Source: Heliomicrobium modesticaldum Ice1 (GTDB lineage: Bacteria; Bacillota; Desulfitobacteriia; Heliobacteriales; Heliobacteriaceae). Taken from it: 64,000 bases of DNA. Positions 1 through 64,000 of the stretch are shown one piece after another (position 1 is the first letter of the stretch; each line of letters starts with the position of its first letter). The position numbers and the translations under genes were made by a program. The stretch covers positions 1,946,501-2,010,500 of the forward strand of contig NC_010337.2 of the NCBI RefSeq assembly GCF_000019165.1, given 5' to 3'. The notes beneath the pieces were generated by a model. That model saw only the letters and a list, made by a program, of their open reading frames with translations, did no database searches and was not told the DNA's origin.

Positions 1-1257
1 GGCTCTTATGAGCGGCTGCACCTGGCTCTGGGCGTCAACAACCTCGACGAGATCGGCGACGAGATCATGAGCTTTTTGCAGTTGCCGGACGTGTCGGCCG
101 CTTCCTTCTTCGACAAGCTGAAGGCGTTGCCGAAGTTGGCCCAGATCGGCAATTTTTTGCCCAAGACGGTGCGCACCGGTCCGGTGAAAGAGGTCATCGA
201 CCACGACCCCGACCTGACGAAGATCCCTGTGCTGACGACCTGGCCTGATGACGGTGGGCCCTTCATCACGCTGCCCATGGTCTTCACGAAAGACCCGGTC
301 ACAGGCAAGCGCAACGTAGGGATGTACCGCATGCAGGTGTACGACCGCAATACGACGGGCATGCACTGGCACCTGCACAAGCAAGGCGCCCAGCACATGG
401 CCGACGCGAAAGGCAAGTCGAAGCGGATGGAGGTGGCTGTGGCGCTCGGCGGCGATCCTGTCCTCTCCTATTCGGCCACGGCGCCGCTGCCGCCGGGGAT
501 CGATGAGATGCTGCTGGCCGGCTTTTTACGCAAAAGCCCAGTCGAGATGGTCAAGTGCGAGACCATCGATATCGAGGTGCCGGCCCATGCCGAGATCGTC
601 TTGGAGGGGTACGTCGATCCGGAGGAATTGCGCTGGGAAGGCCCCTTCGGTGACCATACGGGCTACTACTCGCTGGCCGACTACTATCCCGTTTTTCATG
701 TCACCTGTGTGACCCACCGTAAAAACCCGATTTACCCGGCGACAGTGGTAGGGCGGCCGCCCATGGAGGACAGCTACCTGGGCAAGGCGACGGAGCGCAT
801 CTTCCTGCCGCTGATGAAGCTGGTCTTGCCGGAAGTGGTCGATATGAACCTGCCCTGGGAGGGCGGCTTCCACAACCTGGTCGTCGTGTCGATCAAAAAG
901 AAATACCCCGGCCATGCCCGCAAGGTCATGTGCTCTCTCTGGGGCATGGGGCAGATGATGTTCGCCAAGACGATCGTCGTCGTCGATGAGGATGTGAACG
1001 TCCAGGACATGAGCGAGGTCTGGTGGCGGCTCTTCAACAACATCGACCCGCGCCGGGATATCATGTTCGTCGACGGACCCGTTGACGCCCTCGATCATGC
1101 GGCGCCGCTGCCTCACTACGGCTCCAAGATGGGCATCGACGGCACCCGCAAGTGGAAGTCGGAAGGGCATACCCGCGAGTGGCCTGAGGTGATGGTCATG
1201 TCGCCGGAGGTGCGTGAGCGGGTAGCGCGGCGTTGGAAGGAATACGGACTCGATTAA
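1..1257 (+). CDS. mqnL: UbiD-family decarboxylase, probable MqnL (5' end cut by window)
   Basis: The reading frame is open from base 1 and the first residues (GSYERLHLALGVNNLDEIGD) already match the interior of UbiD proteins, so the ATG at base 67 is not the true start; at least the N-terminal part lies outside the window. UbiD enzymes are prenylated-FMN-dependent, reversible non-oxidative decarboxylases of aromatic acids. Conserved blocks seen include MQVYDRNTTGMHWHLHKQGA and the WEGPFGDHTGYYS stretch that carries acid residues of the active site. The next genes are a UbiA prenyltransferase and mqnE-mqnA-mqnC, so the inferred role is decarboxylation of 1,4-dihydroxy-6-naphthoate (or its prenylated product) late in futalosine-route menaquinone synthesis. 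A UbiX-type flavin prenyltransferase would be expected upstream, out of view. Family sure, exact substrate inferred. Confidence 0.9.
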   Translation, partial: GSYERLHLALGVNNLDEIGDEIMSFLQLPDVSAASFFDKLKALPKLAQIGNFLPKTVRTGPVKEVIDHDPDLTKIPVLTTWPDDGGPFITLPMVFTKDPVTGKRNVGMYRMQVYDRNTTGMHWHLHKQGAQHMADAKGKSKRMEVAVALGGDPVLSYSATAPLPPGIDEMLLAGFLRKSPVEMVKCETIDIEVPAHAEIVLEGYVDPEELRWEGPFGDHTGYYSLADYYPVFHVTCVTHRKNPIYPATVVGRPPMEDSYLGKATERIFLPLMKLVLPEVVDMNLPWEGGFHNLVVVSIKKKYPGHARKVMCSLWGMGQMMFAKTIVVVDEDVNVQDMSEVWWRLFNNIDPRRDIMFVDGPVDALDHAAPLPHYGSKMGIDGTRKWKSEGHTREWPEVMVMSPEVRERVARRWKEYGLD

Positions 1258-1333
1258 GCAGGCAGTACTCATGTAGAAAGAGAATTATCGCGCTCACACC
1301 GACGAGCCGCTTCCTCTCAGGAGGGGAGACATC

Positions 1334-2203
1334 TTGTCAAATTCAACAAGCGCTCTGGGACGGGTCGGCACGTTCCTGGAAATGATCAAGTTTGAGCACA
1401 CCATCTTCGCGCTGCCCTTCGCCTACATGGGCGCGCTATTGGCCCAGATCCGCGTCCCCGACTGGCCGGTCCTCTTCTGGATCACCATGGCCATGGTGGG
1501 AGCGCGGACAGCGGCCATGACCTTGAACCGGCTGATTGACCGCCATATCGACCGGAAAAACCCGCGCACCGCCAGCCGGGCCATGGCTCGAGGGATCATC
1601 GGCGTCGGCGAAGCCTGGATCTATGTGGCCCTCAGCCTCGCCCTCCTGTTGTTTTCGGCGGCCATGCTTAATGCGACGGCCTTGCTCTTGTCGCCGCTGG
1701 CCCTTTTTGTGCTCGTCCTCTACTCTTATACGAAACGGTTTACCTGGGCCTGTCACTTTGTGCTCGGCCTGGCTCTGGGGGCCGCGCCTATGGGCGCTTG
1801 GATCGGTGTCAACGCCTCCGTCGACCCAACCGTCGTCGTGCTGGCCTTCGCCGTGCTCTTCTGGTCGGCCGGTTTTGATGTCATCTATGCCTGCCAAGAT
1901 GTCGACTTTGACCGCGCCCAGGGGCTTTATTCGATTCCGGCGCGCTTCGGGATCGCCCGGGGGCTGATGATTTCGCGGCTGCTCCATGTCCTGGCGCCGT
2001 TATTGTTGGTGACCGTGGGACTCATGCTTGGCTTAGGGACCTTCTACTACGTCGGTGTAGCCATATCGGCCGGCTTGCTGGTCTACGAGCATACCCTGGT
2101 GTCCCCCCATGATCTGAGCCGTCTCGACGCCGCCTTTTTCGCCATGAACGGCTACATCAGCATGACTATGTTTCTCTTCACCTTGTTGGACATCTTTTTC
2201 TGA
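1334..2203 (+). CDS. mqnP: UbiA-family prenyltransferase, probable MqnP
   Basis: Integral membrane prenyltransferase of 289 residues, the usual UbiA size, with about eight hydrophobic segments. The first Asp-rich metal/diphosphate site reads NRLIDRHIDRKNPRT (about residues 67-81) and the second reads ACQDVDFDRAQG (about 184-195), so both catalytic loops are intact. UbiA proteins attach a polyprenyl chain to an aromatic acceptor; beside mqnL and mqnEAC the acceptor is most likely a 6-naphthoate in menaquinone synthesis. The start is TTG at 1334 behind a strong AGGAGGGGAG at 1319-1328. The lipid donor could come from the heptaprenyl diphosphate synthase at 12120. A 4-hydroxybenzoate substrate cannot be excluded by sequence alone. 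Confidence 0.9.
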   Translation: MSNSTSALGRVGTFLEMIKFEHTIFALPFAYMGALLAQIRVPDWPVLFWITMAMVGARTAAMTLNRLIDRHIDRKNPRTASRAMARGIIGVGEAWIYVALSLALLLFSAAMLNATALLLSPLALFVLVLYSYTKRFTWACHFVLGLALGAAPMGAWIGVNASVDPTVVVLAFAVLFWSAGFDVIYACQDVDFDRAQGLYSIPARFGIARGLMISRLLHVLAPLLLVTVGLMLGLGTFYYVGVAISAGLLVYEHTLVSPHDLSRLDAAFFAMNGYISMTMFLFTLLDIFF

Positions 2204-2287
2204 ACGGATGAGGGTTCCCCACTTGTGGTCGATGACCGAAAATGACGAACCGTTCCGAAAAGCTTTGCCGGCGAATACTAGAACGGG

Positions 2288-3400
2288 GTGATACAGTTGG
2301 AAGAGTACTTTTCCCGCAGTCCTCTGGCCGATCTGATTCCCAAGGTGCAGGCAGGGGAACGCCTGTCCAAGGAAGAGGGGTTGCGCCTCTTTGAATCGAA
2401 TGACCTGCTGACCATCGGCTACCTGGCCGACCTGGTGCGCCGGCGCAAGAACGGCGACAATGTTTACTTCATCAACAACCGCCACATCAACCCGACCAAC
2501 GTCTGTGTCAACCGCTGCAAGCTCTGCGCCTTCGGCGTCGACAAGGGCACTGAGCGGGCATACCTGATGGACCTGGAGACGATCGAGGAGAAGGTCCGCG
2601 AATCCCTGGCGGCCAAACCATCGGAGATCCACATCGTCGGCGGCCTCGACCCTGATGTGCCCTTCCAGTTCCAGGTGGATATGCTGCGACGGGTCAAGGC
2701 GATCATGCCTGATACGATCATCCAGGCTTTTACGGCTGTGGAAATCGATTTTTTCGCAGAGCAGACAGGCAAATCGGTGCGGGAGGTGCTGGAGATCCTT
2801 CGGGAGGCCGGCTTGGACTCCCTGCCGGGCGGCGGCGCCGAGGTCTTCAGCCCCCGCGTCCGTGAGGAGATCTGTCCGAAAAAGATCTCCGGCGAACGTT
2901 GGCTGGAGGTACACGGCGAGGCCCACAAGCTGGGCATGAAGACGAACGCCACCATGCTCTACGGCCACATCGAGACGCTGGAAGAACGGGTCGACCACCT
3001 GATCCGGCTGCGGGAGCAGCAGGACAAGACGGGCGGTTTTCTGGCTTTCATCCCTCTGGCCTTTCACCCGAAAAATACGGAACTGGAAAATAGGGGTCTC
3101 TCCCGCACCACCGGCTATGATGACCTGAAGGTCCTCGCCGTGGCGCGGTTGATGCTCGACAACTTCGACCATATCAAGGCCTTCTGGATCATGATCGGGC
3201 CAAAGCTGGCCCAAGTGTCCCTCGCCTTCGGTGTCGACGACATCGACGGCACCGTGGTGGAGGAGAAGATCACCCACGCCGCCGGTGCCGAAGCGGGCAT
3301 GGTCATGACCCGCCGCGAACTGGTCGCCCTGATCCGCGCCGCCGGGCGCGTCCCCCTGGAGCGAGACACCCTCTACAATGTCGTGCGCAGGGAGTTTTGA
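2288..3400 (+). CDS. mqnE: Aminodeoxyfutalosine synthase (radical SAM)
   Basis: Radical-SAM enzyme that joins the enolpyruvyl-benzoate made by MqnA to the ribosyl group of S-adenosylmethionine, giving aminofutalosine. The 4Fe-4S motif is C73-x3-C77-x2-C80 (TNVCVNRCKLCAF). HIVGGLDPDVPF and the AFTAVEIDFF block are the MqnE versions of sequences that differ in MqnC (MQGGIHPD, SFSPPEI), which is why the two paralogues can be told apart. 370 residues is the normal length. The start is GTG at 2288 with only a weak GGGG-type ribosome site. The stop overlaps the mqnA start, indicating translational coupling. Confidence 0.93.
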   Translation: MIQLEEYFSRSPLADLIPKVQAGERLSKEEGLRLFESNDLLTIGYLADLVRRRKNGDNVYFINNRHINPTNVCVNRCKLCAFGVDKGTERAYLMDLETIEEKVRESLAAKPSEIHIVGGLDPDVPFQFQVDMLRRVKAIMPDTIIQAFTAVEIDFFAEQTGKSVREVLEILREAGLDSLPGGGAEVFSPRVREEICPKKISGERWLEVHGEAHKLGMKTNATMLYGHIETLEERVDHLIRLREQQDKTGGFLAFIPLAFHPKNTELENRGLSRTTGYDDLKVLAVARLMLDNFDHIKAFWIMIGPKLAQVSLAFGVDDIDGTVVEEKITHAAGAEAGMVMTRRELVALIRAAGRVPLERDTLYNVVRREF

Positions 3401-4257
3401 TGATGATTCGTCTGGGACGGGTTGACTATTTGAATGTGCTGCCCATCTACTACGCCTTTGAGTCGGGCGCCGTCCCCCTGACGGCTGACTTCGTCCGCGG
3501 CGTTCCGGCCTTCTTGAATGAAAAATTTTTGACAGGGGAGCTGGATATCACGCCCATCTCCTCGATCGCTTACGCCGGACAACCCCAGGCCGGCTGGGTG
3601 CTGCCCGATGTGTCGATCAGCGCCGACGGGCGGGTGGCTTCCATCTTGCTCTTTATACGCCGTCCGGTGCGGGAATTGAGTGGGGAGACGCTGGCTGTGA
3701 CTACATCATCAGCCACCTCGGTGGCACTTCTGAAAGTCCTCTTAAAGCGCCATTACGGCATCCGTTGCGCCCTCTCTCCCCAGCCGCCCGATCTCACCTC
3801 GATGCTGGCCGATCATCCGGCAGCCCTGCTCATCGGCGATGACGCGCTGCGGGCGGCGGAAGCGTTGCGGCAGGGCGGTCTCGGCAGGCTCGGGCTCCAT
3901 GACGTGATCGACCTCGGCCTCGTCTGGAAGGAGATGACGGGCCTGCCTATGGTCTATGCCCTCTGGGCCATCCGCCACGACTACGTGAAGCGTCAAGTTG
4001 GCGAGATCGACCGGGTGGCAGAGGCTTTCCGCCAGGCTCGCAACTGGTCTGACAAAAACCTGCAGGAGGTGCTCGTTGAGGCGCGGCGGCGTTACGAGTT
4101 CCCGATCGAGCTGCTGCAGGATTACTTCCAGACGATCCGCTATGATCTGGACAACCTCTACCAGCATGCGGCGGAAACTTTTTTCGCCGAAGCGGCGAAG
4201 GTCGGCGTCCTGCCCGGGCCGGTGAGGTTGAGGGTGTGGGGTCAAGATGAAGGATAA
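3400..4257 (+). CDS. mqnA: Chorismate dehydratase MqnA
   Basis: First committed enzyme of the futalosine pathway: removes water from chorismate to give 3-[(1-carboxyvinyl)oxy]benzoate. The N-terminus IRLGRVDYLNVLPIYYAFES and the block ELDITPISSIAYA are typical of the periplasmic-binding-protein-like MqnA fold. Two tandem ATG codons (3400 and 3403) follow the GGGAG at 3390-3394; 3403 has the better spacing, 3400 overlaps the mqnE stop as TGATG. The upstream TTG at 3397 is unlikely. The gene sits between the two radical-SAM enzymes and its end overlaps mqnC. MqnB or another aminofutalosine hydrolase is not present in the window. Confidence 0.92.
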   Translation: MMIRLGRVDYLNVLPIYYAFESGAVPLTADFVRGVPAFLNEKFLTGELDITPISSIAYAGQPQAGWVLPDVSISADGRVASILLFIRRPVRELSGETLAVTTSSATSVALLKVLLKRHYGIRCALSPQPPDLTSMLADHPAALLIGDDALRAAEALRQGGLGRLGLHDVIDLGLVWKEMTGLPMVYALWAIRHDYVKRQVGEIDRVAEAFRQARNWSDKNLQEVLVEARRRYEFPIELLQDYFQTIRYDLDNLYQHAAETFFAEAAKVGVLPGPVRLRVWGQDEG

Positions 4258-5416
4258 AGAAAAAGGAGATGCCTTGCCGCAGGAAAACTCCGGCACGCAA
4301 GGGGTTTCCTTGACGTGGGAAAATCCCTGGCAAAGCGGCCTTGCAAAAGGTTCGGACTGGCGGCGTATCCTGCACAAGGCCAGCCGCGGCGAACGGCTCA
4401 GCCTGGAGGAGGGTGTCGTCCTCTTGACAGAGGCTGACCTGATTCCCTTGGGCGTTGTCGCTCGAGAGGTCAGCGAGCGCTTCCACCCCGACGGTCGAGT
4501 GACCTTCGTCATTGATCGCAACATCAACTACACCAACATCTGTGTCACCGGCTGCCGATTCTGCGCTTTTTACCGCCCGCCGGGCCACCCGGAGGGCTAT
4601 GTCCTTTCCCGAGAGGCGATCTTCCAGAAGATCGAGGAGACCGTCGCTGTCGGCGGCACCCAGATCCTGATGCAAGGCGGCATCCATCCCGACCTGGGGC
4701 TGGCCTGGTTTGAGGAACTCTTACGGGCGGTCAAAGCCCGTTTTCCCATCCATATCCACTCTTTTTCTCCGCCGGAGATCGTCTTCCTGGCTGAAAAAGA
4801 AGGCCTGTCTTTGGAGGCGGTCATCGGCAGGCTCCATGCTGCCGGCCTCGACTCGATACCTGGCGGCGGGGCCGAAATCCTCGATGACCGGGTGCGGCAG
4901 GTGATCAGCCCGCGCAAGATCGGCTGGCGGCGCTGGATGGACGTGATGCAGACAGCCCATCGCCTCGGCTTGCGCACCACAGCCACCATGATGTACGGTT
5001 CCGTGGAAAGCCCTGAAGAGCGAGTCCGGCACATGATCCGGGTGCGGGAGGCGCAGGACGAGACAGGCGGCTTCACCGCCTTCATTCCCTGGAGTTATCA
5101 GCCAGATCATACCGATCTGGGAGGAACGGGCACGACGGGGGTCGAATACCTGAAAACACTTGCCCTTTCTCGCCTGATGCTCGATAATGTTCCCAACATC
5201 CAGGCCTCCTGGGTCACTCAGGGCGCCAAGATGGGCCAGGTGGCCCTGGCCTTCGGCGCCAACGACTTCGGCGGCACCATGCTGGAGGAAAACGTCGTCC
5301 GGGCCGCCGGCGTAACGCATCGCGTCCCGATGGACGAGATTGTGCGGGCCATCGGTGACGCAGGCAAGCGTCCGGCCCAGCGCGATACCCTGTACCGGAT
5401 TCTCCGGGAGTTCTGA
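4247..5416 (+). CDS. mqnC: Cyclic dehypoxanthine futalosine synthase (radical SAM)
   Basis: Radical-SAM cyclase that converts dehypoxanthine futalosine to its cyclic form, the ring-building step of futalosine-route menaquinone synthesis. Cluster motif C99-x3-C103-x2-C106 (NICVTGCRFCAF), followed by YRPPGHPEGY, MQGGIHPD, IHSFSPPEI and GLDSIPGGGAEIL, all MqnC hallmarks. The ATG at 4247 overlaps the mqnA stop, but a TTG at 4274 lies 5 bases after a strong AAAAGGAG (4261-4268) and is a serious alternative start; it would remove nine residues. Its stop overlaps the ribosome site of tatC, so tatC is probably the last gene of this operon. Confidence 0.93.
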   Translation: MKDKEKGDALPQENSGTQGVSLTWENPWQSGLAKGSDWRRILHKASRGERLSLEEGVVLLTEADLIPLGVVAREVSERFHPDGRVTFVIDRNINYTNICVTGCRFCAFYRPPGHPEGYVLSREAIFQKIEETVAVGGTQILMQGGIHPDLGLAWFEELLRAVKARFPIHIHSFSPPEIVFLAEKEGLSLEAVIGRLHAAGLDSIPGGGAEILDDRVRQVISPRKIGWRRWMDVMQTAHRLGLRTTATMMYGSVESPEERVRHMIRVREAQDETGGFTAFIPWSYQPDHTDLGGTGTTGVEYLKTLALSRLMLDNVPNIQASWVTQGAKMGQVALAFGANDFGGTMLEENVVRAAGVTHRVPMDEIVRAIGDAGKRPAQRDTLYRILREF

Positions 5417-5432
5417 GGAGGCGACCGGCCCC

Positions 5433-6206
5433 ATGACGGAATCTAATCACGACGAAAAAACAATGCCTTTGACGGAACACCTGGAAGAGTTACGGGTGGT
5501 GCTGATCTGGGTGCTGGTGGCCGCCGTGGCGGGCACGGTTGTGGCCTACAACTGGAACCAAGAATTGATCGCCCTGCTGACGAAACCGATGGGGGACCTG
5601 GGGATCAAGCCGGTCATCGTCCGACCGGCGGAAGGTTTTTTCGCCTCAATTAAAGTGTCTTTTTTTGCGGGGTTGATCGTCGCCTCGCCTGTCATCTTAT
5701 GGAAGATCTGGTCTTTCGTCATGCCGGCACTCTATCCCCATGAGCGCAAGTGGGTCTACATCATCCTGCCTATCTCGGTGCTGCTGTTGGTATTAGGCGT
5801 CCTTTTCGCCTTTTACACGGTCTACCCCATCGGGGTGACCTTTTTGATCACCTTTGGCGATTTTACACCCATGATCTCCATCAGTGAGTACCTCTCCTTC
5901 GCGCTCTGGTTCATCCTCCCCTTTGGCCTTGTCTTTCAGATGCCTCTGGTGCTGATGTTCCTCGTCCGCCTCGGTGTTGTCGATCACCATTTCTTGGCGA
6001 GATACCGTCGGTATGCGCTTTTGCTCATGTTCGTTATCGCCGCTATCTTCACGCCGACGCCGGATGTGATCTCCCAGACCCTTATGGCGGCGCCCATGTA
6101 TCTGCTCTATGAGATCAGCATCTGGATCGCCCGCTGGATCGGCCCGAAGAAGAGAGCAGAGGCCGAAGCCGGAGGGGAAGACGCCCCCATAAGAGATGTG
6201 CCGTGA
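5433..6206 (+). CDS. tatC: Sec-independent translocase subunit TatC
   Basis: Core membrane receptor of the twin-arginine export pathway, which moves folded, often cofactor-bearing proteins across the membrane. The 257-residue product has six predicted hydrophobic helices and the conserved N-terminal MPLTEHLEELR, the F-x-A-S-I-K-V-S-F block and the periplasmic P-Y-E-like loop regions. An in-frame upstream ATG at 5340 lies inside mqnC and is rejected; ATG 5433 follows TGAGGAGG (5414-5421). A tatA homologue is 5.6 kb downstream at 11838 rather than adjacent. Placement after menaquinone genes fits export of quinone-linked redox proteins, but that link is inference. Confidence 0.93.
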   Translation: MTESNHDEKTMPLTEHLEELRVVLIWVLVAAVAGTVVAYNWNQELIALLTKPMGDLGIKPVIVRPAEGFFASIKVSFFAGLIVASPVILWKIWSFVMPALYPHERKWVYIILPISVLLLVLGVLFAFYTVYPIGVTFLITFGDFTPMISISEYLSFALWFILPFGLVFQMPLVLMFLVRLGVVDHHFLARYRRYALLLMFVIAAIFTPTPDVISQTLMAAPMYLLYEISIWIARWIGPKKRAEAEAGGEDAPIRDVP

Positions 6207-6246
6207 CAAGAACAGGGGAAAGGGTTGGGAAAGATGCATAAAAAAC

Positions 6247-6275
6247 AGCGAGCCTTTGCGGCCTCGCTTTTTTTT
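6247..6275 (+). terminator. Intrinsic terminator after tatC
   Basis: A GCGAG-CC / GG-CCTCGC hairpin with a single bulged base is followed by eight T. It closes the mqn-tatC transcription unit. Confidence 0.8.
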
Positions 6276-6348
6276 ATGGTCATGAAAGCCTTTCGCAGGT
6301 TAGTCTTACCTGAACTGAAACAGGTGGTACAGAACCGAATCCAAAGTA

Positions 6349-6357
6349 TGCTATAAT
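6349..6357 (+). promoter_or_regulatory. Extended -10 sigma-A promoter upstream of hemerythrin gene
   Basis: TGCTATAAT is a perfect extended -10 element. No good -35 box is seen at 17 bases upstream, as is usual for extended -10 promoters. It lies about 87 bases before the hemerythrin start. Confidence 0.55.
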
Positions 6358-6443
6358 CACAGTACGACGAATCATGACTGCTGCATGCCCGGCGTTTACA
6401 CTTCAGATCCGCTTGAACAACGGAACAGGAAAGGAGTCGACCG

Positions 6444-6836
6444 ATGAGAGTGGAGTGGACGGACGAGTTGTCCATCGGGATAGGCATCATAGACGATCAG
6501 CATATGAAACTGGTAGAACGGGTTAACGCCTTTGTCGACGCGGTGGAATGCCGGGACGACCGTAAAATCGAGGAAACGGTCAATTATCTGATCGGCTATA
6601 CGATTCAACACTTCGGTGCGGAAGAGTTGATCATGCTCCGCAACGGCTATGACGATTTCAAAAAGCATCGGGAAGAACATAACTGGTTTATTAAAATGGT
6701 CTATGACGTTAATAAGGAGTTGCTCGACAAAGGGTTGAGCCAGGAACGCCTGGACCAGGTCCGTGAACTGCTGGTCAGTTGGATCGTCAACCATATCAAA
6801 GTCTCCGACAAGCGGATCGGCGAGGTCATCCGGTGA
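6444..6836 (+). CDS. Bacteriohemerythrin
   Basis: Single-domain non-heme di-iron oxygen-binding protein of 130 residues. All expected ligands are visible: H20, H56, E60, H75, H79, H117 and D122, in the order H...HxxxE...HxxxH...HxxxxD. Start ATG 6444 is preceded by AAGGAG at 6431-6436. The family binds O2 reversibly and serves in oxygen sensing, delivery or scavenging; in a strict anaerobe protection or sensing is likely. It is followed closely by cheC and cheD, suggesting a part in aerotaxis, but it carries no signalling domain of its own, so that is inference. Confidence 0.93.
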   Translation: MRVEWTDELSIGIGIIDDQHMKLVERVNAFVDAVECRDDRKIEETVNYLIGYTIQHFGAEELIMLRNGYDDFKKHREEHNWFIKMVYDVNKELLDKGLSQERLDQVRELLVSWIVNHIKVSDKRIGEVIR

Positions 6837-6862
6837 CCGCCGAGATAGTTGAGGTGAAATCT

Positions 6863-7513
6863 ATGCAGGACTTTATCCGGGATATGAGCGACTTTCATCT
6901 CGATGTGCTGCGGGAAGTGAGCAACATCGGTGCCGGAAATGCGGCGACGGCACTGTCGCGCCTGCTGGGCAAGCCGGTCGATATGCGCGTCAACCGGGTG
7001 CTTTCTCTGCCCTTTAACGACATCACCGAGTATGTGGGCGGCGCCGAAAACCTGGTAGCTACCGTCTTCTCCCGCATCGAAGGCGATATCGCCGGCAACA
7101 TGCTTTTTGTGATGGGCGCCGCCGAAGGCAGGGCGCTGGTGCGCGATGTGACCGGTGAATCAGGCGAGAGTGAGGAGCTTTCCGACATGGCCCAGTCTGT
7201 GCTTCAGGAGGTGGGGAACATCCTCTCGGGCTCTTACTTGACGGCCCTCTCCGATTTCACCGGTTTTGATTTGCGGACGAGCGTGCCCTCCCTCTGCGTC
7301 GACATGGCAGGGGCGATCCTGAGCTTCGGGTTGATGGAAACGGGAAAGAGCAGCGACTTCGCTATCCTGATCGATGGGGAGATCTCTCCCGGCGTGGAGA
7401 TAGGGAACGAAAAGGTCCAGGGCGCAACGGGCCATATCTTCCTGCTGCCCGATCCAGAGGCGTTCAGCAGAATCTTTTTTGCTTTGGGAGTACACCGCTA
7501 TGGCAGTCATTAA
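6863..7513 (+). CDS. cheC: CheC, CheY-P phosphatase
   Basis: Chemotaxis adaptation protein that dephosphorylates CheY-P. Both pseudo-symmetric active-site helices are present, each with the Glu/Asn pair: REVSNIGAGNAATAL near residue 17 and QEVGNILSGSYLTAL near residue 116. 216 residues is the normal length. ATG 6863 follows GAGGTG (6851-6856); upstream in-frame ATG/GTG codons overlap the hemerythrin gene and lack ribosome sites. Its 3' end overlaps cheD by 14 bases, matching the known CheC-CheD functional pair. Confidence 0.92.
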   Translation: MQDFIRDMSDFHLDVLREVSNIGAGNAATALSRLLGKPVDMRVNRVLSLPFNDITEYVGGAENLVATVFSRIEGDIAGNMLFVMGAAEGRALVRDVTGESGESEELSDMAQSVLQEVGNILSGSYLTALSDFTGFDLRTSVPSLCVDMAGAILSFGLMETGKSSDFAILIDGEISPGVEIGNEKVQGATGHIFLLPDPEAFSRIFFALGVHRYGSH

Positions 7514-7979
7514 AGTCGGTATCGCCGATTCCAACATCGCCAAAGCGCCCGATTCGATCTGCACGCTGGGCCTCGGTTCCTGCGTAGGGGTCACCCTCTT
7601 TGACGACGTGCGAAAAATCGCCGGCATGGTCCATGTGATGCTGCCGTCGACGGAACTGGCTCGGACCAGCACCTACAAAAAGGCCAAGTTCGCCGACTCA
7701 GGCGTGCCGGAATTGGTCGATATGCTGGTGCAAGCCGGGGCTTCGCGCACCCGATTGAAGGCGAAGATGGCCGGCGGCGCCCGTATGTTCAGCTTTGAAG
7801 ACAGTGCCAAAAGCATCGGCCTGCGCAACATCGAGGCCTGCAAGGAGGCTTTGCGCAAGCTCGGCATCCCGCTCGTGGCTGAGGATACAGGAGGGAGTCA
7901 TGGCCGGACGATCGAGGCCTTTCCCGATACGGGCGTCCTTGAGGTGAGGACGGTATCGAAACCGATCATTCGAATCTGA
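7500..7979 (+). CDS. cheD: CheD, chemoreceptor glutamine deamidase
   Basis: Deamidates glutamines on chemoreceptors and binds CheC, stimulating its phosphatase activity. The catalytic triad is seen as T22, C28 and H45 (CTLGLGSCVGV and GMVHVMLPS). The start ATG 7500 lies inside the end of cheC with a GGGAG at 7486-7490. 159 residues, normal length. No receptor, cheA or cheY is nearby, so the pair must work with components encoded elsewhere. Confidence 0.93.
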   Translation: MAVIKVGIADSNIAKAPDSICTLGLGSCVGVTLFDDVRKIAGMVHVMLPSTELARTSTYKKAKFADSGVPELVDMLVQAGASRTRLKAKMAGGARMFSFEDSAKSIGLRNIEACKEALRKLGIPLVAEDTGGSHGRTIEAFPDTGVLEVRTVSKPIIRI

Positions 7980-8005
7980 TGAAGAAGGTCAAGAAGCGAA
8001 AAAAA

Positions 8006-8045
8006 CGCCCTGCCGCGGGAGCATTGCGGCAGGGCGCTATTTTTT
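8006..8045. terminator. Bidirectional terminator between cheD and the minus-strand ferredoxin gene
   Basis: A perfect 11-bp stem (CGCCCTGCCGC / GCGGCAGGGCG) has six A before it and a T-rich run after it, so it can stop transcription arriving from cheD and from the convergent gene ending at 8063. Confidence 0.85.
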
Positions 8046-8062
8046 GCTTTTGCGTTGGCCTG

Positions 8063-8743
8063 TTAAACCGATTCCTGGGCGGGACGGTTTGTGCTCGTAT
8101 CGACACCGCTTCGCTTGATCACGCCGCGCGGACAGGCGCTGGCGCATTCGCCGCAACGGATGCAGGCGGCATCGGCGATGGGGGCCACCTGGGACTCTTT
8201 GTAGCTGACGATGGGGATTTGCATGGGACATTTGCGTTCACAGATCCGGCATTCCTTGCAGTCTGCGGCGATGGTCATGGCACCGGCGCGACCGCGCAGG
8301 GCAGCCACCCAACTGGACATGACGCCCATGGGGCAGATGACGCACCAGGAGCGGGTCTTGTAGAGGATGCCCAGAACGAGCCCGATGGTCCCCGAGATAA
8401 TGCCCATGGTGATGAAGACAGAACCGATCTTGTAGAGGTCGCCGCCGGTCAGGCTGAGCCGCCAGATAAAGGCAGACATGAAAACGGCGAAGAAGATGTT
8501 GCGGGCATGTTTCGATTTCAGCCAGGCGGGTACAGGCTTTTTCCGGTTGAAACCGAGGAATTTGTCGTAAAGGAGGCCGCGGGGACAGAGGGACCCGCAC
8601 CATTTGCGTCCGTCCGAGGCGGCGAGGACCATGGCTGTGCCCATGCAGAGGGCCATTGCGTAGCCGAAGATAGGATAGTAGAGACCCAGGGAGAGATAGG
8701 CCAGCGGGATGAGGAAGGCGATGCTCTTATACTTCTGTTGCAC
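8063..8743 (-). CDS. NapH/MauN-like membrane polyferredoxin
   Basis: Membrane-bound iron-sulfur protein of 226 residues. Order seen: two N-terminal hydrophobic segments, CGSLCPRG near residue 50, two more membrane segments, CVICPMG near 133, then two complete 4Fe-4S motifs of the CxxCxxCxxxCP type (CKECRICERKCP, CIRCGECASACP). This layout matches the NapH/NosR-C-terminal family, which passes electrons between quinol and a soluble partner. The start is GTG at 8743 behind AAGGAGG (8751-8757, minus strand). The partner is not in the window; the adjacent FAD protein may or may not be connected. Confidence 0.85.
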   Translation of the reverse strand: MQQKYKSIAFLIPLAYLSLGLYYPIFGYAMALCMGTAMVLAASDGRKWCGSLCPRGLLYDKFLGFNRKKPVPAWLKSKHARNIFFAVFMSAFIWRLSLTGGDLYKIGSVFITMGIISGTIGLVLGILYKTRSWCVICPMGVMSSWVAALRGRAGAMTIAADCKECRICERKCPMQIPIVSYKESQVAPIADAACIRCGECASACPRGVIKRSGVDTSTNRPAQESV

Positions 8744-8774
8744 AGTTATACCTCCTTCTTTTGATGTCGTCGAT

Positions 8775-8780
8775 ATTATA
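8775..8780 (-). promoter_or_regulatory. Possible -10 box for the membrane polyferredoxin gene
   Basis: A perfect TATAAT on the minus strand lies about 30 bases before the GTG start. I see no convincing -35 hexamer. Confidence 0.4.
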
Positions 8781-8879
8781 GCACCATCATGCTTGTACTG
8801 TATAGGGGTATGGGGTATGTTTTTTTAGGAAATTCGTTTTTCAAGGAGACGTCGTACCTCAACAGGGGAGAGGAGCCTT

Positions 8880-8921
8880 AAAAAAGATAAGGCCGGAATG
8901 CGCTTTTATCGCATCCGGCTT
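8880..8921 (-). terminator. Terminator of the FAD-protein gene
   Basis: On the minus strand an imperfect stem (AAGCCGGATGCG with CGCATTCCGGCCTT) ends in ATCTTTTTT. It lies 90 bases beyond the stop codon at 9012. Confidence 0.65.
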
Positions 8922-9011
8922 CATGTTGTGACAGGTTCCGATGAGGCTTTCAGGCTTCGGGACTCCGATTATTTCCGATTCTCTTTATTTTTGGATTCTG
9001 TCCGATTCTGA

Positions 9012-10391
9012 TTACCGTTGGAGACGCGCTGCGATCACCCGGGCCACATGGACACCGCTGGCGCTGGCCTGGGAAAGGCCACGGGTCACGCCGGCGCCGT
9101 CGCCGATAGCGAACATGTTGGCGATCTGCGTCTCCAACTGATGGGTCAACTTCAGGCGAGAGCTGTAGAACTTCACCTCTACGCCGTAGAGCAGGGTGTC
9201 ATTGTTGGCCATGCCCGGGGCGATCTTGTCGAGGGCGTAGATCATCTCAACGATGTTGTCCAGGTGGCGTTTCGGGAGGACGAGGCTGAGATCGCCGGGG
9301 ACGGCTTTCAGGGTCGGCTTGGTGAAGCTCTGGGCGAGGCGGTGCTCATTGGTGCGGCGGCCTTTGACGAGGTCGCCGAAACGCTGGACGAGGACGCCGC
9401 CGCCGAGCAGGTTGGAGAAGGAGGCGATCCGCTTGCCGTACTGGTGGGGTTCGTTGAAGGGCTCGGTGAAGCGGTTGCTCACCAGCAGGGCAAAGTTGGT
9501 GTTGCGGCTGTGCAACTTCTCATCACGGTAGCTGTGACCGTTGACGGTGATGATACCGTCGGTGTTCTCGGCCACCACGTAGCCGTAAGGGTTCATGCAG
9601 AAGGTGCGGACCAAGTCGCCGTACTGTTTGGTCCGGTAGACGAGCTTGGCTTCATAGACCTCATCGGTGATGTGCTGGAACACCTCTGCGGGGATCTCAA
9701 CGCGGACGCCCACATCGACCTGGTTGTTGAAAAGAGACAGGCTCAGGTGCTTGCACTGGCTGGCGAACCACTCCGAACCGGCTCGACCGGGGGCGGCGAT
9801 CAGGTAGTCGCATTCGATCTTTTCCGGTTTTCCAATGTCCAGCAGGAAGCTCTTTTCGTTCGGGATGATGGCGGACACGGGTGTCCGGAAAAGGAGGGTC
9901 ACTTTCTTGTGGAGATATTCAAAGAGGTTCTTCAGGATCTGCAGGTTGTTCTCGGTGCCCAAGTGGCGCACCTTGGCGTGGAGCAGGTGCAGGTCATGGG
10001 CCAGGGCCTTTTTACCGATAGTGCTCTTTTCAGTGCTGAACAGGTCGGAAGGTGCGCCGTAGTGCAGGTTGATCCTATCTACGTATTCGATGAGGTCCAT
10101 CACGTCTTGCGCCGGCAGGTACTCCTGGAGCCATCCGCCGAATTCGGTGGTGAAGTTATACTTGCCGTCAGAGAAGGCGCCGGCACCGCCGAAACCGCGC
10201 ATGATATCACAGGGGTTGCACTTGACGCAACGGGACGATTTTTTTTCAGCGATGGGGCATTTCCTGGAGTAGATATCGCTGCCCGCTTCCAGGATGATCA
10301 CTCGGGCGGACGGACATGTGACGACAAGTTCGTAGGCTGCGAAAATCGCGGAAGGTCCGCTTCCGATAATTGCCACATCATACTTGTTCAT
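9012..10391 (-). CDS. FAD-dependent oxidoreductase, COG2509-like
   Basis: 459-residue protein with an N-terminal Rossmann FAD site (DVAIIGSGPSAIFAAYEL, residues 5-22) and the matching C-terminal GDGAGVTRGLSQASASG motif that closes the FAD pocket. A Cys cluster, C49 plus SRCVKCNPC near residue 55, is followed by MRGFGGAGAFSDGKYNF, a signature of the uncharacterised FAD dehydrogenases related to geranylgeranyl reductase-like proteins. The reaction is unknown. ATG start at 10391. It is monocistronic by position, with its own promoter and terminator. The Cys motif may bind a metal or take part in redox; not proven. Confidence 0.85.
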   Translation of the reverse strand: MNKYDVAIIGSGPSAIFAAYELVVTCPSARVIILEAGSDIYSRKCPIAEKKSSRCVKCNPCDIMRGFGGAGAFSDGKYNFTTEFGGWLQEYLPAQDVMDLIEYVDRINLHYGAPSDLFSTEKSTIGKKALAHDLHLLHAKVRHLGTENNLQILKNLFEYLHKKVTLLFRTPVSAIIPNEKSFLLDIGKPEKIECDYLIAAPGRAGSEWFASQCKHLSLSLFNNQVDVGVRVEIPAEVFQHITDEVYEAKLVYRTKQYGDLVRTFCMNPYGYVVAENTDGIITVNGHSYRDEKLHSRNTNFALLVSNRFTEPFNEPHQYGKRIASFSNLLGGGVLVQRFGDLVKGRRTNEHRLAQSFTKPTLKAVPGDLSLVLPKRHLDNIVEMIYALDKIAPGMANNDTLLYGVEVKFYSSRLKLTHQLETQIANMFAIGDGAGVTRGLSQASASGVHVARVIAARLQR

Positions 10392-10441
10392 CTGGACAAA
10401 TCCCCTCGCGTTATTACTCGGCTATTGGCAGACCACCGGAT

Positions 10442-10470
10442 ATTATACGAGAGATGATAGGAAAAGTAAA
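10442..10470 (-). promoter_or_regulatory. Promoter of the FAD-protein gene
   Basis: Minus-strand TTTACT, 17 bases, TATAAT, about 50 bases before the ATG at 10391. The 330-base gap between this gene and the next one holds this promoter and the divergent promoter at 10614. Confidence 0.5.
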
Positions 10471-10613
10471 TGACAAATTGCACAAGTTGACGGAATGTTG
10501 CTCTTAAAGGAAGTTCCGGCGCAGGTCCGCCTGCCTCATTCAGCGAACCGGCCTTTGATGGGGAAGGATACAGTATTTTTTGAAAAAGGGGCGTGCCATT
10601 TTTGCGAAAAGAC

Positions 10614-10642
10614 TTGAAAATATTGCAGCGCCATCCTATAAT
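10614..10642 (+). promoter_or_regulatory. Sigma-A promoter of the 47-residue Cys-rich gene
   Basis: TTGAAA, exactly 17 bases, TATAAT: a near-consensus promoter. It starts about 70 bases before the small open frame at 10720 and has no other plausible target. Confidence 0.75.
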
Positions 10643-10719
10643 AAAAGAAAATTAACACATTCACAAAGTGGCGGACAAGAAAAGACGGAGCATGAGAATG
10701 AGACAAGGAGGCGCTTGAG

Positions 10720-10863
10720 ATGACGCAAGCGGTAGTCAAGATCTTTCCCGCCCCGGAGATCGACCCGTTGCTGATGTGTGTGCACCAACCCCATGAATGT
10801 GTCCACTGCGGCGGCTGCGGCTTCTCGATGCTGGAAACGGAAGTCCCGGCTGAATTGCAATGA
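10720..10863 (+). CDS. 47-residue Cys/His-rich protein, unknown function
   Basis: Short gene with every sign of real expression: near-consensus promoter at 10614, AAGGAGG at 10705-10711 with 8-base spacing to ATG, and a hairpin at 10930 downstream. The product is acidic to neutral with no signal peptide. Its centre carries C20, H22, H25, C27, H29, C30 and C33, i.e. an HxxHxCxHCGGC cluster that looks suited to bind zinc, iron or an iron-sulfur centre. I recognise no family. It sits between the divergent FAD protein and the convergent sod pseudogene. It could be a metallochaperone, a small ferredoxin-like or zinc-ribbon fragment, or a precursor peptide; none can be chosen from sequence alone. 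Confidence 0.7.
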   Translation: MTQAVVKIFPAPEIDPLLMCVHQPHECVHCGGCGFSMLETEVPAELQ

Positions 10864-10929
10864 CAAAGGGCCTCCGCGCTAGGGCCCGGAGATCGCCCTG
10901 AGCAGCCCATGACCAACGAAATGACCAGA

Positions 10930-10955
10930 AGCCCGCGATCCTGCGGGCTTTCCTG
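10930..10955 (+). terminator. Hairpin terminator after the 47-residue gene
   Basis: AGCCCGC / GCGGGCT stem with a six-base loop, followed by TTCCTGTTTC, a weak T-rich tail. Confidence 0.6.
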
Positions 10956-10983
10956 TTTCAGGCGTTGGTCTTTCGTCGGCCCT

Positions 10984-11468
10984 TTAACGGTAACTACCCG
11001 GGATGAGCGGCAATTGACCCTGCATGGCCAGCAGCAGGCGCGTCTCCACCTCGATCCAATTGACCAACTGCCACCAGGCATTGATGTAGTCGCGGCGGCG
11101 GCGCTGAACTGCTCTTGAAAACTGCGGAGGTTACCGAAATAGGCGGTCACTTGGCCGCGCGTATGGGGCCCTGGTTGCCTGCCCCGTCCGGGCAGGGCCA
11201 TGATCGCCCAGTAGAGGCTGTGCAGGATGTGACCGGAACCGTGGAAAGCCAACTCGCGCTCCCAGTGCTTGATCAGGGAAAAATCGTTCTGCTGGCGCGC
11301 TTCGACCAGTTTGCGTTCCGCTTTGTTTAATCCTTCCACATAGGACAAGTGGTGGCGGTCGTGGTGGAGCTTCAGCGTTTCCGCACCGATCACCGGTTCT
11401 AAAGCGTTGTAAGGATAGGGGAGGGGCGGCAGTTGATGGCCGCCGGGAGGAATCATGAGATAAGACAT
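10984..11468 (-). pseudogene. sod: Fe/Mn superoxide dismutase, internally deleted and frameshifted
   Basis: The 5' part, from ATG 11468 behind AAGGAG (11476-11481), encodes a normal Fe/Mn-SOD N-terminus: PPLPYPYNALEPVI, the first metal His in LKLHHDRHHLSYV and the second in AFHGSGHILHSLYW. Near 11091-11104, in a GCGGCGGCGGC run, the frame jumps, and after a shift it continues as RRRDYINAWWQLVNW, the normal SOD C-terminus, ending at TAA 10984. About 55-60 residues are missing between the two parts, including the usual Gly-Ser-Gly-Trp core and the DVWEHAYY segment that gives the third and fourth metal ligands. The product could not bind metal normally. The reading is a deletion, perhaps through the short GCC/GGC repeat; an assembly error is possible but would need to lose about 170 bases. 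Confidence 0.85.
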
Positions 11469-11667
11469 AGAACGTCTCCTTCCGTCCGCATAGGGTCGTT
11501 TCACCTTTTTTGACGTTTTCATTTTTGCTTCCCAAGGTTTCGCTTCATAGTTACTGGCTGGAATCGGAACCTATACCAAGCGCCAGCTTTTCCCAAATAG
11601 CCAGCGAATCTGTGCCGCGCCGGCAGGAATGCTACCTCGACAGAAAAAGCTTCGCGAAGGCCCTTTC

Positions 11668-11696
11668 TTTACAGCGCTCGTCCATTGTGCGATAAT
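11668..11696 (+). promoter_or_regulatory. Promoter upstream of tatA
   Basis: TTTACA, 17 bases, GATAAT, with a TGC extension before the -10 box. It gives a leader of about 135 bases to tatA. The remaining part of the 370-base gap between the sod pseudogene and tatA shows nothing else I can name. Confidence 0.6.
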
Positions 11697-11837
11697 ACCC
11701 TCAAAGAAGCGTGCAGGAGGCCCGACCATCGATCGCCGGCCTGTTCCCGGCGGACTGCGTCATAATCGCGTTGCAAACGAGCCAATTTAATGAAAGAACT
11801 GGCCTGTCCCCGCGGGCGTTGGCCAGGGAGGTGCTTG

Positions 11838-12059
11838 GTGTTGGGTTCCTTAGGCATACCGGAACTGTTATTGATTCTCGTCGTGGCCATGCTGATTTTT
11901 GGGGCGGGCAAGCTCCCTGAGATTGGCCGATCCCTGGGTCGCGGGATCAATGAGTTCAAAAGCGCTGTCAGCAATGACGGGGAAGAGACAAAAGAATTGA
12001 AGGCAAAGCCCCCGGTGAAGGGCGATACCCAAGGGGATGCTCCTTCAAAGGACAACTGA
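11838..12059 (+). CDS. tatA: Twin-arginine translocase subunit TatA/E
   Basis: Small pore-forming Tat subunit of 73 residues: one N-terminal membrane helix (about residues 4-21), the [14 protein letters not shown] hinge and amphipathic helix, then a charged tail. I place the start at GTG 11838 after AGGGAGG (11825-11831); neighbouring TTG codons at 11835 and 11841 are possible. The longer frame from the ATG at 11790 would put 16 extra residues before the membrane helix and is rejected. Works with TatC encoded at 5433. It is followed after 60 bases by the prenyl diphosphate synthase. Confidence 0.88.
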
Positions 12060-12119
12060 TCTGTAAGGGCACGTCTCAACCGGCGTGTCTTTATTCATGT
12101 TATTGGAGCAGGTGACAGC

Positions 12120-13082
12120 ATGCAGTTTCAATTATTTCATGAGATCCAAGCCGACCTGGCCAAGGTTGAGGCGGAATTGCAAAAGTACGTCGACACGTCC
12201 CTGCCGACACTGACCGCCGCATCGAGCCACCTGCTTCATGCGGGCGGGAAACGGTTGCGGCCTGCCTTCGTGTTGTTGGCCGGGAAATTTCACAACTACG
12301 CCTTGGAGCGATTGCTGCCGCTGGCGGTGGCCCTCGAATTGATCCACATGGCCACCCTCGTTCATGACGATGTGGTCGACGAGTCGAAGACGCGCCGGGG
12401 CATCCCGACCGTCCGGGCGCGCTGGGGTAACCGCATCTCCTTGCACACGGGAGACCACCTCTTTGCCCGATCGCTCCTGCTGATCTCTGAGTTGAACGAT
12501 CCTGCCATGACGGCGGTGCTGGCGAAGATCAGCGTGGAGATGTGCGAGGGTGAGATCCAGCAGATGGAGGCCACCTATGATGTCCATCAGACCTTCCGGG
12601 ACTACCTCTACCGGATCAAGCGGAAGACGGCGCTCCTGATCGCCGCATCGTGCCAACTGGGCGCTATGGCCGTCAAGGCAGATCCCTCGGCGGTGCGGGC
12701 CTTAAAAATGTATGGCCATCACCTGGGCATGGCCTTCCAGATCACCGACGACATCCTGGACATGACGGCCGATGAAAAAGAACTGGGCAAGCCGATCGGT
12801 TCCGATCTTCGCCAGGGCATCATGACGCTGCCGATCCTGGAGGCGCTCCGAGAGAGCCCTGATCTGGCGTTGCGAACCCTGGTCGCCAAGAAGGAAAAAA
12901 GTCAGGATGAGGTTTACCGGGCTATCGAGCTCATCAAAGAGACCGGTGCCGTCGAACGCAGCCAGATCATCGCCCGCCGCTACCTGGACAAGGCGAAAGA
13001 GGAATTGACACGCCTTCCGGCCATCCCGACGCGGCACACCCTGGCGGTCATCGCCGAGTACATCGAAAAGCGAACCTATTAA
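12120..13082 (+). CDS. hepT: Polyprenyl diphosphate synthase, heptaprenyl-type component II
   Basis: Makes long-chain isoprenyl diphosphate, most likely the menaquinone side chain. The first Asp-rich motif is LVHDDVVDESKTRRG with D83, D84 and D87; the second is QITDDILDMTADEKELGKP near residue 210. The region before the first motif (LELIHMATL) lacks bulky aromatic residues at the chain-length position, consistent with a long product. 320 residues matches HepT/IspB. Chain length (C35 or other) and whether a small partner subunit is needed cannot be told here. Confidence 0.9.
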   Translation: MQFQLFHEIQADLAKVEAELQKYVDTSLPTLTAASSHLLHAGGKRLRPAFVLLAGKFHNYALERLLPLAVALELIHMATLVHDDVVDESKTRRGIPTVRARWGNRISLHTGDHLFARSLLLISELNDPAMTAVLAKISVEMCEGEIQQMEATYDVHQTFRDYLYRIKRKTALLIAASCQLGAMAVKADPSAVRALKMYGHHLGMAFQITDDILDMTADEKELGKPIGSDLRQGIMTLPILEALRESPDLALRTLVAKKEKSQDEVYRAIELIKETGAVERSQIIARRYLDKAKEELTRLPAIPTRHTLAVIAEYIEKRTY

Positions 13083-13118
13083 AACGTGACGGATATCCTT
13101 TTTCCCTCTAGGGGGATG

Positions 13119-13127
13119 TGCTAGAAT
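13119..13127 (+). promoter_or_regulatory. Possible extended -10 promoter for resB
   Basis: TGCTAGAAT, an extended -10-like element, lies 34 bases before the resB start. A short CCCTCTAGGGGG inverted repeat just upstream could be a weak terminator of hepT or an operator. Confidence 0.4.
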
Positions 13128-13160
13128 AGGTTACGTTGAGAATTGAAGGAGTGAGGAAGG

Positions 13161-14537
13161 TTGATCCAATCCCAGGAAGAACGGGAAGATGCCTCCGGAA
13201 CTAACAGAGGACTTGTGGATCGAATTTGGGATATTTTCAGTTCCATGAAGCTCGGCTTGTTCCTTCTGCTTCTCATCGCCGTCGCTTCCATTATCGGCAC
13301 AGTCATTCCGCAGAACGGCGATCCCCGACAATACGGTTCCTTGTACTCGCTCTACAGCGCCCTCGGTCTGATCGACATGTACCACAGTTCCTGGTTCATG
13401 ATTCTGCTCTTCTTGTTAGCGATGAACCTCTTCATCTGCACCTTCAACCGGGCACCGGGGATCTGGCGCCAGTTCTCCCGTCCGTCGCTACCTACTGGCG
13501 CCGAGTCGGTTGGCGGGCTGGCGACGGAACGCCCTGAGCCTGTCGACGAGTTGGCCCGCCATGTTTCCGAACTCTGGCAGCGCCTCGGTTACCGCGTATT
13601 TTCTGAATCTCGTGACGGCAAACACTACATATACGCCGACAAGGGGCGGTTCGGTCTCTGGGGATCACTGCTATCCCATGTAGGCATGCTGGTCATCCTC
13701 ATCGGCGGGGTCGTCGGTCTCTATGGCGGAGAAGAGGGGCGTATGCCGGCGGAGGTGGGCAAGACCTTTCGCTTTGCCGATGTACCGGGCCTGCCCAAAG
13801 ATGAGAACCTGGAGATCCAGGTCAATGACTTCCGAACCGTCTTCCGGGAAGACGGCACTATCGCCGACTGGTTCAGCAATCTCACACTGCTGGAAAACGG
13901 CCGGGAGATCATGACCAAGGAGATCCAGGTCAACGACCCGCTGGAATACCGTGGGTATAAGGTCTACCAGGCTTTTTATGGATCCCACATTGTTGCAAAA
14001 ATCACGTCGAAGAATGATCCAGAGGGACATGCCTATACGGTCGAAGAGGGCGACGTCATTCCTGTGGCCGGAACCGACCTGGCGGTCCTCGTCTACAAGT
14101 ACATCCCTGACTTCGATCCGGCGCGGGGGATGATCTCCAAATCGAGTGAACCCCATAACCCCCGCATCGTCTTTGTCGTCTACAAAGGACGCCAGCAGAT
14201 AGACGCGCGGGCGGCTGAGATCGGCAAGGCAGAGACGATCGCCGGCGGCCTGGCCGAGGTCACTTTTCCCCAGTACAAGCCTTACACCGGCCTGTCGATC
14301 CGCCGGGATCCCGGTGTCAATATCGTCTGGTTTGGCTGCGCATGGCTGTTGATCGGGCTGGCCCTTTCCTTCTACATCTTCCACCGTCAGGTGCGGGCGG
14401 TCGTCGAGGCGCGCGAGGGCGGCAGTCGGCTCCATGTAGGCGGCACGGCTGCGAAAAACAAGATCGCCTTTGCCGACGAGTTTCAAAGACTCATTGAGCC
14501 TTATTGCCATACCGACAGGAAAGGAATGGAGGCATAA
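13161..14537 (+). CDS. resB: Cytochrome c biogenesis protein ResB (Ccs1)
   Basis: Membrane partner of ResC/CcsA in system II cytochrome c maturation, which carries heme across the membrane and joins it to CxxCH proteins outside. 458 residues, with the expected three N-terminal membrane helices (SMKLGLFLLLLIAVASIIGT, SWFMILLFLLAMNLFICTF, LLSHVGMLVILIGG), a large extracytoplasmic domain, and a final helix near residue 390. TTG start at 13161 behind GAGGAAGG. Immediately followed by resC. A substrate for the system, a small diheme protein, is encoded at 26238. Confidence 0.9.
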   Translation: MIQSQEEREDASGTNRGLVDRIWDIFSSMKLGLFLLLLIAVASIIGTVIPQNGDPRQYGSLYSLYSALGLIDMYHSSWFMILLFLLAMNLFICTFNRAPGIWRQFSRPSLPTGAESVGGLATERPEPVDELARHVSELWQRLGYRVFSESRDGKHYIYADKGRFGLWGSLLSHVGMLVILIGGVVGLYGGEEGRMPAEVGKTFRFADVPGLPKDENLEIQVNDFRTVFREDGTIADWFSNLTLLENGREIMTKEIQVNDPLEYRGYKVYQAFYGSHIVAKITSKNDPEGHAYTVEEGDVIPVAGTDLAVLVYKYIPDFDPARGMISKSSEPHNPRIVFVVYKGRQQIDARAAEIGKAETIAGGLAEVTFPQYKPYTGLSIRRDPGVNIVWFGCAWLLIGLALSFYIFHRQVRAVVEAREGGSRLHVGGTAAKNKIAFADEFQRLIEPYCHTDRKGMEA

Positions 14538-14542
14538 CGATC

Positions 14543-15385
14543 ATGGGCATGGAAGAAAACCTGCTTTTTTACGCCACCTTTGCCGCATATGGCCTCGCTG
14601 CTTTCCTATATATCTGCTTTCTGGTCCTGCGCAAGCCTGCCTTGGCCCGCATCGCCTTTTATGTCACCGCGGCCGGCGTCGTTGTCAACACGGCAGCCTT
14701 GGCGATGCGCTCGATCGTTGCCGGCTATGTGCCTCTGACGAACGGCTATGAGTTTCTGCTGGCTTTCTCCTGGGGTATCGCCTTTGTCTATCTCTTTGCC
14801 GAGCGGAAGTTTCAAGTCCCCGTCGCTGGTGCTTTTGTCATCCCTACCGCTTGGCTGCTCTTGGCCTATGTGGCCGTCGATATGTCACCGGCAGAGCGGG
14901 CCGCCCGTCCGCTTATGCCCGCTTTGCAGTCGAACTGGCTGACCATCCATGTGACAACGGCCATGATCGCCTACGGCGCTTTTGCCTTTTCTTTCGGCAT
15001 CGGACTTATGTATCTCTGGAAGGTTGCTTCAGAAAAAAGCGGCGCTACGCGGGGGCTGGCCGCCGCTTTTCCTGCTTCCGAAAAATTAGACGAGATCGGC
15101 TATCGCTTGATCGCCCTCGGTTTTCCCTTCCTGACGCTCTGCATCATCACCGGCGCCATTTGGGCGGAATTCGCCTGGGGCCGTTATTGGAGTTGGGACC
15201 CGAAGGAGACCTGGTCGCTGATCACCTGGCTCGTCTATGCCGCCTACCTGCATGCCCGGTTCACGTACGGATGGCGCGGCTCGCGCGCGGCCTGGATGGC
15301 GATCATCGGATTTTTGGCCGTATTGTTCACCTATTTCGGTGTTAACTATTTCCTCAGCGGCTGGCATACCTACGCGAGTGAATAG
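14543..15385 (+). CDS. resC: Cytochrome c biogenesis protein ResC (CcsA)
   Basis: Heme-handling membrane protein of 280 residues with about eight helices. The Trp-rich heme-binding WWD motif is clear: WGRYWSWDPKETWSLITWL near residue 211-229. A conserved His lies in the segments on both sides (IHVTTAM, YLHARF). ATG 14543 follows GGAGG at 14528-14532; the earlier in-frame ATG at 14504 overlaps resB and is rejected. The pair resBC stands directly before the tetrapyrrole genes, a functional grouping of heme supply and heme use. Confidence 0.92.
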   Translation: MGMEENLLFYATFAAYGLAAFLYICFLVLRKPALARIAFYVTAAGVVVNTAALAMRSIVAGYVPLTNGYEFLLAFSWGIAFVYLFAERKFQVPVAGAFVIPTAWLLLAYVAVDMSPAERAARPLMPALQSNWLTIHVTTAMIAYGAFAFSFGIGLMYLWKVASEKSGATRGLAAAFPASEKLDEIGYRLIALGFPFLTLCIITGAIWAEFAWGRYWSWDPKETWSLITWLVYAAYLHARFTYGWRGSRAAWMAIIGFLAVLFTYFGVNYFLSGWHTYASE

Positions 15386-15485
15386 ATCATTCATTGTGAA
15401 CGCTTCGTGGAAATTGGTGACTCTTTCGGCGCATTTTTCAGATGACGGCTCGGTAAATAGGATCGGAGAGAGATAGCATCCTGCG

Positions 15486-16157
15486 ATGGGAGATTCCTTT
15501 ACCGTCGGGGTAGAGAAAGGGGCTATGCTGTTGTATCCATTGCTGCTAAGGCTGGAGGGGCAACCATGCCTGGTCGTCGGCGGCGGTCAGGTGGCCGAGC
15601 GAAAGATCGAATCCCTTTTGGAGGTGGGTGCCCGCGTCACCGTCATCAGCCCGGCGCTTACGCCGGAGATTCAACGTTGGGTGGACGAAGGCAAACTTCG
15701 CTGCCACTTGCGCGAGTATCAGGATGGAGATGCCGCCGGATATATGGTCGTCATCGCCGCCACCGATGTGTCAACCGTCAATGAGCAGGTCGCCCGCGAC
15801 TGCTTACAGCGCAACATTTTGATCAATGCAGTCGACATCCCGCAACTTTGCAATTTTTTCGTGCCCGCCGTTGTCCGGCGGGGAGATTTGACCATCGCTA
15901 TCTCCACCAACGGATGCAGCCCGGCCATCGCCCGTCGCGTCCGCGAGAAACTGGAGGCGACCTTTGGCGAGGAGTATGGCGAGTACTTGCGGATAATGAA
16001 AAGCCTCCGCGAGCAGGTGCTGCGCGAGGTTCCCGACCCGGCCCGGCGCAAGGCGATCTTCGAGACCTTGGCTGAAGCTGGACTGCTGGAGTGCATCCAA
16101 GCAGGCGACGAACAAGCCCTCAAGGAGCGAATTGCCAAGTGTTTATCTTCGTCGTAG
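15486..16157 (+). CDS. sirC: Precorrin-2 dehydrogenase (siroheme synthase N-terminal type)
   Basis: Oxidises precorrin-2 to sirohydrochlorin with NAD; some homologues also insert iron. The N-terminal NAD site reads CLVVGGGQVAERKIESLLE, followed by the dimerisation part with AISTNGCSPAIARRVREKLE, the usual CysG/Met8-like signature. 223 residues. The given ATG at 15486 lacks a well-spaced ribosome site; ATG 15525 (MLLYPLLLRLEGQ) matches the usual N-terminus better but its AAAGG is close. It feeds siroheme to the nirJ/ahb genes below. No separate ferrochelatase is seen, so this protein or one elsewhere must insert iron. Confidence 0.88.
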   Translation: MGDSFTVGVEKGAMLLYPLLLRLEGQPCLVVGGGQVAERKIESLLEVGARVTVISPALTPEIQRWVDEGKLRCHLREYQDGDAAGYMVVIAATDVSTVNEQVARDCLQRNILINAVDIPQLCNFFVPAVVRRGDLTIAISTNGCSPAIARRVREKLEATFGEEYGEYLRIMKSLREQVLREVPDPARRKAIFETLAEAGLLECIQAGDEQALKERIAKCLSSS

Positions 16158-17458
16158 GCTTAAACCATAAAACGGCGCCGGTAGAGATCCGGGAGCAGCT
16201 CTCTTTCCCGGAGCATATCCTGATCGATTCCTTGCGCCGCCTTCACGCGGAACCGGCCATTGAAGGCTGCGCCATTTTGTCTACTTGCAATCGGACGGAG
16301 ATCTACGCGGCAACGACAGACATTGAAAAGGGGCTAGCAGCCGTTCGCCGTTTTTTCACCCAGTCGGGCAAGCTGGAAGCAGACAAATTCGCCAATTTCT
16401 TTTATACGCACACCCTCTATGACGCCATCCGCCATCTCTTCCGCGTCGCTGCCGGTCTCGATTCGATGGTGCTCGGCGAGACACAAATCCTGGGCCAGGT
16501 CCGGCGAACCTACCAGGCGGCTTGTGAGGCAGGAACCTCTAACAGCATCCTAAACACCTGGTTTCAGCAGGCTATCACCGTCGGCAAGCGCATCCGCACA
16601 GAGACCGGCATCGACCAGCATGCCGTGTCCATCTCCTATACAGCCGTTGAGCTGGCCAAACAGGTCTTTACCACCTTGGAAGGCCGCTCGGCTTTGATCC
16701 TGGGCGCCGGCAAGATGAGCGAACTCACCCTGACCCACCTGATCGCCAACGGTGTCACGACGGTGCTCGTGGCGAACCGCACCCGCGAACGGGCCGAGGA
16801 ACTGGCGCGCCGCTGCGGTGGCAAGGCCGTCTCCTATGACGAGATCGCGGCGCGGATGGAGGAGGCCGACATCGTCATCTCCTGCACGGCGGCGACTCAC
16901 TACGTCATCCGGCGCGAACTGGTGGAAAAGGTCATGAGCACCCGTCCCGACCGCCCGCTTTTCTTGATCGACATCGCTGTTCCCCGGGATATCGATCCCG
17001 CCGTGGCCACCGTGCCCGCTGTGCATCTCTTCGATATCGACGACCTGCAGAGCGTCGTCGACCAGAACCTGGCCCAACGCCAAAAGGCGGCTTCCGAAGC
17101 CGAACTCATCGTGGAACAGGAGATCGCCGAGTTTCTCAAGTGGCTCAATTCTCTCTTTGTCGTACCCACCATCGTCGCGCTAAAAAACAAAGGGGAGGCG
17201 ATCCGGGAGAAAGAATTGGAGCGCGTCTTAGCGAAGCTGAAAAGTCTCTCTGAAAAAGACCAGAAGATCATCGGCGCCATGGCATCATCGATTGTCAAAC
17301 AACTGCTCCATGACCCCATCACCCAGATCCGCCACTATGCGGCCGGCCCGGAAGGTCACCTCTACTCAGAGATCCTGCAAAACCTCTTTTCTCTCGAGAT
17401 CGCCGGACAGCGGTCCAAAGGCCGCGACGATCAATCTGATAGAAGGAGTCAGCCGTAA
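16139..17458 (+). CDS. hemA: Glutamyl-tRNA reductase
   Basis: First step of C5-route tetrapyrrole synthesis: reduces glutamyl-tRNA to glutamate-1-semialdehyde. GLNHKTAPVEIRE, the catalytic Cys50 in ILSTCNRTEIY, GLDSMVLGETQILGQV and the NADPH site LILGAGKMSELT are all present. GTG 16139 is chosen because it gives the usual MFIFVVGLNH N-terminus and follows AAGGAG (16122-16127); it overlaps the end of sirC. 439 residues. The stop overlaps the hemC ATG (TAATG). Confidence 0.95.
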   Translation: MFIFVVGLNHKTAPVEIREQLSFPEHILIDSLRRLHAEPAIEGCAILSTCNRTEIYAATTDIEKGLAAVRRFFTQSGKLEADKFANFFYTHTLYDAIRHLFRVAAGLDSMVLGETQILGQVRRTYQAACEAGTSNSILNTWFQQAITVGKRIRTETGIDQHAVSISYTAVELAKQVFTTLEGRSALILGAGKMSELTLTHLIANGVTTVLVANRTRERAEELARRCGGKAVSYDEIAARMEEADIVISCTAATHYVIRRELVEKVMSTRPDRPLFLIDIAVPRDIDPAVATVPAVHLFDIDDLQSVVDQNLAQRQKAASEAELIVEQEIAEFLKWLNSLFVVPTIVALKNKGEAIREKELERVLAKLKSLSEKDQKIIGAMASSIVKQLLHDPITQIRHYAAGPEGHLYSEILQNLFSLEIAGQRSKGRDDQSDRRSQP

Positions 17459-18405
17459 TGTCAGCACTTCAACGACCCGTTGTCATCGGAACCCGGGACA
17501 GCGCCCTCGCCCTCTGGCAGACCCACTGGGTGCTTGAACGATTGAAGGAGCTCTATCCGGAGCAAGCCTTTGAAGTCAAGCATATCAAGACGAAGGGCGA
17601 CAAGATCCTCGACGTGGCCCTGGCCAAGATCGGCGACAAGGGGCTCTTCACGAAGGAATTGGAAGTGGCCATGCTGAATGGCGAGATTGACATGGCCGTC
17701 CACTCCATGAAAGACCTGCCTACCCTTTTACCCGAAGGTTGTGCGATCGGCGCCATCTGCGTCCGCGAGGACTGCCGCGACATCCTGATCTCCCGCAACG
17801 GCGGCGGTCTTGAAGAGCTGCCCCGGGGCGCGAAGGTCGGCACGGCCAGCCTGCGCCGCAAGGCCCAGATCTGGAAGGTGCGGCCCGACTTGGAACTCGT
17901 CGACATCCGGGGCAACCTGCAGACGCGGATGCGCAAGATGGAAGAACAAAACCTCGACGGTCTGATCCTGGCTGCAGCAGGTGTGAAGCGCCTCGGCTGG
18001 GCCGAGAAGATCACTGAATACATACCCGTCGACATGTGCCTGCCGGCTGTCGGTCAGGGTTCCGTGGGCATCGAGATCCGCGAAGGCGACGAAGCGATCG
18101 GCCGACTTGTGGCCGCCTTAAACCACGCCGAATCGGCCCTCTGTGTTCGCGCCGAACGGGCGCTGCTTCGCACCCTGGAGGGCGGTTGCCAGGTTCCCAT
18201 CGGTTCGCTCGGTCGTTTGTCAGGCGGCAAACTCATCGTCGACGGTGTCGTCGCCTCCCTCGATGGCAGAACGATCTGCCGCGACCGTGTGGAGGGCGAT
18301 CCGGCTGATCCCGAAGAAGCGGGCGTCCGTCTGGCCAAAAAATTGCTGCAACAGGGGGCCAGAGAGATATTAATCCAAGTAAGACAGGAGACGGATCTGC
18401 GATGA
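17458..18405 (+). CDS. hemC: Hydroxymethylbilane synthase
   Basis: Joins four porphobilinogens into hydroxymethylbilane. Seen: IGTRDSALALWQT, AVHSMKDLPT, ASLRRKAQI, and Cys244 in LEGGCQVPIG, which carries the dipyrromethane cofactor. 315 residues. Overlaps hemA at its start and the cobA-hemD fusion at its end (ATGA), so the three are translationally coupled. Confidence 0.95.
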   Translation: MSALQRPVVIGTRDSALALWQTHWVLERLKELYPEQAFEVKHIKTKGDKILDVALAKIGDKGLFTKELEVAMLNGEIDMAVHSMKDLPTLLPEGCAIGAICVREDCRDILISRNGGGLEELPRGAKVGTASLRRKAQIWKVRPDLELVDIRGNLQTRMRKMEEQNLDGLILAAAGVKRLGWAEKITEYIPVDMCLPAVGQGSVGIEIREGDEAIGRLVAALNHAESALCVRAERALLRTLEGGCQVPIGSLGRLSGGKLIVDGVVASLDGRTICRDRVEGDPADPEEAGVRLAKKLLQQGAREILIQVRQETDLR

Positions 18406-19946
18406 AGCAAAAGGTAGGGAAGGTTTATCTGGTCGGCGCCGGACCGGGGGATCCGGGCCTCATCACCGTGAAAGGGTTGGAGTGCATCAAAAAAGCCGAG
18501 GTGCTTGTGTACGATCGCCTGGCTGGTCACCGGTTGCTCACCTATGCGCGGCCTGACGCCGAGCTGATCTTTGTCGGCAAAGGGCCGGATAAGCATGTCT
18601 ATAGACAGGAAGAGATCAACGAGGTCCTCAAGGTCAAAGGCCTGGAAGGTAAGATCGTCACCCGTCTGAAAGGCGGCGATCCCTTCGTCTTCGGTCGCGG
18701 CGGCGAAGAAGCGGAGGTGCTCCGCGAAGCCGGCGTCCCCTTTGAAATCGTCCCCGGCATCACCTCGGCCATCTCCGTACCGGCCTATGCCGGCATCCCC
18801 GTCACCCACCGCGATTTCACCTCCAATTTCGCCGTCATCACCGGCAACGAAGACCCTACCAAGGAAGACTCGGCTATCGATTGGGCCAAAATCAGCACCG
18901 GCATCGGCACCCTCGTCTTCCTGATGGGCATGGGCAATCTGCCCCATATCGCCGCGAAGCTCATGGAACACGGCCGCAGCCCGGAAACGCCGGTAGGCCT
19001 GATCCGCTGGGGCACGCGGCCGGAACAGCGCACCCTGACGGGCACCCTGGCTGATATTGCCCAGAAGGCGAAAGAAGCCGCCTTCCAGAACCCGGCCATC
19101 ATCATCGTCGGCGAAGTAGTCAAGCTGCGCGAGAAACTGGCCTGGCTGGAAGAGAAACCGCTCTTCGGTAAGCGCATCGTTGTCACCCGCTCCCGCCAGC
19201 AGGCGTCGGCTTTCGCTGCCCGCCTGGAAGAAATGGGTGGCGAGCCCTGGGAGTTCCCCACTATCGATATCCAAGAACCGGAGGATCCTGCGCCGCTGGA
19301 AGAAGCCATCGCCAAGGTTCATGAATATGAGTGGATCATTTTCACATCCCCCAACGGTGTACAGCGGTTCTTTGAGCGCTTCTTCGCCGTCGGTCACGAC
19401 ATCCGCGAGCTCTGCGGCATCCGCCTCTGCGCCATCGGTCCCCAAACCCGCAAGGAACTGCAGAAGTTCGGCCTGAAGACCGACTTCGTGCCGGAAGAAT
19501 ACCGCGCCGAGGCCATCATCGAAGGGTTGAAAAACCTCGATGATTGGCAGGGCCGCAAGGTGCTGCTACCTCGGGCCGACATTGCCCGCAAGATCCTCCC
19601 TGAAGCGCTGGCCTCCTTTGGCGCCCAGGTGGACGACGTGGTCGCCTACCGGACTGTCCGCGGCGGCGGCGACGCTGTTCTCCTCCGCCAGATGTTGCAA
19701 GACAAGCTGATCCACGCCATCACCTTCACCAGTTCCTCTACGGCTCGCAATTTTGTCGACATGCTCGGCGTAGAAGATGTGGCTGAGCGCAATGCGCTGC
19801 TCGAAGGCGTGACCATGGCCTCCATCGGCCCTATCACCTCCGATACGATGCGAGAACTGGGCTTGCCTGTGGACGTGGAGGCCACCGAATACACCATTCC
19901 CGGTCTGATGAAGGCGTTGCTGTCCCACTGGGGCATCCACGAGTGA
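18402..19946 (+). CDS. cobA-hemD: Fused uroporphyrinogen-III methyltransferase / uroporphyrinogen-III synthase
   Basis: Two-domain protein of 514 residues. The first ~245 residues are a SAM-dependent methyltransferase ([48 protein letters not shown]) that makes precorrin-2; the rest is HemD ([39 protein letters not shown]) that closes hydroxymethylbilane to uroporphyrinogen III. The fusion is common in Clostridia and directs uroporphyrinogen straight to siroheme, in keeping with the Ahb heme route here. It ends at a 230-base gap with a new promoter. Confidence 0.95.
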
Positions 19947-20099
19947 GCGCAACGGAGGCATCCTTCGCCGAACCAGCCCCTACGGCTTTATTCCAAACAG
20001 AGGGGGGAAGCCTTTTTTCCGGCAAGTCTAGCAAAGGCGCAGGCTGATATTGTTTTGGCGCCCGGCGATGACGGAGCTGCGGTAACAGGCTTCCTGCAA

Positions 20100-20129
20100 T
20101 TGACGATTTTTGCCCTTATTGTCTAATAA
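20100..20129 (+). promoter_or_regulatory. Promoter upstream of nirJ1
   Basis: TTGACG, 18 bases, TAATAA, about 50 bases before the nirJ1 start. It would let the heme-specific genes be transcribed separately from sirC-hemA-hemC-cobA/hemD. Confidence 0.5.
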
Positions 20130-20178
20130 ATTTATTTAGTTTTTCATTTGATTGAAAAACGGGAGAGGAAGGAACACC

Positions 20179-21360
20179 ATGATCGGGGTAAGTAAACTGC
20201 TCTGCGGCGTAGAAAACTTCGGCGACAGCCTGCGTTATGCCCATGGTTCCAAAGGGCAGCGCGACGGCGCCGTAGCCGGTTACGGGCCGGTGGTGGCCTG
20301 GAACGTGTCCCGGACCTGCAACCTCCACTGCATCCACTGCTATTCTGACTCGGACGAGATCGAATATCCCGGCGAATTGACGACCAAAGAGGCAATCCGG
20401 TTTATTGATGACCTGGCCGATTTCAATGTGCCTGTTCTGCTGCTCTCCGGCGGCGAGCCGCTCATGCGCCCCGACATCTTCGACCTGGTCGCCCATGCCA
20501 CCAAGCGTAACATCCGCGTCACCTTCTCCACCAACGGCACCTTGATCACGCCTGACGTGGCCAAGGAGATCAAGAAATACGGCGTCGGCTATGTGGGCAT
20601 CAGCCTCGATGGCATCGGTGAGAACAACGACAAGTTCCGCGGCAAGAAAGGCGCCTTCGAAGACGCCTTGGCCGGCATCCGCAACTGCCTGGCCATCGGT
20701 CAGCGCGTCGGCCTGCGCTTCACCATCAACCGCCACAATTTTAACGATATTGAAAATATCTTCAACCTGATTGAAGAAGAGAAGATCCCTCGCGTCTGCT
20801 TCTATCACTTGGTCTACTCGGGTCGCGGTAGCAACATGACCGAAGAAGACGTCAGCCATGCCGAATCGCGCGCCTTCATGGACCTGCTCATGGAAAAGGC
20901 TGTCGACTTCTTCAACCGCGGCTTCAACTGCGAGCTGCTCACTGTGGATAACCACGCCGACATCGTCTACCTCTACTTGAAGACGAAAGATAAGAACCCC
21001 GAGTTGGCCGAGAAGATCTGGAAGCTGATGCAACTGAACGGCGGCAACCGCTCCGGAATCGCCTTCGCTAACGTCGATTCCCAAGGTTTTGTCCACCCCG
21101 ATCAGTTCTCCCAGAATCATACCTTCGGCAACGTGAAGGAACGGCCCTTTAAAGAGATCTGGACTGACACCGCCAGCAACCCCATCCTGGCCGGCCTGAA
21201 GGACCGCAAGCCCCTGCTCAAAGGCCGCTGTGCCAAGTGCAAGTGGCTGAACGTCTGCAACGGTAACTTCCGTCCTCGCGCCGAGGCCGTCACGGGCGAC
21301 TTCTGGGAGTCCGATCCGGCTTGCTACCTGACGGACGAGGAGATCGGCATCGCCGAGTAA
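20179..21360 (+). CDS. nirJ1: Radical-SAM heme-pathway enzyme NirJ1 (AhbC-like)
   Basis: Radical-SAM protein of 393 residues with N-terminal cluster C47-x3-C51-x2-C54 (SRTCNLHCIHC) and a C-terminal SPASM-like Cys set (RCAKCKWLNVCNGN...DPAC) for extra iron-sulfur binding. In the siroheme-dependent pathway AhbC removes acetate side chains from didecarboxysiroheme to give iron-coproporphyrin III; NirJ1 of heliobacteria is its probable counterpart. ATG 20179 follows GAGGAAGGA; the ATG at 20152 is less well placed. Which of NirJ1 and NirJ2 does which step is inferred from similarity and order. Confidence 0.87.
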   Translation: MIGVSKLLCGVENFGDSLRYAHGSKGQRDGAVAGYGPVVAWNVSRTCNLHCIHCYSDSDEIEYPGELTTKEAIRFIDDLADFNVPVLLLSGGEPLMRPDIFDLVAHATKRNIRVTFSTNGTLITPDVAKEIKKYGVGYVGISLDGIGENNDKFRGKKGAFEDALAGIRNCLAIGQRVGLRFTINRHNFNDIENIFNLIEEEKIPRVCFYHLVYSGRGSNMTEEDVSHAESRAFMDLLMEKAVDFFNRGFNCELLTVDNHADIVYLYLKTKDKNPELAEKIWKLMQLNGGNRSGIAFANVDSQGFVHPDQFSQNHTFGNVKERPFKEIWTDTASNPILAGLKDRKPLLKGRCAKCKWLNVCNGNFRPRAEAVTGDFWESDPACYLTDEEIGIAE

Positions 21361-21424
21361 CCGGCAGCATGAAGGCGATGCTTGCGTGACCTTACCTGAT
21401 CTTGATTGGGAGGGAATCAAGGGG

Positions 21425-22414
21425 ATGAAACACATCCTTTCCGGCTACCCCATTCAGCGGCCCCGGCGCCTGCGGGAGAAGGCGGTTTTGCGCGACATGG
21501 TGCGGGAATTTCATCTTCGTCCGGAAGACCTGATCTACCCGCTCTTCGCCGTTCCGGGGAAAGACGTCGTCAATCCCGTCAGCTCCATGCCGGGCGTATG
21601 CCAGCTCTCTGTCGACAACATCGTCAAAGAGGCGGTTGATGCTTACAAAGCCGGCGTCCGGGCGGTGGAGCTGTTTGGCATCCCGCCCGAAAAGGATGAG
21701 GTGGCCTCTGGCGCCTATGATCCCAACGGCATTGTCCAGGAGGCGGTCAAGGCGGTCAAGGACGCCTGCCCCGAGCTGTACGTCATCACTGATGTCTGCC
21801 TCTGCCAGTACACGAACCACGGCCATTGCGGCATCGTCAATGGCGGCTGCGTCCTCAACGACCCCTCTCTCGATTACCTGGCCAGAACAGCCGTCTCCCA
21901 TGCCGAAGCGGGCGCTGACATGGTCGCCCCATCTGATATGATGGACGGCCGGGTGGGCGCCATCCGCGACAGTCTGGACGAGGCTGGTTTTGAGGGCGTG
22001 CCGATCATGTCCTATTCGGCTAAGTACGCCTCCGCCTTCTATGGTCCCTTCCGGGAGGCGGCCGAGTCGTCACCGAAGTGGGGTGACCGCCGCTCCTACC
22101 AGATGGACCCTGGAAACAGCACTGAGGCACTCCGCGAGACGGCGCTGGATATCCAAGAGGGCTGCGACATCATCATGGTCAAGCCCGGTCTGGCTTACCT
22201 GGATATCGTCCGCCGGCTGAAGGAGACCTTCGACCTGCCGGTAGCCGTCTACAACGTCTCCGGCGAGTACTCCATGGTCAAGGCGGCTGCGGCCCAGGGC
22301 TGGATCGATGAGAAGCGGATCACCCTGGAGATCCTGCTCAGCATGAAGCGGGCCGGGGCGGATCTGATCATCAGCTATCATGCGAAGGATGCGATTCGGT
22401 GGATGAACGAGTAG
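21425..22414 (+). CDS. hemB: Porphobilinogen synthase (delta-aminolevulinate dehydratase)
   Basis: Condenses two aminolevulinates into porphobilinogen. Zinc-type enzyme: C125, C127 and C135 lie in DVCLCQYTNHGHCG. The two active-site lysines are K200 (YSAKYASAFYGPFR) and K253 (MVKPGLAYLD). ATG 21425 is used, 10 bases after GGGAGGG (21408-21414), giving the usual start of 329 residues. The longer frame from 21386 adds 13 atypical residues. It lies between two radical-SAM genes, as described for heliobacterial heme loci. Confidence 0.95.
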   Translation: MKHILSGYPIQRPRRLREKAVLRDMVREFHLRPEDLIYPLFAVPGKDVVNPVSSMPGVCQLSVDNIVKEAVDAYKAGVRAVELFGIPPEKDEVASGAYDPNGIVQEAVKAVKDACPELYVITDVCLCQYTNHGHCGIVNGGCVLNDPSLDYLARTAVSHAEAGADMVAPSDMMDGRVGAIRDSLDEAGFEGVPIMSYSAKYASAFYGPFREAAESSPKWGDRRSYQMDPGNSTEALRETALDIQEGCDIIMVKPGLAYLDIVRRLKETFDLPVAVYNVSGEYSMVKAAAAQGWIDEKRITLEILLSMKRAGADLIISYHAKDAIRWMNE

Positions 22415-22417
22415 GCA

Positions 22418-22589
22418 GGGTGCGTATCGCCTCCGCTCGCTAAGAGCTCCGCGGCGGCTCGCTCAACGTCAGAGCGGGCGCGCCAAACGACTAGGGTTGT
22501 TCTGCATGTCGTGGCGCGCCTTTTTCGCTCTGCCGTCTCGCTCGCTCTTCGCCGCTCCGCTCAAATCGCTCACTGCGCCAATACACCCC
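22418..22589 (-). repeat. Dispersed palindromic element, copy A (about 170 bp)
   Basis: Fills most of the 290-base gap between hemB and nirJ2. Read on the minus strand it aligns almost end to end with 39640-39809, sharing blocks such as GCGGAGCGGCGAA, AGCGAGCG, CGACATGCAGAA, TTGGCGCG, GAGCCGCCGCG and CTTAGCGAGCGGA. Degenerate terminal inverted repeats are GGGTGCGTATCGCC at the left and its near-complement at 22575-22589. The middle folds into GGCGCGCCAAACGAC / GTCGTGGCGCGCC (22477-22520) plus CAGAGCG/CGCTCTG, followed by five T, so it may also terminate hemB transcripts. Non-coding; nature (MITE-like or structured RNA) unknown. Confidence 0.75.
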
Positions 22590-22704
22590 AAGCTTCTGCC
22601 ATCATTGCGTGAAGCGGGGGTATTGCGCGACGTAAAACGGCGCCTCTAAATTATAACTAGACAGAAAAGTCATATTTATCCACCGAAAAAGGAGGGGCTC
22701 TTTC

Positions 22705-23700
22705 TTGATTATTTCCTGGAATACGACGAACCAGTGCAATATGTTCTGTGACCACTGCTACCGTGATGCGGGGGTGAAGGCGGATCAGGAGCTGAACACG
22801 CAAGAGGGCAAGCAACTGCTCGATGAGATCGCCAAGGCCGGTTTTAAGATCATGATCTTCTCCGGCGGGGAGCCGCTCATGCGGCCCGATATCGTCGAAC
22901 TGGTCGCTTATGCCACCTCGAAGGGGCTGCGCTCTGTCTTCGGCACCAACGGCACACTGATTACGCGCGAACTGGCCCGTGATCTGAAAAAGGCCGGCGC
23001 CATGGGGATGGGGATCTCCCTCGACTCGCTGGATAAGAAAAAGCATGACGACTTCCGCCGCTACCCCGGCGCCTGGGATGAGGCGGTTCGCGGGATGGAG
23101 AACTGCCGTGAGGAAGGTCTGCCTTTCCAGATCCACACGACTGTTATGGACTGGAACCGTCATGAGGTTCATAAGATCACCGATTTCGCCGTCGAGATCG
23201 GCGCCGTCGGCCACCACACCTTCTTCCTGGTGCCCACCGGCCGGGCTGTCAGCATCGAGGAAGAGTCGCTAAAGGCGGAGCAGTATGAAGAGATCCTGAC
23301 GGAGATCATGGAGAAGCAGAAGACGGTCAACATCGAACTGAAGCCGACCTGCGCGCCTCAGTTCATGCGCATCGCCAAGGAGATGGGCATGGATGTACGC
23401 TATGCCCGCGGCTGTCTCGCAGGCACCCACTACTGCATCATCTCGCCTGTCGGTGTCGTCCAACCCTGCGCCTACCTGAACATCTCCGCCGGCAATGTCC
23501 GCGAAAAGCCCTTCTCGGAGATCTGGAAAACAGCCCCCATCTTCGAAGAATTGCGCACGCTGAAGTATGAAGGCGGCTGCGGCTCTTGCAAATACCGCTA
23601 TGCTTGCGGCGGCTGCCGAGCTCGCGCCTACTACTACCACAACCAGAACTTTATGGCCGAAGAGCCCTGGTGCCTCTACCATGGCCGGAAGGGGTATTAA
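22705..23700 (+). CDS. nirJ2: Radical-SAM heme-pathway enzyme NirJ2 (AhbD-like)
   Basis: Radical-SAM protein of 331 residues. The cluster motif starts almost at the N-terminus, C11-x3-C15-x2-C18 (TTNQCNMFCDHC). C-terminal auxiliary cluster residues are CGSCKYRYACGGC plus a final PWC. AhbD-type enzymes oxidatively decarboxylate two propionates of iron-coproporphyrin III to vinyl groups, giving heme b. TTG start behind AAAAAGGAGGGG. It is followed after three bases by the siroheme decarboxylase genes. Assignment to AhbD rather than AhbC is by similarity and moderately sure. Confidence 0.87.
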   Translation: MIISWNTTNQCNMFCDHCYRDAGVKADQELNTQEGKQLLDEIAKAGFKIMIFSGGEPLMRPDIVELVAYATSKGLRSVFGTNGTLITRELARDLKKAGAMGMGISLDSLDKKKHDDFRRYPGAWDEAVRGMENCREEGLPFQIHTTVMDWNRHEVHKITDFAVEIGAVGHHTFFLVPTGRAVSIEEESLKAEQYEEILTEIMEKQKTVNIELKPTCAPQFMRIAKEMGMDVRYARGCLAGTHYCIISPVGVVQPCAYLNISAGNVREKPFSEIWKTAPIFEELRTLKYEGGCGSCKYRYACGGCRARAYYYHNQNFMAEEPWCLYHGRKGY

Positions 23701-23703
23701 GCC

Positions 23704-24189
23704 ATGCACCTTGATGATCTGGATCGGCGCCTGCTCACCATCATCCAGTCATCCTTCCCTATCGTTGCCGAACCGTACAAGCAACTGGCCGAAACGCTGG
23801 GAACGACCGAATCCGATGTGATCGAGCGGGTGCAGCGGTTCAAGGACGATGGGCTCGTTCGCCGCATCGGCGGCATCTTTGATTCCCGCGCCCTTGGCTA
23901 CAAGTCGACCCTCTGCGCCATGAAAGTGCCTGCCGATAAGCTCGACCTGGCCATTGAGGTCGTCAACAGCTACCCCGGCGTCACCCACAACTACCTGCGG
24001 GAGCACGAGTTTAACCTCTGGTTTACGTTGATCACGCCTTCGCCGGAGTACATGGACAAGGTGCTCGACGAGATCCGGGAAAAGACGGGTTGTGAGGTTC
24101 ATAACCTGCCGGCCCTGCGCTTTTTCAAGATCAAAGTCGATTTCAAACTGGACAAGCAGAGCCCGACCGCTGCCGCAGCGGTGGAATGA
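23704..24189 (+). CDS. ahbA: Siroheme decarboxylase subunit A (NirD/AhbA-like, AsnC/Lrp fold)
   Basis: 161 residues with an N-terminal winged helix (LDDLDRRLLTIIQ...TTESDVIERVQRFKDDGLVRRIGGIF) and a C-terminal RAM-like ligand domain. It looks like an Lrp/AsnC regulator, but the setting, paired with a second such gene between nirJ2 and hemL, marks it as a subunit of siroheme decarboxylase, which removes two carboxylates from siroheme. ATG 23704 lies right after the nirJ2 stop. Stop overlaps an ATG of the next gene. Confidence 0.88.
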   Translation: MHLDDLDRRLLTIIQSSFPIVAEPYKQLAETLGTTESDVIERVQRFKDDGLVRRIGGIFDSRALGYKSTLCAMKVPADKLDLAIEVVNSYPGVTHNYLREHEFNLWFTLITPSPEYMDKVLDEIREKTGCEVHNLPALRFFKIKVDFKLDKQSPTAAAAVE

Positions 24190-24212
24190 CGCACGGGAGG
24201 GAAGCCCAGGCA

Positions 24213-24689
24213 ATGCTGACAGAAATCGATAAGAAGCTGATTCGCCTCTTGCAAGAGGACCTGCCTGTTGTGCCGCGGCCTTTTGCGGCGCTGGCCGAAC
24301 AGGTGGGTCTGACGGAAGAGGACGTGATCGCCCGCGCGCGCCGCTACCATGCAGAGGGGCTGATGCGCCGCTTCGGCGTCGCCCTGCGCCACCGGGAAGT
24401 GGGTTTTACCGCCAACGGCATGGGTTGTTGGGATGTGCCGGAGGAGCGGGCTGAAGAGGTAGGCCGGATCATGGCCACCTTCCCCGAGGTCTCTCACTGT
24501 TACCAGCGCCCCCGCTTCGACGGCTGGCCCTACAGCCACTTCACCATGATTCACGGGGAGAGCCGTGACGATTGTGAAGCGGTGGCCCGCCGCATCTCAG
24601 CGGCGACGGGGATCACCAACTACCGCTTGCTCTTCTCTACGGAGGAACTGAAGAAGACGAGCATGCGTTACTTCACTGAAGAAGCATAA
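24213..24689 (+). CDS. ahbB: Siroheme decarboxylase subunit B (NirL/AhbB-like, AsnC/Lrp fold)
   Basis: Second siroheme decarboxylase subunit, about 158 residues. The block LMRRFGVALRHREVGFTANGM carries the Arg and His residues typical of the AhbB subunit. ATG 24213 is preferred: it follows GGGAGGG (24195-24201) and gives the standard MLTEIDKKLIRLLQ start; ATG 24186 overlaps ahbA but lacks a good site. The protein works as a heterodimer with AhbA. A DNA-binding role is not excluded, though the neighbours argue for catalysis. Confidence 0.88.
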   Translation: MLTEIDKKLIRLLQEDLPVVPRPFAALAEQVGLTEEDVIARARRYHAEGLMRRFGVALRHREVGFTANGMGCWDVPEERAEEVGRIMATFPEVSHCYQRPRFDGWPYSHFTMIHGESRDDCEAVARRISAATGITNYRLLFSTEELKKTSMRYFTEEA

Positions 24690-24706
24690 GGGAACTATGC
24701 CATATT

Positions 24707-24751
24707 CAGCACCCGCGAGGCGGGGTCTTTGGTGACCCCGCGTGGGTGCTG
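24707..24751 (+). terminator. Strong hairpin between ahbB and hemL
   Basis: A long stem of CAGCACCC and GCGGGGTC pairing with GACCCCGC and GGGTGCTG around a TTTG-type loop. Only a CTTTC tail follows, with AAAAGGTTTTTT 10 bases further, so it may be a partial terminator or an RNA-stabilising hairpin. Confidence 0.6.
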
Positions 24752-24923
24752 CTTTCGTAAAAGGTTTTTTCGGATCTCTTGGCGAAAAGAAGCATCAATG
24801 CAACAGACGCTGAAGGGCGACAGTTTCTGTCGTAGCAACATCAAGCAAGTGTCTCTTCGAGAAGAAAAGCCGTTAAGGGAAAGAGAAACATCATAAAACG
24901 TGCTGGAAAGGCGGGCGACTTTT

Positions 24924-26234
24924 TTGAGCCGGATGTATGATCGTTCGGAACAACTGTTTGCTGAAGCGAAGACCTTGATCCCCGGCGGGGTGAACAGCCC
25001 CGTGCGGGCATTCAAATCGGTCGGACGCAACCCGGTCTTCATCGAGCGCGCCGAAGGCGCCTACCTCTATGACGTGGACGGCAACAAGTATGTCGACTAT
25101 GTCGGTTCCTGGGGCCCCATGATCGTGGGTCATGCCCATCCCGAGGTATCGGAGGCGCTGAAAGCGGCCATCGACCGAGGCACCTCTTACGGCGCGCCGA
25201 CAGAGCTGGAGAGCCGCCTGGCCAAGCTGATCCTGGAAGCCTTCCCGGCCATGGACATGGTGCGCATGGTCAACTCGGGCACGGAAGCCACCATGAGCGC
25301 CCTGCGCCTCGCCCGCGGTTACACAGGCCGCAGCAAGATCGTCAAGTTCGAAGGCTGCTACCACGGCCACGCCGACAGCCTGTTGATCAAGGCCGGTTCG
25401 GGGGCGCTGACCCTCGGCGTGCCCACCAGCCCCGGCGTGCCTGCCAACATCGCCAACAACACCATCACCGCCCCCTATAACGATCTGGAGACATTGAAGG
25501 CGATCTTCCAAGAGGCCGGCGATGACATCGCCGCCATCATCATTGAAGGCGTTCCCGGCAACATGGGTGTCGTGCCGCCCGCGCCGGGTTACTTGCAAGG
25601 CGTTCGCGAACTGACCCGCCAGTACGGCGCGCTGATGATCGTCGACGAGGTCATGAGCGGTTTCCGCGTCGATTTCGGCGGCGCCCAAACCCTCTACGGC
25701 GTAGAACCGGACCTTACCTGCCTGGGCAAGATCATCGGCGGCGGTCTGCCTGTCGGCGCTTACGGCGGCAAGGCCGAGATCATGGAAAAAGTCTCGCCGG
25801 CTGGTCCCATCTACCAGGCGGGCACCCTTTCGGGCAACCCCCTGGCCATGACGGCCGGTATCATCACCTTGGAGATCCTCAAGCGGCCTGGAACCTATGC
25901 CGCCCTTGATGAGAAGGCGGCCTACCTGGCCGATGGCCTGGCGAAGGCTGCCGAAAAGGCCGGTGTCCCTGTCTGGACGAACCGCGTCGGCTCCATGCTG
26001 ACCGGATTCTTCACCGACAGGCCGGTCGTCGACTTCGCCTCCGCTTGCACCTCCGACACGGCCGCCTTCGGGACTTATTTCCGGGCGATGCTGGATCGCG
26101 GCGTCTACCTGGCCTGCTCCCAGTTCGAAGCCGCCTTCCTCTCCTTGGCCATGACGAAAGAGGACCTCGACTTCACCATCGCCGCCGCCGAAGAGGCCTT
26201 CCAGGTCGTCGCCGCCGAGCGGGCGAAGGCTTAA
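24924..26234 (+). CDS. hemL: Glutamate-1-semialdehyde 2,1-aminomutase
   Basis: PLP enzyme that makes 5-aminolevulinate from glutamate-1-semialdehyde. Seen: [12 protein letters not shown] near the N-terminus, [22 protein letters not shown], the DEVMSGFR block and the PLP lysine in [18 protein letters not shown] favour TTG 24924, 8 bases after GGAAAGGCGGG, giving [15 protein letters not shown] 24900 and ATG 24933 are alternatives. With hemA, hemB, hemC and hemD in the same region the whole early pathway is here. Confidence 0.93.
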
Positions 26235-26237
26235 CCG

Positions 26238-26492
26238 GTGAACGGGTCGCCCTTTGCGCGCCTGCTCACGCTCCTTATCGTCGTCGCCTTCGCCCTCGTG
26301 GGCTATTTTGCGTTGACGAAGGATCAAAATCCGCATGGCGATCTGGCCGAATGGGAACGGGCGCATGGTCGCGTTGTCAACACCAACCGCGATCCGGAAC
26401 GGTTTTGCTACAAATGCCATACCGAAAAATCAGCGTACTGTGTTCGCTGCCACCAGCAAAGAGGGGTAAGCCTGGAGAATCCTTTGCCCTGA
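26238..26492 (+). CDS. Small membrane-anchored diheme c-type cytochrome
   Basis: 84 residues. One N-terminal membrane helix (about residues 8-26) followed by a short domain with two heme c attachment motifs 8 residues apart, FCYKCH and YCVRCH. It resembles a minimal NapC/NirT-type or tetraheme-fragment cytochrome. GTG start three bases after the hemL stop, so it is probably co-transcribed with heme synthesis. The ResBC system encoded upstream would attach the hemes. Its redox partner is unknown; possibly quinol-linked, by analogy only. Confidence 0.8.
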   Translation: MNGSPFARLLTLLIVVAFALVGYFALTKDQNPHGDLAEWERAHGRVVNTNRDPERFCYKCHTEKSAYCVRCHQQRGVSLENPLP

Positions 26493-26749
26493 TCCCCCCT
26501 ATCATGTGATGGTAGGAAAGCGGCAGCAATCGGTTAAACAAAGAGCATCCTCTCATAAAAATGTTTTTCCGTCTCCGGTCACCTGGGGGCGGATTTTCTT
26601 TGCAACGAAAAAAGTGAGCAACTTGTATTTTTTTTGCACAGAAAAAGCAGGAATTGAGGGAAACATCCATGAAATAAAAATTAGTAATGCAATAAATCGA
26701 TAAGACCAACCGGAAACCCGAGAGCCGGTACGGTTGATCGAGCCGGCAG

Positions 26750-26959
26750 GTGACGGAATTGTATTGGTTGTTTGTTTATGAGCCGAATGAACTCTGCGAC
26801 TTTCAATTACTCGATTACAGCCCGAGAGAGAGAGAGGTCCAACTGTCGAAGGAGGATTATATCCGTTGCGGCGTCTACGCTCGTGAACGGATGCTCATCG
26901 TTTCGGCCGATAACTCATCAAGCGCGCGCCGGAAAGCGATTCAACTGCTGGTGCGCTGA
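26750..26959 (+). CDS. Hypothetical protein, 65-69 residues
   Basis: Small charged protein with no membrane segment; no family recognised. GTG 26750 would give 69 residues; TTG 26759, six bases after CAGGTGACGG, is an alternative. The interval 26493-26749 before it is AT-rich and shows no gene; an inverted repeat ACCGGAAACCCGAGAGCCGGT lies at about 26708-26728. Coding status is moderate: the composition is plausible but there is no homology to support it. Confidence 0.45.
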   Translation: MTELYWLFVYEPNELCDFQLLDYSPREREVQLSKEDYIRCGVYARERMLIVSADNSSSARRKAIQLLVR

Positions 26960-27129
26960 GGGTTCATGGGCGATCGTCGGCGGTAGATGTTTTTTCGTCG
27001 CAGCGCATGGAATCGTTATAGGGAAAAACAATAAAACGACAACAGTCAGGCGCCTCCGTCTTGCCGGGTAGGGCAGGGCAGGCGCCTCTTTGCGCCAGCA
27101 ATCGCAATAGATGAGGTGAACGGGATTTC

Positions 27130-27978
27130 ATGTGGCTTTTCATCGCTGTGATCAGCGCTGTCGTCTTCGGGCTCGCCGGATTCGGGATGAAGGTGGGCCA
27201 GATGCAGGGCGTTCCATCGTCGATGGTCTTAATCGGCTTGTACCTTTCAGGAACTCTTGGCTTTCTCCTTACCTGGCTGGGTGGCGGCGCTGCCGCCGGG
27301 ATGCTCATCCTGCTGGCCGGGCTGGTGATCGGCCTCGGTTCTGCCGGGGGCAATTTCGCTTTTATGCGGGCCTTGGAGACAGGGCCGGCCAGTTTGGCGT
27401 CGCCGATCGTCAATATGAATGTGGTGCTTGTCATCCTGCTCTCGGTCCTGGTCTATGGAGAGACGCTGGGATGGGTTAAGGCTGCCGGCGTCTTTTGCAT
27501 TGTCGTCGCCATCATCCTAATCGGGCTGAGGCCTGGCGGCGCCGGAGGCGCAGGCGGGTCGCTGCGCTGGCTGGCTCTTGTCTTGCTGAGCACGCTCCTC
27601 TTCGCCGTGCGCAACGGCGGGCTCAAGGTGACCCAGGAGATGGGACTGGACAACAGCGCCGTGCTTTTTTTCAGCTATCTTTTTCCGCTCATCTATTTCA
27701 TCTTTCGGCACCGGGAGGAACTGAGCGCCATCACGCCAAAGAAGCGATTGTCCACACTGGGCTGGGGGTTGGCCAGCGGCGTCGGATCCTTCGGCGGTCT
27801 TCAACTGTACGCCTACGCCCTCTCTCAAGGTCCAGCATCAGTGATCTCACCTGTATTTTCCCTGTACGGGCTGGTGATCGTGCTTCTCTCCGTCTGGATC
27901 TACAAAGAGCGCTTGACGGCACTGCAGTCGCTGGCGGTGGCGCTCACCTTCGCCGGCCTCGTCCTGGTCCGGTTCTGA
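27130..27978 (+). CDS. EamA/DMT-family transporter
   Basis: 282-residue integral membrane protein with about ten helices in two EamA repeats (each about 140 residues). ALETGPASLASPIVNMNVVL in the first half and ALSQGPASVISPVFSLYGLV in the second are the matching repeat motifs. Drug/metabolite superfamily exporters of this kind move amino acids or small metabolites; substrate unknown. ATG 27130 follows GAGGTG at 27113-27118. It stands alone, ending at a terminator shared with dedA. Confidence 0.87.
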   Translation: MWLFIAVISAVVFGLAGFGMKVGQMQGVPSSMVLIGLYLSGTLGFLLTWLGGGAAAGMLILLAGLVIGLGSAGGNFAFMRALETGPASLASPIVNMNVVLVILLSVLVYGETLGWVKAAGVFCIVVAIILIGLRPGGAGGAGGSLRWLALVLLSTLLFAVRNGGLKVTQEMGLDNSAVLFFSYLFPLIYFIFRHREELSAITPKKRLSTLGWGLASGVGSFGGLQLYAYALSQGPASVISPVFSLYGLVIVLLSVWIYKERLTALQSLAVALTFAGLVLVRF

Positions 27979-27994
27979 ACCACCCTGTCACAAT

Positions 27995-28023
27995 AAAAAA
28001 CCGCGTCGAGCGATGCGACGCGG
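27995..28023. terminator. Bidirectional terminator between EamA and DedA genes
   Basis: CCGCGTCG / CGACGCGG stem preceded by six A. The T-run is therefore strongest for the minus-strand dedA gene, whose stop codon abuts the hairpin; for the plus strand only TTACGGTTTT follows. Confidence 0.75.
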
Positions 28024-28671
28024 TTACGGTTTTGGGTTCTCTTCTGCCTTCGCTTCTTTTTCCCGGAGCTTAGGCCGGGTTGCCATCCGGTAATAGAGGT
28101 AGAAGAATCCGCTGAAGATGACGGCGCCCCAGACCAGGAGGTTCACGTAGCGGTGAAACTCGTGCATGAAAGCTTCATAGGCTTCCCCGACGAGAATGCC
28201 GATGGAAACCAAGGGTACACACCAGAGGACAGAGCCGATCAGATTCCAGAAGAAAGCTTCCCAAAAGGGCATGCCGACCAGACCGGTGAAATAGGGGGTG
28301 ACGTGACGGACGCCAAGGACCCAGCGGCTGAACAAGATCATGGAAAGGCGGTTTTGGCGAAACCAGCTCTCCGACTTCTCGATATAGCGTCGTTTCAGCC
28401 CCAAGCGGGGACCCCATTCATAGAGGAGACGGTGTCCGTAACGGCTGCCGATGACATGGGCGGCCATAGAACCGAGCAGGCTGCCGGCGATGCAGACGGG
28501 CAGGGTGATATACAGGTTCAGGTGTCCTTGGGAGATGAGGAAGCCGGCGAAGGCTTGTGACAGTTCACCAGGGAAGGGGAAGCCGATAAATTCGAGAAAA
28601 AGTCCGACGAATAAGCCCAGATCGCCGTATGTCGTGACAACCCATTGGGCTGTCTCTTTCAATGCGCCCAT
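28024..28671 (-). CDS. DedA-family membrane protein
   Basis: 215 residues, four to five membrane helices. Conserved DedA features: FLEFIGFPFPGE near the N-terminus, GSLLGSMAAHVIGSRYGHRLL, and the FSRWVLGVRHVTPYFTGLVGMPFWEAFFWN block. The family contains lipid flippase-type (undecaprenyl-phosphate or phospholipid) proteins and affects membrane potential and drug resistance. ATG 28671 lies after an AGGGGG-type site; the frame could be extended to 28824 but that would run through the promoter. Confidence 0.87.
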   Translation of the reverse strand: MGALKETAQWVVTTYGDLGLFVGLFLEFIGFPFPGELSQAFAGFLISQGHLNLYITLPVCIAGSLLGSMAAHVIGSRYGHRLLYEWGPRLGLKRRYIEKSESWFRQNRLSMILFSRWVLGVRHVTPYFTGLVGMPFWEAFFWNLIGSVLWCVPLVSIGILVGEAYEAFMHEFHRYVNLLVWGAVIFSGFFYLYYRMATRPKLREKEAKAEENPKP

Positions 28672-28707
28672 CGCTGTGCCCCCTGAGGAACCTCTTTTGC
28701 CAGCTAT

Positions 28708-28736
28708 ATTGTAACAAAGAGGGGAAAAGACCACAA
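28708..28736 (-). promoter_or_regulatory. Promoter of the DedA gene
   Basis: Minus-strand TTGTGG, 17 bases, TACAAT, about 35 bases before the ATG at 28671. Confidence 0.5.
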
Positions 28737-28779
28737 TCGCAGGCAAGGCGACTGTTAACGGAAATTTCATCGGAACCCC

Positions 28780-28808
28780 TTGAAAGGATTTTGGCTCCTG
28801 TATACAAT
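28780..28808 (+). promoter_or_regulatory. Promoter of the ilvB T-box transcript
   Basis: TTGAAA, 17 bases, TACAAT, a good sigma-A promoter placed just before the T-box leader. The transcript would begin near 28815. Confidence 0.7.
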
Positions 28809-28814
28809 AAAGAG

Positions 28815-29155
28815 AAACCACCATCGGGAACGATTCGTCAAGGAATGGTCAGCCAATGAAAAAGTGATGGGAAATCCGATGCGGAGAAAGAGTACCGCGA
28901 TCCCCCGCAGTCACCAGAGAGCCGTCCCTGGCTGAAAGACGGCACTGCGGCCTCTGGCGGGAAAATCCTCTCCAAGGAGCAGGCTGAAAGGGGTTTGACC
29001 TGATTAAGCCGCGCCGGCTGGTCGTCGTTATGGGACCGGAGGCAAGCCTGCCTTGCCTCGCCGAGGGCTGTTCCGTCATCCGGGACGGTCGAACAAGGGT
29101 GGTACCGCGAAAGACCCCTCGCCTCTTGCTTTGATCAAGCGGCGGGGGTTTTCTA
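28815..29155 (+). ncRNA. T-box leader controlling ilvBN
   Basis: tRNA-sensing attenuator. The conserved T-box AACAAGGGTGGTACCGCG spans 29092-29109. The terminator that competes with the antiterminator is ACCCCTCGCC...GGCGGGGGT plus TTTT (29113-29152). Stem I is visible upstream: an AGTA bulge in GAAAGAGTACC, GGAGA/TCTCC at the base, CCAGAG/CTCTGG and CCGTC/GACGG toward the tip. The specifier codon could not be fixed; ATC (Ile) or CTC (Leu) in AAATCCTCTCC are candidates. It should switch on acetolactate synthase when the matching tRNA is uncharged. This and the promoters explain the 520-base gap between dedA and ilvB. Confidence 0.88.
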
Positions 29156-29194
29156 TTTATCAACAAGGAATAACTGAAAGATGAGGTGTCAGGG

Positions 29195-30892
29195 ATGAAG
29201 ATGACCGGAGCGCAAGCCATCGTCACCAGTCTTGAGAAGGAAGGGGTGGAACTGATTTTCGGGTATCCGGGCGGTCAGGTGTTGCCGCTCTATGATGCCC
29301 TTTATGACTGCAAACTCCGGCATGTTCTGACCCGGCACGAACAAGGCGCTGCCCATGCCGCGGACGGGTATGCCCGAGCTACGGGGAAGGTGGGCGTCTG
29401 TTTCGCCACTTCGGGACCGGGGGCGACGAACCTGATCACCGGCATCGCCACCGCTTATATGGATTCTGTGCCGATGGTCTGCATCACCGGTCAGGTTCCT
29501 CTTTCCGTCATCGGCAAGGACTCCTTTCAGGAAGCGGACATCACCGGGATCACGGCCCCGATCACCAAGCACAACTACCTGGTCAAAAACGCCAAGGATC
29601 TGCCCCGGGTGATCAAGGAAGCCTTCTACATCGCCCGGACGGGCCGTCCGGGCCCGGTCGTCATCGATGTGCCCAAATGCCTGATGACGACGACAATCGA
29701 TTTCGAGTACCCTGAGACGGTGCGGTTACGGGGCTACAAACCGCAGGCGGAAGGCAAGGCCGCAGAGGTCGAGGCGGTGGCGCAGGCGCTGGCTGAGGCG
29801 AAAAAACCCCTCTTTTTCGTCGGCGGCGGTGTCATCAACGCTGAAGCGGCGCCGCTGCTGCGGCGGATCGTAAAGACCCACCGGATCCCCCTGATCGGTT
29901 CCCTGATGGGACTGGGGGCGATCCCCGTTACCGATCCCTTGTTCCTGGGTATGGTGGGGATGCACGGCACTGTGGCGGCCAACCGGGCGGTCATGGAATG
30001 CGACCTTCTTGTCGGCATCGGCGTTCGCTTCGATGACCGGGTGACAGGCCTTTTGACGCGGTTTGCCGCCAATGCGCGCGTTGCCCACTTTGACATCGAT
30101 CGGGCGGAAGTGAACAAAAACGTCGTCGCTGATCTGGCTGTCGTCGGGGACCTGCGCTGGAGCCTGGCCGCGCTGGAAAGCGCCATGGCCGACCTGGCCG
30201 GCGAAGGCGGAAGACGATGGGAGGATTGGCGCCTTCAGGTGACTCGCTGGAGCGAAGAGGCGCCCCTGAGCTACCAGAAGAGCGACGACGTGATCAAACC
30301 GCAATCGGTGATCGAGGAGATCGACCGCCAGACGAAGAGTGAAGCCGTCATCGTCACCGATGTGGGCCAGCACCAGATGTGGGCGGCTCAGTACTACCGC
30401 TTCCAGCGGCCCCGCTCCTTTATCACCTCCGGCGGACTGGGCACGATGGGCTACGGCCTGCCGGCGGCCATCGGCGCCCAGATGGGGCAACCGAATAAGT
30501 CGGTGGTGCTGATCAGCGGCGACGGCTCCTTCCTGATGAACTGTCAGGAATTGGCTACCGCTGTAGAGCACCGACTGCCGCTCAAGATGGCCATTCTCAA
30601 CAACAACGTCCTCGGCATGGTGCGCCAGTGGCAGAAGCTGTTCTTCAACCAGCGCTACTCTTATACCCGTTTCGCCAACGGCGGCACCGATTATGTGCGG
30701 CTAGCGGAGGCTTTCGGCGCCACGGGGCTGCGGGCCGAGAGGCCGGAAGAAATGCCGGAAGTCATTGCCAAAGCGTTGGCGACAGAGGGTCCTGTCGTGA
30801 TGGACATCCGCGTCTGCGCCGATGAGAACGTGTTGCCCATGGTCCCGGCCGGCGCGCCTTTGGACCAGATGATCAACGGGGAGGTTAAGTGA
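29195..30892 (+). CDS. ilvB: Acetolactate synthase large subunit
   Basis: Thiamine-diphosphate enzyme starting branched-chain amino acid synthesis. ATG 29195 follows GAGGTG (29183-29188) and gives 565 residues. Catalytic Glu49 lies in LTRHEQGAAHAADGYARATG; the ThDP/Mg site is GDGSFLMNCQELATAVEHRLPLKMAILNNN in two parts (GDGS near 438, NNN near 465). Followed one base later by the regulatory subunit. Controlled by the T-box leader upstream. Confidence 0.95.
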   Translation: MKMTGAQAIVTSLEKEGVELIFGYPGGQVLPLYDALYDCKLRHVLTRHEQGAAHAADGYARATGKVGVCFATSGPGATNLITGIATAYMDSVPMVCITGQVPLSVIGKDSFQEADITGITAPITKHNYLVKNAKDLPRVIKEAFYIARTGRPGPVVIDVPKCLMTTTIDFEYPETVRLRGYKPQAEGKAAEVEAVAQALAEAKKPLFFVGGGVINAEAAPLLRRIVKTHRIPLIGSLMGLGAIPVTDPLFLGMVGMHGTVAANRAVMECDLLVGIGVRFDDRVTGLLTRFAANARVAHFDIDRAEVNKNVVADLAVVGDLRWSLAALESAMADLAGEGGRRWEDWRLQVTRWSEEAPLSYQKSDDVIKPQSVIEEIDRQTKSEAVIVTDVGQHQMWAAQYYRFQRPRSFITSGGLGTMGYGLPAAIGAQMGQPNKSVVLISGDGSFLMNCQELATAVEHRLPLKMAILNNNVLGMVRQWQKLFFNQRYSYTRFANGGTDYVRLAEAFGATGLRAERPEEMPEVIAKALATEGPVVMDIRVCADENVLPMVPAGAPLDQMINGEVK

Positions 30893-30893
30893 T

Positions 30894-31391
30894 ATGCGCC
30901 ATACGATCGCTGTGCTGGTCGAAAACCGCCCCGGCGTGCTGGTGCACATCGCCGGCCTTATCGCCCGGCGGGCTTTCAACATTGAGAGCATCACCGCCGG
31001 CTATACGGAAGAAGCCGACGTCACCCGCATCACCATCGTGGTGGAAGGCGATAACCGCAATCTGGAGCAGGTGGTCAACCAGCTCTCCAAACTGGTCGAC
31101 GTGATCAAAATCGTGGAACTGACGGCGGAACCTTCGATCGAGCGGGAACTGGCGCTGATCAAGGTGAAGGCTCGTCCGGAGACCCGTTCCGATATCGTCG
31201 ATATCGTCGAGATCTTCCGCGCCAAGATCGTCGATGTAAACCGCGAGACGATGGTCATCGAACTGACCGGCGAAGAGACGAAGATCGACGCCCTTTGCGA
31301 GGTCCTGGCTGACCACGGCATCGTCGAGATGGTGCGCACCGGCAAAGTGGCTCTCTCGCGCAAGCCTGGCGCCGCCAAGGATTCCGAATAG
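30894..31391 (+). CDS. ilvN: Acetolactate synthase small (regulatory) subunit
   Basis: 165 residues with an N-terminal ACT domain (HTIAVLVENRPGVLVHIAGL) that senses valine and a C-terminal ALS-associated domain. Partner of IlvB for activation and feedback control. ATG 30894 follows GGGGAGG in the end of ilvB. The gap to the next gene (31392-31544) contains only a small CCGCAG/CTGCGG hairpin near 31459-31485. Confidence 0.94.
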   Translation: MRHTIAVLVENRPGVLVHIAGLIARRAFNIESITAGYTEEADVTRITIVVEGDNRNLEQVVNQLSKLVDVIKIVELTAEPSIERELALIKVKARPETRSDIVDIVEIFRAKIVDVNRETMVIELTGEETKIDALCEVLADHGIVEMVRTGKVALSRKPGAAKDSE

Positions 31392-31544
31392 GCTTGTCTC
31401 ATCACCGTCTGCCTTCTCCCATCGTGCAATGAGCAGGGCAGCATGAACGGCGACTGGGCCGCAGGGCAAGCGAAAACGGCTGCGGGGAGAAGAAGCAGCG
31501 GTACTTGCGCCCCGGCTTGGGCGATCTTCTAGGGGGAACATCTT

Positions 31545-32666
31545 TTGGATATTCGCCAGCAACGCAAACTCGACCACATCCGGCAAGCCCTCGCCTTGGA
31601 CGACGGTCCCCTCTCGAACGGATTTCAAGACGTGCGGCTCCTCCATGACGCCCTTCCGACGGTTGATTTTCGCGCCGTCGATCTTTCCGTACCGTGGATG
31701 GGCAAAAGGCTGACCATGCCCTTGCTGATCAACGCCATCACGGGCGGAACATCGCTGGTGACGGAGATCAACCGCCGCCTGGCGCGACTGGCCGCCCGCA
31801 ACGGCGTGGCCGTCGCCGTCGGTTCCCAGGCGGCGGCGTTGCGCGATCCCCGGCTGCGCGATTCCTACCGGGTGGTGCGCGACGAAAACCCCGATGGCGT
31901 CGTCTTCGCCAATGTCAACCCGAACACGCCCGTTGAGAAAGCGCTGGAAGCGGTCACCATGCTGGAAGCCGACGGGCTGCAGGTGCACTTGAACCCGGCG
32001 CAGGAACTGGCCATGGCGGAAGGGGACCGCGATTTCCGCCACTGGTCCGGGAACATCGCCGAACTGGTCCGCCATTGCCCTGTGCCGCTCATCGTCAAAG
32101 AGGTCGGTGCCGGCATTTCGATGGAAACGGCGAAGCGTCTCCTCGACCTCGGTGTCCGCTGCATCGATGTAGGCGGCGCCGGTGGCACCAACTTTGTGGC
32201 CATTGAACTCCGCCGGCAGGGGCTGAGCGTCCCTGCCTTTGAGGCCTGGGGTATCCCGACGGCGGCCAGCTTGGCGGAAACGGTCTGGGCTGTGGAAAGC
32301 CGGCAGTCAGTCGGCGACAAGGCGACCATCATCGCCAGCGGCGGTATCCGCGACGGCTGGGAGGCCGCTAAGGCGCTGTCCATGGGCGCCTCGCTGGTCG
32401 GCATCGCCGGCGCGCCGCTCAAAGGTCTGCTCGGCGGCAGTCCGGGCGCTTTCAGTCCGTCAGGGAACGCTGAGGGGGACAAGGCGGCTCAAGGCTGGAT
32501 CGACAGCTTTCGTCACGCCCTCCAAGTCAATCTGGCATTGACCGGCTCTTCCCGCATCGCCGATCTGCAAAACCGTCCCTGTCTCTTGACCGGCGCGCTC
32601 CGCGACTGGCTCGACCTGCGGGGCGTTCCGGCGACATTCTGGGCGCGACGGTCCGGAAAAGCGTGA
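31545..32666 (+). CDS. fni: Type 2 isopentenyl-diphosphate isomerase
   Basis: FMN- and NADPH-dependent enzyme interconverting isopentenyl and dimethylallyl diphosphate. Seen: RKLDHIRQAL at the start, MPLLINAITGGT, VGSQAAALRDP, NPAQELAMAEGDRDF, VKEVGAGIS and the flavin-binding DVGGAGGTNFVAIE. 373 residues, a little longer than usual (about 340-350). TTG 31545 follows AGGGGGA with 7-base spacing. Supplies precursors to the prenyl transferase and side-chain enzymes near the start of the window. Confidence 0.92.
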   Translation: MDIRQQRKLDHIRQALALDDGPLSNGFQDVRLLHDALPTVDFRAVDLSVPWMGKRLTMPLLINAITGGTSLVTEINRRLARLAARNGVAVAVGSQAAALRDPRLRDSYRVVRDENPDGVVFANVNPNTPVEKALEAVTMLEADGLQVHLNPAQELAMAEGDRDFRHWSGNIAELVRHCPVPLIVKEVGAGISMETAKRLLDLGVRCIDVGGAGGTNFVAIELRRQGLSVPAFEAWGIPTAASLAETVWAVESRQSVGDKATIIASGGIRDGWEAAKALSMGASLVGIAGAPLKGLLGGSPGAFSPSGNAEGDKAAQGWIDSFRHALQVNLALTGSSRIADLQNRPCLLTGALRDWLDLRGVPATFWARRSGKA

Positions 32667-32697
32667 GGCGAGCCATACAATATGAAAACAAGTCTGC

Positions 32698-32733
32698 CAA
32701 ACAAGCCTTCGGTGATATGCCGGGGCTTGTTTG
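32698..32733 (+). terminator. Hairpin after fni
   Basis: Perfect 10-bp stem CAAACAAGCC / GGCTTGTTTG without a following T-run; possible factor-assisted terminator or 3'-end stabiliser. Confidence 0.4.
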
Positions 32734-32833
32734 CCATCGACAATCTCTCTCAGATGAGTGACGTCAGCAAAGGCTTTCAGCTGTGAATCGTTACAGCGCC
32801 TCCCCGGGCAACCTAAGGGAGGAGGTGAGCCTT

Positions 32834-33574
32834 TTGCCGCGTTACCCGATCGGCGCCATGTTGATTTTGTTGTCCCTGATCCTTCTTTTCTTCGGAATGG
32901 GTGAAGGGATCCTTCGGAGGCTTCGTTTCTCGGGAAAAACCCTCCTGTTGGCGCTCCTGCTCTGGTGGATGGCTCTCTTTGTAGACATTCCCCTCGGTTG
33001 GGATCTTCCTTGGGAGGGGATCAACGCCGGTGGGATCGTCATTCCCCTCATCTTCGGCTTCGCCTTGATCGGCAAGACGACCTTGCAGGCGCGCCGGCTC
33101 TGGCTCGCCATCGCCACCGTCGCCCTGTCGGGATTGATCGGGATGCAGGTGCTGGGGGTTGAATCGGACCACTTTCTCTGGGACGGGCACTGGTTGTTCA
33201 CCCTGCTGGGGGCCGTAGGGGCCGCGACGGTCGCTGTGGAGGTCCGAGGCGCGCTTGCGGCGGTGCTGCTCGGTTCGGTGTTGGCAGAGACGATTGGACC
33301 GTTTATGAATGAACACTGGGCGATGAGGCCTATCGAAAGGGCCGGCATCCTCGGGAGCGGCATCGTCTACGACCGGATCGTCTTGTCGGCCTTTTTCATC
33401 TTCTGGCTTACGTCCCTGTCGGAACAGGTAGGAGAGTGGAAACCGGAAAAACTGCGGGAGGCCAGTGTGGAACGGATGCGCTGGTTGTCTCGGACGATCC
33501 CCCTGTTCCGGCGCGTCGAGAGTCGCCAGGGCGAACTGAAGCAGCCGAAGCAGGACGATGGACCGCCGGAATAG
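32834..33574 (+). CDS. DUF1614-like membrane protein
   Basis: About 246 residues with five to six membrane helices and a charged, cytoplasmic C-terminal tail (about 50 residues). The layout PRYPIGAMLILLSLILLFFG, FVDIPL and INAGGIVIPLIFGFAL resembles the DUF1614 proteins of spore-forming Clostridia. TTG 32834 is used because it is five bases after GGAGGTGA (32821-32828) and starts exactly at the family N-terminus; the earlier GTG 32783 adds 17 polar residues. It overlaps the next gene. Function unknown; the neighbourhood suggests a cell-envelope or sporulation role. Confidence 0.75.
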   Translation: MPRYPIGAMLILLSLILLFFGMGEGILRRLRFSGKTLLLALLLWWMALFVDIPLGWDLPWEGINAGGIVIPLIFGFALIGKTTLQARRLWLAIATVALSGLIGMQVLGVESDHFLWDGHWLFTLLGAVGAATVAVEVRGALAAVLLGSVLAETIGPFMNEHWAMRPIERAGILGSGIVYDRIVLSAFFIFWLTSLSEQVGEWKPEKLREASVERMRWLSRTIPLFRRVESRQGELKQPKQDDGPPE

Positions 33575-34451
33575 GGGCATCGGCGCCGGCGGCATGCTCT
33601 TCGCGGCGCCTTCGCTGGTGTCAGGTTTTCTCTTCCTATGCCTTTTCGCCGCGCTGGCATGGCTGTTGTTTCAACGATCCGGCGGGGAGCAGCTCTCCCT
33701 TCCGGCAGGCCCATCATGGCGACCGGTTGTCGCTGACAGCGGCGAAAGGCTGGGCGATTGCCGCTGGCCCTGGCAGAAGGGCGACGGCCTGGTCGATACA
33801 CAGGGCAGGTACTGGCGGGTCGATGGAAATTTTGCGACCGCCGCTTCCCTCGGCGAAGTTTCCGACCCGGTGCTGGATAGGGCGCTCTGTCCAGTGAGTG
33901 TCCTTTTGCCGCAGGATGGCGCAAAAGGGGTCATCGCGCTGCTGACGCCGGGCCTTGACGATGGACACGCCGCTGTCTGGGAGAGGGTGCTGGAACAGGC
34001 GGGCTACCGGGTTACCCTGTCTGACGGGCTCGAAGCCGGTTCGTCCCGGTCCATTCGCGAGGCGTCCATGGCGTCGCCGGCAGCGATCGTGCGGATCCGG
34101 CAGTCCCCGGCGGGGGGATGGAGGGGGACAGAGCATGACCGCCACAAGGCGCAACTGGTTGTGGAACGAGGACATCCGCGCCTCCGATCCAACCTCGGTT
34201 TTGCCCTCCGCTGGCAGAAAAAGATTCAGGAGGGGGATCGTCCGCCGATCTTGCTCACCGGGCGTCGGTTGGGTCAACATCTCTCTCCCCGCGCTGTCGA
34301 TGTGCTGTTGCCAGAAAGCTTCGTCGCCAGCGAATCCATCGCTCTGGCGAGGGGATTGGCGGCAGCGCTGGAACCCGATTCCTTGACGAAAGAGAGCCAG
34401 TCCGTCATAATGGATAGAAGAATCACGGACATAAGGGGGCCGAGGCCGTGA
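33558..34451 (+). CDS. Degenerate SpoIIP-like protein
   Basis: 297 residues: one N-terminal membrane helix (about residues 12-36), a poorly conserved middle, and a C-terminal ~170-residue region whose order fits SpoIIP (spore amidase/endopeptidase for engulfment): beta strand GVIALLTP, SIREA, AAIVRIRQSP, AQLVVERGHPRLRSNLGFAL, GRRLGQHLSPRAVDVLLPES, then IALARGLAAALE. However the zinc ligands are absent: the usual HTHxxE is LTPGLDD, the HRDA is RQSP, and the Glu-Val-Gly end of the core is PES. If it is SpoIIP it is a pseudoenzyme. Coding frame is intact and overlaps genes on both sides. Identity moderately sure. Confidence 0.55.
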   Translation: MDRRNRGIGAGGMLFAAPSLVSGFLFLCLFAALAWLLFQRSGGEQLSLPAGPSWRPVVADSGERLGDCRWPWQKGDGLVDTQGRYWRVDGNFATAASLGEVSDPVLDRALCPVSVLLPQDGAKGVIALLTPGLDDGHAAVWERVLEQAGYRVTLSDGLEAGSSRSIREASMASPAAIVRIRQSPAGGWRGTEHDRHKAQLVVERGHPRLRSNLGFALRWQKKIQEGDRPPILLTGRRLGQHLSPRAVDVLLPESFVASESIALARGLAAALEPDSLTKESQSVIMDRRITDIRGPRP

Positions 34452-35875
34452 AACCTGTCGGCGGCTTGATTGAGGACCTGGATCCGGCGGGTCTGGCAAG
34501 CCGTATCGGGCTGCGGCGGGGGGACCGGATTGTGGCGGTCAACGGTCATGCCATCCACGACGTGCTGGACTATGGTTTTTATATTCGAGAGGCCGGCGTC
34601 ATTCTGGAGGTCTGCGACAACGCTACTGGGGAAATCCGGAAGATCGAGTTAAACAAGGACGAGGACGACGATCTGGGCATCCGCTTTTCCGAGGCCACCT
34701 TCGATGGCCTGCGGCGTTGCCAGAACCGCTGTCTTTTTTGTTTTGTCGACCAGATGCCGCCGGGGATGCGCCCTACCCTCTATGCCAAAGACGACGATTA
34801 CCGTCATTCCTTCTGGCATGGCAATTTCATCACCTTGACCAACCTTTCGGAGGAGGACTTCCAACGCCTGCTCTTGTTGCGTTTGAGCCCCCTCTACATC
34901 TCTGTGCAGGCGACCGACGCCGAGGTGCGCCAGCGGCTGCTCCGTCATCGCCGGGCCGGCGAGATCATGGAGCGTTTGCGCCGGTTGGCTGAGGCGAGGA
35001 TTCAGGTCCACACCCAGATCGTCTGTTGCCCCGGCCTCAACGATGGCGTTGTGTTGGAAAAGTCGCTGGCCGATCTCTGGTCCCTCGGCTACGGGCTGGC
35101 CAGTGTGGCTGTCGTGCCTGTCGGTCTGACAAGCCACCGCGAGGGGCTGTTCCCGCTGCGGCCCTTTACAGCGGACGAGGCGGAGACGGTCGTCCATCAG
35201 GTGGGCGCCTGGCAGGCGCGGGCCTTGGCGGAACGGGGCGAATCGGTCTTTTTTGCGGCTGACGAGTTTTACCTCCTGGCCGGGCTCCCTTTCCCCCCGG
35301 CTGAGGTGTATGAGGATTTTGCCCAACTGGAAAACGGGGTAGGACTCTGCCGCCTTTTTTGGGAAGACTGGCAAGAGGCGGCTGAGCGGTCGGGAGGCGC
35401 CGTAGAAGGAAATTCCCTCAGCGGAGAAAGCCTGCCGGGCAGGGATTCGCAGGGTGGAGAAAGTTCGTCTGAAGGGCGCACCTTTATCATCACCGGCCTA
35501 TCGGGACAGCGTTTTTTGGATAACCTGCTGACCGATGCGCGGGAGCGCTATGATATAAAGAGCAAGACGGGGGGCATCCGGCTGGTCGGCGTGCCGAACA
35601 AATTCTTCGGCCCCACCGTCACGGTGGCTGGTTTGTTGACGGCGCGCGATGTGATCGACAGCTTGCGCAGTTTAGGTGATCCGCCGCGAAAAGGCGATCG
35701 GGTGTTGCTCCCTTCGGTGATGTTTCGGGCTGAGGGCGATGTCACCCTTGATGATGAAACGGCGGAAGCCATCGCCGAGGCGCTCGGCGGCGTTACGGTT
35801 GAGGTCATAGATACGGACGGGGGCGCCCTCTTTGCGGCGCTTTTTCCCGAAGAGAAACAGCGGGGAAGAAGGTGA
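34448..35875 (+). CDS. DUF512 protein: PDZ plus radical-SAM-like domain
   Basis: 475 residues. N-terminal PDZ-like domain (IEDLDPAGLASRIGLRRGDR), a Cys motif CQNRCLFCFVDQMPPGMR (C-x3-C-x2-C) at about residue 93-110, then the DUF512 region with HTQIVCCPGLNDG and AVVPVGLTSHREG. Found next to der in many Clostridia. The cluster implies a SAM-type radical reaction, substrate unknown. A stretch near residues 315-340 (SGGAVEGNSLSGESLPGRDS) is low in complexity and appears as an insertion relative to the rest. GTG start at 34448 overlaps the previous gene. Confidence 0.88.
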   Translation: MKPVGGLIEDLDPAGLASRIGLRRGDRIVAVNGHAIHDVLDYGFYIREAGVILEVCDNATGEIRKIELNKDEDDDLGIRFSEATFDGLRRCQNRCLFCFVDQMPPGMRPTLYAKDDDYRHSFWHGNFITLTNLSEEDFQRLLLLRLSPLYISVQATDAEVRQRLLRHRRAGEIMERLRRLAEARIQVHTQIVCCPGLNDGVVLEKSLADLWSLGYGLASVAVVPVGLTSHREGLFPLRPFTADEAETVVHQVGAWQARALAERGESVFFAADEFYLLAGLPFPPAEVYEDFAQLENGVGLCRLFWEDWQEAAERSGGAVEGNSLSGESLPGRDSQGGESSSEGRTFIITGLSGQRFLDNLLTDARERYDIKSKTGGIRLVGVPNKFFGPTVTVAGLLTARDVIDSLRSLGDPPRKGDRVLLPSVMFRAEGDVTLDDETAEAIAEALGGVTVEVIDTDGGALFAALFPEEKQRGRR

Positions 35876-35881
35876 GAAGCC

Positions 35882-37210
35882 ATGGCAAAACCGATTGTGG
35901 CCATTGTCGGTCGGCCGAATGTGGGAAAATCGACGCTCTTTAACCGGTTGACCGGAGGCAGGGTGGCTATCGTAGAAGATCAGCCGGGAGTGACCCGGGA
36001 TCGCTTGTACCGAGACGCCAACTGGCTGGATCGAGAATTTACTGTTGTCGACACGGGCGGATTGGACTTCGGCGATCGCGAAAACCCCTTTTCAGCGATC
36101 ATCCATAAACAGGCCGAAGCGGCCATGGAAGAGGCGGACGTCATCCTCTTCCTGGTCGATGGTCGGAGCGGGATCACTGCTGACGATGAGGCCGTCGCCG
36201 CAATTTTGCGGAAGGCGAAGAAGCCTGTCTTCCTGGTCGTCAACAAGATCGAAGATTTCTCTCAACGGGAGCGGTATTTTGATTTTTACTCCCTCGGCCT
36301 GGGAGAACCCATCCCCATCTCGGCCTCCCACGGCATGAACACGGGCGATCTGTTGGACGCCGTCGTGGCTGTCCTGCCGGAGAACAACGGCGAAGATGAC
36401 GATCCCGACACGATCAAGATCGCCGTCATCGGGCGGCCGAACGTGGGCAAGTCGTCTCTCGTCAACGCCATCTTGGGACAGGAGCGTGTCATCGTTTCCG
36501 ACATCCCGGGAACGACGCGTGACGCCATCGACACGGCCTTTGACCGTGACGGCAAGCGCTACATTCTCATCGATACGGCCGGCATGCGCCGCAAGGGGAG
36601 AATCGAAGAGGCGGTGGAGCGTTACAGCGTGATGCGCTCTTTGCGGGCCATCGATCGCAGCGATGTGGTGCTCATGGTCATCGACGCCTCCCAAGGCGTG
36701 ACCGAGCAGGATAAAAAGATCGCCGGCTACGCCCATGAAGCGGGCAAGGCTTGTGTCCTCGTCTTGAACAAGTGGGACCTTGTCCCCAAAGACGACAAGA
36801 CGATGAGCCGATTCGATAAGGTCGTCCGGTCAGAGATGAGCTTTCTCGCTTACGCCCCGACGATCTACGTATCGGCCTTGACGAAACAGCGGCTGCCGAA
36901 GATACTGGAACTGGTCGATTTTGTGGCCGAACAGGCTACCCGCCGCATCAGCACGTCCGTTCTCAACGAATTGCTGGCTGACATCCAGCGGGTGACGCCG
37001 GCGCCGACGGATCGGGGACGGCGGCTGAAGATCCTCTTTGTGACTCAGACGGCGGTCAAGCCGCCCACTTTTGTCTTTTTCGTCAATGACGAGGACTTGT
37101 TCCATTTTTCCTATCGCCGCCATGTGGAGAACCGATTTCGGGAGACTTTCGGCTTTGAAGGTGTCCCTATGCGCTTCTTCATCCGCGAGCGCGAGAAGGA
37201 AAAGGACTAG
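35882..37210 (+). CDS. der: Ribosome-assembly GTPase Der (EngA)
   Basis: Tandem-GTPase protein needed for 50S ribosome assembly. Two P-loops GRPNVGKST (about 10-18) and GRPNVGKSS (about 184-192), each with DTAG/DTGG switch II and NKxD motifs (NKIED is a variant in the first, NKWD in the second), and a C-terminal KH-like domain. 442 residues, normal. ATG 35882 with AAGGTGAG upstream. Confidence 0.95.
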   Translation: MAKPIVAIVGRPNVGKSTLFNRLTGGRVAIVEDQPGVTRDRLYRDANWLDREFTVVDTGGLDFGDRENPFSAIIHKQAEAAMEEADVILFLVDGRSGITADDEAVAAILRKAKKPVFLVVNKIEDFSQRERYFDFYSLGLGEPIPISASHGMNTGDLLDAVVAVLPENNGEDDDPDTIKIAVIGRPNVGKSSLVNAILGQERVIVSDIPGTTRDAIDTAFDRDGKRYILIDTAGMRRKGRIEEAVERYSVMRSLRAIDRSDVVLMVIDASQGVTEQDKKIAGYAHEAGKACVLVLNKWDLVPKDDKTMSRFDKVVRSEMSFLAYAPTIYVSALTKQRLPKILELVDFVAEQATRRISTSVLNELLADIQRVTPAPTDRGRRLKILFVTQTAVKPPTFVFFVNDEDLFHFSYRRHVENRFRETFGFEGVPMRFFIREREKEKD

Positions 37211-37227
37211 AAAGGACCCGAGCCGCC

Positions 37228-37845
37228 ATGAATACAATGATCAACCCGATAATCAACGCGTCATCGCTTGGGCTGATTGTGCTTTCTTTTTTCCTCGGGT
37301 CGATCCCCTTCGCTTATCTGGTCGGGAGACTGCGCGGCATCGACATCCGCCAACATGGCAGCGGCAACGTGGGCGCCACCAACGCCTTCCGGGTGCTGGG
37401 GGCCGGATTTGGCGCCTTGACGCTCATCCTCGATGCGGGAAAAGGGGCCTTGGCCGCCTGGCTGGGGCTGGCCAATGGCGAAACGATGGCGGTCATCGCC
37501 GGGCTGGCCGCCATCCTGGGGCACACCTTTTCTCCCTTCATGAGATTCAAGGGCGGTAAGGGTGTCGCCAGCGCCGCCGGTGTGGTGCTGTTGCTCGTTC
37601 CCGATGTTACGCTTATCTGTCTGTTGGCCTTTGGGCTGGCGGTGTTTCTCACAAAATACGTTTCCGTCGGTTCGCTGACGGCGGCGGCGCTGCTGCCGTT
37701 GCTGATGTTTTTTCTCGACAAACCGCTCCCTTACCAGCTATTTGCGCTGGTCACAGCCCTTTTTGTCATCTACCGGCACAACTCCAATATCCGCAGGCTG
37801 CTGGCGGGAACTGAAAATCCCATCACGCGCAAGCAACATAAATAA
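37228..37845 (+). CDS. plsY: Acyl-phosphate glycerol-3-phosphate acyltransferase
   Basis: Membrane enzyme that makes lysophosphatidate from acyl-phosphate and glycerol-3-phosphate, the first step of phospholipid synthesis. 205 residues, five helices. The three conserved cytoplasmic motifs are present: GSIPFAYLVGRLRGIDIR, HGSGNVGATNAFRVLG, and FKGGKGVASAAGV. It precedes gpsA, which supplies its glycerol-3-phosphate. Confidence 0.94.
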   Translation: MNTMINPIINASSLGLIVLSFFLGSIPFAYLVGRLRGIDIRQHGSGNVGATNAFRVLGAGFGALTLILDAGKGALAAWLGLANGETMAVIAGLAAILGHTFSPFMRFKGGKGVASAAGVVLLLVPDVTLICLLAFGLAVFLTKYVSVGSLTAAALLPLLMFFLDKPLPYQLFALVTALFVIYRHNSNIRRLLAGTENPITRKQHK

Positions 37846-37882
37846 AGATGACGCAAAGATAGACGAGGGGGAAATTCTCAAG

Positions 37883-38914
37883 ATGCAATCAGAAAAAGTC
37901 GCCGTACTCGGCGCCGGCAGTTGGGGCACTGCGCTGGGACGCCTGTTGGTGCAGCAGGGGAAACAGGTGTACCTCTGGTCACGCCGGGTTGATCTGGCCA
38001 AGGATATCAACAGCTACCGCGAAAATCGCCGTTATCTGCCGGGTGTCTTGCTGCCCGCCAAGGTTCGCGCCTACGCGGATGTGGATGAGGTCCTCAAAGA
38101 TGCCGCCACGGTCGTGCTGGCCGTTCCGTCATCGGCCTTGCGGGAGACGGCGGCGCTGATCCGCGAAAAAGTGCAAGGCGATGTGCTCATCATCAGCACT
38201 GCCAAGGGGATCGAGCCGGAGACGCTGAAGCGTCCCTCGGAGATCCTGCGGGAAGAGCTACCTAAGGAATTGGCCGACCGGGTTGTCGTCCTCTCCGGTC
38301 CCAGCCACGCCGAAGAGGTGGCCCGAGACATCCCCACGACGGTCGTCGTGTCGGCGGAACAGCGGGCCGTTGCCGAACAGGCCCAGGACCTGCTGATGCG
38401 CCCCAATTTTCGCGTCTATACAAACCCCGACCTGCTCGGTCTGGAACTGGGCGGTTCCCTGAAAAACATCATCGCTCTGGCCTGCGGCGTCGCCGAAGGT
38501 CTCGGTTTTGGCGACAACACGAAGGCCGCCCTTGTCACCCGCGGTCTGGCCGAGATCATCCGCCTAGGCACGGCCATGGGCGCCCGGGAAACGACCTTCG
38601 CCGGCTTGGCCGGTCTTGGCGACCTTGTCGTCACCTGCACGAGCAAGCACTCCCGGAACATGCGCTTCGGCAGTTTCCTGGGCAAGGGCAAGTCGGTGGA
38701 AGAGTCGCTGGCCCTGGTCGGTCAGACCGTAGAAGGCGTCCGCACAACCCGCGCCGCCTATCAGATGGCCCGGGAAAAGGGCGTCGAGATGCCGATCACT
38801 GAAGAATGCTACCGCGTGCTCTTTGAAGGCGCCTCTCCCGCTGACGCCGTCGGAACCCTGATGGGCCGCCTGAAGACCCATGAGGTGGAAGAAGGCGTCG
38901 AGGGCTGGAATTAG
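37883..38914 (+). CDS. gpsA: Glycerol-3-phosphate dehydrogenase [NAD(P)+]
   Basis: Reduces dihydroxyacetone phosphate to glycerol-3-phosphate. N-terminal nucleotide site VAVLGAGSWGTALGRLL, conserved LSGPSHAEEVA and the catalytic-Lys block LGGSLKNIIALACGVAEGLGFGDN. 343 residues. ATG 37883 follows GAGGGGG (37865-37871); the earlier in-frame ATG lies within plsY. Confidence 0.95.
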   Translation: MQSEKVAVLGAGSWGTALGRLLVQQGKQVYLWSRRVDLAKDINSYRENRRYLPGVLLPAKVRAYADVDEVLKDAATVVLAVPSSALRETAALIREKVQGDVLIISTAKGIEPETLKRPSEILREELPKELADRVVVLSGPSHAEEVARDIPTTVVVSAEQRAVAEQAQDLLMRPNFRVYTNPDLLGLELGGSLKNIIALACGVAEGLGFGDNTKAALVTRGLAEIIRLGTAMGARETTFAGLAGLGDLVVTCTSKHSRNMRFGSFLGKGKSVEESLALVGQTVEGVRTTRAAYQMAREKGVEMPITEECYRVLFEGASPADAVGTLMGRLKTHEVEEGVEGWN

Positions 38915-38960
38915 CCGACCGGAAAGAAGAAAGTCTGGAAATTTCATTTTGGCAATCCCC

Positions 38961-38989
38961 TTGCATTGCCAAAAAACATATGGTAGAGT
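38961..38989 (+). promoter_or_regulatory. Possible promoter of the aroF T-box leader
   Basis: TTGCAT, 17 bases, TAGAGT. It overlaps a perfect TTGGCAAT/ATTGCCAA inverted repeat (38949-38972), which could be an operator or, on the minus strand, a hairpin. Confidence 0.4.
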
Positions 38990-39004
38990 AGGTTCAACTT
39001 CAAT

Positions 39005-39325
39005 ATGATAAGGGCGATGACAGAGAAAAGTAGGTCGGCCCCAGCCTTACAGGGAGGAAACGCCATTGACTGAGAGCGTTTTCATGGCATGACAGACTGA
39101 AGTTCCCTCTGGAGCTGCCGGCTGAAACCGCCGCAACCCTGGTTGCCGTGGCGCGTAGGTCAGGCCGTAGACTTCCGACGTTACAAGGAAGGGAGTATCG
39201 GAACGACGTTCCCTACTCTGCACGGAGGTGGATCCGTCTTTTATCTGAAAAGCAGGATCAACCAGGGTGGTAACGCGAGAGCACAACGCTTTTCGTCCCT
39301 GTAGGGATGAAAGGCGTTTTTTGTT
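39005..39325 (+). ncRNA. T-box leader 1 upstream of aroF
   Basis: Complete tRNA-responsive leader. The T-box AACCAGGGTGGTAACGCG is at 39260-39277, followed by the terminator AACGCTTTTCGTCCC / GGGATGAAAGGCGTT with six T (39285-39322). Upstream are an AGTA bulge (AAAAGTAGG), GCCAT/ATGGC, AGGGA/TCCCT and CCAG/CTGG pairings of stem I and further stems. The specifier was not resolved; an aromatic amino acid codon is expected, and TTC in GAAGTTCCC is one candidate. It should control the aromatic pathway gene aroF. Confidence 0.88.
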
Positions 39326-39479
39326 TTTACCAGCGTTTCTGGCGATGGGCTGGTTCGGACGGTTCCGTTTAGCCCGATAGAGCCGATTCAGCCAAAAGCT
39401 GCTCACGCCGTTTCATCCCTGACCCTATGCAGTTAAACGGTTTCGTTTCTCCCGTACTCTTATTCTAAATGAGCGGGCC

Positions 39480-39566
39480 GCGCGTTTTTTCGTGCGGTCA
39501 ACCAGGGTGGTACCGCGGATGCCCCGTAGCATTCGTCCCTAATGAAGGGATAGCTACGGGTTTTTT
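39480..39566 (+). ncRNA. Second T-box decision module, lacking stem I
   Basis: A second T-box, AACCAGGGTGGTACCGCGG (39500-39518), is followed by its own terminator CCCGTAGC / GCTACGGG with six T (39523-39566). In the 155 bases between the first terminator and this module I find no AGTA bulge, no GAGAG loop and no stem-I-sized pairing, so it looks like an antiterminator/terminator domain alone. It would be either a decayed second T-box, a module served by the first stem I, or a constitutive terminator. Confidence 0.75.
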
Positions 39567-39639
39567 GTTTTCACAGGGTTAACCCCAACGGGCTAACCCA
39601 AAAGGGGTAAGCCCAAGGGAGTTGCCCGAAGGGGGAACC

Positions 39640-39809
39640 GGGGCGCATTGGTCTGCGAGCGGTTTGGGCGGAGCGGCGAACAGCGAGCGCAGTTGCGCAG
39701 CGTCGGGAGCGCCATCGACATGCAGAAAAGCCCCAGAGCCTTTGGCGCGACCAGCGGAGCAACGGAGTGAGCCGCCGCGCAGCCCTTAGCGAGCGGACCA
39801 ATGCGCCCC
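39640..39809 (+). repeat. Dispersed palindromic element, copy B (170 bp)
   Basis: Bounded by perfect 14-bp inverted repeats, GGGGCGCATTGGTC at 39640-39653 and GACCAATGCGCCCC at 39796-39809. The interior is homologous to the reverse complement of 22418-22589 along its whole length. It lies between the second T-box terminator and aroF, so aroF transcripts carry it. The flanks are rich in short GTTAACCCC/GGGCTAACCC repeats (39576-39610). No coding frame is credible. Confidence 0.78.
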
Positions 39810-39885
39810 CCCACCCCACACCTCGCACGGCTAACCTTGTTTCATTAAGACCCCTAAATGGGACAAAAAAGAGGAGGAATCGCCC

Positions 39886-40899
39886 ATGGTCATCGTCATG
39901 ACCCCCAACGCCACCCAAACACAAATCGAAAAAGTCAATCAGATCCTCGCTGAGTACGGCTTCGCCGGCCACATGATCACCGGGGTCAACCGCATCGTCA
40001 TCGGCGCTGTCGGCGACCGCCAGGCCATTGCCTCCTTAGGTTTGGAAACACTGGCAGGCGTAGAAAAAGTAGTGCCCATCCGCCGCCCCTACAAACTGGT
40101 CAGCCGGGAGGCGAAGGAAGAGAATACAATCGTTCATGTCAAGGATGTCGCTATCGGCGGCGACGCCGTCACCGTCATCGGTGGTCCCTGCGCCATCGAG
40201 AGCGTCGAACAGGTTATGCGGGCCGCCGAAGAGGTTCGCCGCTGCGGCGGCAAGATCCTGCGCGGCGGCGCCTTCAAGCCGCGCACATCGCCCTACGCCT
40301 TCCAGGGACTCGAGGAGGATGGGCTGAAGATTTTGCGCATCGCCGGCCGTTTTGCCGGTCTGCCCACGGTCAGCGAGGTCATCGATGAGGCCAGCCTGGA
40401 ATTGGCCAGCCAGTACCTCGACATGGTCCAGATCGGGGCGCGCAACATGCAGAATTTCCGTCTCCTCCAGGCGGTCGGTCGGGCCCGCATCCCTGTCATC
40501 CTCAAGCGGGGTCTATCGGCAACGATCGAAGAGTGGCTCATGGCCGCCGAATACATCCTCTCGGAAGGAAACAGCCAGGTCATCCTCTGTGAGCGGGGGA
40601 TCCGCACCTATGAAACAGCGACCCGCAACACCCTTGATCTGAGCGCCATCCCCCTGGTGAAAGAGCTTTCTCATCTTCCCATCCTGGTCGATCCCAGTCA
40701 TGCTACCGGCGCATCGCGTCTGGTCAAGTCCATGTCAAAGGCCGCAGTCGCAGCCGGCGCCGATGGGCTGCTGGTTGAGGTTCATCCCGAGCCTTGCAGG
40801 GCGCTCTGTGACGGACCCCAGTCGCTTGATCCCGAGGGATTCGAGGTGTTGATGAAGGAACTGGCTCCCGTCGCCAGGGCGGTAAATCGACTGATGTAA
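39886..40899 (+). CDS. aroF: 3-deoxy-7-phosphoheptulonate synthase, AroF/DAHP type Ib with N-terminal regulatory domain
   Basis: Condenses phosphoenolpyruvate and erythrose 4-phosphate, the first shikimate step; it also feeds chorismate to MqnA. Residues 1-70 form the ferredoxin-like/ACT regulatory domain typical of the Thermotoga-type enzyme, the rest is a TIM barrel with [39 protein letters not shown] and DPSHATG. 337 residues. ATG 39886 follows AGAGGAGGAA. Expression is under the T-box module(s) upstream. Confidence 0.95.
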
Positions 40900-40946
40900 A
40901 AGCCGTGAAACACGCTCGTGTAGTCATCGGCAGATGCGGCGCCTGC

Positions 40947-40990
40947 AGCGTTCTCCCGACAGGTGAGGAGAAGCCGGGGGCGCTTTTTTT
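40947..40990 (+). terminator. Terminator after aroF
   Basis: AGCG...CTCC / GGAG...CGCT imperfect hairpin followed by seven T. The rest of the 315-base gap before spoIVA holds a candidate sigma-E promoter. Confidence 0.6.
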
Positions 40991-41092
40991 CGTTCTAGCC
41001 TGTAACCCTGAAACATAGCCATACAAACGGGGTCTCTGGCAGAGGTTTTTCAATTTTGCGGCAACATACGGTTTTCCCCGCCATTGACAGTC

Positions 41093-41120
41093 ATACGGAC
41101 ACGCATGGGCTCATATAAAT
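41093..41120 (+). promoter_or_regulatory. Candidate sigma-E promoter of spoIVA
   Basis: ATA, 16 bases, CATATAAAT, close to the mother-cell sigma-E pattern (ATA, 16-18 bases, CATACA-T), about 95 bases before spoIVA. spoIVA is a classic sigma-E gene in Bacillus. Confidence 0.45.
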
Positions 41121-41213
41121 TTTAGCGTTAAGGCCTGTCAACGGAAATATTTGGGGTGTAGACCTAACCGAGCGGCCAGGGCAAAACAGTCCGATAAGGA
41201 GGGGAAAACCGCG

Positions 41214-42692
41214 ATGGAGAAACTGGATATTTTCCGCGATATCAGCGACCGCACCGGAGGCGACATCTATATCGGGGTGGTAGGCCCGGTCCGCACGGGT
41301 AAGTCCACCTTTATCAAACGATTTATGGAACATCTCGTGTTGCCCAACATCAAGAACATCCATGACAAGGAGCGGGCTCGCGACGAGCTCCCGCAGTCTG
41401 GCGCCGGGCGCACGATTATGACGACGGAGCCGAAGTTCATCCCTAATGAGGCGGTGGAGATCGGCGTCAAAAACGGACTCAAGATGCGGATCCGCATGGT
41501 CGACTGTGTCGGCTACACCGTCGACGGCGCCCTTGGTTACGAGGAAGAGGAAGGGCCGCGGATGGTCATGACGCCCTGGGCGGAGGCGGAGATGCCTTTC
41601 CAGGACGCCGCCGAGATCGGCACGCGCAAGGTGATCGCCGATCACTCCACCATCGGCCTTGTCGTCACCACCGACGGCTCGATCACCGACCTGCCCCGCG
41701 AGTCCTATGTGGAAGCGGAGGAACGGGTGATTGAAGAACTGCGAGAACTGCACAAGCCCTTTGTCGTCATCCTGAACTCCATGCGTCCGCATTCGCGGGA
41801 GACGGCGGAGCTGGCCTACACCCTCGAGAGCCAGTACCAGGTGCCCGTTTTGCCGCTAAACGTATCGGAACTGAACCAGGATGACATCCTGAAGCTCCTC
41901 GAAGAAGCGCTCTTCGAGTTCCCTGTGACGGAGGTGAATGTCAACCTGCCCCTCTGGATCGAGGAGTTAGATGTCAAACACCCGCTGCGGCAAAAATTCG
42001 AAAGCGCTGTTCGGGAGACGATCTCGCAAGTGAAACGGCTTCGCGATATCGACATCGCCGTCGAGACCCTGGGAGAGTACGATTTCGTCGAAGAGGTCTT
42101 CCTGCAGCAGATGAACCTGGGGACGGGCTCGGCCTCCATCGAAATGACGGCGCCGGACAGCATGTTCTACACGGTGCTCCAGGAAGAGAGCGGCTTCACC
42201 ATCACCGGCGAGCATGACCTGCTGCGGCTGATGAAGGAGCTGTCTAAAGCCAAGCGCGAGTATGATAAGGTGTCGACGGCTTTGGAGGATGTGCGCCAGA
42301 ACGGCTACGGCGTCGTCAACCCGAGCCTCGAAGAGATGTACCTGGAAGAGCCGGAACTGATCAAACAGGGGAACCGCTTTGGGGTCAAATTGAAGGCGAG
42401 TGCGCCGTCGTTGCATATCATCCGTGCTGACATCACCACCGAGATCACCCCCATCATCGGAACGGAGAAGCAGTGCGAGGAACTGGTCCGCTACATCCTC
42501 GAAGAGTTCGAAGAGAATCCCCAAAAAATCTGGGAGTCCAACATATTCGGAAAATCGCTGCACGATCTGGTCCGGGAGGGCGTCCAGAACAAGCTCCAAC
42601 GGATGCCGGAAAACGTGCAGGGCAAGTTGCAGGAGACGTTGCAGCGCATCGTCAACGAGGGCAACGGCGGTCTGATCTGCATCATCATCTAA
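41214..42692 (+). CDS. spoIVA: Stage IV sporulation protein A (coat morphogenetic ATPase)
   Basis: Cytoskeletal-like ATPase that polymerises on the forespore surface to found the spore coat basement layer. 492 residues, normal. Walker A is GPVRTGKST at residues 24-32; VDCVGYTVDGALG and the DLPRESYVEAEERVIEEL block are near-invariant in the family, and the C-terminus ends in the conserved GGLICIII. ATG 41214 follows AAGGAGGGG (41196-41204). Monocistronic, with sigma-E-like promoter and a strong terminator. Confidence 0.96.
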   Translation: MEKLDIFRDISDRTGGDIYIGVVGPVRTGKSTFIKRFMEHLVLPNIKNIHDKERARDELPQSGAGRTIMTTEPKFIPNEAVEIGVKNGLKMRIRMVDCVGYTVDGALGYEEEEGPRMVMTPWAEAEMPFQDAAEIGTRKVIADHSTIGLVVTTDGSITDLPRESYVEAEERVIEELRELHKPFVVILNSMRPHSRETAELAYTLESQYQVPVLPLNVSELNQDDILKLLEEALFEFPVTEVNVNLPLWIEELDVKHPLRQKFESAVRETISQVKRLRDIDIAVETLGEYDFVEEVFLQQMNLGTGSASIEMTAPDSMFYTVLQEESGFTITGEHDLLRLMKELSKAKREYDKVSTALEDVRQNGYGVVNPSLEEMYLEEPELIKQGNRFGVKLKASAPSLHIIRADITTEITPIIGTEKQCEELVRYILEEFEENPQKIWESNIFGKSLHDLVREGVQNKLQRMPENVQGKLQETLQRIVNEGNGGLICIII

Positions 42693-42698
42693 AGATAA

Positions 42699-42725
42699 AG
42701 CCGGGAACAAAGGCCCGGCTTTTTT
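42699..42725 (+). terminator. Terminator of spoIVA
   Basis: AGCCGGG / CCCGGCT stem with eight-base loop followed by TTTTTT. Confidence 0.9.
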
Positions 42726-42778
42726 CCTTATTGCCACCGGGAGGGAATCGAGGGGGAGAGGTGGTATTAGTTATTAAA

Positions 42779-42831
42779 TGCGACATTCGAGTGTGACATT
42801 TGAGATGCCATTCGAGATGTGACATTCGAAG
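42779..42831 (+). repeat. Four degenerate 13-14-bp direct repeats
   Basis: Units built on GTGACATTCGAGA (GCGACATTCGAGT, GTGACATTTGAGA, TGCCATTCGAGA, TGTGACATTCGAAG) in the leader of the Fe-S flavoprotein gene. Could be regulator-binding repeats or replication slippage. Confidence 0.6.
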
Positions 42832-42867
42832 CAGAAATGCGAACTGGGAAAGGGGATACGGTTCTCT

Positions 42868-43464
42868 ATGAAGATCGTTCTGGTCAACGGAAGCCCTAAC
42901 CGGACAGGGAATACGGCGACGCTGCTCGACGCCGCCGCGGAGGAGATCACGAAGGCTGGCGCAGCGGTGATCCGGATTGAGGCCGCCGAGGCGCTGGCCG
43001 ATGCCCGCTGGCCCTTTTGCACCGCCTGTTCGACGCCGTGCAGGGCTGTTTGTTTCCAGGGAACCGCCTTGGAGAAGGCTTATGCCGAGATCACCAGCGC
43101 TGATGGCGTGATTATCGGCAGTCCCGTCTATTTCGGAACGGTGAGCGCCCAGTTGAAGGCCTTTTTTGATAAGACCCGCCAGGTCCGTGGGCAGAAGGCC
43201 TGGATCGGCAAACCCGGCGGCGCCGTCACCTGCGGCGCGGCGCGCTTCGGCGGTCAGGAGACGACGGTGCGGGCGATCCATGACATGATGCTCGTACATG
43301 GTATGACCCTTGTCGGCGACGGTTATCTTGAGAATGACTGCGGCCATTTCGGCGCCTCGGCCCAAAAACCGGCTGCCACCGATGCCGACGGTCTCAAGCG
43401 GGCGCAGATCCTTGGTCGCCGGGTTGTTGAGGCAGCTCGCGCCCGTTCTCTCAGGAACGGTTGA
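42868..43464 (+). CDS. Iron-sulfur flavoprotein, NADPH-dependent FMN reductase fold
   Basis: 198 residues with a flavodoxin-like fold: FMN phosphate loop GSPNRTGNT (8-16), and GSPVYFGTVSAQLKAFFDK. A compact Cys set C51, C54, C58, C62 (FCTACSTPCRAVC) matches the 4Fe-4S site of Isf-type proteins of anaerobes, which shuttle electrons from ferredoxin to FMN and on to acceptors, including O2 and peroxide. ATG 42868 after GAAAGGGG. Its own physiological acceptor is unknown. Confidence 0.85.
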   Translation: MKIVLVNGSPNRTGNTATLLDAAAEEITKAGAAVIRIEAAEALADARWPFCTACSTPCRAVCFQGTALEKAYAEITSADGVIIGSPVYFGTVSAQLKAFFDKTRQVRGQKAWIGKPGGAVTCGAARFGGQETTVRAIHDMMLVHGMTLVGDGYLENDCGHFGASAQKPAATDADGLKRAQILGRRVVEAARARSLRNG

Positions 43465-43550
43465 CTGCCGCAAAAAAGGTGTGTCCGCCGCAACGAGAGC
43501 GTTGTGCGGCCGCCAGCGGGTAGGAATCCCCGGTTGAGCGAGGTGGGACC

Positions 43551-44558
43551 ATGATTCTTCGAGAAGAACTGGAACGGCGGGAAGAGAACCTTCTATCTCC
43601 TTATGCGGCCAAGAGCGCCCGCAGCAAAGGTCGGTTGAAACCAGAAGAGGAATGCGCCATGCGGACCGCCTTCCAACGCGACCGCGACCGGATCATCCAC
43701 TCAAAGTCCTTCCGGCGCCTGAAGCATAAGACGCAGGTCTTCATCTCGCCGGAAGGGGATCACTTCCGCACCCGTCTTACCCATACCTTGGAGGTGTCCC
43801 AGATCGCCCGAACCATCGCCCGGTCGCTGGGGCTCAATGAGGACCTGACAGAGGCGATCGCCCTCGGTCATGACCTGGGCCACACCCCCTTTGGTCATGC
43901 CGGTGAAGACGCCCTCGACAAGACGCTGAAAGAGGGGTTCTCCCACGCCCGGCAGAGCCTGCGCGTCGTCGACACGTTGGAACAAGGGGCAGGATTGAAT
44001 CTGACCTGGGAGGTCCGCGATGGCATCGCTAACCATTCCAGCAGCGGCAAACCGGCCACCCTCGAAGGACAGATCGTCCGCTGGGCCGACCGCTTCGCCT
44101 ACATCAATCATGACATCGACGACGCCATTCGGGGCGGTATCATCAGTCAAAGTGACCTGCCGGCAGACTGCATCCATGTCCTCGGGGGAAATCACCGCTC
44201 CCGGATCAACCGAATGGTCATGGACATGGTGCAGGCCTCCTGGAACCAGCCGGAGATCCGGCTCAGCCCGGAGGTGGAAGAGGCGACGCTCAAGTTGCGG
44301 CGCTTCATGTTCAACGAGGTCTATATCGGTTCGCGGGCCAAGGCGGAAGAGAGCAAAGCGAAAGAACTGATCTTTTCCTTGTTCCGCTACTTCAAGTACA
44401 ACCCGCGCGCCATGCCTCAGGAGTACCAGGACATGATTGAAACGCAGGGGATGGAGCGGGCTGTCGCCGATTATATCTCGGGGATGACCGATCGCTTTGC
44501 TGTCAAGGTTTATGAACGACTATTCCTGCCTTCCCCTTGGCTCAGCCGCTGGGATTAG
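43551..44558 (+). CDS. dgt: Deoxyguanosinetriphosphate triphosphohydrolase-like protein
   Basis: HD-domain dNTPase that splits dGTP to deoxyguanosine and triphosphate, 335 residues. The metal-binding set is visible: [13 protein letters not shown] (H), [16 protein letters not shown] (HD) and later [32 protein letters not shown] (D). The N-terminal [22 protein letters not shown] block is typical. It precedes dnaG-rpoD, a common order in Clostridia. Confidence 0.92.
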
Positions 44559-44575
44559 AACCCCCGGAGGGTAGG

Positions 44576-44581
44576 TATAAT
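44576..44581 (+). promoter_or_regulatory. Possible -10 box upstream of dnaG
   Basis: TATAAT in GGTAGGTATAATATAG, 165 bases before dnaG. No good -35 is seen at the right spacing. Confidence 0.35.
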
Positions 44582-44745
44582 ATAGAGGATCCGAAACGGC
44601 GCATCGGAACCGTCAAAAAAGTGTCGTATTTCTGGAGGAAATGTCAACTCCGCCGCGAATAACAAAAAAGGGTTTCAGGTTGTCGCAAAGCGGAAAAAGA
44701 AGGATTTAAGCGCCAGGCGGCGAATGCTTGATGGGGTGATGGTTT

Positions 44746-46716
44746 TTGCGAGATCCCCAGATCGTCGATGAGATTCGCCATCGTTTGGATATTGTCGAAA
44801 TTGTGGCGGATTATGTGGCGCTGAAACGGCAGGGCGGACGGTATGTCGGGCTCTGCCCCTTTCACTCCGAAAAGACACCGTCTTTTACCGTATCGCGGGA
44901 TAAGCAATACTTTCATTGCTTCGGTTGCGGCACGGGTGGCGATGTCTTTACCTTTGTCATGCTCCGAGAGAACCTGACCTTTCCCGAAGCCCTCAAAAAA
45001 TTGGCGGAACGCGCCGGCGTCACCCTTCCGGAACGAAAACTGACGCCCACCCAGCAGGCCCAGCGCACCGCCGTCGAGCGGGGCCGGGCGTTGCACAAAC
45101 GGGCGGCTGAATTGTACTTCCGATGCCTCCGAGAGGACGCCCGGGCTCGTCCGGGCCGAGAGTACCTGAGCCGCCGGGGTGTGAGCGACAGCGTGGCTGT
45201 CGATTTCGGACTCGGCTTCGCGCCGCCCGGCTGGGAGTTTCTCGCCACCCGATTGCAGCAAGAAGGATACCTTCCGGAAGAATTGGAGCGGTTCGGCCTG
45301 ATCGTGCCCCGCCAGGGAGGAGAGGGTTATTACGATCGCTTCCGCAACCGGATCATCTTTCCCATATTTGACGCCCAAGGGCGTCCCGTCGCTTTCGGCG
45401 GTCGCGTCTTAGACGATGCGGTTCCCAAGTACCTCAATTCGCCGGAAACGCCTCTGTACAAAAAGGGACAGCACCTCTATGGCCTGAACAAGGCCGGATC
45501 CGCCATCCGGGAAAAAGGGGTGGCTGTGCTGGTCGAGGGATATATGGATGTCATCGCCTGTCACCAGCATGGCATCCGCCAGGCTGTGGCCAGCCTCGGC
45601 ACAGCCATGACGCCGGAGCAGGGCCGCCTGCTCCTCCGCTACGGTCCGCGGGTGCTGATCTGCTATGACAGCGACCGGGCCGGCGTGGAAGCGGCGGTGA
45701 AGGCTGGCGGGATCCTGACCGCTCTGGGGGCGCAGATCCAAGTGCTGACCCTGCCAGAAGGCAAGGATCCTGACGAGTACCTGCAGCGCCACGGCGCCGA
45801 CAGCTTTTGGCTGGCGGCGGAACAGGCGCCATCCTTTTTCACCTTTTGCTATTCCCGCGCCGCCGCCGCGCAGGACCTGTCGTCCGCCGTCGGCAAGGCG
45901 TCCGTCGTCCGCGAATTGGCATCCCTCTTGCTGACGATGCCCAGCGCCGTCGAACAGGAGGCCAACATCCAGTGGCTGGCCCGGGAGTTGCGGCTCTCCG
46001 AGGCGGCGGTGATGGAGGAGATCCGGGGATATGCCCGGAATGCCAGGGCGCCGGGGATGAGAAAGGAAAATATTAGACATACTATTTCTGCCTCTGCCCC
46101 TGCCTGGGGTGACGGCGATGCAGGGACGCAGGCAGCGCCCGGCGATGCCGGGGCGGCTGACGGTTTGACCGCCAGGTCGGCGGGCGGGGGGGAGCAGCGA
46201 CAACATAGTGCAAACCGAAAAGAACAGGCCTGGCGCTATCTCCTTTACTGGATGATCGAGGATCCGGATCGGGTCCGCTGGGTCTTTGAACGGTTGGGCG
46301 AGGAAATCCCCCGCGCCGACGAACCGCTGGGTGAAATCCTTGCCGCCTTGACGGCTGTATGTGATGAAGGCGGCCGAGGTTCTTTGGCCGGACGGGTGGC
46401 TGAACGTCTCTCTACGGACAAGGCGAAGGGATACCTGAGCGCGTTGTTGGTGGAAGACATCCTCTGCCGGGAACCGGTGATAGAGGATTGCATCAACACA
46501 CTGCGTTATGGATGGTTGACAGAAGAAATCGCCAGCCTGGAGAGCCAGGTGGACGCCTTTTCCCGGAGCGGTGACATGGAGGCGATGCAGCGGCTGCTGC
46601 CACGCCTCGCGAAGTTACAGCAAGCCCGCAACCGGGCGGCGCGCAGACAGGGCGCCATGCCTTTTGGCGGTCGGTTGGATCAACGGCCCTGGTACAAGGG
46701 GGGGAACCACGGATGA
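44746..46716 (+). CDS. dnaG: DNA primase
   Basis: Makes RNA primers at the replication fork. 656 residues. CHC2 zinc finger C37, H40, C58, C61 (GLCPFH, HCFGCG); TOPRIM domain with [11 protein letters not shown] (acidic Glu) and CYDSDRAG (Asp-x-Asp); C-terminal helicase-binding part. TTG start at 44746 behind GATGGGGTGATGG. A Gly/Ala-rich linker lies about residues 440-485. Overlaps rpoD by the ATGA junction, the classical dnaG-sigA operon. Confidence 0.95.
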
Positions 46717-47828
46717 AGGAAGAGCAGAAAGAAGAACAGGTAGAACAAGTACAAAAAGTAAAAGACCTGATTGCCAAAGGGAAGAAAAAAGGGGTCCTCA
46801 CCTACCAGGAGATCATGGACGCGCTGCAAGGTGTCGAGATGACGGCAGACCAAGTCGATGATATCTACGAGCAATTGGGCAACATGGGAATCGATGTGGT
46901 GCCGGAGAACACCGAGTCGGAATCCTTGGATAAGGCCGAAGAACCAATCATCCGGGAAGAGGAAGAGATTGAAGTCGACTTGTCCGTGCCCGAAGGTGTG
47001 GGCATCGACGACCCTGTTCGGATGTACCTCAAAGAGATCGGTCGGGTGCCCCTGCTATCGGCGGAAGAAGAGATCGAGCTGGCCAAGCGGATGGAGGAGG
47101 GCGATGAGGCGGCCAAGCGCCGTCTCGCCGAAGCCAACCTGCGGCTCGTCGTCTCTATCGCCAAGCGCTACGTAGGCCGCGGCATGCTCTTTCTCGACCT
47201 GATCCAGGAAGGCAACCTGGGCTTGATCAAGGCGGTCGAGAAGTTTGATTACCGCAAAGGGTACAAGTTCTCCACCTATGCCACATGGTGGATCCGGCAG
47301 GCCATCACGCGGGCCATCGCCGACCAGGCGCGGACGATCCGCATTCCCGTCCACATGGTGGAGACGATCAACAAGTTGATCCGCGTTTCTCGCCAACTCC
47401 TTCAGGAGTACGGCCGGGAGCCGATGCCCGAGGAGATCGCCAAGGAGATGGACATTCCTGTCGAACGGGTGCGGGAGATCATGAAGATCGCCCAAGAACC
47501 CGTTTCCTTGGAAACGCCCATCGGCGAGGAAGAGGATTCCCATCTGGGCGACTTCATCGAAGACCAGGATGCCCCGGCCCCGGCGGAGGCCGCCTCCTTC
47601 ATCCTGCTCAAGGAGCAGCTGGAGGAGGTGCTGGAGACGCTGACGGCGCGGGAGATGAAGGTGCTTCGTCTGCGCTTTGGACTCGATGACGGACGCTCCC
47701 GCACCCTCGAAGAGGTGGGCCAGGAGTTCGGCGTCACCCGCGAACGGATCCGTCAGATCGAGGCGAAGGCGTTGCGCAAGCTCCGCCACCCCAGCCGGAG
47801 CAAGAAGTTGAAGGACTATCTGGACTGA
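46713..47828 (+). CDS. rpoD: RNA polymerase primary sigma factor
   Basis: Housekeeping sigma-A of 371 residues. A Glu/Lys-rich region 1.1-type N-terminus, then region 1.2 ([11 protein letters not shown]), region 2 ([36 protein letters not shown]...[17 protein letters not shown]), region 3 and region 4 helix-turn-helix ([28 protein letters not shown]). Its promoters (TTGACA-17-TATAAT type) are seen repeatedly in this window. Confidence 0.97.
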
Positions 47829-47854
47829 CGACTCGACTGGCCGAAAGTGGATCA

Positions 47855-47883
47855 TTGACCGCGAGCCGGTCTTCGCCTATAAT
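47855..47883 (+). promoter_or_regulatory. Promoter of the tRNA gene
   Basis: TTGACC, 17 bases, TATAAT. It is followed by a GGCATCC/GGATGCC hairpin at 47902-47923 just before the tRNA, either the rpoD terminator remnant or a processing signal. Confidence 0.75.
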
Positions 47884-47927
47884 TGAATAGACGCTTTTTG
47901 AGGCATCCTCGGTTGGGGATGCCGAAC

Positions 47928-48002
47928 GGGCCTATAGCTCAGCGGTAGAGCGGCCGGCTCATAACCGGTTGGTCCCAGGTTCGATCCCTGGTGGGCCCAC
48001 CA
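47928..48002 (+). tRNA. tRNA with CAT anticodon (Met or lysidine-modified Ile2)
   Basis: 75-base cloverleaf with encoded CCA. Acceptor GGGCCTA / TGGGCCC (one G-T pair), D arm TAGCTCAGC-GGT-AGAGC, anticodon stem GCCGG/CCGGT around CTCATAA, and T arm CCAGG-TTCGATC-CCTGG. The anticodon CAT is carried by initiator/elongator Met and by Ile2 tRNAs. It lacks the three G-C pairs of an initiator anticodon stem base; its GGGCCTATAGCTCAG acceptor/D region resembles tRNA-Ile, so Ile2 is a real possibility. Confidence 0.93.
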
Positions 48003-48015
48003 TATATGCAAATCG

Positions 48016-48045
48016 CCCGTTTGCCTGACCGGCAGACGGGTTTTT
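48016..48045 (+). terminator. Terminator of the tRNA transcript
   Basis: CCCGTTTGCC / GGCAGACGGG stem with TTTTTGTTTT after it. Confidence 0.85.
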
Positions 48046-48118
48046 GTTTTCTGCTCAAACTTTTAAGGTGTGCTCCGTAAAGCAATCGGTAAAAGACGAT
48101 CGCGAAGGATGGATTCTG

Positions 48119-48868
48119 TTGGAACTGAGCCCTCGTTTGCAGCGGTTGGCAGCGGCGGCGCCGCCCGGTCTGCCCATCGCTGACATCGGCACCGATCACG
48201 CCTATATCCCCGTCTACCTGGTCAAAAGTGGCATCGTCCCTTATGCGATAGGCGTCGATGTCCATCCCGGTCCGCTGGAAGCGGCACGTCTGCATGTGGC
48301 CGCCTACGGCGTCAAAGACAAGGTCGAGATACGGGAGGGCGATGGGCTTGCGCCGTTGCAACCTCGCGAGGTCGGCGCCATCGTCATCGCCGGCATGGGC
48401 GGCGGAACGATGCAGGCCATCTTAACGGAGGGCGACGCCGCCGGCAAGTTGGCCGGTGTGAGCCGTCTCATCCTGCAGCCGCTGGAAGGTGCCGGTGGAC
48501 TGCGTCGCTGGCTCCATCACCGGGGATGGCGGATCGTCGATGAGGATCTGGTGGCCGAAGGGCCGCGCATTTATGAGATGATCGTGCTGGAGCCGGCGGA
48601 AGCAAATAAGGATACCCGAAAAGCCATCTTCGGTTCTGCAGAGAACGCAGCAGCCGAGGAGCTCTACTGGGATCTCGGTCCACTGCTCCTGGCGCGAAAA
48701 CACCCGTTGCTGCTCCCGGTCGTAGAAAAGCGGCTCGAGCGGGAAAGACGGGCGCTGGCGGGCATCGCTCAGGCGCGACAGCCAGACGAGCAAAAATTGG
48801 AGCGGATGAAATCACGCATCAAGGCCTTGGAAAGGGTGAGGACATGGCTATCGCCTGCGCGCGGATAA
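48119..48868 (+). CDS. trmK: tRNA (adenine(22)-N1)-methyltransferase TrmK
   Basis: Class I SAM methyltransferase, about 249 residues, that methylates A22 of tRNA. N-terminal LSPRLQRLAAAAPPGLPIADIGTDHAYIPVYL contains the SAM loop (ADIGTDHAYIP), and VIAGMGGGTMQAIL and LILQPLEGAGGLRRWL are family blocks. A TTG start at 48119 after GAAGGATGGA gives the usual N-terminus; the in-frame ATG at 48044 lies in the tRNA terminator. C-terminal coiled coil. Overlaps nif3-like gene. Confidence 0.88.
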   Translation: MELSPRLQRLAAAAPPGLPIADIGTDHAYIPVYLVKSGIVPYAIGVDVHPGPLEAARLHVAAYGVKDKVEIREGDGLAPLQPREVGAIVIAGMGGGTMQAILTEGDAAGKLAGVSRLILQPLEGAGGLRRWLHHRGWRIVDEDLVAEGPRIYEMIVLEPAEANKDTRKAIFGSAENAAAEELYWDLGPLLLARKHPLLLPVVEKRLERERRALAGIAQARQPDEQKLERMKSRIKALERVRTWLSPARG

Positions 48869-49965
48869 TCGAGTGGATAGAACGTCTGGCCCCGAAAAGG
48901 CTGGCGGAAGACTGGGATAATGTGGGGCTCCAGGTGGGCGATCCCTCTCGTCCTGTCGAGAGAATCTATGTGGCCCTCGACGTGGACGAAAAGGTGGTCC
49001 AAATGGCGGCGGAACAGGGCTGCCAGATGATCCTCTCTCACCACCCCTTGTTGTTTCAACCGCTCCGGACATTGCGCTGGGATCAGCCGCAGGGACGGTT
49101 GCTCAAGGCCATCATCGACCATGATCTGCAGGTCTACGCCGCCCATACCAACCTGGACTCGGCCCGGGGAGGCGTCAATGACATCCTGGCACAGCGGCTC
49201 GGTTTGACGGCGGTAGAACCGCTCTTTGACGACAAACAGGAGGAGCTGGTCAAGATTGCCGTCTTCGTCCCTGCTGAACATGAGGCGGCGGTTCGCCAGG
49301 CCATGGGCGACGCTGGCGCCGGACATATCGGAAACTACTCCCATTGCAGCTTCCGCAGCGCCGGGCGGGGAAGCTTTTTGCCCCTCGAAGGCACGAATCC
49401 CTTCATCGGCGCTAAAGGCGTCCTGGAAGAGGTGGAAGAACTTCGTCTGGAGACGATCGCCCCCAAAAGCGCCTTGAACCGTGTCATCAAGGCCATGGTG
49501 AAAGCCCACCCCTACGAAGAGGTCGCCTACGACCTCTACCCCTTGCTCAATACCGGTGAAAAAACCGGCCTCGGCCGCATCGGCCGCCTGCCGCAGCCGA
49601 TGACGATAGACGCATTGGCCGATCGGATCAAACAGAGCCTTGCTGTCGCCCGGGTTCGTTGGATCGGCGCCGACAAGGGAAGGATGGTCGAGAAGATCGC
49701 CGTCTGCGGTGGTTCCGGCGCATCGACCATCGCCCGCGCCCATTTCAAAGGCGCTCAGGTGTTGGTCACGGGCGACATGAAGTACCATGAGGCCCAGTCA
49801 GCTCAGTCCCTGGGGATCGACGTCCTCGACGCTGGTCACTTCGCCACGGAACGACCCGTTCTGGAAGCGTTGGCCGCCTACATCGAAGAGACGGCAGTCC
49901 GGGAGAAGGTGACTGTCCAGGTGATCGTCCATGGGGAGAGCCAGGACCCCTTTGCCGACCTGTAG
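48844..49965 (+). CDS. Nif3-like dinuclear metal centre protein (YqfO type)
   Basis: 373 residues. N-terminal IIEWIERLAPKRLAEDWDNVGLQVG, metal-binding His pair in ILSHHPLLFQPL, HTNLDSARGGVND, and C-terminal GDMKYHEAQ and DAGHFATERP. The middle ~130 residues (VKIAVFVPAEHEAAVRQAM...) form the PII-like insert that distinguishes the long YqfO form. Coupled with trmK throughout Firmicutes. Proposed GTP cyclohydrolase-type or hydrolase roles are unproven. Confidence 0.92.
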   Translation: MAIACARIIEWIERLAPKRLAEDWDNVGLQVGDPSRPVERIYVALDVDEKVVQMAAEQGCQMILSHHPLLFQPLRTLRWDQPQGRLLKAIIDHDLQVYAAHTNLDSARGGVNDILAQRLGLTAVEPLFDDKQEELVKIAVFVPAEHEAAVRQAMGDAGAGHIGNYSHCSFRSAGRGSFLPLEGTNPFIGAKGVLEEVEELRLETIAPKSALNRVIKAMVKAHPYEEVAYDLYPLLNTGEKTGLGRIGRLPQPMTIDALADRIKQSLAVARVRWIGADKGRMVEKIAVCGGSGASTIARAHFKGAQVLVTGDMKYHEAQSAQSLGIDVLDAGHFATERPVLEALAAYIEETAVREKVTVQVIVHGESQDPFADL

Positions 49966-49992
49966 GCGCAGAGCCGGGAAGGAGAGTGGACC

Positions 49993-50604
49993 ATGCGATA
50001 CGGAATCCTCGCCGATGTTCATGGAAAATCGGAGGCCTTGCAAAAGGCGTTGCGCCTGCTGCAGGATGTAGACCGCATCGTTTTTCTCGGCGACGTTCCA
50101 GGATATCGTGACATCGAAGGCATGCCCGAGTGCTTGCAGGCCTTGGCGGCTGAGGGCGCGCTGGCGGTGCGCGGAAATTGTGACGCCTACATGTTGGCCC
50201 ACAGGCGGCCGCCGGAGATCGCGGCGCCGCTCTGGGATTATTACACGGCCTGGCCGGAGGAGATCTTAGAGGGCGACCTGCTCTTTGTCCACGGCGGTCC
50301 GCGCGATCCCCTTCACGAACGGGTGAATGAAGAGGAAAGGGCTTGGCGAAACTTCCGGGCCCGCCAATTTGCTATCTGTTTTCACGGCCATGAGCACCGG
50401 GTCACCGCCTTTGCCAGCCGGGACGACGGTGATGTGGAGACGGTGAAACTGCCAGAGACGGGCCTCTGTACCCTGGAGGCGAACAGGCGCTACATCATCG
50501 GCGTCGGCTCTGTGGGAAAACCGAAAGATGAGTGTCGGGGCAGCGTCGTCCTCTTTGATGCGGAAACGCGGATGCTCCGGGTAGAGCGGTTTACCATCGA
50601 CTGA
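49993..50604 (+). CDS. Calcineurin-like metallophosphoesterase
   Basis: 203 residues with the five metallophosphoesterase motifs: ADVHGKSEAL (D-x-H), GDVPGY (GD), GNCDAY (GN-D), VHGGP (H) and HGHEHR (GHxH). The YfcE/MJ0936-like family hydrolyses phosphodiesters; substrate unknown. ATG 49993 after GGAGAG. Lies between nif3-like and DUF1405 genes. Confidence 0.87.
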   Translation: MRYGILADVHGKSEALQKALRLLQDVDRIVFLGDVPGYRDIEGMPECLQALAAEGALAVRGNCDAYMLAHRRPPEIAAPLWDYYTAWPEEILEGDLLFVHGGPRDPLHERVNEEERAWRNFRARQFAICFHGHEHRVTAFASRDDGDVETVKLPETGLCTLEANRRYIIGVGSVGKPKDECRGSVVLFDAETRMLRVERFTID

Positions 50605-50614
50605 AGGGGAAGCG

Positions 50615-51319
50615 ATGATAGAAACGATGACTGAAACGATGACAAAGCGACGCAAATGGCAGGACCATCCCCTGGTGTCCTGGCTCTTTTCCTCGACGGC
50701 GATGACAGCGTTGGTGATCGTCAACCTCGTAGGTACCCTCTATGGCTTCTGGTGGTACCGCATGCAACTGACGGAGACGCCGCTTCGCTACTGGCCGCTC
50801 GTGCCGGACAGCCCCCTCGCCTCGGGAGATTTCACCCTCCTGCTGACGTTGCTGCTCTTGGGCATCCGCTGGCCCTGGCTGGAGTGCCTGGCGCCGGTTG
50901 TGCTGGTCAAGTATGGACTCTGGGCGGTGATCATCAACGTCGACGCGGCCCTCACCGCCGGACCTGCCTTTGAGAACTGGCTGCTCGGCCTGTCTCACCT
51001 GGGTATGGCCCTTCAGGCGCTCTTGTTCTGGCCGCGACTGCGCTACTCCCGGCGGGTCTGGGCTGCCGTGACCGCCTGGGTGTTTTTCAACGACTTTGCC
51101 GATTACCGCTGGGATATCTATCCCTATCTCTTCGATCCCGGCCAGTACGACCTGGCTCTGACGAGCGCCGTTCTGCTGTCGGTGCTCTCCCTCGGTCTGG
51201 GTGCCTATTTTGCCTCTTCTTTTTCCGGCATGGGCCTGGGTGAGCCGTCGGCGCGGGTCAACCAGTTGTCAAGGATCGGTGTGAGTGCCAGCAGCGACAA
51301 GATCCAGAGCCCGAAGTAG
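50615..51319 (+). CDS. DUF1405 (YpjA-like) membrane protein
   Basis: 234 residues, about six helices, with LVIVNLVGTLYGFWWYRMQL, FTLLLTLLLLG, VVLVKYGLWAVIIN and FNDFADYRWDIYPYL, the pattern of YpjA/DUF1405 proteins of Bacillus and Clostridia. Function unknown. The start ATG 50615 is followed by a small direct repeat (GAAACGATGAC twice). The last ~38 residues are polar and unlike a membrane protein; they read through 115 bases that are antisense to the convergent gene's 3' end. Confidence 0.85.
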   Translation: MIETMTETMTKRRKWQDHPLVSWLFSSTAMTALVIVNLVGTLYGFWWYRMQLTETPLRYWPLVPDSPLASGDFTLLLTLLLLGIRWPWLECLAPVVLVKYGLWAVIINVDAALTAGPAFENWLLGLSHLGMALQALLFWPRLRYSRRVWAAVTAWVFFNDFADYRWDIYPYLFDPGQYDLALTSAVLLSVLSLGLGAYFASSFSGMGLGEPSARVNQLSRIGVSASSDKIQSPK

Positions 51320-51918
51320 AGGGCGTACTGGAGCGGGTGCAGAGCCCGGTGTCCTAAGAAGGTGTAAAAGAGGATAGCCGGCGTCTGGCCGATGGCCGTT
51401 CCCCAGGCGAAGGTCCACCAGTCGACTCGGGTGAGGCCGAAGGCGTATGAGGTGAAATCAAAGGGCATGAATGGCAGCAGCCGGGAAAAAAGGACGGCGG
51501 CCCGCCCATACTCGTATAGGTGGTCATCGATGCGTGACAAGAAGCCTTCGCGGACAAACTGGGACACGAAAGGCCGGCCGAGCCGCCGCGCTAAGCCGAA
51601 ACAGAGCAGAGCCGAGGCGAGGGAACTGCTCCAGGAGAGGAGCAAGCCCCAGGCGCTGCCGAAGAGGGCGGCGTTGAGTAAAAAAATGGCCACCGAGGGA
51701 ATCGGCGAGATAAAGGCTTGCAGCAGCATCAAGCAGAAGGAGACAAGCGGCGCAGCCAGGCCGAAGGATAGGACGAAGGTTTTCAGTTCCGCGAGGTTGG
51801 CCTCCAGCAGGAGCCTAACGGCGATAGCCACATGATGGCCCAAGGCGGGAATCGATATGACGAGGATCGCTAAGAGGAACGGCAGCGCCCGGGTAGGGTT
51901 ACACCAGTGCCTTTTCAC
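51205..51918 (-). CDS. TVP38/TMEM64-family membrane protein
   Basis: 237 residues, six to seven helices, with the SNARE-associated/DedA-superfamily core: LQAFISPIPSVAIFLLNAALFG, and FSRLLPFMPFDFTSYAFGLTRVDWWTFAWGTAIGQTPAILFYTFLG. GTG 51918 is chosen: AGGAGG lies 11 bases upstream and the hairpin at 51958 lies outside the gene; the GTG at 51981 falls inside that hairpin. Related proteins move lipids; substrate unknown. Tail-to-tail overlap with DUF1405. Confidence 0.85.
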   Translation of the reverse strand: MKRHWCNPTRALPFLLAILVISIPALGHHVAIAVRLLLEANLAELKTFVLSFGLAAPLVSFCLMLLQAFISPIPSVAIFLLNAALFGSAWGLLLSWSSSLASALLCFGLARRLGRPFVSQFVREGFLSRIDDHLYEYGRAAVLFSRLLPFMPFDFTSYAFGLTRVDWWTFAWGTAIGQTPAILFYTFLGHRALHPLQYALYFGLWILSLLALTPILDNWLTRADGSPRPMPEKEEAK

Positions 51919-51957
51919 TTCGCCGTCGTCCTCCTCTCGGTCAGCAAACAAGGCAAA

Positions 51958-51987
51958 GCCAGAGCGGAATCGCTGTTCCACTCTGGC
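51958..51987 (-). terminator. Terminator of the SASP gene
   Basis: Minus-strand GCCAGAGTGGAA / TTCCGCTCTGGC stem with six-base loop, followed by TTTGCCTTGTTTG. Confidence 0.7.
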
Positions 51988-52000
51988 TGGCGCATGACGG

Positions 52001-52180
52001 TCAAGCCTGGAGAGTCGCTACAGAGCGTTCGGCCCGTTCGATTGCGGCGCGGACGAGGTTGCCGGCGTTCCGTGTGGTGATGCCGCCCCAACCTTCCCGT
52101 TCGACCACATCGGCGAAGCCGAGTTCCCGGGCTAGCTCATACTTGAGTTGCTCTGACATGACGGGTTTGCGACGCGCCAT
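52001..52180 (-). CDS. Small acid-soluble spore protein, alpha/beta type
   Basis: 59-residue protein read on the minus strand from ATG 52180, six bases after AAGGGAGG (52187-52194). The sequence [15 protein letters not shown] followed by [21 protein letters not shown] is the alpha/beta SASP pattern: the first helix with the germination-protease region (ELARELG) and the second DNA-binding helix. These proteins coat spore DNA and protect it from damage. Normally forespore-specific (sigma-G); I did not find a clear sigma-G promoter. Own terminator at 51958. Confidence 0.88.
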
Positions 52181-52268
52181 AGGTCGCCTCCCTTCCCGTT
52201 TGTCACGCGCCGCCTTTAGTTTTCGGCGCCCTCCGGAGCTTTATCCCTTTTGAGAGGGTGGAAGAATC

Positions 52269-52880
52269 ATGGATGCAGCGGCCATCATCCTGTCGGGTGG
52301 ACGCAATTCCCGGATGGGCCGCAACAAGGCTTTCGCTGTCGTCAACGGGAAGGTCGTCATTGCCCAGATCATCGAGAAACTGAAGACGGTGACGGCAGAG
52401 ATCATCGTCGTGACCAACTGCCCCGACGATTATAGGCACTTGGGTGTCCGGTTGACAGGCGACATCATCCCGGATCAGGGACCTTTGAGCGGCATCCATG
52501 CCGGGCTGATCGCTTCTAATTATCGAAATAACATCGTCGTCGCCTGTGACATGCCCTTTGTCGAGGCGCCGCTGGCGCGAGCGCTGCTCGAAGAGGCGCC
52601 CGGTTATGACGTGGTCGTTCCCCAATGGCGCGGCCACCTGCAGCCCCTCTTCGCCGTTTACACAAAAACATGCATTGACCCTATCGAGGCTTGTCTGCGT
52701 GGGAACATCCGCAAGATCGTCTCTTTCTACCCCCAGGTTCGCGTCTGCTGTGCCGGAGAAGCCCTGCTGAGCCGATGGGGGGATCCGGAGCGGATTTTTT
52801 TCAATATCAACACACCGGCTGATCTGGAGACCGCCCAAGGGGTGACCGAGGATCGGGATGCAGTGATCGGGATGCAGTGA
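52269..52880 (+). CDS. mobA: Molybdenum cofactor guanylyltransferase
   Basis: Adds GMP to molybdopterin to make bis-MGD for formate dehydrogenase and relatives. Nucleotide loop LSGGRNSRMGRNKA (8-21), PDQGPLSGIHAGL and the metal Asp in ACDMPFV. 203 residues. Followed by fdhD and mobB, a molybdenum/tungsten-enzyme maturation operon. No molybdoenzyme gene is in view. Confidence 0.93.
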   Translation: MDAAAIILSGGRNSRMGRNKAFAVVNGKVVIAQIIEKLKTVTAEIIVVTNCPDDYRHLGVRLTGDIIPDQGPLSGIHAGLIASNYRNNIVVACDMPFVEAPLARALLEEAPGYDVVVPQWRGHLQPLFAVYTKTCIDPIEACLRGNIRKIVSFYPQVRVCCAGEALLSRWGDPERIFFNINTPADLETAQGVTEDRDAVIGMQ

Positions 52881-52904
52881 CGAGGGTGTGAAGTCGGCTC
52901 GGGG

Positions 52905-53858
52905 GTGGAACGAGTGGAACGGCTAAATCAAGAAGAGCAGCCTAATCAAGAAGAGCAACTTAATCAAGAAGAGCAACTTAATCAAGAAGAGCAGCTTAAT
53001 CAAGAGGAGCAGGCCTTTTTCGGTCGATGCGTTGAGGATAAGACGGAGCGACGGGTCGAACGGGTAATGGCCATGCGCGTCACCGGAGCCCTCTTGGCCG
53101 GAGCGGAGCAGCAGGAAGGATGGGAGGAGCGGGAAGAGCTGCTCGTCCGGGAATGGCCGCTGACCCTCTACCTCAACGGGGAGGAACTGGTCACCCTGCT
53201 GGCCAGCCCGGAACATATGGAAGACCTGGCGATCGGCTTTTTGGTCGCCGAGGGCTTTCTCCAGCGGGTAGAACAAATGAAAAGCCTGCGGGGAGACTAT
53301 GAAAACGGGCAGATCTTTGTGGAAGCGGAGACTGCCGTGACAGCCGGCAAGACCTTCATGAAGCGCTATATCACCACCGGTTGCGGCAAAGGCATGACCT
53401 TCTACGATGTGACCGATGCGCGCCACGCCCGAAGCCTCGAGGCTGTTGGGACCGCCGTTGCGGTCGACCAGATCCTGGCCCGCATGGACGACATGCAAGC
53501 GCTCTCAGGCCTCTACCGCGAAACGGGCGGGGTCCATTCGGCAGCCCTCTGCGACGGCGAGCGGATCTTCCTCTACCGCGAGGATATCGGCCGTCATAAC
53601 GCCGCCGACAAGATTGCCGGCGCTTGTTTTCGCGAAATGATTGCCACAGCAGATAAACTGTTTCTCACATCGGGCAGAATCTCATCGGAAATCCTGCTGA
53701 AGGTAGCTAAGATGGGAATCCCGCTGATCGCCTCCCGTTCGGCGCCGACGGACCTGGCTGTCCGGTTGGGCGAGCAGTTGGGGATGACTGTCGTGGGATT
53801 TGTGCGGGGCAAGCGCATGAACGTCTACAGCCACCCCTGGCGCATCATCAGACGGTGA
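52905..53858 (+). CDS. fdhD: Formate dehydrogenase accessory sulfurtransferase FdhD
   Basis: Moves sulfur to the Mo/W cofactor of formate dehydrogenase. The core is typical: LTLYLNGEELVTLLASPEHMEDLAIGFL, a single catalytic Cys in ITTGCGKGMTFYD (instead of the CxxC of E. coli), ETGGVHSAAL, REDIGRHNAADKIAG, TSGRISSEILLKV. What is odd is the N-terminus: from GTG 52905 the protein starts with five LNQEEQ-type repeats. A later start, ATG 53068, would yield a normal-length FdhD without them; its ribosome site is weak. 317 residues from the first start. Confidence 0.9.
   Translation: MERVERLNQEEQPNQEEQLNQEEQLNQEEQLNQEEQAFFGRCVEDKTERRVERVMAMRVTGALLAGAEQQEGWEEREELLVREWPLTLYLNGEELVTLLASPEHMEDLAIGFLVAEGFLQRVEQMKSLRGDYENGQIFVEAETAVTAGKTFMKRYITTGCGKGMTFYDVTDARHARSLEAVGTAVAVDQILARMDDMQALSGLYRETGGVHSAALCDGERIFLYREDIGRHNAADKIAGACFREMIATADKLFLTSGRISSEILLKVAKMGIPLIASRSAPTDLAVRLGEQLGMTVVGFVRGKRMNVYSHPWRIIRR
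52923..53012 (+). repeat. Five 18-bp in-frame tandem repeats in fdhD
   Basis: Unit CTTAATCAAGAAGAGCAR, encoding LNQEEQ (second unit PNQEEQ). The copies differ by few bases, so expansion is recent. The AT-rich repeat contrasts with the GC-rich gene. Confidence 0.9.
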
Positions 53859-53937
53859 ACCGCGAATCGACACGTCGAAGGCAACCCCTAGCCTAATGCC
53901 GATGGCCGATTTCATATCTGAAGGGAAGAGCGCAAAC

Positions 53938-54432
53938 ATGCAGACCATCCCCGTGCTATCCATCGTCGGCACCTCCGACTCGGGCAAGACGACGCTGCTG
54001 GAAAAACTCCTGCCGGAACTGAAAGGGCGAGGCTACCGGGTCGCCACGATCAAGCATGACGTCCATGGTTTTGACATCGACAAGCCTGGCAAGGATACTT
54101 GGCGCCATGCCCAGGCCGGGGCCGATGTGGTCGTCATCGCATCGACCGACAAGGTGGCCATGATCGAGAAAACGAAACGGGAACTGTCGCTCGACGAGGT
54201 GATTTCTCGCATTGTCGATGTGGACATCATCCTCACCGAGGGGTATAAGCGCGGCAACAAGCGGAAGATCGAGGTCTATCGCGCCTGCATGAAGCGAGAA
54301 CTGCTCTGCAGCCCCGATGAGTTGGTGGCTATCGCCTCGGACACCCCCTTTGACATCGGTGTCCCCTGCTTGGACATCAATGACGCTGCCGGCCTCGTCG
54401 ACATCATTGAAGCGACGTTCTTAAAGAAATAA
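53938..54432 (+). CDS. mobB: Molybdopterin-guanine dinucleotide biosynthesis adapter MobB
   Basis: GTP-binding protein that assists MobA. P-loop VGTSDSGKTTLLEKL (residues 9-23), TIKHDVHGFDIDKPGKDTWRHAQAGAD, and LTEGYKR. ATG 53938 lies after GAAGGGAAGAG; the ATG at 53896 adds 14 atypical residues. 164 residues. Last gene of the mob operon; a terminator follows at 54522. Confidence 0.93.
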   Translation: MQTIPVLSIVGTSDSGKTTLLEKLLPELKGRGYRVATIKHDVHGFDIDKPGKDTWRHAQAGADVVVIASTDKVAMIEKTKRELSLDEVISRIVDVDIILTEGYKRGNKRKIEVYRACMKRELLCSPDELVAIASDTPFDIGVPCLDINDAAGLVDIIEATFLKK

Positions 54433-54521
54433 CCTGGTGGGCTAAGGGGGAAGTCGCCACAAGAGGCTTACCCAAAGGAACTCGCCTAGAGAACTCGTCA
54501 GGAACGAAAAAAACTGTTCAC

Positions 54522-54556
54522 AAAAGCTTGACTCCGAAAAGGGCGTCGAGCTTTTT
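54522..54556 (+). terminator. Terminator of mobA-fdhD-mobB
   Basis: AAAAGCTTGAC / GTCGAGCTTTT stem (one G-T pair) ending in five T. Confidence 0.75.
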
Positions 54557-54736
54557 CTATCCTCTAGACATAAATAAAGACATTGCTGGACTCCATGACC
54601 GAATAGAATGCATCATCTGATTAGTGAAAAAGATTACTTTCAGATTAGAGGGAAAACTGCGCCAAGCATCGAATCAACGATCAAACAAGTGTCATCACTG
54701 AAGTATCACCTTTGTCAAAGGGCTTCGGTTCCAGCA

Positions 54737-54782
54737 ACTCGCCTGTATTATGTATACAGCGCGAGTCAGCCTGGTTTTTTTT
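54737..54782 (+). promoter_or_regulatory. Attenuator-like hairpin in the hdrC leader
   Basis: ACTCGC-CTGTAT / ATACAG-C-GCGAGT, a near-perfect 12-bp stem, is followed after 8 bases by eight T, and then 37 bases later by hdrC. It could end a short leader transcript and so regulate the hdr-flx operon. In the rest of the 388-base gap after mobB I see only the terminator at 54522 and AT-rich sequence with no clear promoter. Confidence 0.5.
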
Positions 54783-54819
54783 ATGTGGATCATTCTTCAA
54801 ACCGACGGGAGGTCGTTTT

Positions 54820-55392
54820 ATGGGACCGGTCCAACTCTCCACGACGGTGGTGTCCAGCCAGGGCTTTCGCGACCGCCTCAAAGAGACCTATGGTGCGGAC
54901 GTCTCCCTTTGCTATCAGTGCGGCAAGTGTTCGGCAGGATGCCCGGCGGCGTTCGCCATGGAACACACGGTACGCCAGATCATCCGGATGGTCCAGGCAG
55001 GCCTCATTCAAGACGCACTCCGAACCTACAGCATCTGGGCCTGCGCCGGCTGTGAGACCTGCTCCAGCCGCTGCCCGCGCCAGGTCGACCCGGCCAAGGT
55101 GATGGAGGCGCTCCGCATCGAAGCGAAAAAGCAGGGACTCGTCGCCGACCGGGAGGCTGACCTCTTCCATGATTTGTTTCTGCAATCGGTCCAAAGCAAC
55201 GGACGGTTGCATGAGGTGGGGCTGATGGCTCGCTTCAACATCCTCTCTCGCCAATTTTTTAAGGATGCTGTTCATGCGCCCGGCCTGTTGAGCCAGGGCA
55301 AGCTGAGCATCTTGCCCCATAAAAACCAGAACCCCGACGCGGTGGCCCGCATCTTCGCCAACGTTAAGAAGAAGCGAGGTGGCAACAAGTGA
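54820..55392 (+). CDS. hdrC: Heterodisulfide-reductase-type subunit HdrC
   Basis: Soluble iron-sulfur subunit, 190 residues, with two 4Fe-4S motifs: C31-x2-C34-x2-C37-x3-C41 and C75-x2-C78-x2-C81-x3-C85. It relays electrons between HdrA and HdrB. ATG 54820 follows GGGAGG (54807-54812); an upstream in-frame ATG at 54712 would run through the hairpin. First gene of a seven-gene operon hdrCBA-flxDCBA. Confidence 0.92.
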   Translation: MGPVQLSTTVVSSQGFRDRLKETYGADVSLCYQCGKCSAGCPAAFAMEHTVRQIIRMVQAGLIQDALRTYSIWACAGCETCSSRCPRQVDPAKVMEALRIEAKKQGLVADREADLFHDLFLQSVQSNGRLHEVGLMARFNILSRQFFKDAVHAPGLLSQGKLSILPHKNQNPDAVARIFANVKKKRGGNK

Positions 55393-56270
55393 GATACGGA
55401 CTCTACCCCGGCTGCTCGGCCAGCGGCACCGGCATTGAATACGGAATGTCCACGAAAGCTGTCGCCCGCCGCCTCGGCATCGAACTCGTCGAGATCCCTG
55501 ACTGGAACTGCTGCGGCGCCTCGTCGGCCCACAACCGAGACCACCTGCTCAGCATCGCCTTGCCGGCCCGCAACCTCGCCCTGGCCGAGCAAGCGGGGCT
55601 CACCGATATCGCCATCCCTTGCGCCGCTTGCTACCAGCGGATGAAGGCCTCCGAACAGGCTGTCGCCGACGAAGCCGAGCGCCGCGACGTGGCCGAGGTC
55701 ATCGAAATGGAGATCAAAGGCACAGTCAAGGCGCGGGCGCTTTTGGAGGTCTTCGCCAACGACCTGGACGCCGAGACGATCGAGAGGGCCGTCGTCAAGC
55801 CCCTGAAGGGCCTGAAAGTCGCCTGCTACTACGGCTGCCTTCTCGTCAAACCGGCCGCACTGGCCATCGATAGCCCGGAAAATCCGATGATGATGGACCG
55901 CCTCATCGCCGCCTTGGGCGCCACCCCTGTCGACTGGCCCTACAAGACCGAGTGTTGCGGCGGCAGCCTCGCCATCACCCGTCCCTACGCCGCTGTGGCC
56001 ATGACCGCTCAAGTGCTCAAATACGCAAAGCTGGCCGGCGCCGACTGCATCGCCACGCCCTGTCCGCTCTGCACCTCCAATCTGGACATGCGCCAGAAAG
56101 AGGCGGAGAAGGTCCTCGGCATGGAACTCGGCCTGCCGATCTACTATTTTACAGAACTGATGGGCGCGGCCTTCGGCCTGCCTGCGGAAGAACTGGGCAT
56201 CAACCGCCACTTTACTGAGGCGACGGCCCTGATCAAAAAACCAACTGCCCCGGCCCCGGCGGAGCGGTGA
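55389..56270 (+). CDS. hdrB: Heterodisulfide-reductase-type subunit HdrB
   Basis: 293 residues, two CCG domains, each with a Cys near the start, a CCG and a CxxC (LYPGCSAS...NCCGAS...CAAC and YYGCLL...ECCGGS...CPLC). In methanogens these hold two non-cubane 4Fe-4S clusters that cleave the CoM-CoB disulfide; in bacteria with flx genes the disulfide substrate is uncertain. GTG start overlaps the hdrC stop. Confidence 0.93.
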   Translation: MRYGLYPGCSASGTGIEYGMSTKAVARRLGIELVEIPDWNCCGASSAHNRDHLLSIALPARNLALAEQAGLTDIAIPCAACYQRMKASEQAVADEAERRDVAEVIEMEIKGTVKARALLEVFANDLDAETIERAVVKPLKGLKVACYYGCLLVKPAALAIDSPENPMMMDRLIAALGATPVDWPYKTECCGGSLAITRPYAAVAMTAQVLKYAKLAGADCIATPCPLCTSNLDMRQKEAEKVLGMELGLPIYYFTELMGAAFGLPAEELGINRHFTEATALIKKPTAPAPAER

Positions 56271-56283
56271 GGAGGGAAACGGC

Positions 56284-58266
56284 GTGAAACGAATCGGGGT
56301 TTTCGTCTGTCATTGCGGCACTAACATCGCCAACACGGTTGACTGCGCCAAAGTCGCCGAAAGGGCCAAAGACTTTCCCGGCGTCGTCTTCGCCTGCGAC
56401 TACAAGTATATGTGCTCTGAACCGGGCCAGGTGATGATTCAGGAGGCCATCGGCGAACACAACCTGGATGGCTACGTCGTCGCCGCCTGCTCCCCGCGCA
56501 TGCACGAATCGACTTTCCGCAAGTGCGCCGAGCGGGCCGGCATGAACCCTTATATGGTGGAACAGGTCAACATCCGGGAGCAGTGTTCCTGGGTCCACGC
56601 CGACAAGACCAAGGGGACCGAGAAGTCCATCGACATCACCCGCATGGGCGTCGCCAAGGTGGCCAAAAATGAGCCCCTCTTCTCGACGACCATCCCGGTG
56701 ACCAAGCGGGCCCTCGTCATCGGCGCCGGCATCGCCGGCATCCAGGCGGCCATCGACATCGCTGACGCCGGCTACCCGGTCACCCTGCTCGATCGGGAGC
56801 ACTCCATGGGCGGCAAAATGGCTCAGGTCGACAAGACCTTCCCGACTCTCGACTGCTCGGCCTGCATCCTGACGCCGAAGATGGTCGAGGCGGCCCAGCA
56901 CCCGAACATCGAGATCGTCACCTACGCCGAGGTTGAGGCTGTCGACGGCTTCGTGGGCAACTTCGATGTGACCATCCGCAAAAAGGCCCGCTATGTGGAC
57001 GTGAACAAGTGCACCGGCTGCGGCCTCTGCTCGGAAAAATGCCCCAAAAAGGTCGTCTCTGAGTTTGAGATGAAGCTGGGCACGCGCAAGGCCATCTATG
57101 TGCCCTTTCCTCAGGCGGTACCGAACAAGCCCGTTATCGACGCAAAAAACTGCCGCTACCTCTCGGAGGGCAAGTGCGGCGTCTGCAAAAAAGTCTGCCC
57201 CACCGGCGCCGTCGACTTTGAACAAAAAGACGAGCTCATCGTCGAGCGCTTCGGCGCCATCGTCGTCGCCACCGGTTTTGAACAGTTCGATATCTCCAAG
57301 TATGAAGAGTACGGCGCCGGTCGCATCGCCGACGTGATCACGGGCCTGCACTTAGAGCGCCTGATGAACGCCTCCGGCCCCACCATGGGCAAGATCAAGC
57401 GCCCCTCTGACGGCAAAGTCCCCGAAAGGATCGTCTTCATCAAGTGTGTCGGTTCTCGCGACGAGGCGAAGGGCCGCCCCTACTGCTCCCGCGCCTGCTG
57501 CATGTATGTGGCCAAGCACGCCACGCTGCTCAAAGAGAAGCTCCCCGCCGCGAAGTCCTACATCTTTTATATGGATGTGCGCACCGCCGGCAAGAACTAC
57601 GAAGAGTTCTACGCCCGCGCCCAGAACGAGTACGACGCCCAGTACATCCGGGGCCGCGTCTCGAAGATCTTCCAGGCGGGCGACAAATTAATTGTACGCG
57701 GCGAAGACTCCCTGCTCGGCCGCCCCGTCGAGATCGAAGCCGACCTGGTCGTCCTGGCCGCCGGCATGGACCCGCAGCAAGACGCCAAGGACCTGGCCCG
57801 CACCCTCGGCATCTCCTACGACCAGCACGGCTGGTTCACAGAAGCCCATCCGAAGCTGCGCCCGGTGGAGACCCACACGGCCGGCATCTTTCTGGCCGGC
57901 GCCTGCCAGGGGCCAAAAGATATCCCCGACTCGGTCGCCCAGGCCTCGGCGGCGGCCGTCAAGGTGGCGAGCCTTCTCTCGAAAAAAGAACTGACGGCGG
58001 AAGCCCAAACGGCCCGCTGTGACGAAGCCTACTGCTCCGGCTGCGGCCTCTGCGTCTCCATCTGCCCCTACAAGGCGATTGAACTGAAGAGGATCAGCGA
58101 GCGGGTCCATGGCGGCACGCGCGAGCGCCAGGTCTCCAGCGTCAACCAGGGTCTCTGCCAGGGTTGCGGCGCTTGTTCCGTCGCCTGTCCCTCCAGCGCC
58201 ATGAACTTAAAGGGCTTCAGCAACGATCAAATCCTCGCGGAGGTGGATGCCCTGTGTCAGCGGTAG
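56284..58266 (+). CDS. hdrA: Heterodisulfide-reductase-type subunit HdrA (FAD, bifurcating)
   Basis: Flavoprotein of 660 residues that carries the electron-bifurcating FAD. Seen in order: N-terminal VCHCGTNIANTVD with Cys cluster residues, FAD loop VIGAGIAGIQAAIDIADAG (about 140), LDCSACILTPKM, 4Fe-4S sites CTGCGLCSEKCPKK (about 243) and CGVCKKVCPTGA (about 300), a second FAD/NAD segment, and two C-terminal ferredoxin motifs CSGCGLCVSICP and CQGCGACSVACP. GTG start after GAGGAGGGAAAC. The 3' end overlaps flxD. Confidence 0.95.
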   Translation: MKRIGVFVCHCGTNIANTVDCAKVAERAKDFPGVVFACDYKYMCSEPGQVMIQEAIGEHNLDGYVVAACSPRMHESTFRKCAERAGMNPYMVEQVNIREQCSWVHADKTKGTEKSIDITRMGVAKVAKNEPLFSTTIPVTKRALVIGAGIAGIQAAIDIADAGYPVTLLDREHSMGGKMAQVDKTFPTLDCSACILTPKMVEAAQHPNIEIVTYAEVEAVDGFVGNFDVTIRKKARYVDVNKCTGCGLCSEKCPKKVVSEFEMKLGTRKAIYVPFPQAVPNKPVIDAKNCRYLSEGKCGVCKKVCPTGAVDFEQKDELIVERFGAIVVATGFEQFDISKYEEYGAGRIADVITGLHLERLMNASGPTMGKIKRPSDGKVPERIVFIKCVGSRDEAKGRPYCSRACCMYVAKHATLLKEKLPAAKSYIFYMDVRTAGKNYEEFYARAQNEYDAQYIRGRVSKIFQAGDKLIVRGEDSLLGRPVEIEADLVVLAAGMDPQQDAKDLARTLGISYDQHGWFTEAHPKLRPVETHTAGIFLAGACQGPKDIPDSVAQASAAAVKVASLLSKKELTAEAQTARCDEAYCSGCGLCVSICPYKAIELKRISERVHGGTRERQVSSVNQGLCQGCGACSVACPSSAMNLKGFSNDQILAEVDALCQR

Positions 58267-58859
58267 ATGAGAAAAAAGTGAACGCGGCGGGGCAGGGGGC
58301 AGCCGCTCAAAAGGCCGCCGCCGGCGCAGCCTGTGGTTGTGCGAGCGGGGCCCCCGCTGCAGGTTTTGCCGGGACGGCCAGCGCCTCCTGCGCAGGCTCT
58401 TCCCGCCTAATCGGTCCCTCCGGCGCAACGAGTGCGCCCGATCCTGACTGGGAGCCCAACATCGTCGGCTTCGCCTGCAACTGGTGCACCTACGCCGGCG
58501 CCGACCTGGCCGGCCTCTCGCGGATGCAATACCCCCCGAACGTGAAACTGATCCGGGTCCCCTGCTCAGGCCGGGCCAACCCCCAGTTTGTGCTGCGGGC
58601 TTTTCAAAAAGGCGCCGACGGCGTCCTCGTGGCCGGCTGCCATCCCGGCGACTGCCATTACGCTACCGGCAACTACTTCACCCGCCGCCGCTTCCTGCTC
58701 TTTCAGCGGCTTCTCGAATTCTCCGGCATTGACCCGCGCCGCTTCCAGGCCCGCTGGATCTCCGGGGCGGAAGCGCCTAAGTTCCGCGACGTGGTCACCC
58801 AGATGGCGGAAGAGGTGAAGGCCCTCGGGCCGAACCGGAAGCTGAGGGAGGAGCTATGA
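58254..58859 (+). CDS. flxD: FlxD/MvhD-type electron-transfer subunit with extended N-terminus
   Basis: 201 residues. The C-terminal ~140 residues are a standard MvhD/FlxD domain (PNIVGFACNWCTYAGADLAG, MQYPPNVKLIRVPCSGR, VAGCHPGDCHY) that holds a 2Fe-2S cluster and brings electrons to HdrA. The first ~60 residues are an Ala/Gly/Ser-rich tail with four Cys (AACGCASGAP, SASCAG), not typical of the family. GTG 58254 follows GGAGGTG; it overlaps the hdrA stop. A later start is conceivable but no ribosome site is seen. Confidence 0.88.
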   Translation: MSAVDEKKVNAAGQGAAAQKAAAGAACGCASGAPAAGFAGTASASCAGSSRLIGPSGATSAPDPDWEPNIVGFACNWCTYAGADLAGLSRMQYPPNVKLIRVPCSGRANPQFVLRAFQKGADGVLVAGCHPGDCHYATGNYFTRRRFLLFQRLLEFSGIDPRRFQARWISGAEAPKFRDVVTQMAEEVKALGPNRKLREEL

Positions 58860-59827
58860 ACGACAATATGCGCCATATCCACGCGAGACTGACCCAGGAG
58901 ATGCAAGACCTGGCTCGGGAACTGCTCGCCTCCGGCGAAGTGAAGGGCCTCTTCGGTTGGACCAAAGGCAGCCGCTGGTACCTGACCCCGCCGGTCTTCA
59001 TCACCAAGCCCGAAGAAGCCGACCGGCTCTGTTATGACGAATTCGCCGTCAACAACCTGACGAGCCTGCTCCTCGACTTTCGCGACAGCCAGGACAGGAT
59101 CGCCATCTTCGTCAAGGGCTGTGACAGCCGCGGCATCGTCCGCCTCGTTCAGGACAACCAGGTAAAGCGGGAAAACATCGTCGTCATCGGTGTCCCTTGC
59201 CCGGGCATGAGCGACAAGGCCGCCGTCACCGACTACCGCCAGGCCCAGGAACTGCCCCTTCTGGCCAAGTGCCTCGAATGCCGCTACCCGAACCCGGTTC
59301 TGGCCGACCGGACCGTCGGCGCGGTCACCGTCACGACCGAGCCCGGCGCTGCGCCCTCCGGCGCGACGGCCGAAGTGGCGAAAGGGCGCGGCGTCGGCAG
59401 CAAACAGGCCGACCGCTTCGCCCAGGTGGAGGCCATCGAGAAGATGAGCCCCGACGAGCGCTACGCCTTCTGGCAAAGCCAAAACGAAAAGTGCATCCGC
59501 TGCTACGCCTGCCGCAACATCTGCCCGGCCTGCAACTGCCGCGAGTGCATCTTCGATTCCGATAAAAAGAACTGGGTCAACAAGGCGGCCACACCGACGG
59601 ACAACGCCTTCTTCGGCATCACCCGGGCCATGCACGTGGCTGGGCGCTGCGTCGAATGCGGCGAGTGCGAGCGCGTCTGCCCCATGGACATCCCGATCAT
59701 GGCCATGAACCGCAAACTGATCGGCGATCTGAACGAACTCTTCGGCCCCTATGACGCCGGTGTCAAATGGGAAGAAAAACCGCCGCTGGGCACCTTCAAG
59801 CTCGATGATCCGGAAGAGTTTATGTAA
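58856..59827 (+). CDS. flxC: FlxC-type iron-sulfur subunit
   Basis: 323 residues, related to the F420-hydrogenase beta/FlxC proteins. An N-terminal FGWTKGSRWYLTPPVF and VKGCDSRGI...IGVPCPGM part is followed by CIRCYACRNICPACNCREC (4Fe-4S plus extra Cys) and CVECGECERVCPMDIP. A low-complexity Ala/Gly linker lies about residues 160-190. ATG start overlaps flxD by 4 bases. Assignment as FlxC rests on family resemblance and the mirror-image order of the known flxABCD-hdrABC locus. Confidence 0.82.
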   Translation: MNDNMRHIHARLTQEMQDLARELLASGEVKGLFGWTKGSRWYLTPPVFITKPEEADRLCYDEFAVNNLTSLLLDFRDSQDRIAIFVKGCDSRGIVRLVQDNQVKRENIVVIGVPCPGMSDKAAVTDYRQAQELPLLAKCLECRYPNPVLADRTVGAVTVTTEPGAAPSGATAEVAKGRGVGSKQADRFAQVEAIEKMSPDERYAFWQSQNEKCIRCYACRNICPACNCRECIFDSDKKNWVNKAATPTDNAFFGITRAMHVAGRCVECGECERVCPMDIPIMAMNRKLIGDLNELFGPYDAGVKWEEKPPLGTFKLDDPEEFM

Positions 59828-59953
59828 CTTCTACTGGCCGGTTCGTTATACAGACGATTCGTCATCCGCCGGCTGGTCAATAACTCCTTCGTCTATAGGC
59901 CGGTTCGGGCACAGGGCAGTTGGAAACTCCCCGCGCTCGAATCAGATGCTTTT

Positions 59954-60181
59954 TTCGTGATCTGTGTTTCTATTCGCGATCCGCCCTTCTATTCGTGATC
60001 CGTGCTTCTATCCGCGATCGGTGCTTCTATTCGCGATCCGTGCTCCCATTCGTGATCCGTGCTCCCATTTGTAATCTGTGCTCCTCTTCGTGATCCGTGC
60101 TTCTATTCGCGATCCGTGCTTCTATTCGTGATCCGTGTTCCCATTCGTGATCCGTGCTTCTATTCGTAATCTGTGCTTCTA
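59954..60181 (+). repeat. Twelve 19-bp tandem repeats between flxC and flxB
   Basis: Unit TTCGTGATCCGTGCTTCTA with small variations, repeated 12 times without spacers over 228 bases. Most copies carry CGTGATCCG or CGCGATCCG. As 19 is not a multiple of three the array cannot encode a repeat protein. It fills most of the 380-base gap and ends 26 bases before the flxB start. Upstream, 59828-59953, shows nothing else. Confidence 0.93.
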
Positions 60182-60207
60182 CAAGTAAACGGAAGGCAGG
60201 TGCAGCA

Positions 60208-61221
60208 TTGTTGAAAGCCTTTCCCAAAGACAAAGTGACGGCGGTACTGGACACCCTGGCGAAGCAGGCCACCCTCTGGGTCCCCGCCATCGTCGCCGGC
60301 GTCTCCCGCTTCGCGCCCTACAGCCCCGGACGGGAGGTCCAACTCGGCGCCAACACCGTCATGAGCCCCAAAGAGGCGCTCTTTCCGGCGACGGAAAAGA
60401 TCTATGAGTATAGCGCCTACGGCATCGACGGCGAGTTCACACCTGTCGATCCGTCGGTGGGTCCCCAGATCCTCTTCGGCCTGCGCTCCTGTGACATGCA
60501 GGGCATCCTCTGCCTCGACGATGTCTTCCTGACCCACGGCTATGTGGACGACTACTACGCCAAGAAGCGGGAGGAGGCGACCATCGTCACCCTCGGCTGC
60601 GTCACCCCCGGCCCCGACTGCTTCTGCTACGCCATGGGCGTCAACCCGGCTGAACACACAGCCTCCGATGCCCAACTGTTCGACCTGGGCGACGCCTACG
60701 GCATCGTGGCCCGGACGGCCAAAGGCGAGGCGCTGGTGAGCGCCCTGGCAGCCGCCGGCCTGCTCTGTGAATCGGACAAAGCCCCCCTGCCTATAGGCGA
60801 CTTCGTTCTCAAGGTCGACGCCAAGGGCATCACCGGGAAGCTGCAACAGATGTTCGACCATCCCCTCTGGGACGCCCTCAGCCGCAAGTGCCTCAACTGC
60901 GGCGCCTGCGCCTATATCTGCCCTACTTGTCACTGTTTCGATATCTCCGACAAGAAGCGCAACGCCCACTGCGGCGTCAAGATCAAGTGCTGGGACACCT
61001 GCATGTATTCCGAGTACGCCTTGATGGCCGGTGGCCACAACCCGCGCCCCTCGAAAAAGGAGCGCGTCCGTCAGCGCTTCATGCATAAGCTCCGTTACTT
61101 CCCCGAACGCTACGGCAAACTCCAATGCACCGGTTGCGGGCGCTGCATCGCCAAATGCCCCGTCAACCTGGAGATCACCGACGTGATCCAGCAGGTGAGG
61201 GAGGCGAAGATCGATGGCTGA
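60208..61221 (+). CDS. flxB: FlxB-type iron-sulfur subunit (AsrA/HydB-like)
   Basis: 337 residues resembling anaerobic sulfite reductase subunit A and hydrogenase beta HydB. Central domain FGLRSCDMQGILCLDDVF, then CLNCGACAYICPTCHCFDI and the second cluster CTGCGRCIAKCPVNLEI. It should carry electrons from the flavin subunit FlxA to FlxC/FlxD. TTG 60208 (or 60211) follows AGGTG; the only ATG in frame, 60154, lies inside the 19-bp repeats. Overlaps flxA. Confidence 0.85.
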   Translation: MLKAFPKDKVTAVLDTLAKQATLWVPAIVAGVSRFAPYSPGREVQLGANTVMSPKEALFPATEKIYEYSAYGIDGEFTPVDPSVGPQILFGLRSCDMQGILCLDDVFLTHGYVDDYYAKKREEATIVTLGCVTPGPDCFCYAMGVNPAEHTASDAQLFDLGDAYGIVARTAKGEALVSALAAAGLLCESDKAPLPIGDFVLKVDAKGITGKLQQMFDHPLWDALSRKCLNCGACAYICPTCHCFDISDKKRNAHCGVKIKCWDTCMYSEYALMAGGHNPRPSKKERVRQRFMHKLRYFPERYGKLQCTGCGRCIAKCPVNLEITDVIQQVREAKIDG

Positions 61222-62218
61222 TCCGACGAATTACGTGAACGCCGCGAACCCCGTGATCCCAGCTAACGCAACGAACCCTTCGAACGCTATAAACCTTGAG
61301 AATTCCGCGAACCTCGCAAATTCCGCGAAGATCGCGAATTCTACTAATCCTGCGAGTCCCCTGCCTGTGGCGACTGCGGCCGATGTGAAACGCATCAACC
61401 CGCTGGTGCCCATGAAGGCGCGGGTGACGCGGATCATCAAAGAAACATCTGATGTGAAGACCTTCTGCGTCTCCACCATCGGCGAAGACGGCCAGCCTGC
61501 CGCGCCTTTTCACACCGGGCCGGGCCAACTGGCCATGCTCTCCCTGCCCGGCGTCGGCGAGGCCATGTTCTCGGCCACCGACGCGCCCGATCACCTGCAA
61601 ATCTCCATCAAAAAAGTGGGCCTGCTCACGGAGCAGCTCCACGAAATCTGCGAAGGCCAGACCGTCGGCATCCGGGGGCCTTACGGTAACGGTTTCGATA
61701 TGGAAGCGATGAAAGGGAAGAACGTCCTCTTCATCGGCGGCGGCATCGGCCTCGCGCCAGTCCGCTCCGTCATCCGCTACTGTGTCGACCACCGGGAAGA
61801 CTACGGCAACCTGCACCTGATCTACGGCGCTCGCACCTATGACGACCTGGTCTTCAAATACGACCTCTTCGAGACCTGGCCGAAAGTGCCCGACTTCAAA
61901 GTCTCCGTCACCGTCGACAAGGGCGACGACAACTGGAAGGGGAACGTGGGCTTCGTCCCCGCCTTCATTGAACAGTTGCAGCCGAGCCCGGAGAACACGG
62001 TCTGCATCCTCTGCGGCCCGCCGATCATGATCAAGTTCACCTTGGGCATTCTCGACAAGCTCGGCTTTACGCCGGAGAACGTCATCACCACCCTGGAGAT
62101 GCGCATGAAGTGTGGCATCGGGAAGTGCGGTCGGTGCAACATCGGGAGTTGCTTTGTTTGTCTTGATGGGCCGGTGTTTAGTTTGGCGCAGTTGAAGACG
62201 TTGCCGAATGAGTATTAA
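61214..62218 (+). CDS. flxA: FlxA-type NAD(P)H/FAD oxidoreductase subunit with Asn-rich N-terminus
   Basis: 334 residues. Ferredoxin-NADP reductase-like: FAD part with MLSLPGVGEAMFS, NAD site LFIGGGIGLAPVRSVI, and a C-terminal 2Fe-2S motif CGIGKCGRCNIGSCFVC, as in AsrB and PyrK. Takes electrons from NADH into the Hdr complex. The first ~55 residues (NAANPVIPANATNPSN, SANLANSAKIANSTN) are Asn/Ala-rich, low-complexity and absent from relatives. ATG 61214 overlaps flxB; a later start such as ATG 61412 (MKARVTRIIKETSD) would yield a normal-length protein. Confidence 0.88.
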   Translation: MADPTNYVNAANPVIPANATNPSNAINLENSANLANSAKIANSTNPASPLPVATAADVKRINPLVPMKARVTRIIKETSDVKTFCVSTIGEDGQPAAPFHTGPGQLAMLSLPGVGEAMFSATDAPDHLQISIKKVGLLTEQLHEICEGQTVGIRGPYGNGFDMEAMKGKNVLFIGGGIGLAPVRSVIRYCVDHREDYGNLHLIYGARTYDDLVFKYDLFETWPKVPDFKVSVTVDKGDDNWKGNVGFVPAFIEQLQPSPENTVCILCGPPIMIKFTLGILDKLGFTPENVITTLEMRMKCGIGKCGRCNIGSCFVCLDGPVFSLAQLKTLPNEY

Positions 62219-62233
62219 AAGTTAGTTTCTATT

Positions 62234-62270
62234 GGCTATTGATATATATCAGTAGCCCTTTTTGTTTTTT
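62234..62270 (+). terminator. Terminator of the hdr-flx operon
   Basis: Perfect 11-12-bp hairpin GGCTATTGATAT / ATATCAGTAGCC followed by CTTTTTGTTTTTT. It also marks the boundary between GC-rich and AT-rich DNA. Confidence 0.85.
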
Positions 62271-62362
62271 CAAGGAAACAAAAGATTAAAGTGCTAAGGG
62301 AGGAAAATTAAAATATATGTCGAAAGATTAGATTGGATTTATGTTCAAGGAGTGTATAAGCA

Positions 62363-63028
62363 TTGAACTGCCCAAACTGCTTCGTTGAATTTTATTTTCA
62401 AGAAGAAGAAAAGAAGCATGTAAAAAATTTAAAGAGAGATGGTTATGGATATTTACTAAGTTATGGTACATGTCCTAAGTGCGGTCAATTAATAGTATGT
62501 TTAAATGAAGGAAGAACCAATTTCGATGAATCCGGATTAACTGTTTTTCCAGAAAAAACCGAAGAAGATTCTGTTATATACCCAAAAGCAATATTAAAAA
62601 ACTTTCCTCCCAGTGTTCCCCAAGATATAGCAAGTGAATATAATGAAGCTATGTTGGTATTAAACCATAGTCCTAAGTCGAGTGCGGCGCTGTCTAGAAG
62701 ATTATTGCAAAAAATTCTAAGGGTTTATTTGAAAATTGAAAAAAAAGACTTATTCACTGAAATAAAAGATTTTGTCAACACGAATCCACCAGAATATATT
62801 AAAAATTCTATAGATGCTGTTCGGAATGTAGGAAATTTTGCAGCTCATCCACTTAAAGAAAAAACCACTGATATAATTGTTGATGTGACGGTAGATGAAG
62901 CAAAATGGCTATTAGAAATAATTGATGCATTAATAGAATACTCAATAGTAAGACCGACTAAAGATAATGAAAGAAAGAAAAAATTGAATGATAAGTTAAG
63001 TAACCTTGCAGAACCCACGCATCTTTAA
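62363..63028 (+). CDS. DUF4145-like protein with N-terminal zinc-ribbon motif
   Basis: 221 residues. N-terminal CPNC (residues 3-6) and CPKC (37-40) suggest a zinc ribbon; the C-terminal part YNEAMLVLNHSPKSSAALSRRLLQKIL...RNVGNFAAHP matches the DUF4145 pattern often found in restriction and other defence-associated proteins. TTG start at 62363 after CAAGGAGT. The gene is markedly AT-rich compared with everything upstream and sits next to an insertion sequence, so horizontal transfer is likely. Function unknown. Confidence 0.75.
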   Translation: MNCPNCFVEFYFQEEEKKHVKNLKRDGYGYLLSYGTCPKCGQLIVCLNEGRTNFDESGLTVFPEKTEEDSVIYPKAILKNFPPSVPQDIASEYNEAMLVLNHSPKSSAALSRRLLQKILRVYLKIEKKDLFTEIKDFVNTNPPEYIKNSIDAVRNVGNFAAHPLKEKTTDIIVDVTVDEAKWLLEIIDALIEYSIVRPTKDNERKKKLNDKLSNLAEPTHL

Positions 63029-63044
63029 TAAAAAAGTCTGCTAA

Positions 63045-64000
63045 TCCCCTGTCTGAGGCGCTGTTGGAGAATTGTCATGAAAACGCGACAATTCCCACGG
63101 GAAAATGGATGTAATTAGATTAATTTCCAGAAAATTTTAAAGGATTCCCGTTACCTTTGTCGAAGTGAGTGGTTGCAAAGCAAAACACTGAACAAAGGGG
63201 GAATCCTCAGTGCAAAGCGTAGCACAGCCACTCGAAGAAGTCCAGAAAATTTTTTGTAGAACACCTGGTGGAAAAAAAGCGGGCCGACTAATTCAACATT
63301 TTACGCAGTACGCCTCAAAGGTATATGGCTTTTCGCAGATGGTCCGTCAAGCAAAGGATGGTCGCAAACAACCCCGTATCAAAGCCCCAGCCATTTTTAC
63401 CGTCGCTTTTTTTGGCGCCTTTTTCTGTATGGAAAGTATGGAGCAGATGGACCGTTGGCAAAAAACCGGGGTATTCCGTCAATTGGTTCCCAAAAACATT
63501 CGATTGCCATCACATGATACGGTGCGACAAGCCTTGATGAAATGGGATCTAAAAGAGCAACGAAAGCAGCATAACTGTGTGATCCAGCGATATAAGGAGC
63601 AACGCGGCCCGCAGAAGGAAAGCATCAATGGTTGGCGAGTGACTGCCATCGATGGCGTGGAGTTATTCCACACCAAGGCCTATCGTTGTCCCGAATGCCT
63701 TACGCGCGAACACCGCGACAAAACCACCGACTATTATCATGCGGTCGTAGTCGCTCAACAGGTTGGCGGCAACGCGAACCTGATTTATGACTGGGAAATG
63801 CGAAAGCCTCAGGATGGGGTGGACAAGGATGAAGGAGAAACCACCGTCGCCCAACGATTGATCCGACGTATGGCCGAGACCTATGGAAAAATAACGGATG
63901 TATACACGTTAGACGCGCTGTTTGCCAAAGCACCCGTCATTCATGCCGCTCTGGATGCAGGCGCTCATGTAGTTGTTCGCATGAAAGAAGAACGTCGACG
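63045..64000 (+). mobile_element. Insertion sequence, left part (cut by window end)
   Basis: Starts somewhere in 63030-63190, where a GAATTGTC...GACAATTC inverted repeat (63067-63095 region) lies, and continues beyond the window. It carries the transposase starting at 63210. The exact left end and any target duplication cannot be fixed without the right end. Confidence 0.6.
63210..64000 (+). CDS. DDE transposase, IS4-like superfamily (3' end missing)
   Basis: Open frame of at least 263 residues with no stop before the window end. GTG 63210 follows CAAAGGGGGAA. Acidic catalytic residues are likely in VTAIDGVELFH and VYTLDALFAK, and a zinc-finger-like YRCPECLTREHRDK lies just after the first; this fits IS4-type DDE transposases. 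Intact as far as seen, GC content nearer to the host than the neighbouring DUF4145 gene. Confidence 0.8.
   Translation, partial: MQSVAQPLEEVQKIFCRTPGGKKAGRLIQHFTQYASKVYGFSQMVRQAKDGRKQPRIKAPAIFTVAFFGAFFCMESMEQMDRWQKTGVFRQLVPKNIRLPSHDTVRQALMKWDLKEQRKQHNCVIQRYKEQRGPQKESINGWRVTAIDGVELFHTKAYRCPECLTREHRDKTTDYYHAVVVAQQVGGNANLIYDWEMRKPQDGVDKDEGETTVAQRLIRRMAETYGKITDVYTLDALFAKAPVIHAALDAGAHVVVRMKEERR

Follow-up and report, generated by a model that had tools for sequence, protein, structure and literature searches.

A short gene of 47 codons, referred to here, together with its product, as Cys47, lies in the 64,000-nucleotide stretch of Heliomicrobium modesticaldum DNA that was analyzed (the window), the source genome being a single contig of 3,075,407 bases. 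Its signals, and the remains of a neighboring gene, are collected in Table 1.

Table 1. Features of the Cys47 locus and of the adjoining dead gene, in window coordinates
Feature	Position	Strand	Basis
sigma-70-type promoter, TTGAAA-17-TATAAT	10614..10642	+	11/12 consensus matches; CTTGAAA in 5/5 genomes
Candidate operator AAATTAACACATTCACAA	10649..10666	+	Invariant in 5 genomes except one A-to-G
Shine-Dalgarno AAGGAGG	10705..10711	+	8-base spacer to ATG, read in sequence
Cys47 gene	10720..10863	+	47 codons, ATG to TGA; homologues, alignment, codon-level purifying selection
Hairpin with U-rich tail, probable intrinsic terminator	~10926..10954	+	RNA folding, here and in 3 relatives
Dead Fe/Mn superoxide dismutase gene (sod)	10987-11504	-	Residues 148-190 missing and frame change

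That the frame has its own promoter, ribosome binding site and terminator had been proposed in an earlier note made from the letters alone, and all three signals are borne out. The promoter hexamers (TTGAAA at 10614-10619, TATAAT at 10637-10642) are 17 bp apart, the -10 element being TACAAT in Heliobacterium, and GGAGGCGC at the Shine-Dalgarno site is conserved in all five genomes that have Cys47. The terminator hairpin folds strongly but its T-run is weak, and a simple terminator scan of the window does not list it. Hairpins with T-rich tails occupy the same place in three relatives (G001, G002 and G008) with unrelated stem sequences: Cys47 travels as a self-contained unit.

Cys47 is a genuine gene, restricted to the lineage comprising Heliomicrobium and Heliobacterium. 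It is present in five of nine heliobacterial genomes, three of Heliomicrobium and two of Heliobacterium (H. mobile and H. chlorum), and no homologue was found in the remaining four. Identity is 96% and 80% in the two other genomes of the source genus and 61-62% in the two of Heliobacterium. The earlier note had looked to relatives for disrupted frames as grounds for doubt, and for Cys/His positions kept amid synonymous change as support; the four homologues have neither stops nor frameshifts, and for the four cysteines and H25 the supportive pattern is what alignment and codon analysis reveal. Within the genus dN/dS is 0.06-0.12, indicative of strong purifying selection, while between the genera synonymous sites are saturated and 22% of nonsynonymous sites differ. 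Eleven of the first 39 codons vary synonymously only, and the codons for C20 and C30 change across homologues without change of residue. As the homologues hold the frame despite so many synonymous changes, Cys47 is not a chance open reading frame. A stretch of seventeen bases, CAACCCCATGAATGTGT (codons 23-27 and the start of 28), is identical in all five genomes, synonymous changes being common elsewhere in the frame.

The gene is previously unclassified and without a known family, as had been suspected: Pfam and NCBIfam yield no family at E values up to 10, and matches to PHROGs (E 0.53) and to PDB profiles (best a zinc finger, E = 1) are at chance level. Nothing was found on it in the literature. 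Outside the family Heliobacteriaceae, no credible member was found in ~75 further genomes of the class or in several hundred of the phylum. Two of the best phylum-wide profile matches were inspected and both were judged to be chance, one (G105, E 1.6e-5) being in the wrong frame over a flagellar operon and the other (G385) antisense over two long, conserved-looking genes. Viral homologues were likewise rejected, the two matches being short QPHECVHCG stretches in unrelated proteins of ~250 residues.

Among the 153 ATG-started frames of 40-80 amino acids in the 64 kb window, Cys47 alone has at least seven Cys or His residues within 14. The earlier note took all seven as ligands, of which only five (C20, H25, C27, C30 and C33) are invariant in the five homologues. 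Two of the three histidines do not share this conservation: position 22 is occupied by Tyr in Heliobacterium, and three genomes have Gln or Glu in place of H29, so that neither is a required ligand. Also invariant are MTQ, P10, E13, D15, LLMCV, QPHECV and CGGCG; the tail is less conserved than the rest, and the Heliobacterium members have an extra Cys at position 36. The product is acidic, has a mass of 5.1 kDa and is probably soluble, and the conserved Cys cluster is compatible with the metal or iron-sulfur binding originally suggested. Cys47 is probably metal-binding, judging from these residues, the plain reading of which would be a single Cys4 site, C-x6-C-x2-C-x2-C (C20, C27, C30 and C33), at which invariant H25 perhaps helps. 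CVxCGGC resembles the start of the [4Fe-4S] motif, and since C-V-x-C-G-G-C corresponds to the first three-quarters of the ferredoxin cluster motif, a [4Fe-4S] cluster seems more likely than zinc at this site, C-x2-C-x2-C being a motif that would suit zinc too. AlphaFold2 yielded no confident model of Cys47 (mean pLDDT 51).

The surroundings of the gene are less informative than first thought. In the source genus Cys47 is divergent from genes for an FAD-dependent protein (PF21688) and a NapH-like iron-sulfur protein, and the sod gene, described earlier as dead, is indeed so. An intact sod is present in G002 (L031:10255-10944), farther from Cys47. In Heliobacterium the neighbors are unrelated, namely genes for an Eco57I-type methylase, an alpha/beta hydrolase and a fumarylacetoacetate hydrolase. 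Assignment of function from neighbors was rejected because the neighborhood changes between genera, and the FAD gene and dead sod, not being conserved neighbors, say little on what Cys47 does, contrary to the hint drawn from them in the earlier note. The redox role proposed there is still favored, on the strength of the motif that the promoter has in common with ndh genes and not because of what lies alongside.

The strongest DNA conservation at the locus is in the leader, where a block just after the -10 element that includes TTAACACATTCACAA hardly differs among the five Cys47 genomes. A riboswitch or other leader RNA was considered and rejected, as Rfam has no family matching the region and the leader folds no better than its shuffles (z -1.06). 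No second exact copy of the 15-base core exists in any of the nine heliobacterial genomes. A looser motif, TTAANNNNTTCACAA, has 23 matches in the five Cys47 genomes against 5 for a backwards control. Thirteen of these also have WWR in front (WWRTTAANNNNTTCACAA) where ~0.2 would be expected from base composition, the WWR refinement having been chosen after the sites had been seen. Five of the 13 are the Cys47 promoters, five precede or adjoin ndh (including the second ndh in Heliobacterium), two (G001 and G002) precede a gene just downstream of ndh whose product begins MREFW, and one is elsewhere. The ndh product is clearly a type II NADH dehydrogenase, NDH-2 (PDB 4nwz, E 5e-125). Occurrence of the shared motif upstream of ndh is statistically unexpected, and, as would befit a regulon that includes ndh, it recurs there across species: Heliorestis, which lacks Cys47, retains it ahead of ndh in G003 and ahead of the MREFW gene in both G003 and G007.

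The sites are not all independent, since those of ndh and of the MREFW gene lie within a longer block common to both and so derive in part from one duplication; the flanks differ at the second ndh and at the G003 ndh, on account of which the motif itself stays convincing. With the motif common to the upstream regions of ndh and of a second small gene, even in species without Cys47, it is probable that Cys47 is part of a small ndh regulon, under the control of either Rex or a LysR-type regulator encoded beside ndh. The MREFW protein itself is conserved, has ~120 residues and begins MREFWKRLF (L199:3954-4316; L185; L186); in G002 its gene is downstream of ndh and shares the upstream motif of the latter. 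It has no Pfam match.

Which of the two regulators would act is a matter of balance. The reverse complement of the candidate operator is TTGTGAA-N4-TTAATTT (in general form TTGTGAA-N4-TTAATWW), which contains one exact Rex half-site, and ndh is a known Rex target in Bacillus. Set against the published Rex consensus, TTGTGAANNNNTTCACAA (PMC6391272), or against TTGTTAANNNNTTAACAA, the Cys47 site has one half-site exact and the other matching at 4/7. The case for Rex is weak, in that classical Rex palindromes in their full form have no excess over control and the motif is absent from all of nine rex loci. Several Rex-sized proteins with a CoA-binding domain are encoded by heliobacteria (three Rex-type proteins in H. 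modesticaldum), their naming as Rex resting on domain and length. In H. modesticaldum, G002, G003 and the two Heliobacterium genomes the gene immediately upstream of ndh is of LysR type, and in four of these five the motif is inside the lysR-ndh gap, the exception being G002 where it is between ndh and the MREFW gene. Rex may tentatively be put forward as acting at the motif, with the LysR-type protein a somewhat less probable choice for that role, although as a candidate it is to be ranked equal to Rex. Upstream of the shared motif, the lysR-ndh gap also has a dyad, GGCAATATTGAC ... GTCAATATTGCC (L166, at G000:C1:1537132; L160; L176), possibly a second operator.

Together these features suggest that Cys47 is a soluble Cys4 metalloprotein, with [4Fe-4S] likelier than zinc, made together with NDH-2 under redox control, a reading to which we would give a probability a little below one half (about 0.48). 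Transcription would start at the gene's own sigma-70 promoter, with a regulator binding AAATTAACACATTCACAA just downstream of the -10 element and keeping Cys47 off until the NAD(H) pool becomes reduced; the identical regulator would act on the ndh genes. C20, C27, C30 and C33, perhaps with H25, would form one metal site, more likely for [4Fe-4S], and the protein would take part in the NADH/menaquinone redox response, whether as a small carrier of electrons, a redox buffer or a partner protein. A bolder version, in which Cys47 is a new, minimal iron-sulfur protein with a single cluster, among the smallest known, that is co-made with NDH-2 under a heliobacterial redox regulator and, in these anoxygenic phototrophs, accepts electrons from it, donates electrons to it or serves as its redox switch, is quite doubtful.

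A zinc-binding adaptor or regulator, whose Cys4 site would be structural and which would bind protein or nucleic acid without electron transfer, would be served by four invariant Cys, invariant H25 and small size, all of which fit a zinc knuckle; that a zinc finger heads the PDB profile matches also inclines that way, though at chance level. What counts the other way is the resemblance of the CVxCGGC spacing to ferredoxin cluster motifs and the motif shared with ndh, which points to redox chemistry, and both of these are compatible with zinc as well. On balance zinc seems rather unlikely. A further proposal, more about descent than mechanism and so overlapping both the preferred [4Fe-4S] reading and that of zinc, is that Cys47 belongs to an 8-Cys family, from whose other members it would differ by shortening and divergence while sharing their function. 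This unnamed family of 55-70 residue proteins (alignment A4; L040:1450-1662, L060, L062 and others), scattered through Bacillota, has the pattern C-x6/7-C-x2-C-x2-C-x2-C-x7-C-x2-C-x2-C; there is no Pfam model for it, and AlphaFold2 gave no usable model (mean pLDDT 62). Its first four Cys are spaced like those of Cys47 and its fifth is in register with C36 of the Heliobacterium members, A4 members outscore Cys-fixed shuffles (0/200 reach the observed mean), and profile-profile comparison (hhalign) gives E 2.7e-4. The associated hhalign probability is only 42%, and a chance out-of-frame hit reached E 1.6e-5 with the same profile, so that scores near that level are unreliable; Cys47 also lacks the second Cys triplet and has an extra 19-residue N-terminus. 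A distribution that takes in 26 of 199 genomes from the phylum and 39 of 83 from the class would suit descent, but none of the nine heliobacteria has a member. Homology is possible from these comparisons, and the proposal as a whole may be right while falling short of likely.

Being small, with Cys concentrated in its C-terminal half and conservation falling off in the tail, Cys47 might instead bring to mind the precursor peptide of some ribosomally synthesized natural product, with residues 1-19 as leader and the Cys-rich part as core. Given that the putative core hardly varies, that the gene has its own promoter and terminator and that a maturation enzyme is adjacent in none of the contexts examined, this is highly improbable. 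Least credible is that the frame arose by chance where what is conserved is a non-coding RNA or regulatory DNA. The concentration of DNA conservation in the leader and the identity of CAACCCCATGAATGTGT in all five genomes are what such DNA might display, but with the protein kept through many synonymous changes, no stop or frameshift, no Rfam match and unexceptional leader folding, the codon pattern has already largely refuted it.

Annotation often misses small cysteine-rich proteins, and Cys47 is one for which there is clear evidence of selection together with a defined promoter. The motif links it to the oxidation of NADH in heliobacteria, and how these organisms manage NADH and the quinone pool in the light is only partly understood. 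As gene deletion is already in use in H. modesticaldum, in at least one published account (PMC12016533), the role of Cys47 is directly testable.

In relation to known systems, the closest for the putative metal site are the [4Fe-4S] ferredoxins (Pfam Fer4 clan; CxxCxxCxxxCP), of whose motif C27-V-x-C30-G-G-C33 would be the first three-quarters, including the Gly after the second Cys. Cys47 differs in that the CP cysteine is absent from all five homologues, in that C20, seven residues upstream, would be needed as the fourth ligand, and in being smaller, with no second motif and no Fer4 match. Features in common with the 8-Cys family are the way in which the first four Cys are spaced, the M-C-V at the motif start and, in Heliobacterium, the fifth Cys. 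In A4, however, eight Cys are invariant and a C-terminal segment is conserved as well, where Cys47 has four Cys (five in Heliobacterium) and the additional N-terminus. For its control, the counterpart is the Rex regulon of Gram-positive bacteria (PMC6391272); here the other half-site is TTAATWW, the nine rex loci are without the motif and there is no enrichment of the full palindrome, while the exact half-site, the 4-base spacer and proximity of the motif to ndh are features that the two share.
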